Assembly: GCA_019096065.1 (NCBI GenBank)
Contig: JAGUCH010000008.1
Span: 5,001-69,000 of the forward strand
Reading direction: 5' to 3'
Length of the DNA stretch: 64,000 nucleotides
Source of the DNA: Paracyclopina nana
Taxonomy: Eukaryota > Arthropoda > Copepoda > Cyclopoida > Cyclopettidae
Positions 1-64,000 of the stretch are shown in pieces; positions within the stretch are counted from its first letter, which is position 1; each line of letters opens with the position of its first letter. Under the pieces are notes generated by a model that was given only the letters and a program-made list of their open reading frames with translations, was not told the DNA's origin and made no database searches. The position numbers were made by a program, and so were the translations under genes.

Positions 1-1008
1 CAACCCAACCTAACCTAACCTAACCTAACCTAACCTAACCTAACCCAACCTAACCTAACCTAACCTAACCTAACCTAACCTAACCTAACCTAACCTAACC
101 TAACCTAACCTAACCTAACCTAACCTAACCTAACCCAACCTAACCTAACCTAACCTAACCTAACCTAACCTAACCTAACCTAACCTAACCTAACCCAACC
201 TAACCTAACCTAACCTAACCTAACCTAACCTAACCTAACCTAACCTAACCTAACCTAACCTAACCTAACCTAACCTAACCTAACCTAACCTAACCTAACC
301 TAACCCAACCTAACCCAACCTAACCTAACCCAACCTAACCTAACCTAACCTAACCTAACCTAACCTAACCTAACCTAACCTAACCTAACCTAACCTAACC
401 TAACCCAACCTAACCTAACCCAACCTAACCTAACCTAACCTAACCTAACCTAACCTAACCCAACCTAACCTAACCTAACCTAACCTAACCTAACCTAACC
501 TAACCCAACCTAACCTAACCTAACCTAACCTAACCTAACCTAACCTAACCTAACCTAACCTAACCTAACCTAACCCAACCTAACCTAACCTAACCTAACC
601 TAACCTAACCTAACCTAACCTAACCTAATCCCAACCTAACCTAACCTAACCTAACCTAACCTAACCTAACCTAACCTAACCTAACCTAACCTAACCTAAC
701 CTAACCTAACCTAACCTAACCTAACCTAACCTAACCTAACCTAACCTAACCTAACCTAACCTAACCTAACCTAACCCAACCTAACCTAACCTAACCTAAC
801 CTAACCTAACCTAACCTAACCTAACCTAACCTAACCTAACCTAACCTAACCTAACCTAACCTAACCTAACCTAACCTAACCTAACCTAACCTAACCTAAC
901 CTAACCTAACCTAACCTAACCTAACCTAACCTAACCTAACCTAACCTAACCTAACCTAACCTAACCTAACCTAACCTAACCTAACCTAACCTAACCTAAC
1001 CTAACCTC

Positions 1009-1274
1009 ACCTAACCTCACCTCACCTCACCTCACCTCACCTCACCTCACCTCACCTCACCTCACCTCACCTCACCTAACCTAACCTAACCTAACCTAAC
1101 CTAACCTAACCTAACCTCACCTCACCTCACCTAACCTAACCTAACCTAACCTAACCTAACCTAACCTCACCTCACCTCACCTAACCTAACCTAACCTAAC
1201 CTCACCTAACCTAACCTCACCTAACCTAACCTAACCTCACCTAACCTAACCTCACCTAACCTAACCTAACCTCA
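1009..1274. repeat. CCTCA (TGAGG) variant block in the telomere
   Basis: Within the CCTAA array, CCTCA pentamers appear first as a run of about 12, then as short clusters and single units mixed with CCTAA. The other 3.5 kb shows almost no CCTCA. Local clustering suggests that one variant unit was amplified inside the array by recombination or slippage rather than by repeated telomerase error. Confidence 0.85.
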
Positions 1275-3703
1275 CCTAACCTAACCTAACCTAACCTAAC
1301 CTAACCTAACCTAACCTAACCTAACCCAACCTAACCTAACCTAACCTAACCTAACCTAACCTAACCTAACCTAACCTAACCTAACCTAACCTAACCCCAA
1401 CCTAACCTAACCTAACCTAACCTAACCTAACCTAACCTAACCTAACCTAACCTAACCTAACCTAACCTAACCTAACCTAACCTAACCTAACCTAACCCAA
1501 CCTAACCTAACCTAACCTAACCTAACCTAACCTAACCTAACCTAACCTAACCTAACCTAACCTAACCTAACCTAACCTAACCTAACCTAACCTAACCTAA
1601 CCTAACCTAACCTAACCTAACCCAACCTAACCTAACCTAACCTAACCTAACCTAACCTAACCTAACCTAACCTAACCTAACCTAACCTAACCTAACCTAA
1701 CCTAACCTAACCTAACCTAACCTAACCTAACCCAACCTAACCTAACCTAACCTAACCTAACCCAACCTAACCTAACCTAACCTAACCTAACCTAACCTAA
1801 CCTAACCTAACCTAACCTAACCCAACCTAACCTAACCTAACCTAACCTAACCTAACCTAACCTAACCTAACCTAACCTAACCTAACCTAACCTAACCTAA
1901 CCTAACCTAACCTAACCTAACCTAACCTAACCTAACCTAACCCAACCTAACCTAACCTAACCTAACCTAACCTAACCTAACCTAACCTAACCTAACCTAA
2001 CCTAACCTAACCTAACCTAACCTAACCTAACCTAACCTAACCTAACCTAACCTAACCTAACCTAACCCAACCTAACCTAACCTAACCTAACCTAACCTAA
2101 CCTAACCTAACCTAACCTAACCTAACCTAACCTAACCTAACCTAACCTAACCTAACCTAACCTAACCTAACCTAACCTAACCTAACCTAACCTAATCCCA
2201 ACCTAACCTAACCTAACCTAACCTAACCTAACCTAACCTAACCTAACCTAACCTAACCTAACCTAACCTAACCTAACCTAACCTAACCTAACCTAACCTA
2301 ACCTAACCTAACCTAACCTAACCTAACCTAACCTAACCTAACCTAACCTAACCTAACCTAACCTAACCTAACCTAACCTAACCTAACCCAACCTAACCTA
2401 ACCTAACCTAACCTAACCTAACCTAACCTAACCTAACCTAACCTAACCTAACCTAACCTAACCTAACCTAACCTAACCTAACCTAACCTAACCTAACCTA
2501 ACCTAACCTAACCTAACCTAACCTAACCTAACCTAACCTAACCTAACCTAACCTAACCTAACCTAACCTAACCTAACCTAACCTAACCTAACCTAACCCA
2601 ACCTAACCTAACCTAACCTAACCTAACCTAACCTAACCTAACCTAACCTAACCTAACCTAACCTAACCTAACCTAACCTAACCTAACCTAACCTAACCTA
2701 ACCTAACCTAACCTAACCTAACCTAACCTAACCTAACCTAACCTAACCTAACCTAACCTAACCTAACCCAACCTAACCTAACCCAACCTAACCTAACCTA
2801 ACCTAACCTAACCTAACCTAACCTAACCTAACCTAACCTAACCTAACCTAACCTAACCTAACCTAACCTAACCTAACCTAACCTAACCTAACCTAACCTA
2901 ACCTAACCTAACCTAATCCCAACCTAACCTAACCTAACCTAACCTAACCTAACCTAACCTAACCTAACCTAACCTAACCTAACCTAACCTAACCTAACCT
3001 AACCTAACCTAACCTAACCTAACCTAACCTAACCTAACCTAACCTAACCTAACCCAACCTAACCTAACCTAACCCCAACCTAACCTAACCTAACCTAACC
3101 CAACCTAACCTAACCTAACCTAACCTAACCTAACCTAACCTAACCTAACCTAACCTAACCTAACCTAACCTAACCTAACCTAACCTAACCCAACCTAACC
3201 TAACCTAACCTAACCTAACCTAACCTAACCTAACCTAACCTAACCTAACCTAACCTAACCTAACCTAACCTAACCTAACCTAACCTAACCTAACCTAACC
3301 TAACCTAACCTAACCTAACCTAACCTAACCTAACCTAACCTAACCTAACCTAACCTAACCTAACCTAACCTAACCTAACCTAACCTAACCTAACCTAACC
3401 TAACCTAACCTAACCTAACCTAACCTAACCTAACCTAACCTAACCTAACCTAACCTAACCTAACCTAACCTAACCTAACCTAACCTAACCTAACCTAACC
3501 TAACCTAACCCAACCTAACCTAACCTAACCTAACCTAACCTAACCTAACCTAACCTAACCTAACCTAACCTAACCTAACCTAACCTAACCTAACCTAACC
3601 TAACCTAACCTAACCTAACCTAACCTAACCTAACCTAACCTAACCTAACCTAACCTAACCTAACCTAACCTAACCTAACCTAACCTAACCTAACCTAACC
3701 TAA

Positions 3704-3787
3704 CCCTAACCCTAACCCTAACCCTAACCCTAACCCTAACCCTAACCCTAACCCTAACCCTAACCCTAACCCTAACCCTAACCCTAA
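3704..3787. repeat. Block of 14 CCCTAA (TTAGGG) hexamers
   Basis: Fourteen consecutive CCCTAA units lie near the proximal edge of the pentamer array, and CCTAA resumes for about 45 bases before the unique subtelomere. The hexamer is the vertebrate-type telomere unit. Here it probably arose by local amplification of a CCCTAA slip variant. Confidence 0.95.
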
Positions 3788-3944
3788 CCTAACCTAACCT
3801 AACCTAACCTAACCTAACCTAACCTAACCTAACCTATTTGCTTTTGGCATGAAGTGGGCATGGCCAAGGTTTTGCAAATGTTCCAAGACTCTCTGTGTCA
3901 CCCTCAATTGTTGTAATTGTACAACGTTTCATGAGCCTTGGTGA

Positions 3945-4643
3945 AGAGTTCAAAATCGTTGGCAAGGCCGTGACACACCCTGGTATGAGCCTTTAGCTTT
4001 ACTTGACTCTAATCATGGCACATTTAAGGAAAAGTTCAATATTGTGAGAGTATTTTGTGAAGGCACAGGACTTGTAGTGCTACAAGTATGTGCTTACTGT
4101 CCTCAGCTGATGCATGCCTGCACACCTGAGCTATGGTCAAGCAAGAGACGAGGCAGAGTTGATGCCAAGGCTTTCTTGATGGCTGCAGGACCCAATATGT
4201 ATGCAGACACATTCAGAAAGGTTGTTCAAGATGCCAATCATTGGATTGGCTGTGTGACTGGTGGATTCACACTTGTTGGTTACGGTGGATCTTCACTGAG
4301 GCTGGAATGTGTTCTGGAGAAAGCCCATATGTTTACTCAGGTCAGAGCTGCTCTCCTGAAAGGAGTCATCAAGGATGCTCTGTTCCCTACTCCAGATACG
4401 AATTATCTTTCTGTCTTCCTGCCCCAAGATGTTCAATCGCCTCTCGAACACTTGGTGTCACTTGACAACCTTGTCAGTCAAGGGCAGGTGCTTGGAGCAA
4501 TGGCTGCTGAGGCCTTTGTTGGTTTTCAAGCTGATGGTGGGACCCTGAGGATAAATTACACAGCCTTCAAAGCTGCTTTAGGCAGAGGAAAAAAAAAAAA
4601 AAACCAGCCTAAAATTGGAAAATGGGCTCGGTCATCAGCTTAA
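3945..4643 (+). CDS. Unrecognised subtelomeric open reading frame
   Basis: An open frame runs from about 3945 to the stop at 4641-4643. It has no clear early ATG (GTG at 4044 is not a convincing start), so it may be a fragment or 3' exon. The protein looks plausible (WYEPLALLDSNHGTF near the start, then DAKAFLMAAGPNMYADTFRK and QDANHWIGCVTGGFTLVGYG) but I recognise no family. A 14-base adenine run at about 4588-4602 breaks the coding look near the end. About 115 bases of its 3' part (4473-4587) recur inverted at 5575-5690, which suggests a repeated subtelomeric or mobile sequence rather than a conserved gene. Confidence 0.35.
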   Translation, partial: RVQNRWQGRDTPWYEPLALLDSNHGTFKEKFNIVRVFCEGTGLVVLQVCAYCPQLMHACTPELWSSKRRGRVDAKAFLMAAGPNMYADTFRKVVQDANHWIGCVTGGFTLVGYGGSSLRLECVLEKAHMFTQVRAALLKGVIKDALFPTPDTNYLSVFLPQDVQSPLEHLVSLDNLVSQGQVLGAMAAEAFVGFQADGGTLRINYTAFKAALGRGKKKKNQPKIGKWARSSA

Positions 4644-5227
4644 AATTGGAAAAAGGACACTGTCACCAGCCTATTGGGCAGACACTCAGCATACCTTCTT
4701 AACAGGAACTTAAGTTCACCTGCTGAGTCATTGTCAAGATCCAACACTTGCCACCAGCGATCAGTCTGGTGACGAGGAGAGATCTGCTTGGAATGAGGAA
4801 ACACTCTAAACCGGTTCCTAACTTCTCCTTCAAGAATGTCCAAGTGGCCATTCAAGTTCCTACCAGGATAGGTCCGCTTAATGCAATTGAGCAACCAATT
4901 AGCCACCAATGCTCTAAGTCTAGTGTCACCTTGCATTGATTCTTCCTTTGCAGGAATGGTGATCAAGCATTGTGCAACTTCCCTAGGACTAACTGTACCA
5001 TAGAGGTTGCCTTCGGTTCTGTGGTGATCAACAGTCCATGTTTGGGCACCAGGATGTCCAGTTATGTCACCCAACACGAACTTGGCAATGGCCAGCCAGA
5101 ACTTTAAGTCCAACAAGTTTTGAGGATCATGTCTTGAAAGTATCCTTAGCAGTCTGACTACTCTATCCTGTCTCAAGTTAAGCTCTCTAGCCAAGTCTTG
5201 TGAAAACCGTTGCAAGCCAAGACCCAT
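4640..5227 (-). CDS. Unrecognised open reading frame, convergent with the previous one
   Basis: An open frame of about 195 codons from an ATG at 5227 (MGLGLQRFSQDLAREL) to a stop at 4640. Composition is protein-like, charged and leucine-rich, with segments such as DLKFWLAIAKFVLGDITGHP and LRALVANWLLNCIKRTYPGR. I recognise no domain. It abuts the convergent ORF ending at 4643 and is flanked on the other side by an inverted copy of that ORF's end, so the three pieces probably belong to one repeated subtelomeric unit. Confidence 0.35.
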   Translation of the reverse strand: MGLGLQRFSQDLARELNLRQDRVVRLLRILSRHDPQNLLDLKFWLAIAKFVLGDITGHPGAQTWTVDHHRTEGNLYGTVSPREVAQCLITIPAKEESMQGDTRLRALVANWLLNCIKRTYPGRNLNGHLDILEGEVRNRFRVFPHSKQISPRHQTDRWWQVLDLDNDSAGELKFLLRRYAECLPNRLVTVSFFQF

Positions 5228-5574
5228 GACTTCCAGCAAACGAAAGTCAACATGACTGAAGTCATCACTTTGAGGAAACTAATAGTTCTCTACCGCCTCA
5301 GCAAAAGTTAGACCCCAAGAAAAATCCCTGAGAGGTCGGGAAAAATTTGAGAACCGAGGTACTATTTTTCATCCGAGCGCAGGTTAATTTTTTTCCCAAT
5401 GTGTTTGTTTACATTTCGTTTTTTCTCGTTATATGCTAGTCTTGGTAGAGAAATAAACTGAGAACTATTTGGAAATTGAAACCTAACCAGGGATTTTCGG
5501 TTACCGGTAGAGAAATGGAGTTCCTGCTTGCAGCATATGCTGCATTGCGTGCCCTACCTTTAGTTGGATTTTCT

Positions 5575-5690
5575 CTGCCTAAAGCAGCTTTGAAAGCTGT
5601 GTAATTTATTCTCAGGGTCCCACCATCGGCTTGAAAACCAACAAAGGCCTCAGCAGCCCTTGCTCCAAGCACCTGCCCTTGACTGACAAA
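5575..5690 (-). pseudogene. Inverted partial copy of the 4.0-4.6 kb ORF
   Basis: The reverse complement encodes nearly the same peptide as 4473-4587 (VSQGQVLGARAAEAFVGFQ against VSQGQVLGAMAAEAFVGFQ). It then diverges where the first copy has its adenine run. An inverted subtelomeric duplication about 1 kb away is the simplest reading. Confidence 0.7.
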
Positions 5691-5762
5691 GTAGAGCACA
5701 AATGTCATTGTTAAAACAAATTTTACCAACAAAATTCTTAGTAAATCAGTATGAGCTACTGA

Positions 5763-5830
5763 TTTACTAAGAGTCAGTAGAGTGTCGGACTCTTAATCTA
5801 GATGATCAGGGTTCGATCCCCATTCAAGGC
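5763..5830 (+). other. tRNA-Lys(CTT)-like remnant or SINE head
   Basis: The sequence holds a good pol III B box (GGGTTCGATCCC), a loop reading CTCTTAA with CTT in the anticodon position, and a T run right after it (pol III terminator-like). The acceptor and anticodon stems pair poorly. It is therefore a degenerate tRNA or the head of a tRNA-derived SINE rather than a functional tRNA gene. Confidence 0.4.
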
Positions 5831-6190
5831 TTTTTTTCTCCTTTTTTCTGCAAAGGGATTTACTTCCTGGACAATATCATGGTCTCTGGTCAAACAGAGG
5901 AGCGATACACCTTATAAAATACTTTATAATGTGTGTCACTTGATAAAGTAAAACGTCAGAGCTTTTATACATGTGTAGTTATATGAACTGAGACAAGTTG
6001 GTAAACTGAATTATACATGCGATAATTGCTTTCCATCATATAAAATACACAAATATTGGTTTTTTGTATTTATGAGGTTTTGTGTAACCAGAACATTAAC
6101 AATTGCGTGCCCTTCAGCAGAAGTAGGTTAAGAAAAAGCATTTCAATCATCAATTAATCAATGAAATGAAGAGATTGTATTTCAGGTGTC
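5831..6190. other. Intergenic, nothing recognised
   Basis: AT-rich sequence downstream (3') of the minus-strand kelch gene. No repeat or gene seen. Confidence 0.5.
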
Positions 6191-8139
6191 TTATGAATAA
6201 GGAACAACAATTGGCAAATAAGATCCTTGTTTTGTGTCACCCACAACTTCCCAAACAGCAGATTCTTCTGGTAACATTCGCAAGATTGAGAGTGTCCTGT
6301 AGCCAGCAAATGCACCTCCAAATATGTAAATGTGTCCATGCCAAAATACGGCTGTCATGTCAGTTATAGCTAAATTCATAGGCGTCATTGGGCTCCAGTT
6401 TTGCGTTGATGGGGAGTAGTTCATAACTCCCTGTTGAGGCCAGCCATTACCTTGCAAAAATCCCCCAACAACGACAAAGATCTGTATTAAAAGAAGTACT
6501 GTACTGGTAAGATCATGATGACTGACTAGCCTTCCACCTTCTCCCCAGTCTTGGTGACAGCGCCAGTGCAACTGTGATAGGCAATTCCTGCATTTGGTAT
6601 GTTTGGTAGTGGTGCGTAAGCATCATTGGCAATGCTGTAGGTCCAAAATCTGTTTGACTTTACTTGACCTTCAGTCTCGCCTCCCCCAAAGTAGACGAGG
6701 TCATCATCTCCTGGTAGAAAGGCAGCACAACCGGCAAAGAGGGCATCTGGGGGTTGAGAAGTGATGCTTCTCACCTGACCATTCTCATAAATATCCAACA
6801 GTGAACGACCTACCAATAAAATAGACACTTTGAAGCACTATCTAGTTACCACAAACCTTCTAATCCTCCAAGGATGAACATTTTGCCATTTTGCGAAGCT
6901 GACAGTGAATGATTCCCATGTCGCCTGATGGTGATTGGTAGCAATTGATGGTCTCGAGAATCAAAGCTCCAAGTAAACATTTTTTGGCCACCATTCTGCT
7001 CAATGCAAGTCAAGGTTCCATCTTTTTCCAGAACACAAGGTGATTTTGTGCCTCCTCTCAAGTCTGGATGGCTTTCGGCATAAGAGGTTATGGGAGGAGA
7101 AGCTGACTCATTTGCAGAAAAGTCCACAATGCTTCCTCGGTCATTGATGACCAAAAAATGGGAATCTGGAAGGAATGCACAAATAGTGAGTACACTATCC
7201 AATGCATAATGCTCGGTCACAAACAGTATTGATAGTTTTTTGCGCTTGGTATGTAAACTGTCATGTGGTTTTGACTTTTTGCAGAGACGGTCACCAGGCC
7301 CTGATCTTGAATTTGCACACATTCCCCATTAGTTTGATTGGTGTAGTAGAAGCCCATGCAAATTGGCTTGGACAAACAGTGAGTTGCACACTGCTGAAGA
7401 GTCCTGCAAAATTTCTCAAAAGTGTGGCTCTGAAGAAAGATCAACTAGCGTTACCCTTCTGATAGCAATGGCGCCACTCCTCGTACAGAGTCTTGGTGCA
7501 CAGTCTTTGCATCAAGAACTTCTGCATGCAGAGCAAACCAAGAGAGGAATCATCATCATTTTCATTTGATTCTTTGGGATAATGATTACCATTCACCATG
7601 GTCGAGGTCGATGTGGAAACCGAGGTGGATGTGGAAACCGAGGTCAACATGGAAACCGAGGTCTGCTCAGAAGGCGGCTCTGAGGGTCCATCATTGAGGT
7701 CTTGATGACAGGCGCACACTTTGCAGCCTGACTTGCTAAGTGGACTGGTCAAACAGCAATCACCACCATCAAAAATGCACTCTTGGGAGTTCTCGGAATC
7801 ATCACAAATGCCATTGCCTATGATTATGTAGTAGCAGGTACTCTTTCGAAGAAGAGGTTCAAGCATTTAGTGGAATACTCTTCATAAGCTTTGATATGCT
7901 CTTACTTTCAAGTCAGTTGATTCGGTGGCTGTTTTAGTGAGCTGATAGTAAAACACAAGGCCCAAAGCTGTTAGGAGAACCAAGAAGCAGGAGACCCAAC
8001 ACACTCCTAATAAGGGTCTTTTTTTCATTGGCTGCTCCTCTTTTTTTTGCATTGTTGCAACTGGATTGCTTGCACTGGACAATTTTGATTGTCGAAGCCG
8101 CCACAGATGGCGCCACCTACCCACTGCTCTTAAAGTCAT
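6191..8139 (-). CDS. Type II membrane protein with LNR, PAN-like and kelch-like repeats
   Basis: Minus-strand gene of about six exons separated by very short introns. Exon 1 is 7906-8139, starting at the ATG MTLRAVGRWRHLW; it encodes a basic cytoplasmic end and one membrane segment (about residues 45-65, core SCFLVLLTALGLVFYY). Exon 2, from 7842, gives a Lin-12/Notch repeat (GNGICDD, then FDGGDCC) and a Ser/Thr-rich linker. Next (from about 7432) is a PAN/apple-like cysteine segment (QQCATHCLSKPICMGFYY). Exons at about 7168-6856, 6810-6538 and 6481-6191 carry kelch-like blades (KMFILGGLEG, DLVYFGGGETEG, IYIFGGAFAGY). The intron at 6856-6811 is only about 46 bases. Phases agree except between the LNR and PAN exons, where I found no donor restoring the frame, so that junction is unresolved or frameshifted. 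It is probably a cell-surface glycoprotein; function unknown. Confidence 0.7.
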
Positions 8140-8653
8140 CTTAATTAAAGAATCTAGCAAAGAATAGTCACAATTCTGGCCTTTTTGTCAGGTAGCTTGA
8201 ATCAAAATTGATTTAATTTTCAATTCATAGTATTTATATGTCAGTAGTCACTGCTACAGGTTTCTCCTTTTTTTTTGCAGCTATTTCAGTGATATTTGCA
8301 AGTTATTAACAAGCTAAAGGGCTATTTTTCAGTGCAAGCCACCAAGTATTGCTGCTTCAAAAGCACTATTGACATCCTCTAAAGACTCCATTGATTTTTG
8401 GTTTCGCTTTAATTGAAAGCCTAAAAAGCCAACTGATTGCTAAATTGGATGGCCCTGGGCAATTTCAGCAAATATTAAGCCACCAACATGCTCCAACCAG
8501 CTGATTCTTTAGAGTTATTAACGCATTATTTAAGAAAAAATAGACATGACCTAATCATCATATGTAAGTGCTTTTATTCAGGTTTTTTAAGCAAGAGCCA
8601 AGTGATTAGGGACAAGTTGTATGAATGCAGGAAAGGAGGCGAATATAAGTAGC
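8140..8653. other. Intergenic between kelch and DEG/ENaC genes
   Basis: This is the upstream region of the kelch gene and the downstream flank of the channel gene. It is AT-rich, and no repeat or further exon was recognised. Confidence 0.5.
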
Positions 8654-10293
8654 TTATTGATGTTTTGCAAAAGCTTTGGCAATGACAAAGTTGATGACTG
8701 CTGAAATCTGGTTGATGGACACTCCGAGGAAGAGGCCCACATATCCTCCAATTTCGGCAATCAGAGATAGTCCACTGTAGGAAAACAGACTCTTGGTCAC
8801 AGTAATTTTGTCTCTAAACAAGAATTCAGCGATTGATCTCGTTCTGTCCCCCATTTGGTAGCCCCCTCCTTCTATAACAGATGTGGTCACATAATTGCAA
8901 GGGTGTTTGCACTGGGGACTGGGCTCCTTCAGAGAGTTCAAGTACAAAGCATGAGCCTTTGCTCCCAGTGTGGCATTGGTGCAAATATTGTCCTGTTGGT
9001 ACCCAAAAGGGGAAGTGCAGCCAATTTCATTTAAGCTCTCCTTATCCAGTTGTCGAGCATTGCATTCATCGAAATCGTACCCATTATCCAAGACACAAGG
9101 CTCCCCAACATGGCTAAGCATATGAAACACATTGTGGCTTATCTTGTTCCAATACCAAGCCCCACTGCTGTCGATTTTAAACGAGTTTAGCTCCATCGAG
9201 GATTGCCAGTTGCCTGGTGAGTGAACATATACATCAACACCCACCAGAAAACTTAGGCTGATGGCAGAAATACTTCTGCGAGCAATCCCTTCCGAATGGT
9301 TCAACTGATAACATCGTCCATATAAGTAAGATCCTGCGAGACTCCATTCTAATGTGCTCAAACTTGTTTGGTTGAAATTTGAGGGAGGACCAGTGAGAAA
9401 GCTGTATGTGACATCCATAACCACATCTTCCAAAGGTATCATGATTTGGTAGTAAAGCTCCTTGGGATCTGAGCAATTTCCACTCCATTTGCCAAAGTTC
9501 TGATACTCATTGCTGCAGAGAATAAGACATGCATACGTTAAAACATTGTTTCTGTTACTTTTGCCCTTGGCTGTTTGCCCTTATTAGCCTTTGCCCTTAT
9601 GAACAATTGCCCTAATGAAAAATTGCCATTGTGGGCAATTGCACTTATCCAAATTTGCCCTTATTCCCTTTCGCCCTTTTATGTTTGCCCCTTTTTGGAC
9701 AGTTACTCTAGTCATGTTTGCCCTTCTGTAAGCATATTTTATAATTAGGGACATTTGCCTTTGATAATGATTGCCTCTTTCTCTATTGCCCTTGTGGACA
9801 TTTGCCATATTTGCTGATGTTGTTGATGTTTGCCATGATGGCAAGAACAAATGCTCTTCAAGATTGATATTGGAAGAACCGTTTCTGTTTTACAGCTTGT
9901 TTTTTCTTAGGATTCATTTCATGGAATAATGGGCAAAAGTCCTAAAGGGAGGAGGGCAATTGCCCATGATGGCCAATGCCTCAAGGGCAAAAGTCTGCGA
10001 GGGAAAACGTGCAAAATTAAGTAACAATGGCCTTACAAATGAACTTACTTAGCAATGCCACATTGCTGCAATATGGCTTGATGTTGGCTGCTGGTCAAAA
10101 ACTGGTTAGGGCAAATTGTCAGTGCTGGGAAAATGTGGTGGGATGGCCTTTCAATTGATATGAAGGTGGCTTGAGGGTTGGCGAAGAACTTTTGAAAGCA
10201 CCTAAAGCTCTGCCATATAGTGAAAAGTGAACAGCTCAAGAAAATTACAGAAGAGGTGAAATTTGCAATGGATTTGCCAGGTTTTACTACCAT
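8654..10293 (-). CDS. DEG/ENaC (pickpocket-like) sodium channel subunit
   Basis: Two exons. Exon 1 (10293-10049) starts MVVKPGKSIANF; it encodes a first membrane helix (SSVIFLSCSLFTIW) followed by the family motif FPALTICPN. The donor is GTAAGT. Exon 2 (9512-8654) has an acceptor in TTCTCTGCAG; the phase-2 junction makes one Asn codon and continues EYQNFGKW. The extracellular part has the paired cysteines of the family (about 9120-8870). The C-terminus has the pore and second helix: SYSGLSLIAEIGGYVGLFLG, with LFLGVS at the degenerin/selectivity-filter position. Family members are amiloride-sensitive trimeric sodium channels of the plasma membrane. The predicted 367 residues are short for the family (about 450-600). 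The cytoplasmic N-terminus is only about 12 residues, with an in-frame stop upstream, so a further 5' exon may be missing. Confidence 0.85.
9553..10010. repeat. Degenerate TTGCCC(T/A) repeat in the DEG/ENaC intron
   Basis: The intron is filled with irregular, diverged repeats built on TTTGCCCTT, TTGCCCAT and similar words, 8-20 bases apart. Near 9930-10010 the complement (GGGCAAAAG, GGGCAATTGCCC) appears, so the motif occurs in both orientations. Open frames inside it are a by-product of the repetition. Confidence 0.75.
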
Positions 10294-10590
10294 ATTTTGG
10301 CCAAGAAAGTATCAGCAATTGTTATGCATAAAGGTGAGAGGAACAAACTGTCAACTGTTGTTTTCCAATTTAGTAAGTATGTACTTGACTAGTTTCCTGT
10401 CATATATAGAGCTTAAATAATCATATGTAGACTTAATGGCATTGGCACTGCCCCTTAAAAAAACATGAATTAATTTGGCCCTGCAGCACAAAATTATGGT
10501 AAGTGAAAAGAGTTTGTTTAAAGCTACGACTATAATAGGGGTTTCTCACAAATTTCCTTAGAAATCTAAAACTGTAAATGGTACTCTTTA
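10294..10590. other. Intergenic, nothing recognised
   Basis: Divergent interval between the minus-strand channel gene and the plus-strand receptor debris. No conserved feature seen. Confidence 0.4.
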
Positions 10591-11360
10591 GCATATTTTG
10601 CCTATTCCACTCAACTACAGGCGGTTTCATCAGCTTTTCTAAACGACTTTTTCACCCGCTTTGGCTTTCACTTTTAGGAAAACCTGCACAATGAAGCTGT
10701 GTCCTTTCCCTTTTTGGCAGATGATGACCCGTGGCTTGAGATGGCCTTGAAGGGAAAAAGTGCTGCTCACGACGATTGGCCACGATGATACCATCAAGTC
10801 ACTTTAAACTATGGCACAGTGGTTAAAAATGCCGCTTTCACGCTCATCCCAAAAAAGTCGCGAAATCGACGTAGCACCTATTTCTTATATAGCTGTAAGC
10901 TGAAATCAGGCTATCACATCTCCTCATTCCGCGCCTTTCCGCGCCCAATTTTGATTCATTATCCTAAAATGGTGTCTCAGTTATTTTTTAGTCACAATAT
11001 CTTGTTTACATTCGGTTCCAAACAAAAGCTATGGCTGCCTGAAAATAGCCAAAAATGGCTCTTCTACCATTTCTCCCAAAATAGACCAAATCCAAGACAA
11101 TTTGATTTCTATGGCAAATTTTCATCGTTATCTGTCAGTGCACACTAATTTGGACACTTTTGATAGCCTAGAATCATTCAAATAAGAAATTGAAAATTGG
11201 TCTTCAAATGAGAATTTGGCAATTTGACGGAATTTCTTGTGAGCGCAAAACCGACTTTTTGTCCACTGTGTATGGACTTTTTGCAGGCTCAAGGCCAATC
11301 AACCCCATTTCAATTATGTTCGAAGAATAGTTCAATTATGCTTTGTGAAAAGATAGCAAA
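10591..11360 (+). pseudogene. Degenerate copy of the ionotropic-receptor exon, split by a MITE
   Basis: 10600-10810 matches the exon at about 11480-11690: the same CAGGCGGTTTCA start, then GAAGCTGTGTCCTTTCCCTT and GCAGATGATGA. It has frame-breaking differences. The match is interrupted after CTATGG by a 456-bp insertion and resumes at 11271 with TATGGACTTTTTGCAGGCTCAAGG, corresponding to TTATGGACTTTTCGCAAGCTCAAGG near 11683. This is therefore a dead tandem duplicate of the neighbouring receptor gene. Confidence 0.8.
10815..11270. mobile_element. 456-bp Transib-like MITE (CACAGTG ends, TSD TATGG)
   Basis: Inverted ends CACAGTGG...CCACTGTG are flanked by direct repeats TATGG (10810-10814 and 11271-11275). 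The element interrupts an IR pseudogene whose intact paralogue shows the target. There is no coding capacity. Its length equals that of the copy at 47211-47666, and internal similarity is clear near both ends (TCGCGAAATCG; GAGAATTTGGC, TTGACGGAATTT). Heptamer CACAGTG ends with a 5-bp TSD are the signature of Transib, the family from which the RAG recombinase derives. Confidence 0.85.
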
Positions 11361-11378
11361 TATTGGTTGATTGCACAG

Positions 11379-12318
11379 GTATTGTTCAGCAAAGCAGTAC
11401 ATTGTTCTGATCAACTCTGCAAACAGTTTGGCTCGAGAGGTTTCAAAGCTATGACCCAAACATATTTGGCCTATTTCATTTGCCTGCAGGCGGTTTCAGC
11501 AGTTTTCCAAAACGACTTCTTCACCGCTTTTGACCTTCACGTTTTAGAAAACCTGCACTATGAAGCTGTGTCCTTTCCCTTGTTGGCAGATGATGACTCA
11601 TGGCTTGAGTTGGCCTCGAGTTTTGCGAGAAAAGTGCCGCTCATGACAAATGGCAGCGATGATACCATCAGATCACTTTCGATTATGGACTTTTCGCAAG
11701 CTCAAGGACTCCCAGCAAAGTTCAATTAAACCAGACCATTTAGCAAAGAACAAGCAGTAGTATATTGAAATGCCATCATTTAACCTCCTTTTTCTGGTTT
11801 AACTGAACTTCTCTCAAGAGCTCACAACTTTGGCCAATTCATCAAGGATCCGGACAACACTATATTCCTCCATAGTAGACATGATTTGCGGGGTTCTCTG
11901 ACTGATGCATCCTTTTACTCTGAGCTGAGGTCGAGATTTCCACGACAGCCAATCATGTTCATTGTGGTTGATGCAGGCTCAATGCATCAGGTTTATGAGC
12001 TGCAAATCTACGCCAAAAGGGCTGTGTTGGTAGCTGAGTGGGAGAGCAACTCCATTCGATACCTAAGCCATGATGCAGTCGAAAGAAGGTCAAATTTGAG
12101 CGGGGTCTTGCTTAAGACGTGCCATGAAAATGACCTGCCCTATTTTGCATTTGGTGATGATAGCTTTTTGGGTGCCACCGGAGCCATTTTCACCATGTTC
12201 AAGCAGAAATTCCACTTTGGGGTGGAGTGGTCTGACTTTTCAAGCTATGGTTCATCCCTGCGGAATGGTTCATGGACAGGAGTGATTGGAGATTTGATCG
12301 AGCACAAACTTGATCTAT
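11379..12318 (+). CDS. Partial ionotropic receptor (IR/iGluR family), N-terminal and start of ligand-binding domain
   Basis: Coding pieces on the plus strand: about 11379-11729 (acceptor TTGCACAG before GTATTGTTC) and about 11822-12318. The second piece reads through an extracellular region (SLTDASFYSELRSRFPRQ, KRAVLVAEWESNSI) into the S1 ligand-binding segment, with the hallmark GSWTGVIGDLIEHKLD, like the NG.W.G.IGEL...D motif of IRs. A possible donor GTAACA follows at 12319. No membrane helices, pore or S2 half is present downstream on this strand within the next several kb; a foldback element starts about 100 bases later. The gene is therefore truncated, or its 3' part is displaced. The joining of the two coding pieces is not resolved. 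IRs are chemosensory cation channels in arthropods. Confidence 0.65.
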
Positions 12319-12540
12319 GTAACATATAGTACAATATAGTTTACATAATGCATTGCGCAGTGATTTGATGTCTAGCCGGAATCTACATGACTCAGTCCGA
12401 TGACCGAAGAGAAGCCGTTGCCTTTGGACGGCCAGGACTGCATACCCAACCTTCAAATACTCCCAAAGCAATATCATAAAAGACTACATTAACAAAACAT
12501 AAGTAATCAAAACATTATTCAAAAAGATTTGATGCACATA

Positions 12541-13885
12541 AAAACAATCTGAACAATCTGAACATTCTGAACAATCTGAACATTCTGAACAATCTGAACA
12601 TTCTGAACATTCTGAACAATCCGAACAATCTGAACATTCTGAACAATCCGAACATTCTGAACAATCCGAACATTCTGAACAATCCAAACATTCTGAACAA
12701 TCTGAACAATCTGAACATTCTGAACAATCCGAACATTCTGAGCATTCTCAACAATCCGAACTATCCGAACATTCTGAACATTCTGAACAATCCAAACAAT
12801 CTGAACATTCTAAACATTCTGAACAATCTGAACATTCTGAACAATCCGAACAATCTGAACATTCTGAACAATCCAAACAATCTGAACATTCTGAACAATC
12901 CGATCATTCTGAACATTCCGATCATTCTGAACAATCCGAACAATCTAAACAATCCGAACAATCTGAACATTCTGAACAATCTGAACAATCCGAACATTCT
13001 GAACAATCCGAACAATCTGAACAATCTGAACATTCTGAACAATCTGAGCATTCTGAACAATCCGAACATTCTGAGCATTCTGAACAATCCGTACAATCTG
13101 AACATTCTGAACATTCTGAACAATCTGAACAATCTGAACATTCTGAACAATCCGAACAATCTGAACATTCTGAACTATCCGAACAATCCGAACAATCTGA
13201 ACATTCTGAACATTCTGAACATTCTGAACTATCCGAACAATCCGAACAATCTGAACATTCTGAACAATCCGAACAAACTGAACATTCTGAACATTCTGAA
13301 CAATCCAAACAATCTGAACATTCTGAACATTCTGAACAATCTGAACAATCCGAACAATCTGAACATTCTGAACAATCCAAACAATCTGAACAATCTGAAC
13401 AATCTGAACAATCTGAACATTCTGAACAATCCGAACATTCTGAGCATTCTGAACAATCCGAACATGCTGAACAATCCGAACATTCTGAACAATCCGAACA
13501 TTCTGAGCATTCTGAACAATCCGAACATGCTGAACAATCCGAACATTCTGAACAATCTGAACATTCCGAACAATCTGAACATTCTGAACAATCCAAACCA
13601 TCTTAACATTCTGAACAATCCGAACAATCTGAACATTCTGAACAATCCGAACAATCTGAACATTCTGAACATTCTGAACAATCCAATCATTCTGAATAAT
13701 TCGATCATTCTGAACAATCCGAACAATCTGAGCATTCTGAACAATCCGAACAATCTGAACATTCTGAACATTCTTAACAATCTGAACAATCCGATCATTC
13801 TGAACAATCCGATCATTCTTAACAATCCGAACAATCTGAGCATTCTGAACAATCCGAACATGCTGAACAATCCAAACATTCTTAG
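12541..13885. repeat. 9-bp minisatellite, left arm of the foldback
   Basis: About 150 units of CTGAACAAT, CTGAACATT and CCGAACAAT. There is no strict higher-order order, but runs of three or four units recur. Other variants (CCAAACAAT, CCGATCATT, CTGAGCATT) are dispersed. Confidence 0.95.
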
Positions 13886-14518
13886 TTATTCTTTTTTTGT
13901 AACCATTTCAATGATAGAGCTCCATATGTTTACCTTAATTAAGTTACAGCCAAAATTATGCCATAGTTCTTTCACTTACAAGAAGAATGTTAAGCATTTC
14001 TTGCATTGTGAAATATCTTTCATTACCTACAAAATTATGACATAACTAAAAAAAATACACAAAGCAAAATTACATTGATATTTGCCAATTTTAGAGGGGA
14101 CAAAACAAATTTAAAACATTTTTCTTTGTGCTATTAAATTAAGGCCAATCAAAAATATTCAGCCCAAAACCCTGAAGTTATCTATATTCAGTAGTAAATT
14201 ATGCCTTAATTTGTAGGCGAACCTAGGTGAAATTGATATCGCCCGTTTTAGTAACTACTAAAAAACTACAAAAATGTGGGATGATTGCTATTGTAGTTAA
14301 AAATGTAGCAATGCGAACATTGCAAACATTATAAACAATTTGCACATTGTTAATGTTAATATTTGAGCATTGTACACATTTCTTATTTTATGAAAAATTT
14401 TGTGAGAAGAAAAGCACATTTTGCCTGCTACAGCAGCACCATCTCTGAGCTGAAAAGTGCAAAACTAAAAATAAAATAGGTAAACAAAGTCAAAAATCTT
14501 CTAGTTTTGAAGAAACGG
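13886..14518. other. AT-rich loop of the foldback element
   Basis: Unique AT-rich sequence between the two arms. No open frame with recognisable similarity, so no transposase was found here. Confidence 0.6.
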
Positions 14519-15382
14519 ATTGTTCAGAATGTTTGAATTGTTCAGAATGTTCAGATTTTTTGGATTGTTGGGATTGGTCAGAATGTTTGGATTGTTCTGA
14601 TTGTTCAGAATGTTCAGATTGTTCGGATTGTTCAGATTGTTCGGATTGTTCAGAATGATCGGAATGTTCAGAATGTTCAGTTTGTTCAGATTGTTCAGAT
14701 TGTTCGGATAATTCAGAATGTTCGGATTGTTCAGAATTTTCAGATTGTTTGGATTGTACAGAATGTTCGGATTGTTCAGATTGTTCGGATGGTTAAGAAT
14801 GTTCGGATTGTTCAGATTGTTCGGATTGTTCAGAATGTTCAGATTGTTCAGATTGTTCGGATTGTTCAGATTGTTCAGAATGATCAGATTGTTCGGATTG
14901 TTCAGATTGTTCAGAATTGTTCAGAATGTTCAGATTGTTCAGATTGTTCAGATTGTTCAGATTGTTCGGATTGTTCAGATTGTTCAGAATGTTCAGATTG
15001 TTCGGATTGTTCGGAATGTTCAGTTTGTTCAGATATTTCAGATTGTTCAGAATGTTCAGAATGTTCGGATTGTTCAGATTGTTCAGATTCTTCAAATTGT
15101 TCAGAATGTTCGGATTGTTCGGATTGTTCGGATTGTTCAGAATGTTCAGTTTGTTCAGATATTTCAGATTGTTCAGAATGTTCAGATTCTTCAAATTGTT
15201 CAGAATGTTCGGATTGTTCAGTTTCCTCAGTTTGTTCAGATTGTTCGGATTGTTCAGATTGTTCAGAATGTTCAGTTTGTTCACATTGTTCAGATTGTTC
15301 AGATTGTTCGGATTGTTCAGATTGTTCGGATTGTTCAGATTGTTCAGAATGTTCAGTTTGTTCAGATTGTTCAGATTGTTTT
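14519..15382. repeat. 9-bp minisatellite, right arm of the foldback
   Basis: ATTGTTCAG, ATTGTTCGG and AATGTTCAG units: the reverse complement of the left arm and somewhat shorter (about 95 units). Extra variants CAGTTTGTT and GATATTTCA occur in a recurring block (about 15020-15060 and 15140-15180), showing later segmental duplication within this arm. Confidence 0.95.
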
Positions 15383-15490
15383 TATGTGCATCAAATCTTT
15401 ATGAACAATGCTTTGACTACTTATTTATTGTTAATGTATTCTTGTATAATCTTGTTTTGGGAGTATTTGAAGGTTGGGTATGCAGTCCTA

Positions 15491-16225
15491 GCCAAAGATT
15501 GGCCTTTTTCCACCTAGTTTTGACATGACTGGTCGCCTAGTGCAAAACTAAATAAAATTGGCATATTTTCAGGCAACTTTTTTAAGATAAGAGTAAAACT
15601 CGCGTAACGTGAATAATTGAATGAAAAAAAATGGTTTTTTTGCTGAGGCCAAAGTTTAGCCTTTTTTCACCTAGTTTTGATAGGACTAGTCTCCTAGTGC
15701 AAAGACTAACGGAAACTAGCATATTTTTTGGCAACTTTTTTGAGCTAGGAGCGAAACTCACGTCACGTGAATAATTGACTGAGCGAAATTGCACTTTTTG
15801 ACAAAGGCCAAAGTTTGGCCTTTTTTCACCTAGTTTTGACAGGACTAGTCTCCTAGTGCAAAATCTAACAGAAACTAGCATTTTTTTTGGCAACTTTTTT
15901 GAGCTAGGAGCGGAATTCGCGAAACGTGAATAATTGCCAATGCGAAATTGCATTTTTTGACAAAGGCCAAAGTTTGGTTTTTTTACCTAGTTTTGACCAG
16001 ACAAGTTGCCTAGTGCAAAAATAACTGAAAACTAGCATATTTTTGCCAACTTTTTTGAGCTAGGAGCGAAACTCGCGTAACGTGAGCAATTGCCAATGCG
16101 AAATTGCAGTTTCTGACAAAGGCCAAAGTTTGGTTTTTTTTACCTAGTTTTGACAGGATTAGTCTCCTACTGGAAAATACCAGCTGAAAACTAACATATT
16201 TAGCCAACTTTTTGAGCTAGGAGCT
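15491..16225. repeat. Satellite of 157-159 bp, about 4.5 copies
   Basis: The marker CCTAGTTTTGA recurs at 15513, 15670, 15829, 15986 and 16143, spacings 157, 159, 157 and 157. Each unit has a CTAGT core, TTGAGCTAGGAGCGAAACTC, a CGTGAATAATTG segment and GGCCAAAGTTTGGCC. It starts where the foldback's right terminus ends, so the foldback probably inserted at or in this satellite. Confidence 0.95.
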
Positions 16226-16239
16226 TTAGGTGGCTTTGG

Positions 16240-16425
16240 GTGAGGACGCTGGCCCGGGTCGCTTCCAGCTGCTCTGGGTGAGCACAGTGAGGATGCGGGA
16301 AGAAAGACAAAGTTTTTCTGTTGCTTGAGGGCCCTCGCGCCCCCTGGCGCGCGCCCGTGATGCTTTGGCCCGGGTCGCTTCCAGCTTCTCTGGGTGAGCA
16401 CAGTGAGGATGCGGGCGAGCCCATT
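16240..16425. repeat. GC-rich direct repeat, two copies about 116 bp apart
   Basis: GGCCCGGGTCGCTTCCAGCT followed by CTCTGGGTGAGCACAGTGAG occurs near 16251 and again near 16367. The base composition is far more GC-rich than its surroundings. It carries no recognisable gene. Confidence 0.85.
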
Positions 16426-16552
16426 TCGGGCATTCTGTGTGCTGTGATTTCCTGTTGCAGTTGTGATGCTCTATGAATGCGGGCGTGCCTATTTCGGGGA
16501 TTCTGTGCGCTGGTTATCTGGCCACTTCCCTATTTCGTACTTTGATTTAGCT

Positions 16553-16670
16553 ACTTACTGATGTAGGCAACATTTGGCAGATTTTCAAATTGGGCTTTTG
16601 GTATGCATTGGCTTGTAAGCCCTTCCGTTAAAACAATGGATAAGGCAAGGACCAATTCGATTTTCATTTT
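16553..16670 (-). pseudogene. Stray copy of exon 1 of the 18.6-19.7 kb membrane-protein gene
   Basis: The plus strand reads CTTACTGATGTAGGCAACAT then TTGGCAGATTTTCAAA, matching 19560-19595 (CTTACTGATGTAAGCAACAT). The match covers the donor-side end, the signal-peptide region and the area of the start codon of that exon. No second exon is seen nearby, so this is a fragment of a lost tandem paralogue. Confidence 0.7.
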
Positions 16671-17751
16671 TAACTTGCTTCAATCTACCTTAGAGTCAAT
16701 TTGGGTGCGTTCCACTTTACCAAAGTATTACCAAGTTGAGACCACGTATAAGGTTAAGGATTCTTTCCTTAAATTAGGCTGCCAATGTTTCGACCCGTCC
16801 GTGAATCACGCGTAATGTAGCTAGTGGCTAGAGTAATGCTGCGGAAAAACTAAACAAAAACGTGTTACTAAAGAATTTGACGAATTCCTCGCATAATTAT
16901 TAAAATTGTTTTAAGTGATAGTGATTTGGCTAATACCTATGAATTATGATTCACTGTCTGGCCAACCCAATTTTGCTCTCAGAGGCCTGAAGTAATCCCA
17001 ATGGTCAATGTTGATGTTATGATCAAGATGTCTATAACAAAGTTTTGGACCTGGTGAAAACAACTCAAGACTTTTCCTTTTTGAATTGACACCCACTTTT
17101 CCAAAAAGACCTCAGACATGATTTTTCTTGAAAAAGGCTAGGACCGAGATAACAAGTCAAATTATATGTCTCACACCATGCAAGCTTAACTGAGGCTAGA
17201 GTTGACATTTATCATTCATAAGATTAGATTCTTCTAGGCAAATAACTACTCACAGAGTTATCCTTTTTAAATATTGTATTTTATGGAAAGACAATGATTT
17301 TTTGCAAAATGAACGGTTCGGCTAGACCATTGTGGCAAAGCACAGAGGATGATATGGATGCAAAGAAAAATGAGAGCTGACTTGGAAATGAATCCCGCTA
17401 GATGGCGCCACTGTAAGGTACTTCAGCTGAGTACGCGAAATACACATTAGTATCATAACAATTACATCAATGTAGCGCGATCCCAGCGGCCTTTAAGGGC
17501 AACATTTGGGATTTTCAGCTGACATTACCAGAGAAAAAACTGAGTTACCGCGTTTTTACCACTCTTGTTGAAGTTCGAAATAAAAACACATCCAAATTAG
17601 TGTCTTCAATTTTTAAAGGATTACCTCGCGAGGCAAAGATCAAGTGGTTTTAATTCTGAAATAATAAGAATAAGATTCTTAATGTCAATATGTTAGAGTC
17701 CTCATACTAAGCATATGACAAATAAAAATAGTTATTCGCCCAAAAAAGGGG
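16671..17751. other. Intergenic, mostly unrecognised
   Basis: AT-rich and without a convincing gene. Near 17478-17515 it holds one copy of a short dispersed word (GCGATCCCAGCGGCC followed by GGGCAAC) that recurs at about 18450-18490 and 33952-33990. Confidence 0.4.
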
Positions 17752-17824
17752 CTCAACTCATCAATACAAAACTAGATTTTGAGGTCAACTCCCAAGTGTT
17801 TCATTTAATTTGTCGGTAGATGGC
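17752..17824. repeat. Dispersed 73-bp repeat, inverted copy at 26102-26175
   Basis: Contains ACTAGATTTTGAGGTCAACT, CCCAAGTGTTT and TGTCGGTAGATGGCA. The complement of all three words, in order, occurs at 26102-26175. It is probably a small mobile-element remnant. Confidence 0.75.
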
Positions 17825-17899
17825 ATTTCTTTGCTGTGATTCTGTTGTGAATGTTTTGACCAAAAAGCTAAAAAAATCATTTTTAGCTACATGCTCAAA

Positions 17900-18290
17900 G
17901 CGGGCGGCCGAACTTGGATCGACAAGAACATACTGTCCCTGGATATACTGCAACAGATAATCCCTGGATAGACTATGAGAACACACTGTCCTTAGATCGA
18001 CGAGACGGATCGTCCTTCGATCGAAAATGAGAACACACTGTCCATTGATCGACAAGACGGGACTGGACTTGGATCTACAGCCATGACAGAGAAGAACTTG
18101 GGTCGACTAGAACGAACTGTGCTTGGATAGACTGACAGAACAGACTGTCCCTGCATCGAAAAACGGATCATACTTGGATAGACAGCTAGAACTTACTGTA
18201 CCATGTTAGACTGCAATGACAAACTGTCCCTGGATAGACTAGAACGAGCTGTCCTTGGAACCGTTATTCGATCCAAGGACTGTATGCTCT
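17900..18290. repeat. Degenerate 35-40 bp minisatellite
   Basis: Repeats of the form CTGTCC(C/T)TGGAT(A/C)GAC...AGAAC recur about ten times with many substitutions. Near 18265-18305 the unit turns into the opposite orientation (TCGATCCAAGGA). Non-coding. Confidence 0.75.
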
Positions 18291-18589
18291 CATAGTCGAT
18301 CCAAGGATCGATTATTTTTACACCTTAAGTAGTTCTAAAAATTTTGTTTGCATGACACTAATTTGTCTGGGTCTTAATTTTGAATAATGATGCAAATCGC
18401 AAGAATGGAGACACTCAGTTTATTTCTTGATCAGTTTCAACCAAAAGTCCCAGCTGTTGCACTTGAAGGCCACTAGGATCGCTCAACATCAATATTGTTG
18501 TTATGATACTTATGGCTACAAATACATCATAGCTGAGACTGAAACTGAGCCATTTTTCTATTAATGCTGTGATGTCAGCATTGCAGTTT

Positions 18590-19676
18590 TTAGCCTTCCA
18601 AAGCAGGTTCAAACTTCAACTGAGCTGATTTTGAAACGGCATCAATGATTTCCGTACTTGAAACTCTCTTGAGGAAATGTTGATCCTCATTATCTCCAGC
18701 AAGTTTTACTTTGTTTTCTTTGGGCATAGATCCACTCTCAACATCCTTATTTTGTTTTCTTTGGTAACAAAAGAAAATCAGGAGTCCAATGAAGCAAATG
18801 ATGACAATCCCTATGACAACTACATCAGCAACTCCTAATTTGGTAAGCTAATGAGAGAAAAACACTTCAGTAATTAAACTTAAATCGTATTTGATTATAA
18901 GCTTTGATGCAAGAAACTATTGAAATACGTACTATTGAAGAATCAGAATCTTGAGTTGTAGACCGAATAGTAGTGCTTATTGGTTCAACTCTCAACTTGG
19001 TAGACTAATGAAAGAAAAACATCAGTTAACCTTAAATCATATTACGTTGTATAATTACGTACTGCTAAAGTATCGTATTTTTGAGTTGTCTTCTGCAAAG
19101 TGGTGCTGATTGCTTGAGCTTTGAGTCAAACAAGGATTTTTTGAATTAATTTATGCGCAAGTTAAGTAAGCATAAATTCAGTTACTTGTTGTGGATGACG
19201 ATACACTTTTGACTCTTTCAGGTTTAATCACAATTGTGTAATGGTCAGTCTCCTAAAGATACAAATACATTAAGTAAATCGATGCTTATTCATTGATCCT
19301 TACAATGAGAAAACCCTGGTGAGAGAACAGCACTCCAAATACTCCAATTCTAGAATTGGATGTATTTGCGAATGTGTAGTTGAAAGTGGCAAAGTTAGGC
19401 CCCGTTATATAAGGCAGAATTAGGTGCTCTTCTCCCATTTCAGCGAAAGCCTCATTGGCATTACAACCATTGATCTCTTCCCATGTGACATTGAATTGGA
19501 ACGGCTCATCTGAGAGTAAGTTTTCGATCAAGTTTCTATTAAGTAATAGGATTGAGCCACTTACTGATGTAAGCAACATTTGGCAGATTTTCAAAATGGG
19601 CTTCTGGTATGAATCGGCTCGTAAGCCCTCCAGTTAAACCAATAAAAAAGGCCACGAGTAAGGACAAATTATGCAT
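18590..19676 (-). CDS. Small single-pass (type I) membrane protein, unrecognised family
   Basis: Exons: 19676-19565 (start MHNLSLLVAFFIG, a signal peptide), 19509-19304 and 19252-19186; one or two short Thr/Ser-rich exons near 19130-19072 and 19006-18938; last exon about 18849-18590. The first junctions keep phase, joining ENLPNVAYI to EPFQFNVTWEEINGCN and GFLI to ETDHYTIVIKPERVK. The luminal part has N-glycosylation sites (NVT, NYT, NTS). The two short exons are related (ISTTIRSTTQ against ISTTLQKTTQ) and look like a duplicated mucin-like stalk. The last exon encodes one membrane helix (VVVIGIVIICFIGLLIFF) and a charged tail of about 55 residues ending EPALEG. Function unknown; a surface or secretory-pathway protein is likely. 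Confidence 0.65.
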
Positions 19677-20065
19677 TTTTGAATGTCTCACTGATGAGCA
19701 AAAACAAAGACTGATATAAAAAATATTAGAATAATCTGAGTATCTAATGAAGATTAGTCTTGACATCTTTATTCGTTTAATTATCTTTTGCAATAGTCAA
19801 ATGTCAACACAACTTAGACGCGCAGTACCTGCCTTTATATAAAATGAAACTAGCCAAAGGAAAATCAGAAAAATGTACTCCAATAGTTGTGATACTTTTG
19901 GTTTTATGTGCTTTATTATTGTCAACATTTGGCAATGAATCAACAGAAAGAAAGATGCAAGGGATTTGTATCAAAAAGGAGGAAGAGCTATTTTGTATGT
20001 AGTATCAAAAACTGTCTTTTAGCTTAATTATAGGCTTTTGAAGCAGCAATAGTTCTTTTTGTACA
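19677..20065. other. Short intergenic interval, nothing recognised
   Basis: Between the 5' end of the membrane-protein gene and the 3' end of alpha-catenin, both on the minus strand. It must hold the alpha-catenin 3' UTR and the membrane-protein promoter; no specific site could be assigned. Confidence 0.4.
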
Positions 20066-23000
20066 TCAAATCATTTCATCGGGGCCTTGGAATTCAGCCA
20101 GGGCTTTCATCGGATTGGCAGGTTTGCGTTGAGATCCACGCCTTACTTTGGCCTTGACTTCATCCGGAGAATCCCTGCGTACCAAAGGCTTCTTTTCGGG
20201 TGCCCTCATCTTCCAGACGACTGGTGGCTTCTTGCCCCGCTTGCCCTCATTGGCTGCCAGGGTTGGGTATTTGGTGCTGGCCACATACGAAGACTTCACT
20301 GTGGAGACAACGGCATTCATCAGATTTTTCGCAGTCTGGATCAAGCTTGTCGCTGAATCCAGGCCAGAGACAACCAGTTCCCCGGTCACGTTTTGCTGCA
20401 CATCAGCTTTGACCTGCAAGCAAAAACAGAATTAAATCATCCACATACGTAAACCTTGTACTGATTGAATTGTTACAGAATGATATCATCCATATATGTA
20501 AACCTTATACTGATCGAAGCCAAAAAAAGAATTAAATGATCGACATATGTAAGCCTTGTACTGATTGAATCCTTACAGAATTAAATCATCCACATACATA
20601 AATCTTGTATTAATTGAAGCCTTACCCTGGATGTGATATTGAGTTGGTGGCAAAGCGTGTCAATCTTCTCGAGGTAGCCCAACAAGTCCTTTTTGGTCTC
20701 CGATTCCGGACACATGTCAGCAATGGTTCGGGCAAAGGTGTCCAGTTTCTTGCCAGCCTCAGAGATCTTCTTCGCTGCCTCGATGACTGCCATGGTGGTT
20801 TGTAATGGTCCCTTTCCCCTCGTGAAGTCGGTCATCTCCATCATAATCATGCACATGTGTTTGGCCAAGACGATGATGTCGTTGCCATTGTCATCCCATT
20901 TCGATACCTCAATGTCAAACTTCCTCTTCTCCACTCGGAAGACTTCAACTTGTTCGGCAATTTTAGCCCGGTCCTGCTCAGGGAGTTTCTTCATCGCTTC
21001 CCTCGCTGTGGTGACCCCAGCGATTTCCGGATACTCGTCCACAACGGTTGGAAGTGGCAGAGTGGAGTCTGGCCTCGAACCAATCGTTGAGGCCATCTCG
21101 GTTTCCATTTCAGCCTCGTCCGAATCGAATTGAGGGGCTCGGTTCATTTGCACCGTTCTCCTAAGCTCACAAACCGCCTCATAGACAAAACCAGCCATGC
21201 CAAGGAAGTCTTCTTCTCTTATTGGGACATTGTTCATTATCGCTTCAATCTAAGCAAAAAGAGAACAGTTTAAAACATTGCTAGGTTATTGTTAGTAAGT
21301 AATGTTACCTTTTCAGCAAGATTAGGCACTGCTTGTGACCGCAGCAGGTTGACAGTGTCCATGACTCGTTCGGTGTAGTAACCGGGCTCATAGTTGTCCA
21401 TTTCTGCCATGACAACCGCACAGATGCGAGCAGATCGTCCACGTATGGCACCGAAGGCCCGGTCCACATTGTCAAAGTCTCCGTGGTGGAAGGCTGCCAC
21501 GCAGGCATTGACATCCTCCAGGATGTGGTTTTCGGAGACGGCCAAAAAGTCATCAATAGTGGTGATATCATCAACAGCATCGGTCAGAATTCGCACCTGG
21601 TTGATCCAGGCATCCGCAAAGACCTCCATGTTCTCCTGAGCTGCCCGAGAGGTATGATGGGAGGCCAAGATTTGGGCAGCGTACACAACCTATGTTATAA
21701 AGACATTGGAATAGGCAACCACAATCCGGAATGAATAGTTAGTGTTACCTGAGGACACAAGTTTTCGATTTGAGAGGCTGCATAGCGAACCATTTTCACC
21801 CCATCCTCATTGTTCGACATTGAGCATGCCAAATTGGCCACTTCAACCAACTTGTGGGCATGCTCGGTGAACATGAGCGCAAACTCTCCAACCTCCTTTG
21901 CATGCCCTTGTCTGGCTGCCTCGAAAAGGAGGAGCAGGGGATTGTCAGCCTCGAGAAAGGAGTCAGACACATGATCCACCACCGCTTTCCTTAGCTGCTT
22001 CCTCAAGATTCTTGTCTTCGAAAGCATTCGGTCAATGGCATCATTCAAATGTTCTGACTTGGATTTGCCAACATTGTCCATGTACTCACCGAGCAAATCT
22101 TGCAAGGCTTGTCGCACAGAGTTACCCGCAGCCACAATTCTCTCTTTCCTATCATCTCTAGTGCAGCTGGAACACAAGAAAAGGTTGAAATCAGGTCCAG
22201 ATGACTCAGAATGGATTGTGAACTAGCAAATTATAATTAGCTTAGTGTTGAAAATCAGTACCTGGAGTCAGCGAGGATTGCAGCTCCAGAAATGATGGTT
22301 TCAAGGCTCTCCTCGAGGGATTTCCTATGAGCAGCTTCATTATAATGCAAAGGATTAATGATGATGGAAGCATCAAAGTCATCGAGGGCAGCTGCCAACT
22401 CTCCGGGTCCTTCGAATGAAACCTGACCTCCAGCGGGGTAATTCCCATTCGCTACCTCAGACATGGTTCTCACCGCTTCACACATCTGTAAGGAGAAATA
22501 TGAGATCATCCATGTAAATCATCTAAATTCAATAGGCTTACTTGTCGCATGACAAAGTCTCTGTTGGCTTTCGCAGCTGCCAACTCCGGATGCTGGACAT
22601 GAGCTTTGGAGGCTGTCATCAGCATGGTTGAATGCTTCTTTAGGACTGCCCTAGCAGCTGCCAAATCATCCCTTAAGGCAGGATCACGAAGCTCATGCTG
22701 CCTCTTTGCAGCTTGAGCCATCAAGTCTTGAGCGCTCAAGTTGAAGGCATTCATGGAGTTCAGCAACTCAGCCTCAGAGTTGACATTCTTGAGGTTGTTC
22801 AAGTCTTCCTCAACCTGCTTCAACTTCTTCAGCAATAAGTTGACATCGATGATGTCTGCCAGAATAAGTAGCCTGGTGACAGCAGATAGCAAATTTCGAG
22901 CAGCCTTCACCTGGAAATACAAAGGAAAAAAAATTAGAAGATTATGTTTAATTTCAGACTTATGCACTGAAAGCAAAAAGGGAATATTTCTACCAAGTCT

Positions 23001-26000
23001 CAAGACATTAAACTTTGATTTGACCAAGTTGGTAAGTCAAATAATGGCTTTGAGTGACAAATAGGAAAAGTGCGATAACACTTCAGTATTCCCCACATAA
23101 TTCATCACATAAATGAGATTTGTGCTACTAACTTAAAACTTTGATTTGATTCGGTGGTTATGATAAATTTCAGTATTATGCACTGAAAGCTCAATAGATA
23201 TATTTTTATAAAGTCTCATTACATGAGACTTTGATTTTACTAAGCTGTAAAGTCACATAATGGCTTACAGCGACAAAAAAGCAAAAGAGCGATAAAACTT
23301 TAAATATCACTTAATGATGTAGATGAACGTCACATAAAGTGGTGGCATTTGTGTAGCTTATTCAGACTAAGCTCCATCATTTGGCTAATATTAGACATTG
23401 AGAAATATTTTGCTTATGATGTTCAATTTCAGTTTAATGCACTGAAAGCCAAAAAGAGATATTTGTATCAAGTCTCATTTAAAGAAACCTTGATTTTGAC
23501 AAGTTGTGAAGCCACAAAATGGCTTTCAGCGACAAAAAGCTAAAGTGCGATAAAACTTTTCATAGATGAACGTCACATAAAGTAGTGGCATTTGTGTAGC
23601 CTATTCAGACTACACAATATGGCAGCCATTAGAGAGATGAAACAAGCTTATGCAAGTCACGTTTTCGCCTTCATCCCCATTTTTTCCCCATTACTTCACA
23701 TGCTCAGCATTTGTAGCTGACACCTTTTAGGTTGAATGTGATTACCAATCTTTATTTTCCCAGAAAAAATAGGAGCCCTGGTCAATAATGGATGAAGAAG
23801 GGTCATAAGGCTGACCCTTTTCTTCTACTACAAAAGAGCATAGATCATTAAAAGAAGTGCACAAAATGACCCATTTTATGCCTTTCATGCTTGCTTTTCT
23901 TTATAAAGAAAAGCATTTACAAGGTTGGCAACTCAAGTGTTTATTAACAATGAAACCAAAAGTAGGACAACAAGAAAGCCCTTCAAAACAATTGCCAACT
24001 TTGGTAGGAAGATAAGCCAAGTTTTGCAAAAAATCCTGCAGACTTTCTGCCAGACAACTTTTGCTTAATATTCTGCAAATGCTCACACATCTGCAGTGCC
24101 AAAGGCAAAAGTTGCCCTTTCTGCCCACTAGAGGGCAGCACATGAAAAAAATAAGTAAAAACATCACATTTAGTTATAAAGTGCCCTATAAAGTGCTGCT
24201 CGGTTTTTAGTTGCTATGTCTGAGGTTCAAATCCAAGTCATGCCTTAATTCTTCTGATTTCTTAATCAGGCTTAAATTATGTTGAGTCCTGAAATGGCAG
24301 CCAAATATCATTAAGTTTCCATAGCTCAATGGTTTGAACATTGGAATGCCAATCCAACTGTCTGAGGTTCAAATCTGGCTAGTTCCTCTTTTTTATCTAA
24401 CTTCTTTGGAATTTGGACTAGCTCAATGGAATATGAGGGGCATACAATTACTTTGAATCCCTCAAATTTGATTCCAGGGCCATTTTAAAGTATTTAATAT
24501 CCCCTTAAATGTTTAGAAAGAACTGTGTCTTAAAAATGAATAATGATGTGCTTTTCTGAGTAAACAAACTCAGGGCAAAAGAGAAAGCTTTTATTACTTT
24601 TTTGGCCCCAGTCAAGGAACCAGGAAGAACATGGTTATAACAGTAAGGGCACAGCGGGGTAACCACTAGGGGAATCTTACTCGAAGGGGGATGTCTCACA
24701 GCTTTCCCCACTGTGCTAGTTAGGGAGTTTGTCCAACCCTAGCCATTGGCAGTTTCCTTGTCTTGCCCTCCCCCCTTGCTTTGCTTAACTTGGCAATATT
24801 GATCGGTCACATCTCATCAGGGAAGGGGGAAAAGATGCTTATTTGAAGGGAGGACAGATCAATCTCCTTACATTTTCCCCACCCTCGCTTTTCTTTAATG
24901 GAGATTTCTTCTACCAAAATGGGTATTAGCATGATAGTGTTACTATTTGTAGTTAACACCTAGTGCATAGTGGCAGGGAACGTCATTGGATTATAGACCA
25001 CGTGCTGTAATTTTGTTGGTAAACAAAGAGCGCACTTGGATTGTTGAGGGGTGTACACAACATATTTGCCCTTAATCACAAATGGCAGCATTAAATATTG
25101 AAGAAAAACCAATCATGCTGTGAATCTAGGCCAGGCCATTTGACCTTAATGCACTGAAAACGTGTGTTCCTTCACGAACATGCGGGTTATCCTTGCGCTT
25201 CATTATGGTGAAAGACTGATACGGGCTTTCCAATTGCACTTGATCAAATCTTCAAGTTGGTTTCTTAACAAATAGTAAAGAATGAAATGATAGCTAACAT
25301 ACTATAAACATTACTTTGATCATTTTCTGACGGGAATCATTCATCGTTAACTTACGGATTCAACGTTTCCTTGTTAATTAAAGAGAACATACGGATTGTT
25401 GAGCGATGTTACTCATAAATATGCCCTTAACACCAAATGGCAACATGACTTATTGACAAAATACCAATCATCCAGTGAATCTAGGCCACGACACTTGTCC
25501 TTAATGCTCTGGAAACGACTGATCCTTCGTTTACAAGTGAATTATGCGTACCATGGTTTGCCTTTTGGTGGAGCTGCATGGATCAGCTGCAAATTCTCGG
25601 GCTGCCAAAGACATGGCCTCGCCTGTGGTGCGAACACTCTGAACAGCCTCAATCATTTCCTGCTGGATTTCCGGATTCTCAGCTGCAATTTGTTGGCCTC
25701 TTTCAACAAAGTTGGCTGTTGCCCTTTCAACAGCTGCCACAAGGACATGGGCCCTTTTGGACTTGCCCTTTTTCTTCTGTGGTGACTTGGAGGCCACCAA
25801 TGTTGTGACCTGAAATTTTGGGCTTGCATGACTTGCATAAAGAAAGTAAACAAAATATTATGCACCACATAATACTGCTGCAATGGCCTTGAGTCACATT
25901 ATGTGCATGTGGAATTAATTGGAATAATATTATTCTTTAGCTTGTTATTATATTATGAAAATAAAAGATGCAAGTCATTTGTTTACTTTAGCATTGAATT

Positions 26001-29000
26001 TCAGCTTGGGAAACTGACAACAAATTAGGAAGTTGATGATTGAGTCCCATTGTTTTGATATTTGATTTGAAAACATAGACAGCTGTGTCATAACATAGAC
26101 ATGCCATCTACCGACAATTTTGAAGAAACACTTGGGAGTTGAGCTCAAAATCTAGTTTAATTTTGATGAGTTCAGTAACTTTTTTTAATGCGACAAATTA
26201 TTATAAATGGTTACGTTTAATTTGTTTTAACAGACTGATTTTTCATCGCGGGGCTTCGTTTGATACATCGATTCGGGTTTGATTTTTCAATTTTGGGCCC
26301 AAACCCCTTGTCACCATGTGGTTTGATGGGGTTTCAAGTTTGGCGGCCCCCAGGATGCTCTAAGGGGGTCAAATGGGGCCTGGTCTTATCAGCTGATTGA
26401 AACAAGGCAAATCTTTGCGGGGGCGTGGCTGGAGGAGTGGAGGGCAGCCAAAATCAACTATGCCCCAATTCTTGAGGCCCCTGGGGGGTGTCCAGATGTC
26501 AGGGGAAAAAAGTTGGAAAAAGTCCTCGGCAAGGCCAAAAAAAGCCAAAATTTGCATTTTCGGACCCAACTTTGAGGCCGATTATCTCCAAAGGCTACGG
26601 ATGGATTTTGGATTTTTTTGCTCCAAATGGCAGATAAAGATCCAAATTAGTACCAAGAAAAAATTTGGGATGGTGTTATTCCTCGTTTGTCTGCTACGAG
26701 CTCTCAAAGTTGGACAAAATTCACTTTTTCACAGTAGTAACAAAATGGCTACTTTTCTTCTGTCAAAAATTCTCGATTGGTCACAGTGGCCAAGTTGATG
26801 GCTGGAGTGTGGGCCATTTGGTCTGGAGGACACCTCTAGGGTCTCAGTGGTTGGTATCAGGTCCAACTTCCTTGGTAGGGCTAGGCCAGGCCCAGCCAGG
26901 AGCCTTGGAGCCGAGCCATCGCGACGGCCATTTCGATTCAGTGGCAATTCCAAGGGCCTTGCTGCCAATTCTGGGGACAGATTGTTGACCATTTGGCCTT
27001 GATCACTCCTTTAGGGTCCCAACAGATGATTTCAAGGCTAACAGTCAAGGTACAGCAAGGTCAGCTTGATCCAGGGGGCTCGGAGTTCACTTGTGGCATT
27101 GGTGATTTGGCTACAGAAAGTCTTCGAGGGCCTCGATGGCCAAGTTCTCTGATCAGGTGAGGATTTTTTGAGCTGTATCACTCCTTTGGCATCCCATGAG
27201 ATGATTTCAAGTTCAACTTTGATGGTGATCATCAGCTGACTGCTTCCAGGGCTACCAGAGCTTATTTGCCAACTCAGCTGCCAATGGTTCAATGAAAGGC
27301 AGCATGGATCACAGCCAAGACCAAGGTTGGAAAGTGGATTTTTTAGGCTGAATCAACTCAAATGGATGCAAGGAGATGAAAGAAAGTCTATTTTTCATGG
27401 TGTTATGCTCCCTTCTTCAACCAGGAGTGCCAAAGTTTCGTATGAACAAAAATTGAAAATAAATTCAATAAAGAGCTCTTTTGATTGCAGCCAAGATGAG
27501 CAATGGCAAGTCACTTTTTTGCTCCAGCTCAGCTCAGGGGGTGCCAAAGAGAATTTAGAAGGTGTAAACTTTCAGGTGTTGTGCACCTTTCATGGTTCTG
27601 GATGCGCAAAACTTTCATGTGATAGCCAGAGCTCAAATAATAACAACTGCTACTCACGGATGAAAAAGGCTCGCGCTCGACAAATCGCGGATTGAACTTG
27701 ACTTTTTTGGTCCAGCTCAACTCCATTGGTGCCAAAGAGGCTGTGGAATGTGAAAAATTTCGGGTGTTCTCCATTTTTCATGATTCTGGACTGGGCAAAG
27801 TTTTATGGAGTGATGGCCACTATTATACTATATGCTGCTACTCGCGGATGAAAATGGGCTCGCGCTCGACAAATCGCGGATTGAACTTGACTTTTTTGGT
27901 CCAGCTCAACTCCATTGGTGCCAAAGAGGCTGTGGATTGTGAAAAATTTCGGGTGTTCTCCATTTTTCATAACACCTGAAATTTTACACCTTCTAAATTC
28001 TCTTTGGCACCCACTGAGGTGATCCAGGCGAGTTCCATCCGTGAATTTTTGAGCGCGAAGCGTTTTCCGTTTGCGAGTAGCAGTTGTTATGGGTCCTACT
28101 AAAAGGCACACAATGCCCACAATTGGCACACAATGCCCACAATACCCACAAGGCACACAACCGGCACACAATTACTAAAAGACACACATCGAGTTAAACA
28201 ATAAAAATTTTATGAATTCTAAAAGAAAGTTTTTAGCTTAGAAATGTGCCAAATATAAAAGTACCTTTTTAAAAATACAATGAATCACAATTTAGCTAAT
28301 ATTATTAAGCATAAGATAATTTGATGCAGCTTCCAAAATGTAAAAAAAAATTTCTGACTTTCCTTTGCACACAATGATGGCACACATTGGCGCACAATGG
28401 CACACAAAATTAACAACCCAGGCACATGATCCAATTAGTTTGCTTTTTTACTCCATGTGTGCCTTTTAGTAATTGTGTGCCATCATGGCACACAATGGCA
28501 CACAATGGCACACAATGGTACACAATGGCACACAAAGGCACACAAAGGCACACAAAGGCACACAAAGGCACACAATGGCACACAATGGCACACAATGGCC
28601 CACAATGGCCCACAATGGCTCACAGTTGCACATAATGGCACACAATGATGGCACACAATGGTACACAATGGCCCACAATGGCGCACAATGATGGTACACA
28701 ATGGACGGTTGAAACGGCAGCCTTTTTACAACACACGACATAAGGCTTGCTGCAAATCAAAGTCAGAAAATTATTGCATTTACATTTTCTGGCATTGCTT
28801 TGCTGAGATAATGCCAAAATTCCGGCAATTACAGCTAAATCAATTGTTTCAATTGTTGTTAACAACAAAAGCACATATTGGCACACAATGATGGCACACA
28901 TCGGCACACAATGGCACATAATGGCACACAATGGCACACAACGGCACACAATGATGGAAAACTAATAGCACACTTTTGTTTTTAGCTTAGCTGTGTGCCA

Positions 29001-32000
29001 AATATGAAATTAGCTTTTAAAATTATAAAGAATAATAATTTGGCTTTTATTATTTAATTGAAAAAAAAGATACTTTGGGAGAGCTTCCAAAAATGTAAAC
29101 AGAATAATTTATAATTAATAATAGCTGAGATAATGACATAATTACCGCTAAATCCATTGTTTTCAACAACCCAAGCACATGATCCAATTAGCTTGCTTTT
29201 TTACTCTTTGTGTGCCTTTTAGTAATTGTGTGCCATCATGGCACACAATGGCACACAATGGCACACAAAGGCACACAATGGCACACAATGGGCCACAATG
29301 ACACACAATGGCTCACAATTGCACATAATGGCACACAATGGCCCACAATGGCGCACAATGATGGCACACATCGGCACTCAATGTCACACAATGGCACACA
29401 ATGGCACACAATGATGGAAAACTAATAGCACACTTCTGAGACCACTTTTGTGACCACTTTTGTGACCACTTTTGTGACCACTTTTGTGACCACTTTTGTG
29501 ACCACTTTTGTTTTCCACTTTTGTGACCACTTTTGTGATTACTTTTCTGACCACAAATGGCTCACAATGACGGCACACAGTGGCTCTCGATGATGGCACA
29601 CAATGGCAGACAATGGCACACAATGGCATACAACGGCACACAAAGGCACACAATGGCACACAATGGCACGCAATGGAAGGTGGTTGCCTGTTTTTAGCTA
29701 AGCTGTGTACCTAATATGAAATTAGCTTTTAAAGTTATAAAGAATTATAATTTTGTGTAATCTTATTTTACAAAAAATAAAGATAATTTGATGCAGTTTC
29801 CGAAAATGTAAAAAAAAATGATTTTCTGACTTTGCTTTGCTGAGATAATGCCAAAATTCGGGCAATTACCGCTGAGACCTTAGTGTGCTTGTTGTGTGCC
29901 AACATGAAAGTTGCTTTAAAAAATACAAAGAATTGATATTCGGCTTCCACTATTTAACATAAAATAAAGATAATTTGATGCAGTTTCCGAAAATGATAAC
30001 TGAATAATTTTCTGATTTTGTTTTCCTGAGATAATGCCAAAATTCGGGTATTATGGCTGAGACCGTAGTGTGCTTGTTGTGGGCCAACATGAAAGTTGCT
30101 TTTAAAAATACAAAGAATTAATATTCGGCTTCCACTATTTAACATAAAATAAAGATAATTTGATGCAGTTTCTGAAAATGAAAACTGAATAATTTTCTGA
30201 TTTTGCTTTGCTGAGATAATGCCAAAATTCGGGTATTATGGCTGAGACCGTAGTGTGCTTGTTGTGTGCCAACATGAAAGTTGCTTTTAAAAATATAAGG
30301 AATTAAAATTTGGCTTTCACTATTGACATAAAATAAACATAATTTGATGCAGCTTCCGAAAATGTAAACTGAATAATTTTCTGTTTTTGCTTTGTTCAGA
30401 TAATGCCAAACTTCGGGCAATTACCGCTGAGACCGTAGTCTGCTTGTTGTGTGCCAACATGAAAGTTTCTTTTAAAAATACTAAGAATTAAAATTCGGCT
30501 TTCACTATTTAACATAAAATAAAGATAATTTGATGCAGTTTCAGAAAATGTAAAAAAATAATTTTCTGACTTTGCTTTGCTGAGATATTGCAAAAATTCG
30601 GGCAATTACCTCTGAGACCTTTGTGCGCTTGTTGTGTGCCAACATGAAAATTGCTTTTAAAAATTATAAAGAATTAAAATTTGGCTTTTGTTATTTAACA
30701 AACAATAAAGATAATTTGATAATTTTGATAATTTTGAAACCTAACTTCCATTATTGGACTTTGATTTGCTGAGATAATGCCAAAATTCGGGCAATTAATC
30801 CAATGTTGCTAAAGTATCACACAACCCAAGCACACAATGGCTCACAATGGCCCACAATGGCACACAATGATGGCACATAATGGCACACAACGGCACACAA
30901 TGGCCCACAATGGCACACAATGGCACACAATGGCCCACAATGGCACACAATGATGGCACACAATGGCACACAATAATGGCACACAATGGCACACAACGGC
31001 ACACAATGGCCCACAATGGCCCACAATGGCAGTAATTGCCCGACTTTTTGCATTATCTCAGCAAAGCAAAGTCAGAAAATTGATTTGTTTACATTTTCAG
31101 AATTAAATTTGCACAAAAAAGTCACAAGAGTGGTCACAAGAGCAGTCGCAAAAGTGGTCTTAAAAGTGTGCTATTAGTTTGCCATCATTGTGAGCCATTG
31201 TGATCCATTGTTTGCCTTTGTGTGCCATTGTGTGCCATTGTGTGTCTTTGTGTGTCATTGTGTGCCGTTGTGTGGTATTGTGTGCCGTTGTGTGCCATTG
31301 TGTGCCATTGTGTGCCATCATTGTGTGCCATTGTGTGCTTTATTTGTTAACAACAATTGATTTAGCTGTAATTGCTTGAATTTGTGCATTATCTCAGCAA
31401 AGCAAAATCAGAAAAATAATTTGAAAACATTTTTGGAAACTGAATCAAATTATTATTACTTTAGTTACATAGTGAAAGCCAAATTTTAATTCTTTGTTGT
31501 GTGCCATTGTGTGCCTTTGTGGGCCATTGTGGGCCGTTGTGTGCCATTGTGTGTCTTTGTGTGCCATTGTGGGCCATTGTGTGCCATCATTGTGGGCCAT
31601 TGTGTGCTTTATTTGTTAACAACAATTGCTTTTGCTGTAATTGCCTGAATTTTTGCATTATCTCAGCAAAGCAAAGTAAGAAAAATAATTTGTTTACATT
31701 TTTGGAAACTGCATCAAATTATCTTTATTTTATGTTTCATAGTGAAAGCCAAATTTTAATTCCTTTTATTTTTAAAAGCAACTTTCATGTTGGCACACAA
31801 CAAGCACACAAAGGTCGTAGCAGTAATTGCCCGAATTTTTGCATTATCTCAGCAAAGCAAAGTCAGAAAATTAATTTGTTTACATTTTTGGAAACTGCAT
31901 CAAATTATCTTTATCTTTATTAAATAGTGAAAGCCATTGTGTGCTATTGTGTGCCGATATGTGCCATCATTGTGCGCAAATGTGTGCTTTTTTTGTTAAC

Positions 32001-34357
32001 AACAATTGAAACAATTGATCTAGCTGTAATTGCTGAAATTTTGGTATTATCTCAGCAAGGCAATGTCAGTAAATTAAATAGCTCAAATTAAGTTTTGTTA
32101 AATAAAATAAGCAAAATTGTAATTCCTTATATTTTTAAAAAAGTACTTTTATATTTGGCACACATCTAAGCTAAAAACATGCAACCACTTTCCAGCTTAC
32201 TTTTATGAATCAATTATTTTTTTTCTAATTTTGATGTTTGCCTTTTAGTAATTGTGTGCCGGTTGTGTGCCTTGTGGGTGGTGTGGGCATTGTGTGCCAA
32301 TTGTGGGCATTGTGTGCCTTTTAGTAGGAGCGGTTGTTATTATAAGAGCTCTGGCTGTCACAGTAAAGTTTTTCATATCCAGATTCATGAAAGGTGCACA
32401 ACACCTGAATGTTTACACCTTCCACAGCCTCCTTGGCACCAACTGAGCTGAGCTGGAGCAAAAAAGTGACTTGCCATCGCTCGTCTTGGCTGCAATCAAA
32501 GGAGCTCTTTATTGAAGCCATTTTCGACTTTTGTTCCCATGAAGCTTTGGCACTCCTGGTTGAAGAAAGGAGCATAACACCATGAAAAATAGACTTTCTT
32601 TCATCTCCTTGCATCCATTTGAGTTGATTCAGCCTAAAAAATCCACTTTCCAACCTTGGTCTTGGCTGTGATCCATGCTGCCTTTCATTGAACCATTGGC
32701 AGCTGAGTTGGCAAATAAGCTCTGGTAGCCCTGGAAGCAGTCAGCTGATGATCACCATCAAAGTTGAACTTGAAATCATCTCATGGGATGCCAAAGGAGT
32801 GATACAGCTCAAAAAATCCTCACCTGATCAGAGAACTTGGCCATCGAGGCCCTCGAAGACTTTCTGTAGCCAAATCACCAATGCCACAAGTGAACTCCGA
32901 GCCCCCTGGATCAAGCTGACCTTGCTGTACCTTGACTGTTAGCCTTGAAATCATCTGTTGGGACCCTAAAGGAGTGATCAAGGCCAAATGGTCAACAATC
33001 TGTCCCCAGAATTGGCAGCAAGGCCCTTGGAATTGCCACTGAATCGAAATGGCCGTCGCGATGGCTCGGCTCCAAGGCTCCTGGCTGGGCCTGGCCTAGC
33101 CCTACCAAGGAAGTTGGACCTGATACCAACCACTGAGACCCTAGAGGTGTCCTCCAGACCAAATGGCCCACACTCCAGCCATCAACTTGGCCACTGTGAC
33201 CAATCGAGAATTTTTGACAGAAGAAAAGTAGCCATTTTGTTACTACTGTGAAAAAGTGAATTTTGTCCAACTTTGAGAGCTCGTAGCGGACAAACGAGGA
33301 ATAACACCATCCCAAATTTTTTCTTGGTACTAATTTGGATCTTTATCTGCCATTTGGAGCAAAAAAATCCAAAATCCATCCGTAGCCTTTGGAGATAATC
33401 GGCCTCAAAGTTGGGTCCGAAAATGCAAATTTTGGCTTTTTTTGGCCTTGCCGAGGACTTTTTCCAACTTTTTTCCCCTGACATCTGGACACCCCCCAGG
33501 GGCCTCAAGAATTGGGGCATAGTTGATTTTGGCTGCCCTCCACTCCTCCAGCCACGCCCCCGCAAAGATTTGCCTTGTTTCAATCAGCTGATAAGACCAG
33601 GCCCCATTTGACCCCCTTAGAGCATCCTGGGGGCCGCCAAACTTGAAACCCCATCAAACCACATGGTGACAAGGGGTTTGGGCCCAAAATTGAAAAATCA
33701 AACCCGAATCGATGTATCAAACGAAGCCCCGCGATGAAAAATCAGTCTGTTAAGGCTTAGCGTCATGACTCTAACAGCGTAATTTTAACTATCAAATAGT
33801 TATTATTGATTTAAAGCCACTTTATGTTTGAGTCGTGAATTGTCTGGAAAGCTTAATGACGTTAATTTGCTCGGATCTTTAATTCAAACTATTGCTGGAA
33901 TTGCAAAAACGCTGCAACTCAGTTTTTTTCTTAAGCAGCATCAGCCGAATGTCCCAGCTGTTGCCCTAAAAGGCCGCTAGGATCGCTCTGCAACATTGTT
34001 GTTGTTTTGACACAAATGTGAATTGTTTCACCAACAAATTAAGCAACAAAACATAAAGTCTCGCTATAATTCTAAAACTGCCCAATCCTAAGTACTCATT
34101 TGTTATTTATTTAAAAAAAGTAAACATTGAAACAACATTTTTAAAATAATTTCAAATAGATGAACTGTGCATGTTTTTGAGATTCCTTGAAATCTGATAC
34201 AATGGAATTTTCAAAGGCTGAGTCATTAAAGTTACCTGAATGACTAAAGGCTCCAAGGTCTGTTCCACACTTTTAGTGCGAATTTCCAATTTGTTGAGGT
34301 CCCAATTGAGCATGTTATGGGCTTGATTGTAGGCCAGTGAATTCTCCATTTTGACTG
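20066..34357 (-). CDS. alpha-Cat: Alpha-catenin
   Basis: Complete coding sequence of 911 codons. Exons: 34357-34236 (ATG at 34349; LEIRTKSVEQTLEPLVIQ), 25809-25552, 22910-22542, 22485-22262, 22166-21749, 21689-21309, 21249-20626 and 20413-20066. All junctions have GT-AG and continuous phase. Similarity to animal alpha-catenins runs end to end: LLSAVTRLLILAD, SCTRDDRKERIV, LRKAVVDHVSDSFLE, EVANLACSMSNNE, WDDNGNDIIVLAKHMCMIMM, MTDFTRGKGPL, LVVSGLDSATSLIQTAKNLM, WKMRAPEKKPLVRR. Order is the N-terminal beta-catenin-binding/dimerisation domain, the M region and the C-terminal F-actin-binding domain. The protein links cadherin-beta-catenin complexes to actin at adherens junctions. A non-coding first exon is likely: a donor (CAAG/GTAAGC) at 35255 pairs with the acceptor at 34358. 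The 8.4-kb intron 25810-34235 holds a large mobile element. Confidence 0.97.
22945..23575. repeat. Three diverged copies of a ~140-bp unit in alpha-catenin intron
   Basis: Units beginning TTTCAG..TTATGCACTGAAAGC start near 22952, 23167 and 23426. Each includes an AAGTCTCA word, a TTTGATTTTACCAAG-like segment, an ATAATGGCTT segment and GCGATAAAACTT. Spacing is irregular (215 and 259). Confidence 0.75.
23600..25028. other. Intronic sequence with two tRNA-like remnants
   Basis: Near 24317-24392: a D-arm-like TAGCTCAATGGTT; a perfect 5-bp anticodon stem (TTGGA/TCCAA) around the loop ATGCCAA (GCC anticodon position); a B-box-like GAGGTTCAAATC; and a T run. The acceptor stem does not pair. A second TCTGAGGTTCAAATCC lies near 24219-24234. 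These look like tRNA-derived SINE debris. The rest of the interval is unremarkable. Confidence 0.35.
25029..25551. repeat. Diverged direct duplication upstream of alpha-catenin exon donor
   Basis: 25029-25190 and 25390-25551 align (GGATTGTTGAG.GGTG/GATG, ATATGCCCTTAA, ACCAATCAT, GTGAATCTAGGCCA, CCTTAATGC.CTG). The offset is about 360 bases. The second copy runs directly into the exon-intron junction at 25551/25552, while the first stops matching just before it. Confidence 0.7.
26102..26175. repeat. Inverted partner of the 17752-17824 dispersed repeat
   Basis: Reads TGCCATCTACCGACA, AACACTTGGGAGTT and CAAAATCTAGTTT, the complement of the copy at 17752-17824. It lies about 55 bases outside the large inverted-repeat element. 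Confidence 0.75.
26231..28185. repeat. Left terminal inverted repeat
   Basis: Pairs with 32240-33749. The left arm is about 450 bases longer, mainly because a unit of about 190 bp (TTGGTCCAGCTCAACTCCATT, GGTGCCAAAGAGGCTGTGGA, a TTTTCATGATTCTGG-like part, CTCGCGGATGAAAA) is present about three times at 27490-27975. The right arm has it once. Confidence 0.85.
28100..31620. repeat. GGCACACAAT minisatellite blocks, orientation flips within the element
   Basis: Blocks of 10-bp GGCACACAAT/GGCACACAAA/GGCCCACAAT units occur on the plus strand at about 28380-28960, 29235-29420, 29570-29670 and 30830-31030. The complement TTGTGTGCCA runs at about 31195-31345 and 31497-31605. The orientation switch falls near 31030-31190, which is the axis of the foldback. 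A run of CACTTTTGTGAC units (29445-29545) is a separate 12-bp repeat. Confidence 0.9.
29690..30790. repeat. Tandem ~185-bp units inside the element
   Basis: The word GTGTGCTTGTTGTG (with variants) recurs at about 29883, 30067, 30252, 30437 and 30623, spacing about 185. Each unit also has CATGAAAGTTGCTTTTAAAAAT, GATAATTTGATGCAG and GCTGAGATAATGCCAAAATT. Related units occur in reverse orientation at about 31040-32160, in keeping with the foldback. Confidence 0.9.
32240..33749. repeat. Right terminal inverted repeat
   Basis: Reverse complement of the left arm. The inner border holds GTGTGCCTTTTAGTAGGAGC, matching GGTCCTACTAAAAGGCACAC near 28091 on the left. Apart from the missing internal duplications, differences between the arms are very few in the outer 1 kb, so insertion or arm conversion is recent. 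Confidence 0.85.
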
Positions 34358-34405
34358 CTGAAAAAGAAGATAAGAGCCCTTACTTATCTGCATGAGCAAT
34401 ACGTG

Positions 34406-34938
34406 CACAGTGGACTATTTGGGCGCGCAGCAAACCTACTAGGAAATCTTTTTTAAAAAATATTTCAATTTTGAAATTTTGCCAAAATTTGCCAGCTTAA
34501 AGATGCGAGTGAAAAGGACAGAATTTCCCACTGTGTGCATTGATAAGAAGATAAGAATAAAGCATGAATAAACCTGATAAGAATTTTTTTGTTTTTTTCG
34601 CGGAAAAAATGACAGGCAATTCCGGTAGCTTTGAAAGTGAAAAGAGAAGGAAGTAGACACAAATCAGAGAGGGCAAGGACAAAGCAATTTGAAACTTTAC
34701 TTCTATACAAAAATTGGATTGACTTTTCGTGGAAAGAAAATTCAAAATTCATGACTCAGCATAGTTTTTTATTGATACTTATTTCTTATAAAAATGCTCA
34801 TTAAAAAGCCTTTTTTTCAATGAGAAAGTGTGGAATTTTGGCTTTTGTACAAGGATATTTTTTAAAGAGTTGAAAATGATGAAATAATAAAATTGGCATT
34901 TTTTGAATGGGCGAAAAACTCGAAAATAACCCACTGTG
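34406..34938. mobile_element. CACAGTGG-ended MITE in the alpha-catenin 5' UTR intron
   Basis: Starts CACAGTGGACTATTTGGGCG and ends CGAAAATAACCCACTGTG, an imperfect inverted pair with the same heptamer as the 456-bp family; length 533. The flanking five bases differ (ACGTG and TCCCT), so a target duplication is not preserved. It lies between the putative non-coding exon and the first coding exon. Confidence 0.55.
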
Positions 34939-35255
34939 TCCCTATTTTAAATTAATAAAGACTTTTTTTATATGTATAAGTTTGAAAATATGATTTTTTA
35001 GCAAAAGAGCTAAAAAACACTTTAAGAACCTAAAAAAGGCAATAAAAATAGTGAAAATATTTATTATAAATAAAAGCTGAATTGCTCATGAGCAAATATG
35101 AAATTCAATATTTATTAAGTGCATACATTTTTAAAAATATCGAATAAAGTTTAAATTAAGGGCGTAGCTAACTTATTTTGCACAAAGAAAACTTGAATTC
35201 AAAAACAACTTTTCTACCTGGAGATTCAAAATAGGGGAAAAAACGGTTGCTTACC

Positions 35256-36430
35256 TTGATGATTCGGCGTTTTTCCTTTGTTTACATTTGGGTGAATATT
35301 TTTAAATAATTAATAGTTGTTGACGTTTTTTATTCCGCCAAACCGCTTGGAGTCACTTTTGCACTTGCTTCAGCCGAGTTCAGACGAAAACTGAGACATG
35401 CAAACTCTGAGTAGAACTGAGTAACGAGGCAACGTTACTCAAAAGAGATACGCTATGAAGAAAGGCCATCTCTTTTGTGTAGCGCGCGCGCATCCGGCAT
35501 CGTTAGCTGCGGATTCGACAAAGCGGCCCACAAGCGCTTACAAGTGTAGGAAATTTGACGCACGCAATTTTCTTTGCAAATCATCGCCCAACCTTTTCAA
35601 AAATTGAATGTTTTTAAAAATCAACCTGAATTTTGGCGATCAAATTGCATCGTTTTTCTATGTATTTTTCATTCGTAAAAAAATATTCAAAAAAATCCTT
35701 TTTAAAGGAAAATTTTCAATCTTTTAACTGAACACATTTTTTCAGCTAAAATTTAAAAAAGGCCAAAAGGCCGAAAAATTACATTAACTAAGCAAAATGG
35801 CAATGTTTTTCATTGTTTTTAAAAATGAATTTTGGCGATAAAATTGTAGTGAAAGCATTTTTAATTCATAAATAAAATATTCAAAAAATAATCGTCTTTT
35901 TAAGGGAAAATTTTCACTTATAACTGAAAACGTTTTTTTTCAAAAAAGGCCGAAATTTTCCTTTTAAATAAGCAAAACTGCAATTTTCGGTCTTGGTAAA
36001 CTTACAGTCTAGAAAATTGAAAAGTGGCGTTTTCGAGCCATTTTTGCCTTTGTTTTCTGGTAACTCTTCTTCTCAGCCGCAGAATGTTCAAAGCTCAGCG
36101 TTTTCCACGAAAAACCGCCAACGAATTCGACTGATTTCCCCCGAATCTTCTTGAATTAAGGTAGGAAAGTCACTTCACTTTTAGCCCCACTTCATTTGGC
36201 GGACAAATCGCACTTTGTTTTGAATAATTAATAACTCCGCGTCAGCTGTTGTTGCCCAAGATTTCACCACGTCGCGTTGACGGAAAATTTAAAAACCGTA
36301 AATAATAATCAGCGAAAGCCGTTAAAACCGTTATATTATTCGCTTAAAATTTAAAAATCCGCTGCTTTTAACGCTCCTCCATTTGGCGGAATTTTCCAAA
36401 GTCATTTTTTGAATATTTTTGTGCGTGAAA
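35256..36430. promoter_or_regulatory. Probable shared upstream region of alpha-catenin (-) and TRPT1 (+)
   Basis: The two genes are divergent. The interval between the putative alpha-catenin non-coding exon (donor at 35255) and the TRPT1 start codon (36431) contains both 5' UTRs and both promoters. It includes a CpG-rich stretch around 35350-35530 (GCGCGCGCGCATCCGGCATCG) and a diverged direct duplication at 35610-35990 (offset about 195; ATTTTGGCGAT, ATTCAAAAAAT, AAAAAAGGCC). No specific core element is assigned. Confidence 0.45.
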
Positions 36431-38491
36431 ATGGCGGAGGAAAAGCACAATATTCGGCTGTCAAAGGCGTTGTCCTGGCTTTTGAGGCACAATTTGCACC
36501 TGGTGACGGAAATCAGCCGGAATCCGGTCGATCCTTCCGGATTCGTGGAGGTGAGTGCGGTCCTTCAATTGCCCCGGTTCTCCGGATACTCCATAAGACA
36601 AGTGGAAGAAGTTGTGGCCAAGAATGACAAGCAAAGATTCACGCTGAAAAGGTGCGAGAAATCCGGGAAATTGCTCATCCGCGCCAACCAAGGACACAGC
36701 GTGCCAAACATTGATCCGGACTTGACCAAGCTGGAAGAGCCCTTTGAGGTGGAGCAGGTGATCCATGGCACCTATGAGAAGCATTGGCGCTCCATAAGCC
36801 ATCAAGGATTGAGCAGGATGAACCGGAATCACATCCACTTCGCCAAGGGCCTGCCCAATGACCAACAAGTCATTTCTGGCATGAGGCAAGATTGCAACCT
36901 GCTCATCTATGTCCACTTGCCTACTGCCATTGCAGGTAAAATACTTTACTCAAGGAAAATCCCTCCTGGGATTTTTATTTTATGTTTAAGAGAATTTGCC
37001 TGGGACGTTTAGTTTCCAACTTAGTGATACTGCCTGAGGAGTTTATGTTGTGTGTAAAATAATTTCCGTGGGAAAGTATTAGTTGCAGAAACTAATTGCC
37101 CTGGGGCTTTATTTTACTAATAGAATGTTTGCTAAGGTAGATTTCCCAGGAATATAATTCATATTTTATATCTCTTAAGAGTTTTAACTTATAAGTCCCA
37201 GGGATGCCATTGCACTTGAAAATAAAATGTTTTGTTAACAAATTTCCCAGGGATTTCATTGTTGTAGAAAATTGTTTGATGGGATGTTTATTGATTTAGT
37301 AAACAAAATATTTCACAATTTAATAGTTAACTCCTGGGACAAAAGACAGATTTGAAACTTTTACAATGCAGTACTAATAAAAATTGGACTTGTACGTTTT
37401 TGAACGCATATCTATCGTCAAAATCTCGCAACCTTTTGCGCTCTCATTTACCAATTTTCAGCAAAACTTCCCTTAATCAGTTGAAAAGGTCCATTTAAAA
37501 AATATTTTTTTTAACATTTTCCTAATAATAAAGGTTCTAAAACTGGTTTTTTTTTCTTGGTTTGATGGGTAAAAATATCAGTAGAATGTATTTCTAATCT
37601 GAGTTGAAAATCTTGAAAAAATGAGGCTTGGGATATTTTTTGGGCAAATGCCAACTTGAACTTGAAGCAGCACAATTATTCAAATATTCAGCTGCTGCTG
37701 AATGTTTCACTGTACCATTTTTTTTTTTTTTTGAGTGGGTGTACCACCAATTTTGGGAGCTTCTTCACAGGGTACTTCAAAAAAGCCCTCCACCAAAACA
37801 CTTTTTGACACAGCTTAAAATTCATAAAGAAATTTCCCAGGGATTTCATTTTACAAATATGAATTGTTTGCTAGAGTGTAAATAACATCCCCAGGAATTT
37901 CTTTCACTAATTAAATATTTGCTAGGGTATTTATCATAGGTTATGTTTTTACATTAAAAAATTGCTACTTTTGGCTTTTTTGAATAGCAAACGCCTTGCT
38001 TTGATAATGTTCAGAGTAACTCTGCGTTGCAAGATCCATAGTGTTCAATTAATTTGCACTTCCACAGAACTCTACTATTGAGTGATTTCTAGATCACCTT
38101 GCGTCCCAAATAATTTTTAGGTGTAAAATAAAAAGTACCCTGTAAAGAAAAATACTCTTTTACTGCCATGGGTGAGTCATAAAAGCCCTACTTTTATGGT
38201 AGCATTGTTTTTACTAGTGAAACCGTTTTGTTTATAATTTTACAAAAAATAATTAATTTGTATTTTTCATTGCAATTTTGGCCTTGGGAATTTCTTTAAA
38301 TCACTTCTAGCTTCAACTAGTTTTTGATGGGAAAATTTAATAGCAAATTTGTGGTCAACTACTTTCTCCATTTTCCTTTCCAGCTGGCTTTGACTTTTTT
38401 GAATCGGCCAATGGAGTCATTTTGTGTCCTGGTGACAAGCAAGGATTTTTGCCACCCTCACTTTTTGCCAAGGTTGTGCACAAGAAGAAAG
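36431..38491 (+). CDS. TRPT1: tRNA 2'-phosphotransferase (TRPT1/Tpt1/KptA family)
   Basis: Exon 1 is 36431-36935 and starts MAEEKHNIRLSKALSWLLRH. Exon 2 is 38384-38491 (acceptor TTTCCTTTCCAG; it begins GFDFFESANGVILCPGDKQG). Family motifs are all present: LSKALSWLLRH, VDPSGFVEVSAVL, RANQGHS, VIHGTYEKHW, GLSRMNRNHIHFA. The enzyme removes the 2'-phosphate left at the tRNA splice junction, transferring it to NAD+. The conserved Arg, His and HGT residues of the NAD/phosphate site are intact. Exon 2 ends in AAGAAAG/GTAAGA, so a short last exon (a few residues) lies further on; I could not place it. The ATG in AAAATGGCGG is taken as the start. Confidence 0.92.
36936..38383 (+). other. TRPT1 intron 1
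   Basis: AT-rich intron with scattered copies of TTTCCCAGGGATTTCATT-like words (about 37245 and 37835, partial ones elsewhere). No gene inside. Confidence 0.6.
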
Positions 38492-38559
38492 GTAAGACAT
38501 CCCCATTTTTTGAATATAACATTAATCGTTAAAACGCTGCGGTTAAAAATAATATTTTA

Positions 38560-39510
38560 ATTGATATTTGACAAAAGTGTAGTTTTTGTCAAAAAGTGTA
38601 GTTTTTGACTTAAACAATGATTATTGCCCAAAAGTGTAGTTTTTGACTTAAATTATGATTTTTGTCTAAAAGTGTAGTTTATGTCTAAAAGCGTAGTTTT
38701 TGACTAAAAGTAATTTTTTTTTGACAGAAATAGTAGTTTTTTAGATAAAAAGTGTTTTTTTTTTCTAAAATTAATATTTGTAGCCAAAAGTGCAACTTTA
38801 ACAGAAATTGTAATTTTGACAGAAAGTGTAATTTTGGCAAAAAGTGTAACTTTGACGGGAAGTGTAATTTTTATAATTAGTGTAACTTTGGCAATATGTG
38901 TAATTTTGACAAAAATATTAATTTTGGCAAAAAGTGTAATTTTGACAAAAAGTGTAATTTTGGCAAAAAGTGTAATTTTGATAAAAAGTGTAATTTTGAT
39001 AAAAAGTGTAATTTTGACAATAGTTGTTATTAAGACAAAAAGTGTAACTTTGGCAAAAAGTGTAATTTTGACAATAATTGTTATTACGACAAAAAGTGTA
39101 ATTTTGATAAAAAGTGTAATTTTGATACAAAGTGTAATTTTGACAAAAAGTGTAATTTGACAAAAGGTGTATTGACAAAAAGTGTAATTTTGACAATAAT
39201 TGTTATTAAGACAAAAAGTGTAATTTTGGCAAAAAGTGTAACTTTGATAAAAAGTGTAATTTTGACAATATTTGTTATTAAGACAAAAAGTGCAACTTTG
39301 ACAATAATTGTTATTAAGACAAAAAGTGTAATTTTGATACAAAGTGTAATTTTGACAAAAAGTGTAATTTGACAAAAGGTGTATTGACAAAAAGTGTAAT
39401 TTTGACAATAATTGTTATTAAGACAAAAAGTGTAATTTTGGCAAAAAGTGTAACTTTGATAAAAAGTGTAATTTTGGCAAAAAGTGTAATTTTGACAAAA
39501 TTTTTGGACA
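38560..39510. repeat. AAAAAGTGTAATTTTGAC 18-bp minisatellite
   Basis: Core units of 18 bp (AAAAAGTGTAATTTTGAC/GGC) run from about 38810 to 39505, with looser TAGTTTTTGACTAAAAG-type forerunners from 38570. A larger block containing GTGTAATTTGACAAAAGGTG is present twice (about 39140-39200 and 39360-39410). Because 18 is a multiple of 3, long open frames appear on both strands and are not genes. It lies just after TRPT1 exon 2 and may be in its last intron. Confidence 0.9.
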
Positions 39511-40301
39511 AAATCTGATTTCTTTTTCATATCTGGTCATTTTTTAGCGCATGGTCCAAATTGCAGGATTTGGTAATTATGAAAACTTTCTGGGGGGAAA
39601 TTGCTGCACAAAGGATCCAATAATAATGTCTCATAGCCCACCTGTTGTGATAACTATTCACAACCTGTAATAATTATCATTTTTGGGCTCCCTACCTAGT
39701 TTCCCATGAAAACTGAACTAGTGAAGAATTTTGGCAAGGCCACCAAAATCATCAATTTTGCACATTCTTTTATCTTTTGCAAACATTTCACAATCATAAT
39801 ATAACATCAGTACATAATTTAGAGTCATCACTTTTTCTTAAGAAAAGATTAACCTTGATTTTGATTTTTAAAAAATCTTAATTTAGTTATTTTTGGAGTA
39901 GACAATAGCAAGTAATTTTCCAGATCCTGAGTGATGTATAAGTGCAAAAAATGATATACCCAGACCATTTCCTTTTTGCATTAGTGGGCCCAAATTTCAT
40001 TTTTAGAAAGTACAATAAACTTTTGGTGGTTTGGTGTAGGTACGTGATCATTTTGCAGTCAACAAGGAAAACAGCCCAGAAGTTGCAATAAAACCTCGAA
40101 AGTAAAAATGGGTTTCGCTTGAATTGAGCTAGAACAAAAGGTTGTAGTTTTCCACTTAAAAGATGCATTTTAGTGGCAGCAGCTTTAATAGCTCTGCAGT
40201 TTCTTGTAGAGTGCATGAAACAGTCGACAGAATTTGTTCTTCGCTTTTATGTTTATTAGCAACGTTTAATAAAAGAACGCTAAGCAAAGTTAATTGCGAT
40301 T
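39511..40301. other. Nothing recognised
   Basis: AT-rich sequence. The missing last exon of TRPT1 may be in or beyond this interval but could not be identified. Confidence 0.35.
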
Positions 40302-41146
40302 AGTTTCTAACTATTACCTAGTTTGTGCAGTTTGAAAGGCATTTCTTGAGCTTTGGCTCGATATTTATTGAGGTCTAATGAGCTTTTAGCCCTAGGACCA
40401 TTGCAAAAAAAAGACATTCAAGTCCGAACACAGATTTAAATTTAGTTCTTGGTAGAACATATTTGCAATGTTTTTTAGCAAGAACTGTTGAACATCGCTT
40501 AGTGCTTATTTACTTTCTTCTGAACTCGAATGGTTTGTATACACTAGCATCAAATATTTAAAGCAAACATCAGCTGACGTTGTAACATTTCAAAACCAAA
40601 GTGTGAACTTTTTTATAATGGTCCTTTGGTTTTGAAATGTAACAACCTCAGCTGATGTTCGCTTTAGATATTTGATGCTAGTGTGTACAAACCATTCGAG
40701 TCCAGAAGAAAGTACACACTAGCATCAAATATTTAAAGCAAACATCAGCTGACGTTGTAACGTTTCAAAACCAAAGGGCCATTGCAAAAAAGTTTTGTCA
40801 AAAATGACGTTGTTACGTTTCAAAATCAAAGTGTGAACTTTTTTGCAATGGTCCTTTGGTTTTGAAATGTAACAACGTCAGCTGATGTTCGCTTTAGATG
40901 TTGGTGTGTACAAACCATTCGAGTCCAGAAGAAAGTACGTAAGCACTGAGTGATGTTCAACAGTTCTCGCTAAAGAGAAGTTGCAATTATGCTCTACCAA
41001 GAACTAAATTTAAATCTGTGTTTGGACTCGAATGTCTTTTTTTGAAATGGTCCTAGAGCTGAAAGCTCATTAGACCTTAATAAATATCGAGCCAAAGCTC
41101 AAGAAATGCCTTTCAAACTGCACAAACTTGGCAATAGTTAGAAACA
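40302..41146. mobile_element. 845-bp near-perfect palindromic element
   Basis: Left end AGTTTCTAACTATTACC and right end GGCAATAGTTAGAAAC are inverted copies. Pairing continues for about 400 bases on each side (GTTTGTGCAGTTTGAAAGGC; GAGCTTTGGCTCGATATTTA; TCCGAACACAGATTTAAATT). The middle holds repeated, alternating copies of AACATCAGCTGACGTTGTAA and its complement. No coding capacity; a non-autonomous hairpin-forming element. Confidence 0.85.
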
Positions 41147-41358
41147 AACTGAAATTTATTCGGTTCAAAAATGCTCGTTTGGCAAATCCGCTTTGTTTCC
41201 CACTTCTTGCGAGTAATTTTCAGACTGTTAGGCAATTTTGCCACTGGAAGCCTGTAAAATGAGTCATAAGGACGACCTTGGCTTTTGTTTCTCGCTGGCA
41301 GATTTTGATTGATCGGTGAAAACTCAGTTAGACTTCTTCGCTTTGCTCCAGTTGCCAT
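41113..41358 (-). CDS. Possible small gene, unrecognised
   Basis: An 81-codon open frame from an ATG in good context (CAAAAATGGC), starting MATGAKRRSLTEFSPI; polar and basic. It would run into the end of the palindromic element, which supplies the stop. A TTTTACAG within it could also be an acceptor. No family recognised; it could be a first exon truncated by the element or chance. Confidence 0.2.
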   Translation of the reverse strand: MATGAKRRSLTEFSPINQNLPARNKSQGRPYDSFYRLPVAKLPNSLKITRKKWETKRICQTSIFEPNKFQFVSNYCQVCAV

Positions 41359-41399
41359 TTTTGGCACAATCAAAGTTTGCATAATTTTGCCCCAGGCCT

Positions 41400-43850
41400 C
41401 AAGGTTTCACCAGCATACTACCAAGAAGCTGTATTTCTGCACAAAAGTAATTAGTATGCAGCTCAGCTCAGAAAAACTCCAATTTGTCTCCTTCACCTGT
41501 TGAATTCCAGACTTCAATAATTGAGATGAAGTGAAATGCACAAGAGATCATTTGTCTTGCTACTTGAAAAGATGCTATTTTAATGATCCTTTTCAGGTCA
41601 TCAAAAAGGCTTGTAAACCAGGAAATCTTGTGAATATTAAAGAGTATTCTTTGATATCTGTCTAGTGAGGCTTGTAAAATGGCATAGAGTAGGTTGTAAA
41701 ATGGAAAACCTGTAGGTAACTTTACACTCCCTAGGGATGTAAACTAAAGTTTCATGTGATTTGCGTGAAAAATGTGGGTGCAATATTTCCGTGTGGCTTT
41801 GCATTTTTAAAATAGCTGAGGGTGGTCTGTAAAGTGGAAAACCCTTGAGTATCATTAAGTGACTTTACATTCCAGTAGGGGCATAAATTAAATCTTAGGT
41901 GGTTTACAAAGGTGCTTTGAAGTCTCTTAATCAGATTAGTTGGAAATATTAAGAAACATACACTTGTTTAGTATCTCTAGGGATGTAAAACAACATTAAT
42001 AGGGTTGTAAAATGCCTAACCCACAGTTTACTTTCCCCCATGGATAAGTATGTAAATTGGGCCTTTAGACACTTGGAGACGTTTGTAATCTCTGTTAGTG
42101 GATGTAAAGCTACTTTACATCCTTCGGGGGATGTAAAACAGAAAGATTGAGTTGCGGTTGGAGAACTGAATTACAGATGTGGAAATCACTTTGTTGAAAA
42201 GGAATCTCTTGACATCCAAACAAGTTCAAGTTGACACCTTGCTGTACTTTTAGTGCATTTCGTCATTCCCATTTCCCGCCAATTGAAGTGGAAGCCCAAA
42301 ATGATTGGGTGTGAAGCATGATTTGACAGAAGAATTTCACAAATATACTACAATTATAAAAAAGACTTTTTTATTCACATATCAATGTAAAAATGTGAAA
42401 ATTATCATGATTTTAACTAGTTTGACTTGACATTTCCATTAATTAAAGGAATTTTCCTTAATTTCTTCTAATGATTTCCATGAAAAATGTCAAAAAAATA
42501 TATTATTTCAAAATAATGATGGTTTGTACATTTTAAAAATTAATTATTTTTCCCTCAAATCATGAAATAACCTAAAAATGATACTATTTTTAATTTATTT
42601 ATTTTCTTAAGTAAATAATTTTTAAAAGTTATAGAATAGATGAGATATATTTTCACATTTAATTTATTTATGAAATTAGTAGAAATTAAAAATCTTTTAG
42701 AAAATAAGTTGATAGTTTGTCAAAATGTGAGAGAACTTTTTGCTGTTCTTCAATTTGTGGCCTTGACACAAAATCACAATATTGTGAATTCAAATTGATT
42801 AGTTTATGCCATGATTTGCAAAAACTTTGGTTTTTTTGCTGCACTCAATGATTGCAATCAGAAAATTGGAATGGATAAATAAATTTCCAAAAGTGTGATG
42901 CCAATCAGCATAAATTGCACTGATGTCCATTGTTGCAAATATTCCACTGATTTCAATCTTGCATCATTTAATTCAAGACTTTTCCCTTTGAGAGTTTTAA
43001 TCTTAATTTTTATCTATCTGAGATGAAAATGGCTGAAAATTTGAACAAAAACAAGAATATTTTCTATTTCACCTTTTTAATTTTCAAATTCCTAATTTCA
43101 TGTTTTAAATTAAAGTGATTTATGATTTGATAAAACATAGTCAAAGTAGTAATTAAAAATCTATTTCACAAATGAAATAAAAATATTTTCCATTTCACAA
43201 AACTAAGAACTTATCTTTTATTTCATTGTTTTACTTAAAAAGTATTTATTATTTCACTTTATTGTTAGGGAAATATTATATATATTTTTATATATTATTT
43301 AAAGTCTATTTCACAAATCAAGGCTCTGAGTTTCAATTCCACAAAATTGCTTAAAGATAGTTCACAAACTGAAGTTCTTACCTTTAATTTCATTAATTAT
43401 TTCATAATTTAAAGAAAATGTTGAAGGATTTTAATTTTGATATCATTAAATGGTTATGTAATTCATAAGTTTACTTTCTTAAGATTCTTTGCTTTAATTT
43501 ATTAAGAAGCTAAGATTTGCCCATTTCACAAAATTACTTAAAGATAATTCACAAACTTAAGTTCTTACCTTTTAGTTCATTAATAATTTCATAATTTAAA
43601 GAAAATGTTGAAGGATTTTAATTTTGATTTCATTAAATGGTTATGTATTTCATAAATTTACTTCCTTAAGATTCTTAGCTTTAATTAATTTAAGAAGCTA
43701 AGATTTGCCCATTTCACAAAATTAGTCTAACCTCTTGAGCTTTTATTTCACTATTTAAATCACTTTTGCATTTCTTAGTAATGTGAAAATGTAGTTTATT
43801 TCACTTTTTCCTCTTTGTCTATAATTTATGATCATGAATGATGTTCAAAG
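41400..43850. other. AT-rich gene-poor interval with local duplications
   Basis: 41640-42130 contains many TGTAAA/TTTACA words (GATGTAAA, ACTTTACAT). 43379-43560 and 43565-43730 are a direct duplication of about 185 bp (CATAATTTAAAGAAAATGTT, GAAGGATTTTAATTTTGAT, ATTTGCCCATTTCACAAAAT). No gene identified. Confidence 0.5.
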
Positions 43851-43892
43851 CGGAAGCAAGGTTCAATGGAGTAAAAATGTGAGGCGTGGTTT

Positions 43893-44528
43893 TTGTGGGA
43901 CCTGTTTCACAACTATCTTCATAATTTCACACTTCACAACAATGGCACCTGCTTTTGCCTGCACACCTCAATTTCTTCTTGTTCCTCAACCAGTTGTGGC
44001 CAATGCAAAATTGAGTATTGTGTAATGCCAAAAAAAGGTCAAAGGAAGGAAGTTTGGCTGAAGAAATCAAGATGCTCTGTAAATCCTTCGGGTTCCTCAA
44101 GTGTGAACAAGATTGTAATAATAACAATAACGTTATAATATGTTTTAATGAAAAGACGTTTTATAAAATGACGCTTTGCTGTAAAAGTAAAACAAGGTTT
44201 GTTAAAAGAGCGAACAAGTATTATTGCTTTTGAATGCCTTTAACTTATCGTTGATGTTAGCGTTAGTTGTTAATTTGACGAGTGTACTAAAAGGTTTTTT
44301 GGAGCTTGTCAAAAAAATCTGGCTTTGCAGTTTCTTTGCACAACTGAGTTGAGTGGACAAGCCAATGCAACTTTTGCAAATTACTTTCAATCAGATTACA
44401 ACTTTGTCTGCGTCTCTTTGTATGAGGTTCAATGTGTGTCCAGCAGCGATACTTTCTCCTTTTATGCAAACAAATCCCCAGACTGTAAAGGAAATGGCCT
44501 GTGTATAATTTTTACGAGCCTCTCATGA
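43893..44528 (+). CDS. Candidate secreted-type cysteine-rich protein, two exons
   Basis: A cysteine-rich frame (TCFCLHTSISSCSSTSCGQC, then KIEYCVMPKKGQ) ends at ATT/GTAATA near 44118. A second frame starts after TTTGCAG at about 44330 in matching phase 0 and is again cysteine-rich (SDYNFVCVSLYEVQC, KSPDCKGNGLC), ending at 44528. The cysteine spacing and the compatible splice phase suggest a real extracellular protein, but no signal peptide or first exon was found and I do not recognise the family. It could be chance. Confidence 0.3.
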
Positions 44529-44529
44529 T

Positions 44530-46456
44530 TCGATTTTGAAAGCTATAGGAACCCGAAGTCAAGCTGACTGCACTAGATGGCACTGAGTTCAGACGGCTTG
44601 ACGTCATCAGTGCGCGCGCGTAGTTGACACGTTTAACAAATGAACTGCCAGATGTGAACTATATTAAAAAGTCAAAAAGAGCCAGCTCCCTCGTACAAAA
44701 ACGCCACTTTAATATAATGGGTCAATCTGGATACACTTTTAATTAGTGTTCTAGCTTGCCCGTAAGCCAGCCCAAAGGCCAGCCTGTAATTTGAGGAAAA
44801 GATGGAATTTCAGGAAAGATAGCTCTCTAAATATAGTGAGATGTAAATATAATTGGTCAATTTGAATCTTAGACACTACTTAAGCTTGTAAAAATTATAC
44901 CTTACGAAAAATAATCAAGAAAATAAGGCATTTTGCTCATTCAGACGGTGCTACGAAGTCAGCAATCAGCCGTCTGAAATCTTATGAGCTTGCCGGTAGG
45001 ATAAATATGGTACGATTTACGGTTCCCTATAAAAGCATTGTAGATGTTGTGGACACTTGATTTAAGATTATGGATGAAAAATGACGGAGTTGGCTTCTTT
45101 GTATCATAATTCTTCAATGTTGATTTGGCTTGAAAGATCAACTCAGTTGTGATTAGAAACTTTATAGCCGGCTTTTTTTGTCCAGCTTGGAAAACCCTCT
45201 TTGAACATTTGATGCTGCGCCAACCAAATACTTTTAAAAAATGATTCTTATATACGATAAGTTTAGTGCATTTTTTTAAGGATTGAGTGACGATAAAAAA
45301 GGCCGAACCTCTGTAAAGAAAAAAACCTGGTCAAAAGTTAGGCGTGGCTTGAACTCTTGAACAATTTTTTTCAGCCCCGAGGAGAAACCTGGACCTTTTA
45401 TTGTCCAAGATTTTTTGCTGGTCCTACCCTAAAGTGACCTGCATGGTCTTTACTTTGACAATCAATTTCACTTGTTGTTGTTTCACTTTAGCAGCATAAA
45501 GTAATGACCCGCTTATCTTGTTTGTTCACTGCTCCCCTTATTTTTGGTCATAGTGAAATAACAATAATTGCCAGAGGTCAACTTTCACTCCTGCTGTAAA
45601 ATTTTCCCAATGCTATGAAGAAATAACTGATATTTTCCCAGGATCAAAATGATCCCTTTTTTGCCCCAGAATTCTCCCTTTGTTTCCCTTTTTCTTCTTC
45701 TTTTTGGGTCAACCCTAGCAAAAGTCTGCTTTGTTCTCAAACATTTTTTGGTTGTAATTATCCAAAAAAAGGGTGATCTGGAAAAAACTTAACTCTTATC
45801 AAAATATTTAAAAAAATCTGTTTACAATTTTAAATGAATATCCTTTTTTAAAAAAAGAATCCACTTCCAAAAAAACACTTTTTTATTGCACTCAGCTGAT
45901 TTAAAATGTATTTGTCATATTTACAAAAATAATTTTATAATAAAAAAAAACTACTATTTTAAAAAAAAATCATTTAAAATCATCCTTTTTTAATCCATTT
46001 AAAAAATTCCATTTTAAAATTATCCATTAAAAAAATCCTTTTTTAATTGCACTGAGCTGATTTGACATTTTTTAATAAAATGTCGAGAAATGCCACATAT
46101 TCTATAATTTTACAGACTGAAATTCCCTCAAATTTCAAATTTAAATAATTAAGTGCTGGATGCGCGTTTGCGCAGCGAAATTGCCCACTGTGGAGCGCAA
46201 ATTATGGTCATTTGCATTTAGCAGCAATGGAAAGAAACAATCCGAGTGAAACGAGGAAAGTTGTCCAGTTTACAAGGCTTACAAGTGTTTATTGAATCTG
46301 CCCCATCTTTCTTGGTTCGGTTTCTTCCTGCGGCTCATTTGAGCTGGAGCTACCACCTAAAATTTGGACGCTGTAGCCAAGCAAGCGCGCACCGCTTCAA
46401 AATGGAATTCACCAACAACAAATGCTCAATTTTAATGCGGCAAACTCAGTTCAAAT
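44530..46456. other. Gene-free interval, AT-rich
   Basis: No supported gene. 45820-46070 is very AT-rich, with repeated TCCATTTAAAAAA-like words. A short CGCGCGCG stretch is at about 44615. Confidence 0.45.
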
Positions 46457-47950
46457 GTTTTTTACTGAGACGCCGGCCGGCGTTTTGAAATTTGCGGGCG
46501 GGCGTTGTAAAAAACAGCTGATTTTACATGGTAGTCAAAGTGTCTTTTGGCTTTTTTAACAATCAAATGGCCTTTTTTGTTTAGGATGATCAATTAACAA
46601 TAACTGTGTTTTTTTACTGAGACGCGAGCCGGCGTTTTGAAATTTGCGGGCGGGCGTTGTAAAAAACAGCTGATTTTGCATGGTAGAAGAAGTGTCTTTA
46701 TTGGCTTTTTTAACAATCAAATGGCCTTTTTGTATTAGGATGATTAGTTAACGATAAATATGTTTTTTTACTGAGACGCCGGCCGGCGTTTTGAAATTTG
46801 CGGGCGAGCGCTGAAAAAAACAGCTGATTTTGAATTGTAGAAGAAGTCTACAATTATCGGCTTTTTTAACTATCAAATGGCCTTTTTCTTTTAGGATGAT
46901 AAGTTAACAATAACTATGTTTATTACTGAGACGCCGGCCGGCGTTTTGAAATTTGCAGGCTGGCGTTGTAAAAAACAGCTGAAAGAAGTCTTTTTATTGG
47001 CTTTTTTACCAATGAAATGGCCTTTTGAGCTCAGGATGATCAGTTAACGATAACTATGTTTATTACTGAGACGCCGGCCGGCGTTTTGAAATTTGCAGGC
47101 GGGCGTTGTGAAAAACAGCTGATTTTGTATTTTAAAGAAGTCTTTGTTTCGGCTTTTTTAAAAATCAAATGGTCTTTTTCTATTATGATGATAAGTTAAC
47201 AATAACTATGCACAGTGGTTCAAAATCCCTTCTAGACGCGCACGGGGAAAAAACTCGCGAAATCGTCGGAGTCAATTTTCATAGGGCTCTAAGCTAAAAA
47301 TTGACTTTCAGAGCTCACAATGCCGCACATTTCCGCAGCCAATTTTGATGAATAATCATTGAATGGGGTCTGATTTTCATCATAACCATAATAGCTAAAT
47401 GTCATTCGATGTCAAACAAAAGTTATAGAATCCTGAAAGTGGGCAAAATTGGCTGTTCTACTGTTTTCCCTCATGGAAACTATTTCTAACAAATTTTCAT
47501 TGTAAAGATGAATTTCAACCTTTTTCTGTCATTTTTCACTAATTTGAGCTATTTTCGTGGCTAAGAAGTTCTCCCAAAAAGAATCTGATAATCAGTGTCA
47601 AAATGAGAATTTGGCGATTTGGCGGAATTTTACTTGAGCGTGAAAACGGCTTTTTGAACCACTGTGCTATGTTTATTACTGAGACGCCGGCCGGCGTTTT
47701 GAAATTTGCAGGCGGGTGTTGTGAAAAACAGCTGATTTTGTATTGTTAAAGAAGTTTTTTATCGGCTTTTTTAACAATCAAATGGCCTTTTTGTATCAGG
47801 ATGATTAATAAATGATAACTATGTTTATTACTGAGACGCCGGCCGGCGTTTTGAAATTTGCAGGCTGGCGTTGTTAAAAACAGCTGATTTTGCATTGTAG
47901 AAGAAGTCTTTGTATCGGCTTTTTGAACAATCAAATGGCATTTTGACGTC
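46457..47950. repeat. ~153-bp satellite with GCCGGCCGGC palindrome, seven copies
   Basis: GACGCCGGCCGGCG (one copy is GACGCGAGCCGGCG) recurs at 46468, 46621, 46775, 46930, 47070, 47683 and 47835. Normal spacing is 140-155; one gap of 613 equals 152 plus a 461-bp insertion and its duplication. Each unit also has TTTTGAAATTTGC, AAAACAGCTGATTTT and ATCAAATGGCCTTTTT. The GC-rich 12-bp palindrome stands out against AT-rich surroundings. Confidence 0.95.
47211..47666. mobile_element. 456-bp Transib-like MITE nested in the satellite (TSD CTATG)
   Basis: Ends CACAGTGGTTCAAAA...TTTTTGAACCACTGTG; direct repeats CTATG at 47206-47210 and 47667-47671. The neighbouring satellite units read AACTATGTTTATTACTGAG, the exact empty site, so both the boundaries and the 5-bp duplication are shown by the sequence itself. 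It has the same length and related ends as the copy at 10815-11270. No coding capacity. Confidence 0.92.
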
Positions 47951-49196
47951 ATTTCTTTTTGCAGCGCCCTCTATAACTGAGTGGAGCACCATCTAGTAAT
48001 GATTTGGCATTAATCCAAAGTTAAGTTGAGCACTTTTGAATAGTTGTTATCGCCTCATTCATGAATAGTGGTAATAAAACAATATTTGCTTATCATATCC
48101 TGCTCTCAAAAAATCATGATAAGTTAAATCCTGTAATCAGACTTCAGACTGAATTTGTAATGACAATTTAGCATTTTTTTTAACTTATCTTATATTCAAA
48201 TTAGTTAATTATCTTTATCAGTATTACTTATTTTGAAGTGTGCCTCTCTTTTTGTTGAATATTTTGCTATGCAATGACAGAAAAAAGGAAACGCCCTAGT
48301 ATTTTTAAATTATGCTCTTATTTGTTTGCCAAAAAGAGCAATAAATCAACACAGGTGGCGCCACAGTGGATTAAAAAAACTAATCTCATTCTCATGCAGG
48401 CTAATTGAGTCTGAGGCAAATATTTTAGCACTGTTGTTAAATGAATTTCATTCAAAATGTGGGGCAAAAAAATTTATTTTGGCGGTTTGGCAGGAAAAAA
48501 ACCCCTAATTTTGCAAATAATTTTAAAATTCAAAATGGGCCAAAAATGAATTTTGGGCGGTTTGCTGGAAAAAACAAACAATTTTTTAAAGCGATTCTGA
48601 AATTCAAAATGGGCAAAAAAAGGACTTTTGTCAGAAAAATAATTTTAATTTTTTAATTCAAAATGGTCCTAAAATGAATTTTTTGTCAATTTGGCAGAAA
48701 TAAGATACTTTTTGGTATCTCTTCAAATTTCAAATTTTTTTTAATTTTCTTATTCAAAATGGTCCTTAAATGAATTTTTGGCAATTTGGCAGATAAAAAA
48801 TCATCACTTTTGCAAATTTCAAAATTGGCGAAAAAAAAACCAAAAAAAACTGGCAGCTCTAAAAGTTTTGCTGAGTTGGTGAATTCCTCTCTTGTTATGA
48901 GTGACCATGGTTGGCTGGTTTTCTAGTCTCTCTTGATTGCTAGCCTGAGTTGAATCTTGTATCTGAGGCGAAAAAAACCTCGGTTTTTGTGCTGCCCATA
49001 ACTTTACAAGCTGTTGTTGGTGTTGGACACTTCCTGGATTTCAGCTGATGCCTTGAGCATCTTTTAGGGATTGCCAAGGTTAAAGCTGTTGCTGTTATTG
49101 TGTGACCTTTGCTAAAAGGTAATAATATAACCGTTTTTAGCGGAATATTGCACGCATAGAGCAAAAACAAACAAAAGAGTGATTCTTTAAAAATAG
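47951..49196. other. Intergenic with short AT-rich repeats
   Basis: 48500-48830 has several irregular copies of TTCAAAATGG(G/T)CC..AAATGAATTTT..GG.(A/G)ATTTGGCAG, about 60-120 bases apart. Otherwise nothing recognised. Confidence 0.5.
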
Positions 49197-49580
49197 GACT
49201 TGAGTAGATCTAAAAATATCTTTTAAAAGTTTTAAGCAGTATCTAAGATATTTTTAAAAATCTAATATAGGATCTAAATGAAATCTTATAAGGATCTAAA
49301 AAAGATAAGAAATATCCAAAAAGGATCTAAAATTATAAAAAAAGGATCAATAAAGGATCTTCAAAAAGACCTAAAAAGATTTTAATGTGATGTTTAGAGG
49401 ATCTAAAAAAATATCTAAAAAGATCTTAAATGTTTTTAAAAATATTTCTAGTAAGATATAAAAAAGGATTTTAAGTAAGATCTATAAAAAGATCTTAAAC
49501 ATATCGAAAAAAAGATTATAAGAAGATCTAAAATAGATCAAAGAAAGGTCTCAAAAATATCTAAAAAGATATTTTTAAAG
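49197..49580. repeat. Degenerate (AAAGGATCTAAAA) repeat
   Basis: AT-rich sequence with a GATCT core every 10-25 bases (AAAGGATCTAAAA, AAAAGATCTTAAA), roughly 30 times. Simple-sequence origin; non-coding. Confidence 0.8.
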
Positions 49581-49865
49581 AAACCTGTTCATTGAGCTCT
49601 ACGTTTTGTGCTTTAAAAAGTTTTGCCTGTTCTAAGTCAATTTTAACTCATTAGAAAGGTCATTAATGTTGTTTTCCACATAAGTTACGTAATAATGGAA
49701 CAATTAGGTCTTCTTAATGGATTATTTTTGAAGCTGGAAAATGCTCGAAAAAGGTGATTTCCTTATCAGCTTTTCCACCAGCCCGAATCCGAGTTGAGGT
49801 CATTATTTTCCCAATGTAGAGACTTTCCCAAGAATTCTCGTACTTATATTAAAGTTGCTGCTTGA

Positions 49866-49914
49866 GCGCGCGCGCTTTTTCACGCACGCGCGCGCGCGCT
49901 CGCGTTGTTTGGCT
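49866..49914. other. Alternating CG tract (Z-DNA-prone)
   Basis: GCGCGCGCGC, TTTTTCAC, then GCACGCGCGCGCGCGCTCGC: two alternating purine-pyrimidine blocks with dense CpG in an otherwise AT-rich region. No gene start was found right beside it. Confidence 0.7.
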
Positions 49915-50229
49915 GAGTACGCGCTGCAATTTTCAAGCTGCTTCTCAGTTTTGAAGTGTTGAGCAGTGGTTGAACTAGTTCCTATTTAATTTTAGTTTTT
50001 TTAATAAAATAATAACAAAAATAGGACCTAATTTAGCAGACTGTGACCAAAAAAATCACTACACAAAAAAAAGAAAATTATTTGGTAAGATTTATTAGTA
50101 ATTTTCCGATTTTGCTTTGCGTGTTGGCATTTGGCGGAAAAAAGCGACTTTTTAAAATACATAATATTCCTCATTTTTTGCTTGAAATATTTTTGTGGTC
50201 AATTTTTTCGAGCAACTGACAGAGCGAAA

Positions 50230-50680
50230 ATAATCCACTGTGGCTTGCTGATTTGGTTCTACTTTTTGGGCTGTCCACAGTGGATTATTTAACGCGCATA
50301 CTCCTATAACTTCTATATTTTTGGGTGGGCCTCACTTTGTGTTTGTACTGTGGGAAAATAATCCACTGTGGCAATTTTGTTGTCATTTTTGGGCTTGCCA
50401 CAGTGGATTATTCGGACGCTCATACTCAATTTAAACTTAAACTTAAATTCATTTGGAAAATAATCCGCTGTGGCAATATTTTACTGATAATTTTGGGTCG
50501 CGCCACAGTGGATTATTTTGTGCGCATTATTCCGAAAAACTTTGCTGAGGAATTGAGTGCTCATTTTTTAGGCTTGCCACAGTGGATTATTTTGTCTCGC
50601 ATGTATGAAAAAAAAACATTTTTTCAAAACTATTTCAAGAAATGCTGGTTTTTATGGGGGAAATAATAATCCACTGTGGG
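50230..50680. repeat. Cluster of short CACAGTGG-bounded inverted elements
   Basis: CCACTGTGG or CCACAGTGG occurs at 50235, 50275, 50363, 50398, 50503, 50577 and 50671, with mutated copies at 50346 and 50465, mostly as AATAATCCACTGTGG and CCACAGTGGATTATT facing each other. This gives a head-to-tail series of 75-100-bp elements with inverted ends, separated by about 30-bp spacers (TTTTGGGCTTGCCACAG). The heptamer is that of the 456-bp MITEs; the adjoining ATTATT differs. Confidence 0.8.
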
Positions 50681-51301
50681 CAATTGGCATTAGAAGATTG
50701 TGTCAATCAAAGCACTTTGCCCTTACAATAATTCATGAGCTGAAATTCCATCTTTGTTTTTCCACGTGTTGACAGTTTCCATTTGGAGCGGAGCGAACGC
50801 CCGCCCCCCACAATAAACAAGGCCTAATCCCGCGGCTCATTTTTGAAATGTAAACAAATATGTATTTCGCGATCAAACTTAAAACTCAATCATTGTCTCT
50901 AACTATTTAGAAGCTTTAGATTGCTGACAACTTTAGTTTCTAAAGCTTAAAAAGACTTTTTTTTAAAAAAAACTTTATTTATGCGTAAGCTATAATCAAG
51001 TTGATATTTTTATAATTTTTTTGTTAAATTCAAAAGTTCAAATTTTATTATTATTATTGCCCTTTTTTACCATTTTAAAAATATTTTTTTTGAAAAAATG
51101 CATAGCTTGAAATTTCAAAATTAGATTTAAAAACTTTTGCTCAGGCCTCAAAAATTGCGGCTCGTTCCATCATTCTGATGTTGTTTTTTTCTCTGTTGCA
51201 GGAAGGGAAGTGCAGTTGCAGTCCACTTGAAATATATTGACACCAGGTAAATACCGTGTATATTTGGCCACTTTCCCCTCGCTGCTAATTGAGGGCGTGA
51301 T
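50681..51301. other. Intergenic, nothing recognised
   Basis: Upstream flank of the CH-domain gene. Contains a GC-rich word GAACGCCCGCCC (50795) that recurs near 52076 (CGAACGCCCGCCCGCC). Confidence 0.4.
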
Positions 51302-51735
51302 CAGAGACTTATATAGAAAGAGAAGTGCTACTTCTTGCATTCTCACTGCACGCGAGCGCGCGCCAAGTGCTACAAGTGATTTTGAAAACGTTTGGGTCAG
51401 CTGTTCTAATAAAATAGTCAGCGGGCTGTATTGATCCAGAAAGGAAAACGCCAACTAGCACCTCTGTTTTACAACTTTTAATTCCTAATAGTTGGGGAAA
51501 TATTTATAAAAGACAAAAGATAGCCCTAGCAAAATTGAACAGCTTGTAAAATAGGAATATTTTGGCTAAGTGGACTCATTTAGGAGTTATTAGCAACCAA
51601 AAGTCTGCCCCGGCCCAAGTTCAGGCAGCCGCGACCAATATTCCATTGTAGTCTCTTTTGGAGCGTGCAGCAGATCTGCAAACGCACCCCCTTAAGCCTC
51701 GCCCAGTAGCACTTCTCTTGTTATATAAGTCTCTG
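51302..51735. mobile_element. 434-bp hAT-like MITE (TSD GGCGTGAT)
   Basis: Inverted ends CAGAGACTTATATAG...TATATAAGTCTCTG continue into AAGAGAAGTGCTACT and its complement. They are flanked by perfect 8-bp direct repeats GGCGTGAT (51294-51301 and 51736-51743). An 8-bp duplication and CAGAG ends fit the hAT superfamily. No coding capacity. It lies about 400 bases upstream of the CH-domain gene. Confidence 0.88.
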
Positions 51736-52151
51736 GGCGTGATCATTCAACTCTCAGCTTGTGTTGACAATTGGCTCCAATTTTCTCCACTTTGGCATAA
51801 GTAATAATAACACTCAGATTTCTCTTTCTTCTCCCCTTTCTTTGTGCATTCAAATTGACCATTGCAAGGCACAAAGACTCAAACTTACAACATTCCAGGT
51901 CAAATTTGAGCACTTTTAAAAAAAAGCCAAATGTCATTTTGCACTGTGAGCAAACCTGCAAAAATGGCCAAATAGCTCAGGAATTCCTTCAGAAAAAAGA
52001 AGAGCTTTTTTTATATTTTAGTTTCTTCAAAAAGGAAAAAGTTTTTAAGAAATGTGGCTGGTTAGTGGTGGCCCGAACGCCCGCCCGCCACGCTTCACTA
52101 GGGCTAAATTGATCCCCTCGTTTTTTTCCTTTGCAGCAGAAAAGTAAAATA

Positions 52152-52775
52152 ATGTCCGTGCAGAGGAAAGGAATGCGCGCTCTTCAAATTTGGTGTGGCC
52201 GCGTGACCTCGGAGTACAAGAGCATCAAAATCACCGACCTCACGACCTCGTTTCGCAACGGCCTCGCCTTTATAGGCATCATTCACCACTTTCGCCCGGA
52301 CCTGATCCGGAATCCAGACTCCTTGGACCCAGAAGACATCATTGGCAACAATGACCTGGCCTTCAGTGTGGCCCAAGACAAGCTGGACATCCCCAGCCTC
52401 TTGGACTCGGAGGACATGCTGGCCTCGGACGAGCCCGACAAGTTTTCCATCGTCACCTACTTGGCCCAATTCTACCACGCCTTCAAAAATGAAAACAGCC
52501 CCAATGTGAGCCTGAACATGTCCTCAGAGTCAGAGTCTGAGGTGACCACGCCCCCCCTGGGCACGCCCACCCCGCCCAAAAAGACTTTTGACAAGAATGG
52601 CCTGATAGAGAAGTATGGAGAGGACATTTTTGCCACCAAACAAAAGTCCATCAATGAAGAGGATGAGGGCGTGGTCATCTCCCTCCGGACACGCCCCTCT
52701 TCTAATAAAAGGATTGGGGGCGTGGCCTCGATGTGCAAGAGTTTCGAGACCAAGGCCAACATTCAAGAAAAGTAG
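52152..52775 (+). CDS. Short calponin-homology (CH) domain protein, MICAL-like/EHBP-like
   Basis: Single coding exon of 207 codons. The ATG at 52152 (MSVQRKGMRALQIWC) lies just after a splice acceptor (TTTTTTTCCTTTGCAG), so a 5' UTR exon lies upstream. Residues about 8-112 are a type-2-like CH domain: ALQIWCGRVTSEYKSIKITD, FRNGLAFIGIIHHFRPDLI, NNDLAFSVAQDKLDIPSLLD, FSIVTYLAQFYHAF. This most resembles the CH domains of MICAL-like and EHBP1 proteins. The rest is Ser/Pro-rich (TPPLGTPTPPKKTFDKNGL) with no LIM or coiled coil before the stop. It probably acts in actin-linked membrane traffic, by family analogy only. It is much shorter than MICALL, so it is either a distinct short family member or an isoform. 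Confidence 0.85.
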   Translation: MSVQRKGMRALQIWCGRVTSEYKSIKITDLTTSFRNGLAFIGIIHHFRPDLIRNPDSLDPEDIIGNNDLAFSVAQDKLDIPSLLDSEDMLASDEPDKFSIVTYLAQFYHAFKNENSPNVSLNMSSESESEVTTPPLGTPTPPKKTFDKNGLIEKYGEDIFATKQKSINEEDEGVVISLRTRPSSNKRIGGVASMCKSFETKANIQEK

Positions 52776-53019
52776 ACACACATTTGTTTACTTTCTGGTT
52801 GTGAAAATTCATTCTGAGAAGAGCAAGCTATTTTGTTTTACATTGGCATTATTGTCCTTTTTCTGTAATTTTACTACATAAATATATATGTATTTAGTAA
52901 AAATATGTATATTTACATGTTTTGCCATACATTATTTAATTCATTTCAGTGTCATTCTTATATGTAAAAGCTATAATTTTTTAAGGTTACTATGTGTTAT
53001 GAATAATTTTTTATTTTGG

Positions 53020-54130
53020 GTTTTTGCCCTAATTTTCCAGGATCGGTTGACGAAACTTGTTAATTTCACCTTATATCTCATGAATTCACCCAAAAAGTGC
53101 TGATAACCGCCTGAATAACCCATGAATTGCGCTAAGTTGTGAAATCTGGTAACGCTGTAACAGCTTGTGGAACTCGGAATTGCTTTTTAGTTAGAGTATT
53201 GCCCTAATTTTTCAGGATCGGTTTTTTACCCTTTTTATTGATTTCTACCCAAAAGTGGCAAGAAAACGCCAAAATGAGTATAATTTTTACTAATTAACTT
53301 CAAATCCGGAAACGCTTTAGCTTAGTATGTTGCCCTAATCATTCATGATCGGTTCATACAACTGGATCTTATTTTAAATTGTTAATCACTCACTTTCTCT
53401 AATTTCTAGCCAAAAGCAGGTAGAAAACGCCAAATATAGCCTTTATTTGCGCCCAAAGTGTAAATCCAGCAACGCTGTTGCAAATTTGAATTTTTTGGCA
53501 AAACAAAAAAATTTTCATTTCTTTTTTTGAAGGGAGAAAAGATGGCCGAGGACATTGGCAAATTGGTGCCAAATTTGCCAAATCAGCTTAGGATTTTGCC
53601 CTAATTTTTCAGGATCAGTTCTTCCAACTGGATCAGCTGTTAATGAATCCTTACTCCCTCTATTTTCTAATTTCAACCTAAAAGTGGCAAGAAAACGCCA
53701 AAATGAGCTTGATTTTTGCAAATAAACTTCAAATCCGGAAACGCTTTAGCTCAGGATTTTGCCCCTATTTTTCAGGATCGGTTCTTCCAACTGGATCAGC
53801 TGTTGATTAATCGTCATTCCCTCTTTTTATTGATTTCAACCCAAAAGTGGCAAGAAAACGCCAAAATGAGCTTGATTTTTACAAATTAACTTCAAATCCG
53901 GAAACGCTTTAGCTTAGTATGTTGCCCTAATCATTCATGATCGGTTCATACAACTGGATCTTATTTTAAATTGTTAATCACTCACTTTCTCTAATTTCAA
54001 GCCAAAAGCAGGTAGAAAACGCCAAATATAGCCATTATTTGCGCCCAAAGTGTAAATCCAGACACGCTGTTGCAAATTTGAATTTTTTTCAGAAAATTCA
54101 AAACAAAGACAATTTTGATTTTTTTTTTCT
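53020..54130. repeat. Tandem ~165-bp / 600-bp repeats upstream of TUT1
   Basis: The word GCCCTAATTTTTCAGGATCGGTT (with variants) recurs near 53027, 53201, 53330, 53598, 53760 and 53923, with AAAAGTGGCAAGAAAACGCCAAA in each unit. A larger 600-bp period is superposed: 53330-53590 and 53930-54190 match closely and include the start codon region of the downstream gene. Confidence 0.9.
53542..53590 (+). pseudogene. Copy of the TUT1 start exon, exactly 600 bp upstream
   Basis: GGGAGAAAAGATGGCCGAGG at 53533 matches GGGAGAAAAGATGGCGGAGG at 54133. It codes MAEDIGKLVPNLP against MAEDIGKLSPNLP, then leaves the gene sequence and hits a stop after a few more codons. The preceding acceptor-like T run with AAG/TAG is duplicated too. 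Confidence 0.9.
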
Positions 54131-54141
54131 AGGGAGAAAAG

Positions 54142-57100
54142 ATGGCGGAGGACATTGGCAAATTGTCGCCAAATTTGCCCATTTTTTGCGACTCTTGCCA
54201 AGTGGATTTGGCCACAGTTGAATTGGCGGAAATTCACATCAAGGGCAAAAAACACAACGGTCGATTTTGGAAGATTCCGCGGAAAAATCCCGCGGTTTTT
54301 CTGCCCGACTGCAAATCCTTCGGAACCGCGGACATTTTGACGCATTTCGCCAAATTCGGAGTGATTCGCGACATTCGCGGATTCAAGGCGAAAAAATTGG
54401 CAAATGAGAAAACAGAAGAATTTATCCGGATGAGGATAGAATTTGACGATCCGTAATTCTTTTAATTCTATTTTTTAATAGATTAATTTGAAAAAGGTCC
54501 TAACCCAAATTCTTTACAACACCCGAGAAATTTTCATTTTCTGAAATCTTATGCTCTTAGGGTTCATTTGGTAGTGATTTAAAAATCCTGGCCTATGGCT
54601 TCCCGTAACTTGAAACTTTCAAAAACGTCTAGCACCTACAGCTTGTAATTTTTTGAGATTATTCATAGCAATGACCCCCTCTGAATAAAGAAGATGCAAC
54701 TTTTTTCATTTCATAAGCAAGTCTGTAAAATGCACTCAAATTGAGATATTTGCTGCCAAACTTATTATGCATAATTGGACGTGATCGACTTTGAGCATAT
54801 CATTATCTCCATTTCTGTTCATCCTAGCGATTTTACTATGAAGCAACTTTAGTTTTATTTTTGAATTTTAGTGGGGGTCATTGAAGCTGACTATCCCCAA
54901 AAAATGAGCCGTTTCTGCGCAGAACGTTTATAATTTTTTTTTTTTTTTGGAAGTGATAGGCCAGGATTTTTATTTAATCACCAAATGAACTCTTAGGACA
55001 TAAGCTTTCCAGAAAATACACAATTCTTGGGTGTTGTAAGCAGTTTGGTTTGGGTCCTTTGTCAAGTCAATGTGAGCGGAGCAAGTCGCTCGACGGAGGC
55101 GGATGTTGAATGAAGAGTTATTAGAACAATGACTATAATTTTTTTCCCGCCAAATTCCACTTAATTTTTTTATGGGTGAAAAAAGAAATGATTCAAGGGT
55201 GATTTACTGCTAAAATCAACAGCTGTTTTTGCTACAGATTTTTCAAATATTTGAAAATCTCAGCTAATTTTGAGCAGTTTTACATGATGTAACTTTATTT
55301 TATTGTGAGAATATTTCACAATATCATTTTAGTTTATCATTTGTCCCCAAAAAATTTATAGCAAAATGCAGATTATTTTTGCCGAATTCTGCTCAAATTA
55401 TCCGATTTTTTCAAATATTTGAAAATATCAGCTGATTATGAGCAGTTTTACATGATTTAACTTTATTTTTTGTGAGCATAATTCAAAATATCAATTTAGT
55501 TTACCATTTTCACCCAAAAAATTGAGATGTAGATTATTTTTGCTTTTGATAATTCTGCTCCAATTATCCGAGGCGAAAAAGCTCCGCTTCCCGCCTTTGG
55601 ACGCCCAATTTGATTTTCATCCATTTTCAAGGCAAATTGTGGACAAGATTTTGAAGATGCGACATTTGATCAAAAATAGAAGCATTCGGGTTGCAAGAAG
55701 CATTGAAAAGGCGCCAAGTTGCACTTTTTTGACGGAAACCGAAATTGGCCAAATTGTGCAGAAAATCAGCCATGATCAAGTCAAAGCGGAGCTGAAAGGG
55801 ATTGAAGATCCGGAAGAGCAAATGGAAGCTCTAATGAAATTGCTCGAGTTGAAAGCCAACGACATTGAACAACGCACAACAATTGCCAATCACATCCAAG
55901 TAAATTAAAATTATCAACTTTTATTGGTACGGGACGAGCCAACAATTTTGGGGCTTGAGCGCATTCAAGCTTTTGTGAAATTGAAAATGGCTTTAATGAG
56001 ACATTAATTTTGGTTTTCGGGCTTTTTTGAGCAAAACTAGTTTTCTTTGAGGCCGAAAAACGTTTTTTTCAAAATCTGAATGCATTAGATTGTCAATCAA
56101 GGCCAAGTAAACCAAAAATATTGACTTTTATTGGTATGGGACGAGCCAACAATTTTGGGGCTTGAGCGCATTCAAGCTTTTGTGAAATGGAAAATGGATT
56201 TTATGAGACATGAATTTTGGTTTTCGGGCTTTTTTGAGCATTACTAGTTTTCTTTCAAGCCGAAAAAGATGGTTTTTCAAAAATAGATTGCCAATAACAT
56301 CCAAGTAAATTAAAATTATCGACTTTAATTGGTACGGGACGAGCCAACAATTTTGGGACTTGAGCGCATTCAAGCCTTTGTGAAATTGAAAATGGCTTTT
56401 ATTAGACATTAATTTTGGTTTTCGGGCTTTTTTGAGCAAAACTAGTTTTCTTTCAAGCCGATATAGTTGGTTTATCAAAAATTGATTGCCAATCACATGC
56501 TAGTAAATTAAAATTATCAACTTTTATTGGTACGGGACGAGCCAACAATTTTGGGGCTTGAGGGCATTCAAGCTTTTGTGAAATTGAAAATGGCTTTAAT
56601 GAGACATTAATTTTGGTTTTCGGGCTTTTTTGAACAAAACTAGTTTTCTTTCAAACCGAAAAAGATGGTTTTTCAAAAATTGATTGCCAATAACATCCAA
56701 GTAAATTAAAATTATCAACTTTTATTGGTACGGGACGAGCCAACAATTTTGGGGCTTGAACGCATTCAAGCCTTTGTGAAATTGAAAATGGCTTTTATTA
56801 GATATTAATTTTGTATTTTGGGCTTTTTTGAACAAAACTAGTTTTCTTTCAAACCGAAAAAGATGGTTTTTCAAAAATTGATTGCCAATAACATCCAAGT
56901 AAATTAAAATTATCGACTTTAATTGGTACGGGACGAGCCAACAATTTTGGGGCTTGAGCTCATTCAAGCCTTTGTGAAATTGAAAATGGCTTTTATTAGA
57001 TATTAATTTTGTATTTTGGGCTTTTTTGAACAAAACTAGTTTTCTTTCAAACCGAAAAAGATGGTTTTTCAAAAATTGATTGCCAATAACATCCAAGTAA

Positions 57101-60100
57101 ATTAAAATTATCGACTTTAATTGGTACGGGACGAGCCAACAATTTTGGGGCTTGAGCGCATTCAAGCCTTTGTGAAATTGAAAATGGCTTTTATTAGATA
57201 TTAATTTTGTATTTTGGGCTTTTTTGAACAAAACTAGTTTTCTTTCAAACCGAAAAAGATGGTTTTTCAAAAATTGATTGCCAATAACATCCAAGTAAAT
57301 TAAAATTATCGACTTTAATTGGTACGGGACGAGCCAACAATTTTGGGACTTGAGCGCATTCAAGCCTTTGTGAAATTGAAAATGGCTTTTATTAGACATT
57401 AATTTTGGTTTTCGGGCTTTTTTGAGCAAAACTAGTTTTCTTTCAAGCCGATATAGTTGGTTTATCAAAAATAGATTGCCAATCACATGCTAGTAAATTA
57501 AAATTATCAACTTTTATTGGTACGGGACGAGCCAACAATTTTGGGGCTTGAGGGCATTCAAGCTTTTGTGAAATTGAAAATGGCTTTAATGAGACATTAA
57601 TTTTGGTTATTGGGCTTTTTTGAGCAAAACTAGTTTTCTTTGAGGCCGAAAAACGTTTTTTTCAAAATCTGAATGCATTAGATTGTCAATCAAGGACAAG
57701 AAAACTAAAAATATTGACTTTTATTGGTATGGGACGAGCCAACAATTTTGGGGCTTGAGCGCATTCAAGCTTTTGTGAAATTGAAAATGGCTTTTATTAG
57801 ACATTAATTTTGGTTTTCGGGCTTTTTTGAGCAAAACTAGTTTTCTTTCAAGCCGATATAGTTGGTTTATCAAAAATTGATTGCCAATAACATCCAAGTA
57901 AATTAAAATTATCGACTTTTATTGGTACGGGACGAGCCAACAATTTTGGGGCTTGAGCGCATTCAAGCCTTTGTGAAATTGAAAATGGCTTTTATTAGAT
58001 ATTAATTTTGTATTTTGGGCTTTTTTGAACAAAACTAGTTTTCTTTCAAACCGAAAAAGATGGTTTTTCAAAAATTGATTGCCAATAACATCCAAGTAAA
58101 TTAAAATTATCGACTTTAATTGGTACGGGACGAGCCAACAATTTTGGGACTTGAGCGCATTCAAGCCTTTGTGAAATTGAAAATGGCTTTTATTAGACAT
58201 TAATTTTGGTTTTCGGGCTTTTTTGAGCAAAACTAGTTTTCTTTCAAGCCGATATAGTTGGTTTATCAAAAATAGATTGCCAATCACATGCTAGTAAATT
58301 AAAATTATCAACTTTTATTGGTACGGGACGAGCCAACAATTTTGGGGCTTGAGGGCATTCAAGCTTTTGTGAAATTGAAAATGACTTTTATGAGACATTA
58401 ATTTTGGTTTTTGGGCTTTTTTGAGCAAAACTAGTTTTCTTTCAAGCCGAAATAGTTGGGTTTTTTTAATGAAAGCATTAGATTGCAAATCAAGTGCAAG
58501 AAAACAAAAATTAACATTTGCCTTTCTAATTTGTATTTTTTCCCTTTGCAGAGAACTGTGAGTGATGTTTTTCCCAATTGTGTGGTGTACCTTTTTGGAT
58601 CAACTGTTAATGGACTCGGATTTGTGGGATGCGATATTGATGCCTACCTAGATTTAGGTCTGTTTTTGAGCAAAAACATATATTATGTTAAGATTAGTTT
58701 ATTGTTCAAAAGAAACATTCATCAACTAGTGCTGTCATCATTGAATATGAGTAGACAATAACTTTTATAGAAATAATTTAATCAGCAAAGATAATTTTAA
58801 ATATTATAACTCAAGTGGAAAAAATGAGAAATATGCTACTAAAATAATTGCCTCAAATATATTTTTTATTTGTATAAAATACCAATGCATTAAAACAATT
58901 TTCATCTTTTGCAATCAATATCATATAACATTCTTTGTCCTCAAAATTAAGTTTGCTGAAAAAGTAAATAATTTTTGAACATCATATCAAAAAGCATTAC
59001 TAATTTTAATATTAATGTAGCATTCTTATTGTTTATAAAAAATTGTTTAATTCTGCTATTGTATACTTTAGTTTTATACTAAACATTCTTTTTCGTGTTT
59101 ATTTCATTAAAAATTCAAAGTATACCTCATTAACTTAATGGAATATATTTATTTTCATTTTTACAGGCACTGAAAAAAATGCCGGTGGGGAAATGCGCAG
59201 CGTGGCGCGCGAAGCCATGCAGAGTCGCGCCCGCGCAATCGCGAGCAAATTGAAGGAATCCCGACTGAACGGAATCATCGCGAATGTTCAGGGCATTTAC
59301 CAAGCTCGCGTGCCCATCGTCAAATTTGTCCACATCAAGAGCGGCCTCAGCTGCGACCTCAGCCTCAAAAACAAAATGGCCGTCCTCAACACGGAATTCA
59401 TCCGTTTGTGCATCGAGGCTGATGCTCGTGTGCGAACTTTGATGGTCACCATTCGGTACTGGGCCTCAAAATTGGGCATTTCCGGCGGCGGCAAAGGCAG
59501 CAGAAGCCTCAAAATCACCAACTACGCCTTGACCCTCCTCGTCATTTTCTACCTCCAGGTGATTTACTTTACTCAATAAAAAAATATTCAGTGCTGCTTT
59601 GGGCCGGGTTAGTAAAGTTGCTCAGTGGCTATTGTAAATCAGCTGAGGCCATGAAATGAGACACACTATTTCCTGCCACCAGGTGGTTTACTTTATGTAA
59701 AAAATGTTCAGTGCTGCTTTTGATCAAGCTCGTAAAGTTCCTCAGTGGCTGTTGTAGATCAGCTGAGACCATGAAATGAGACACATTGTATCATTTTCTG
59801 CCACCAGGTGGTTTACTTTATGTAAAAATATATTCAGTGCTGCTTTTGATCAAGCTCGTAAAGTTCCTCAGTGGCTATTTGAAATCAGCTAAAATGCGGC
59901 ACATTATGTCATTTTCTACCACCAGGTGATTTACTTTAAGTAAAAAATACTCAGTTCAGTTCCTCAATGACTTTTCCTATTTGAAATCAGCTGAAATGAG
60001 GCACATTATGTCATTTCTTGTAATATTCTGCCTCCTGGTGATTTTCTTTATGCAAAAATAATCAGTTCTGCTACCGTAGGTCAGTCTCATAAAGCTCCAG

Positions 60101-62965
60101 GTTTTTCTAACTACTTAATAACTGACGCCTTAATATCACACATTATTTTCTACCACCAGGTGATTTACTTTATGTAGTATTCTCTGCACATTCCTGCTCT
60201 CTGACACTCTAACCGAAACCTTAAAATGGCAAATTATGCAATCTCTTAATTGGTTAAACTAAGCCTTAATTAAAATTCATGAATTGATGCTTCCCATCAT
60301 TTTCTACCACCAGGTGATTTCCATTATGTGAAAAAAACAGCTTAAGCACTGAGGGTTTTCCTACTTTGAAACAAGTTCAAAATTACGCTTAGTTGGAATG
60401 TTTGATAGGTCCGCCGAGTGTTGTTTTTCTTGGCCGAGCGGAGCGAGTGCCATAATTCACAATTAGGCTCAATTCATGATAAACAGTGATGTAAAATGCA
60501 ATTGTTTACACTTTTCTTCCCGCATAAACAAAGGTTGAGGGCATTTTGCCAAGTGCCATGACTTTGCAAGGATTGGCCAAGGTTGGGGACAAGTGCATCA
60601 TTGATGGTTGGCAGTGCGGATTTTGCACGGATTTGTCGCTTTGGCCGCTTCAGCCAAAGCCCAAATGTGGCATGGATCTTTTGCGAGGATTCTTTGCTTT
60701 TTATGGCGAGAAATTCAACTATGGCACTCACGTGGTCTCACCTTTTGCTGGCATTCCAGTGGAGAAATCCAAATTTGTCAAGAAAGTGGAGCACGATGAA
60801 GAAAGCTACATGAAAACTTACTGGGAAAACGTTTTACTGAGTAGCACTGGTGCAGAAAAAAGCCAAGATGAGCAACTACTTCATGTTGAAGCATCTCTCT
60901 GTGTTCAGGTAAAATGAAAGCCCTCGGTTGGTAAAGTGATTTTCATGCAGTTGTTTTGTTTTACAACTTAAGACGAGGTTGATTTGTATGCTTTTTTTAT
61001 GGTTTCTGACTCTTTGTTGTGTTCCTTGGGGGTTGTAAAGTTACTTTATGCACCTGACCAGAAGCCATGTAACGCTTGTAAATATATATTTAACATTTGT
61101 AAAGTAATGCACTCCTAGTGACGCTATGTACTTTTTTGAGGCATGATACTTTTTACTTTATTCTTAAAGCAAGGAGTTATTTCACATACATTTGATTGTT
61201 TGAGGTACATAAAGTAACTTTACAGTCCCTTCCATAAACCAAGCAGCCCTTGGAAACACATATTTTGTTTAGAAAACATTAGTGTCTTTGTTGACAAAAC
61301 AAGTTTGCAAATAATCACAGAGTAGCAGTTGAGGTACGTAAAGTTACTTTACATACTTTTGATGCCGTAATGATTGTAAAGGAGCCAAATGTTCATAGAA
61401 GAAAGCTTAGCGCCGTGTTTCTTTATTAGGGTTTTCTGCACTTTCCACTCCTCCCTCGGCTCTTTTACGTCCCCGCTTTACAGCCCCTTTAAAATTGGAG
61501 AAAATTAATATTTGTTTTTCTTTACAGGACCCCTTTGAGCTGAATTTGTGCGTGACTAAGGGCTACTTACCTCAAGCCTTGGCCAAGTGGAAGCAAAGCT
61601 GTGATCAAACGGCCAAACTACTCAGCCGGGAAAAAGACTTTACAAGTCTACTCGACATTTTTGAGCTCGACTCATCTCAGTCTCTCAAGGGAAGCAAATT
61701 GCTGACAAAGAAGAAGAAAGCTGCAGCCATCAATCCAAACGAATCAAATGTCTGCTTTGAAGTGCCATTTCATGGCCAAACTGAGGACAAAGAGGCCTTT
61801 ATGGCCAGAGTCAAGTCGATCCTGCATCAAATCGCCAAGGTGACAATCTCTATTATCCCTTGCTTTATATCCTTCCTTTACAGTACCTCTTGAAAAAAAC
61901 TGCAGTTGAATTCTAAAGAGCTTTCTGTTCATCTTGTTGCCTTGTAAAGAAATATTTCTCAAGTTATGTAACATTCATGTGTTATGTCAGCAATTGAATA
62001 TTTGCTCTGTAAACTATTTTTGATGAAGGTAAATAATTTTACAGGACTCGCCAAAGAACATTCCAGTAAAGATGCAAAGCTTGCACCATCGAGTCTGCAG
62101 GTTTACATACCTGAAATAACTAAAACATTATTCGGGAAACTATTTTACCCCAGGAAAAATCACTTTACAAGACTCAATAATTGGTAGCTATTTCAGTGCA
62201 GTCTTGAACTTCAAGACTTGCAAAGTTGCTTTACTTTACAGTTAATTTGCATCCCTGTGTAGACACAACAGTCGCCTTTCACACCAGGGAAAATCACTTT
62301 ACAGCAGTGATTTACTAGCTGTTTCAGTGCAGTCTCAAACACTTCAAGTCTTGCAAAGTTGCTTTACTTTACAGTTAATTTACATGCCTGCGTAGACACA
62401 ACAGTCGCCTTTCACACCAGGGAAAATCACTTTACAGCAGTGTTGATATCTATTTCAGTGCATTTTCAAGATGCAGACCGTGCCAGTGTCCAGCATGGCA
62501 GACAATGACAAGTGTCCTCACCATGAAGTGGGCAAGGAAGACCCTCAAGCAAAGCTTTTGGCAGGGCTAAAGGCTGAGCCTCAAAAAGAAGGGCAATGGG
62601 CCACTCTTTGCTGCTCTGTGATTTACCATGCTTTCCACTCCAAGTCAAAAAGGGAAGCTGTGAGAAAGGAGCTGAATTTGGGCCCTCAGATCTCAGTTGA
62701 GAGTGAAAGTGCCATCTTTGAGCACATTTTCACTCAGCAATATGGTGGCCTCAAGGCTGAGACAAATTTGGCTGGTTTACTGCAGCCTGACTGTGTATTT
62801 GACATGAGCACACATTGGTCCACTGTGGACAATGAGGTGTGTGTACACTTGAGCCTCTCGAGGTCAAGGAAGAAAGCTTGGAAAGGCATTTTCACCTACC
62901 TAAGAGATTACATTCCAGCCATTCTTGACAGTGAACTACGCCTATTGGGAAAGAATGTTCACTAG
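54142..62965 (+). CDS. TUT1: TUT1-like terminal uridylyltransferase (U6 TUTase/Star-PAP family)
   Basis: About 790 residues. Exons: 54142-54452, about 55533-55899, 58552-58657, 59167-59558, 60534-60908, 61528-61839, possibly 62045-62065, and about 62471-62965. Order of parts: a matrin/U1-type C2H2 finger (FCDSCQVDL...EIHIKGKKHNG); an RRM (AVFLPDCKSFGTADILTHF); the nucleotidyltransferase core LFGSTVNGLGFVGCDIDAYL, with the G-S and D-x-D metal ligands; the third Asp in SGLSCDLSLKNKMAVLN; ITNYALTLLVIFYLQ; the PAP-associated/nucleotide-recognition part (IDGWQCGFCTDL, then DPFELNLCV); and a C-terminal domain ending ELRLLGKNVH, as in TUT1. Family members add uridines to U6 snRNA in the nucleus. Start of exon 2 and exon 7 are uncertain; the other junctions keep phase. 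Most introns carry tandem arrays containing exon edges. Confidence 0.93.
55251..55560. repeat. Duplicated acceptor region of TUT1 exon 2
   Basis: 55251-55395 and 55432-55566 align at an offset of about 181 (GAGCAGTTTTACATGAT; ATATCA.TTTAGTTTA; CAGATTATTTTTGC / TAGATTATTTTTGC; AATTCTGCTC.AATTATCCGA). The second copy contains the 5' part of exon 2; the first is an upstream look-alike with its own CAG. Confidence 0.8.
55880..58460. repeat. 13 copies of a ~198-bp unit in TUT1 intron 2
   Basis: GGTACGGGACGAGCCAACAA (or GGTATGGG...) recurs at 55926, 56133, 56331, 56530, 56728, 56925, 57123, 57321, 57520, 57726, 57925, 58123 and 58321; spacing is 197-199 except two of 206-207. Each unit begins with ATTGCCAAT(C/A)ACATCCAAGTAAATT or a variant, i.e. 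the last ~15 bases of exon 2 plus its GTAAAT donor. Higher-order identity (56335-56490, 57325-57480 and 58127-58282) shows block copying. Confidence 0.97.
59540..60330. repeat. Donor-containing ~120-bp units in TUT1 intron 4
   Basis: After the true junction (TTTTCTACCTCCAG/GTGATTTACTTTA at 59558), the intron repeats CTGCCACCAGGTGGTTTACTTTATG or CTACCACCAGGTGATTTAC near 59683, 59797, 59912, 60029 (mutated), 60148 and 60300, each followed by AAAAAT.TTCAGTGCTGCTTT. Every unit thus carries a copy of the exon end and 5' splice site. Confidence 0.93.
62150..62470. repeat. 133-bp units before the last TUT1 exon
   Basis: AAAATCACTTTACA recurs at 62157, 62290 and 62423 (spacing 133). Units contain TTTCAGTGCAGTCT..AACTTCAAG, and the final one runs TTTCAGTGCATTTTCAAG straight into the last exon. 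Acceptor-like TTTACAG and TTTCAG sites are thereby multiplied upstream of the real one. Confidence 0.88.
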
Positions 62966-63830
62966 GTGCTTTACTTTATAATGTTTGTGACTCGTGGAGC
63001 TGCTCATTTTGGGAGAGAATGTGCTCTATATTACATAACTGACTGTTTGAAATACAATTAAAAAAGGAAAGAATGCTCACCAGGTGCTTTACTTTATTGA
63101 TTAACTGACCAAATGAACTACTCATAAAGTAAAAGAATGGTCCCTGGGTGCTTTTCTTTATTACATTTCTGACTCATTGAAATACTAATAAGAGTAAAGA
63201 ATGTTCACTAGGTGCTTTACTTTATCGATCAACTGACCAAATGAACTACTCATAAAGTAAAGAATGGTCCCTGGGTGCTTTTCTTTATTACACTTCTGAC
63301 TCATTTAAATACTAATACTAATAAGAGCAAAGAATGTTCACTAAGTGTTTTACATAACCGATTCACTGACCAATTGAACTACTCATAAAGTAAAGAATGG
63401 TCCCTGGGTGCTTTTCTTTACTACACTTCTGACTCATTGAAATACTAATACTAATAAGAGTAAAGAATGTTCACTAGTGCTTTTCTTTATTACATTTCTG
63501 ACTCATTGAAATACTAATACCAATAAGAGTAAAGAACATTCACTAGGTGCTTTACTTTATCAATTAACTGACCAAATGAACTACTCATAAAGTAAAAAAT
63601 GGTCCCTGGGTGCTTTTCTCTATTACATTTCTGACTCATTAAAATGCTAATAAGAGTAAAGAATGTTCACTAGGTGCTTTACTTTATAGATTAACTGACC
63701 AATTGAACTGCTCATAAAGGGAAAGCATATTCATTAGGTGCTTTTCTTTATTGCATAACTGAGTTATTGAAATGCAGTTAAAAGGAAATAATGTTCACTA
63801 GGTGATTTTCTTTATTACATATCTGACTAG
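62945..63830. repeat. Tandem repeat seeded at the TUT1 stop codon
   Basis: The coding end GGAAAGAATGTTCACTAGGT continues GCTTTACTTTAT. Downstream, AAAGAATGTTCACTAGGTGC plus TTTACTTTAT (and the relative AAAGAATGGTCCCTGGGTGC) recur about a dozen times, with TGACTCATTGAAATACTAAT and ACTGACCAAATGAACTACTC in alternate half-units; the composite period is about 135 bases. Confidence 0.92.
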
Positions 63831-64000
63831 CATTACACCGTCTACAAATAAATAATGATAATAATATAGCTGAATGTATATTAATATTAACAATGATGGT
63901 ATCACTTGGTTCGTCTAAACATGGGGAACAACACTGATGGCTCTAAACGCTTTAAATAGTGTAGGAATTTATGAAAGTCAGCTTTGACTGCACGCAACTG
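63831..64000. other. Window end, nothing recognised
   Basis: AT-rich; AATAAA at about 63846 could serve as polyadenylation signal for TUT1 if the preceding array is its 3' UTR. Confidence 0.35.

Follow-up and report, generated by a model that had tools for sequence, protein, structure and literature searches.

Tandem arrays that include exon edges in a TUT1-like gene of the copepod Paracyclopina nana resemble lancelet mirages

Introduction

A gene near a chromosome end of the copepod Paracyclopina nana carries tandem arrays whose units include the edges of its own exons. This locus raises the question of whether such arrays are started at exon-intron junctions by a dedicated process, or are tandem duplications that happen to reach into exons. 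A first-pass annotation had favored the former, proposing arrays at most exon boundaries of the gene and a recurrent process that begins duplication at junctions, and knowing of no described system of this kind.

The window, meaning the whole 64,000-nucleotide stretch that was analyzed, corresponds to C8:5001-69000 of a 92-Mb assembly; positions below are those of the window unless a contig or locus is named. AACCT repeats, which we take to be an arthropod-type telomere, fill its first 3.8 kb as detected by TRF. The TUT1-like gene occupies 54142-62965 on the forward strand, 50-59 kb from these telomere-type repeats.

Results

Identity and exon structure of the gene

The product contains an MTPAP-like nucleotidyltransferase palm (Pfam PF22600, 1.1e-31) and a PAP-associated domain (PF03828, 2.4e-9), and its best match among solved structures is TUT1/STPAP (PDB 5wu2, 2.9e-38). 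The gene is therefore predicted to encode a TUT1/STPAP-type terminal transferase. Identity to eight aligned homologues was 23-33%, and the top named database matches of the protein were from decapod crustaceans, with fish and wasp next. By hand count, the gene has seven exons and six introns in a single frame, the start of exon 2 excepted:

54142..54452, forward strand: exon 1, start codon at 54142 (ORF frame, exon prediction, homologue alignment)
55533 or 55573 to 55899, forward strand: exon 2, donor at 55900 (ORF frame; exon finder start 55632)
58552..58657, forward strand: exon 3 (ORF frame, exon prediction)
59167..59558, forward strand: exon 4, ending in LLVIFYLQ, which is conserved in TUT1 (5wu2 and homologue alignments, exon prediction)
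60534..60908, forward strand: exon 5 (ORF frame, homologue alignment; exon finder 60571-60830)
61528..61839, forward strand: exon 6, with DPFEL (ORF frame, homologue alignment, exon prediction)
62459..62965, forward strand: last exon (ORF frame, homologue alignment; exon finder end 62930)

The self-trained exon finder placed most edges as in the hand model; the discrepancies concern the exon 2 start, the two exon 5 ends and the 3' limit of the last exon. The 5wu2 alignment is continuous across the exon 2/3 junction, and the C-terminus reads LLGKNVH-stop, where a fish homologue terminates in LLGKIE. Exon 1 appears zinc-finger-like and RRM-like by eye, with no Pfam call for either. A 56-nt mini-exon at 62045-62100 was dropped, since by hand count its inclusion would put exon 6 and the last exon out of frame with each other.

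Tandem arrays include three splice edges and both ends of the gene

Self-BLAST of the locus, TRF and edge-by-edge copy lists confirmed that the arrays are real:

53231..54179, forward strand: 5' duplication with a 163-bp sub-array inside (TRF, self-BLAST, edge-copy list)
55239..55571, forward strand: two copies of a ~168-bp unit, adjoining or across the exon 2 acceptor (self-BLAST, pairwise check)
55882..58516, forward strand: 13 x 198-bp array filling intron 2 (TRF, self-BLAST, edge-copy list)
59542..60338, forward strand: ~120-bp-unit array from the exon 4 donor, seven edge copies including the authentic one (TRF, self-BLAST, edge-copy list)
62143..62469, forward strand: 133-bp array at the 3' end of the last intron, three acceptor copies including the authentic one (TRF, self-BLAST, pairwise alignment)
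62948..63828, forward strand: 64/133-bp array into the 3' flank (TRF, self-BLAST, edge-copy list)

The edge-copy lists comprised ungapped copies matching at least 62% of 40 bases. Listed copies match at least 25/40, whereas comparison of the edge 40-mers with 48 kb of the window outside the locus gave 23-24/40 at best, so the edge copies are not chance similarities. The arrays span 3/12 splice edges of the gene, plus the start and stop ends, so that the earlier wording of "most" boundaries was too strong.

At the 5' end, 53231-53579 repeats 53823-54179 at 92% identity, and the copy holds the ATG and ~38 coding nucleotides. Several 3'-splice-site-like strings of the type CCCTAATTTTTCAG/GATCGG (slashes mark exon-intron boundaries) were seen by eye among the upstream repeats of the 5' flank at 53022-53960.

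The first 198-bp unit of intron 2 begins at 55882, 18 nt within exon 2, and includes the donor (ATTGCCAATCACATCCAA/GTAAATT); 55882 was the start in 12/12 listed self-matches of this unit. Thirteen further edge copies follow at ~198-bp spacing, of which 11 have GT and seven score as high as the authentic donor by a matrix trained on this genome. The exon 4 array begins 15-18 nt within the exon (30 nt in one weak match) and again includes the donor. All six further copies have GT, with a full donor score in three, and exon 4 and its copies read AG/GT at the donor.

At the last acceptor, two further TTTCAG/TGCA copies lie 5' of the authentic one and take in ~11 nt of the exon; these were found by the string TTTCAGTGCA, so that the presence of AG in 2/2 is by construction. 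Pairwise alignment placed both in register, and the ungapped listing found one of the two. The stop-end array opens with the last five codons and the stop, and has 12 further copies, six with TAG. The arrays that had been reported at the start exon, both donors, the last acceptor and the stop end were thus all recovered.

The evidence that the exon 2 acceptor is also copied is ambiguous. A ~168-bp repeat does lie beside it, as had been noted, with its last base at 55571 by self-BLAST. AG 55571-55572 has the best matrix score of four acceptor candidates and is out of frame with exon 1 by hand count; if it is the acceptor, the copy ends one base short. Only if AG 55531-55532 is used, which is frame-compatible and scores poorly, does the copy include the acceptor. 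The exon finder start at 55632 matches neither candidate.

Since the protein sequence at the edges of exons 2 and 4 is alignable to homologues, the direction of copying was from exon to array.

Intron 2 units show a block-wise pattern and do not look selected

The intron 2 units fall into variant types that differ by up to 15%. The non-adjacent units u0/u8 and u7/u11 are 98-100% identical, while neighboring units are 86-99% identical, some of them 86-88%, a pattern expected from unequal exchange or from duplication of whole blocks. Near-identical units would also be expected if the arrays were an assembly artefact; the divergence and several variant types among the units, and the occurrence of arrays of different period at several places, argue against this, and we regard an artefact as scarcely credible.

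Antisense ORFs of 123-255 amino acids run across the array (56128-58290, reverse strand), a by-product of a period that is a multiple of three (198 = 3 x 66). At least one was long enough to enter the self-training of the exon finder, and the exons predicted within the array, which are false, are counted among the 24 "TUT1" edges of the edge test described below.

The retention of GT in the donor copies, and the strength of many of them, are what would be expected if the copied sites were kept for a function, as decoy donors or as a shared splicing or 3'-end signal. The restriction of the 15-mer AGGTGNTTTACTTTA to two arrays of this gene, detailed below, points the same way. However, in the intron 2 array, the one examined, the 18 nt of exon origin show slightly lower conservation between units than the remainder (0.858 versus 0.920; sixth lowest of 32 windows), and the eight donor bases that follow them stand at 0.926. 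The lower conservation of the exon-derived bases means that the copies in this array do not look selected, and retention for function is very unlikely.

Units matched this locus only, and two arrays have a 15-mer in common

The array periods are specific to the boundary (198, 120, 133 and 64/133 by TRF). In genome searches in which the best candidates were scored and very common words skipped, the 5' unit, the exon 2 region and 59530-63840 matched the TUT1 locus only. A transposon, introner or dispersed repeat family was rejected on these searches, in agreement with the first-pass annotation. Its further statement that each unit is different is true of the greater part of every unit; the units of exon 4 and of the stop end, however, have the 15-mer AGGTGNTTTACTTTA in common.

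In both arrays this 15-mer straddles the edge at the same offset, with the extended form CAC[CT]AGGTGNTTTACTTTA. It has 10 matches in the genome, all in the TUT1 gene and five per array, against two for the reversed control. The similarity score of the two arrays was equalled in 7/20,000 shuffles for the pair; as this pair was the best between arrays among 110 comparisons, the corrected value is near 0.04, and the genome count carries more weight. TTTACTTTA is dense in the gene, with 17 occurrences in 10.9 kb versus 3 in 202 kb of other loci on both strands. TGCTTTACTTTA has 35 genome matches versus 19 for its reversed control, seven of the 35 in the TUT1 gene. The common 15-mer may have been copied from one edge to the other, may be a signal used at both, or may go back to a single local source. 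That exon-edge-linked copying acts in this genome and moves edge sequence between boundaries within the gene, here between the exon 4 donor and stop-codon arrays, seems improbable.

Three palindromes of the TAAAGTNACTTTA type were observed in intron 5 (61035-61350), and clusters of TAAAGTNACTTTA palindromes occur at C5:300117-589059. As a genome-wide palindromic element TAAAGTNACTTTA was rejected, being not enriched overall (40 sites versus 56 in the reversed control).

No preference for exon edges in a random sample

The frequency with which repeats cross exon edges was measured with direct repeats no more than 1.5 kb apart that cover at least 8 nt on both sides of an edge. Edges were taken from exons scoring at least 15 (193 exons, 351 edges) in the exon finder, which is ab initio, self-trained and unproven. 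In a random sample of 18 x 10 kb, 0/269 predicted exon edges were crossed. Repeat coverage in this sample was 5/269 at the edge, 11/257 at +100 and 14/253 at +200, a gradual rise from exon to intron without a peak at edges. A repeat boundary fell within 3 nt of an edge at 2/269, against ~0.6 expected by our own estimate, which rests on 25/269 edges with a repeat within 300 nt.

In the rest of the window and the adjoining 6 kb (L033), 2/58 edges were crossed. Seven further loci gave 2/52, both of one doubtful predicted exon, with a repeat within 300 nt at 16/52. Two of the seven, L033 (included in both counts) and L036, are on the same chromosome end; L034, L035, L037, L038 and L039 are on C3, C4, C9, C5 and C7, respectively, each 50-58 kb from the start of its contig. 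A predicted start codon within a simple repeat is crossed at L037; it is not a splice edge and was left out of the counts. At L039, four edges had repeats within 300 nt, and none was abutted or crossed. With 0/269, 2/58 and 2/52 elsewhere, TUT1 is a local exception.

The local excess over the random sample gave a Fisher value of 7.7e-5, computed with 3/13 edges (the final count is 3/12) for a gene picked post hoc. Under random placement, the probability that all three arrays cross an edge was 0.019, 0.054, 0.143 and 0.329 when 20, 30, 50 and 100 nt of exon overlap were tolerated; this took the last intron as 62101-62458, and the full last intron (61840-62458) would lower the probability. Since the arrays nearly fill the introns concerned, edge crossing is not very surprising.

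Arrays and repeats near other exon edges

One intron of the alpha-catenin gene in the same window contains a further array:

20414..20625, reverse strand: 4 x 49-bp array in an alpha-catenin intron, beginning exactly at the donor GTAAGG (TRF, sequence check)

This intron is almost wholly array, and GT is kept in two of three further units (GTAAGG, GTAACA). No exon bases are copied, as the first-pass annotation had said of this gene, but it had missed that an array starts exactly at a donor. The alpha-catenin is 67% identical to that of Tigriopus californicus, the best named among 120 matches listed; others reach 75%.

A convergent gene (L033:150-610 = C8:69150-69610) looks GALNT-like by eye, judging from its exons. 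It terminates in ATCGAGTGAATCC, where an array of ~11-bp units that faces the TUT1 3' array begins, with the last coding bases GAGTGA in the first unit; this end is readable as a stop (GAG TGA) or as a donor (GA/GTGAAT), the choice of the exon finder. Comparable structures may therefore be present elsewhere near this chromosome end. In a glycogen-phosphorylase-like gene (by eye) at L020:6200-6500, a ~107-nt direct repeat with copies 150 bp apart and 82% identical ends 3 nt from a predicted donor. At L017, a 75% repeat with copies ~1 kb apart begins at a predicted donor. An array at L017:699-1884 starts at CCCAG/GTTGAG, a putative exon end, and was left out of the counts.

That splicing- or R-loop-tied breaks, or re-replication, start arrays at exon-intron junctions, preferentially at donors, would account for these donor-linked repeats, for the three TUT1 splice edges and both gene ends, and for the 15-18 nt of exon taken in at both TUT1 donors. 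The random sample speaks against it, with no edge crossed, two boundaries close to an edge and coverage that climbs smoothly into the intron, as do the L039 edges that repeats approach and leave intact; moreover, neither the start end nor the stop end is a splice junction. We consider junction-linked duplication unlikely, and the recurrent process first proposed was not borne out.

Tandem repeats of period 10 or more make up 40.8% of 52.8-64 kb, 18.0% of 4-52.8 kb and 4.5% of the 180-kb random sample. Direct-repeat coverage at four loci near contig starts was 5.1, 40.6, 8.3 and 30.1%, and two further such loci had 4 and 0 self-matches. This uneven density means that chromosome-end position alone does not predict such arrays. 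The window also holds a long inverted pair (26327-27352/32628-33653) with near-identical translations, and between its arms a block of ATGGCACACA minisatellites.

Discussion

The reading we prefer, at a probability of roughly three in four, is that the arrays are minisatellite-like tandem duplications that happen to include exon edges, of the same kind as the mirages of lancelets. The donor-abutting alpha-catenin array in the same window supports it. The gene lies near a chromosome end in a region dense in tandem repeats, where slippage or repair would have generated initial local duplicates that had one of their breakpoints slightly within an exon. The units would then have been multiplied and reshuffled, through block duplication or unequal exchange, until the introns were nearly filled. 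We propose that such a pre-mRNA can be tolerated, since splicing could still use the authentic donor or acceptor, which is the outermost one, and would remove the copies with the intron. Against this explanation, the exon portions are short and alike (18, 15-18, ~11 and at least 18 nt), unlike what free breakpoints would give, although selection against long exon copies could be the cause. The local excess of crossed edges in TUT1 and the unexplained 15-mer in two arrays also stand against it.

Tandem duplication that includes splice signals is likewise the basis of Rogers-type intron gain, described in Drosophila and potato (PMC2891723, PMC4974935), in which duplication of an exonic AG/GT proto-splice site creates an intron. 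The AG/GT at the exon 4 donor and in its copies would fit this route, to which seven novel Drosophila introns have been ascribed (PMC2891723). However, the model expects the exon end to be repeated at the 3' end of the intron, and the sequences on the acceptor side show no apparent likeness to the exon ends. In introns 2 and 4, which were checked, no exon-edge copy was found in the ~50 nt before exon 3 or the 200 nt before exon 5, the last copies lying ~52 nt and more than 200 nt upstream, respectively. The exon 2 donor is CAA/GT rather than AG/GT, and TUT1 bears no sign that duplication created an intron. Such an origin is highly improbable.

The closest likeness is to lancelet mirages, which are described as tandem duplications across intron/exon boundaries with units of 10-160 bp, many with AG/GT, that are unstable in length and apparently leave splicing undisturbed (PMC3087553). 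Their published accounts thereby answer the earlier statement that no such system had been described. Mirage genes in amphioxus include Adh3, the globins BflGb6 and BflGb9, TnC and PGBD5 (PMC3087553, PMC3902484); in PGBD5, repeats are described as coinciding with or overlapping splice sites, the first repeat abutting one (PMC3902484). As in these accounts, both 5' and 3' boundaries are affected here, the units are gene-specific and contain AG/GT, and arrays can abut a splice site.

The TUT1 arrays share three features with mirages: tandem units that span boundaries (3/12 splice edges), splice signals within the units (GT in 11/13 and 6/6 donor copies; AG in 2/2 by the search string), and a sequence and length of unit specific to each boundary, save for the common 15-mer. 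They differ in occurring in an arthropod and close to a chromosome end, in affecting several boundaries of a single gene as well as its start and its stop, and in the gene-private motif common to two arrays. For the lancelet globins and Adh3, the authors' data suggest normal splicing, which for TUT1 is a prediction; copy-number difference between haplotypes is a feature of mirages, and TUT1 was seen in one assembly.

Ordinary intronic and subtelomeric minisatellites resemble the TUT1 arrays in unit length, divergence, block-wise turnover and position at chromosome ends. The TUT1 arrays are unlike them in that their units take in at least 11-18 nt of coding exon and duplicate splice sites as well as the start and the stop. 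Among the papers listed in the literature searches, mostly from outside subscription journals, no boundary-spanning minisatellites outside cephalochordates stood out. Edge-copying arrays are a rare structure already described in lancelets, and TUT1 is a case in an arthropod. As a clear one, with several boundaries affected in one gene, it indicates that the structure arises outside lancelets too. The TUT1 arrays alone do not show a new mutational process; they offer a compact locus for how the splicing machinery ignores many equally strong donor copies and for how introns lengthen.
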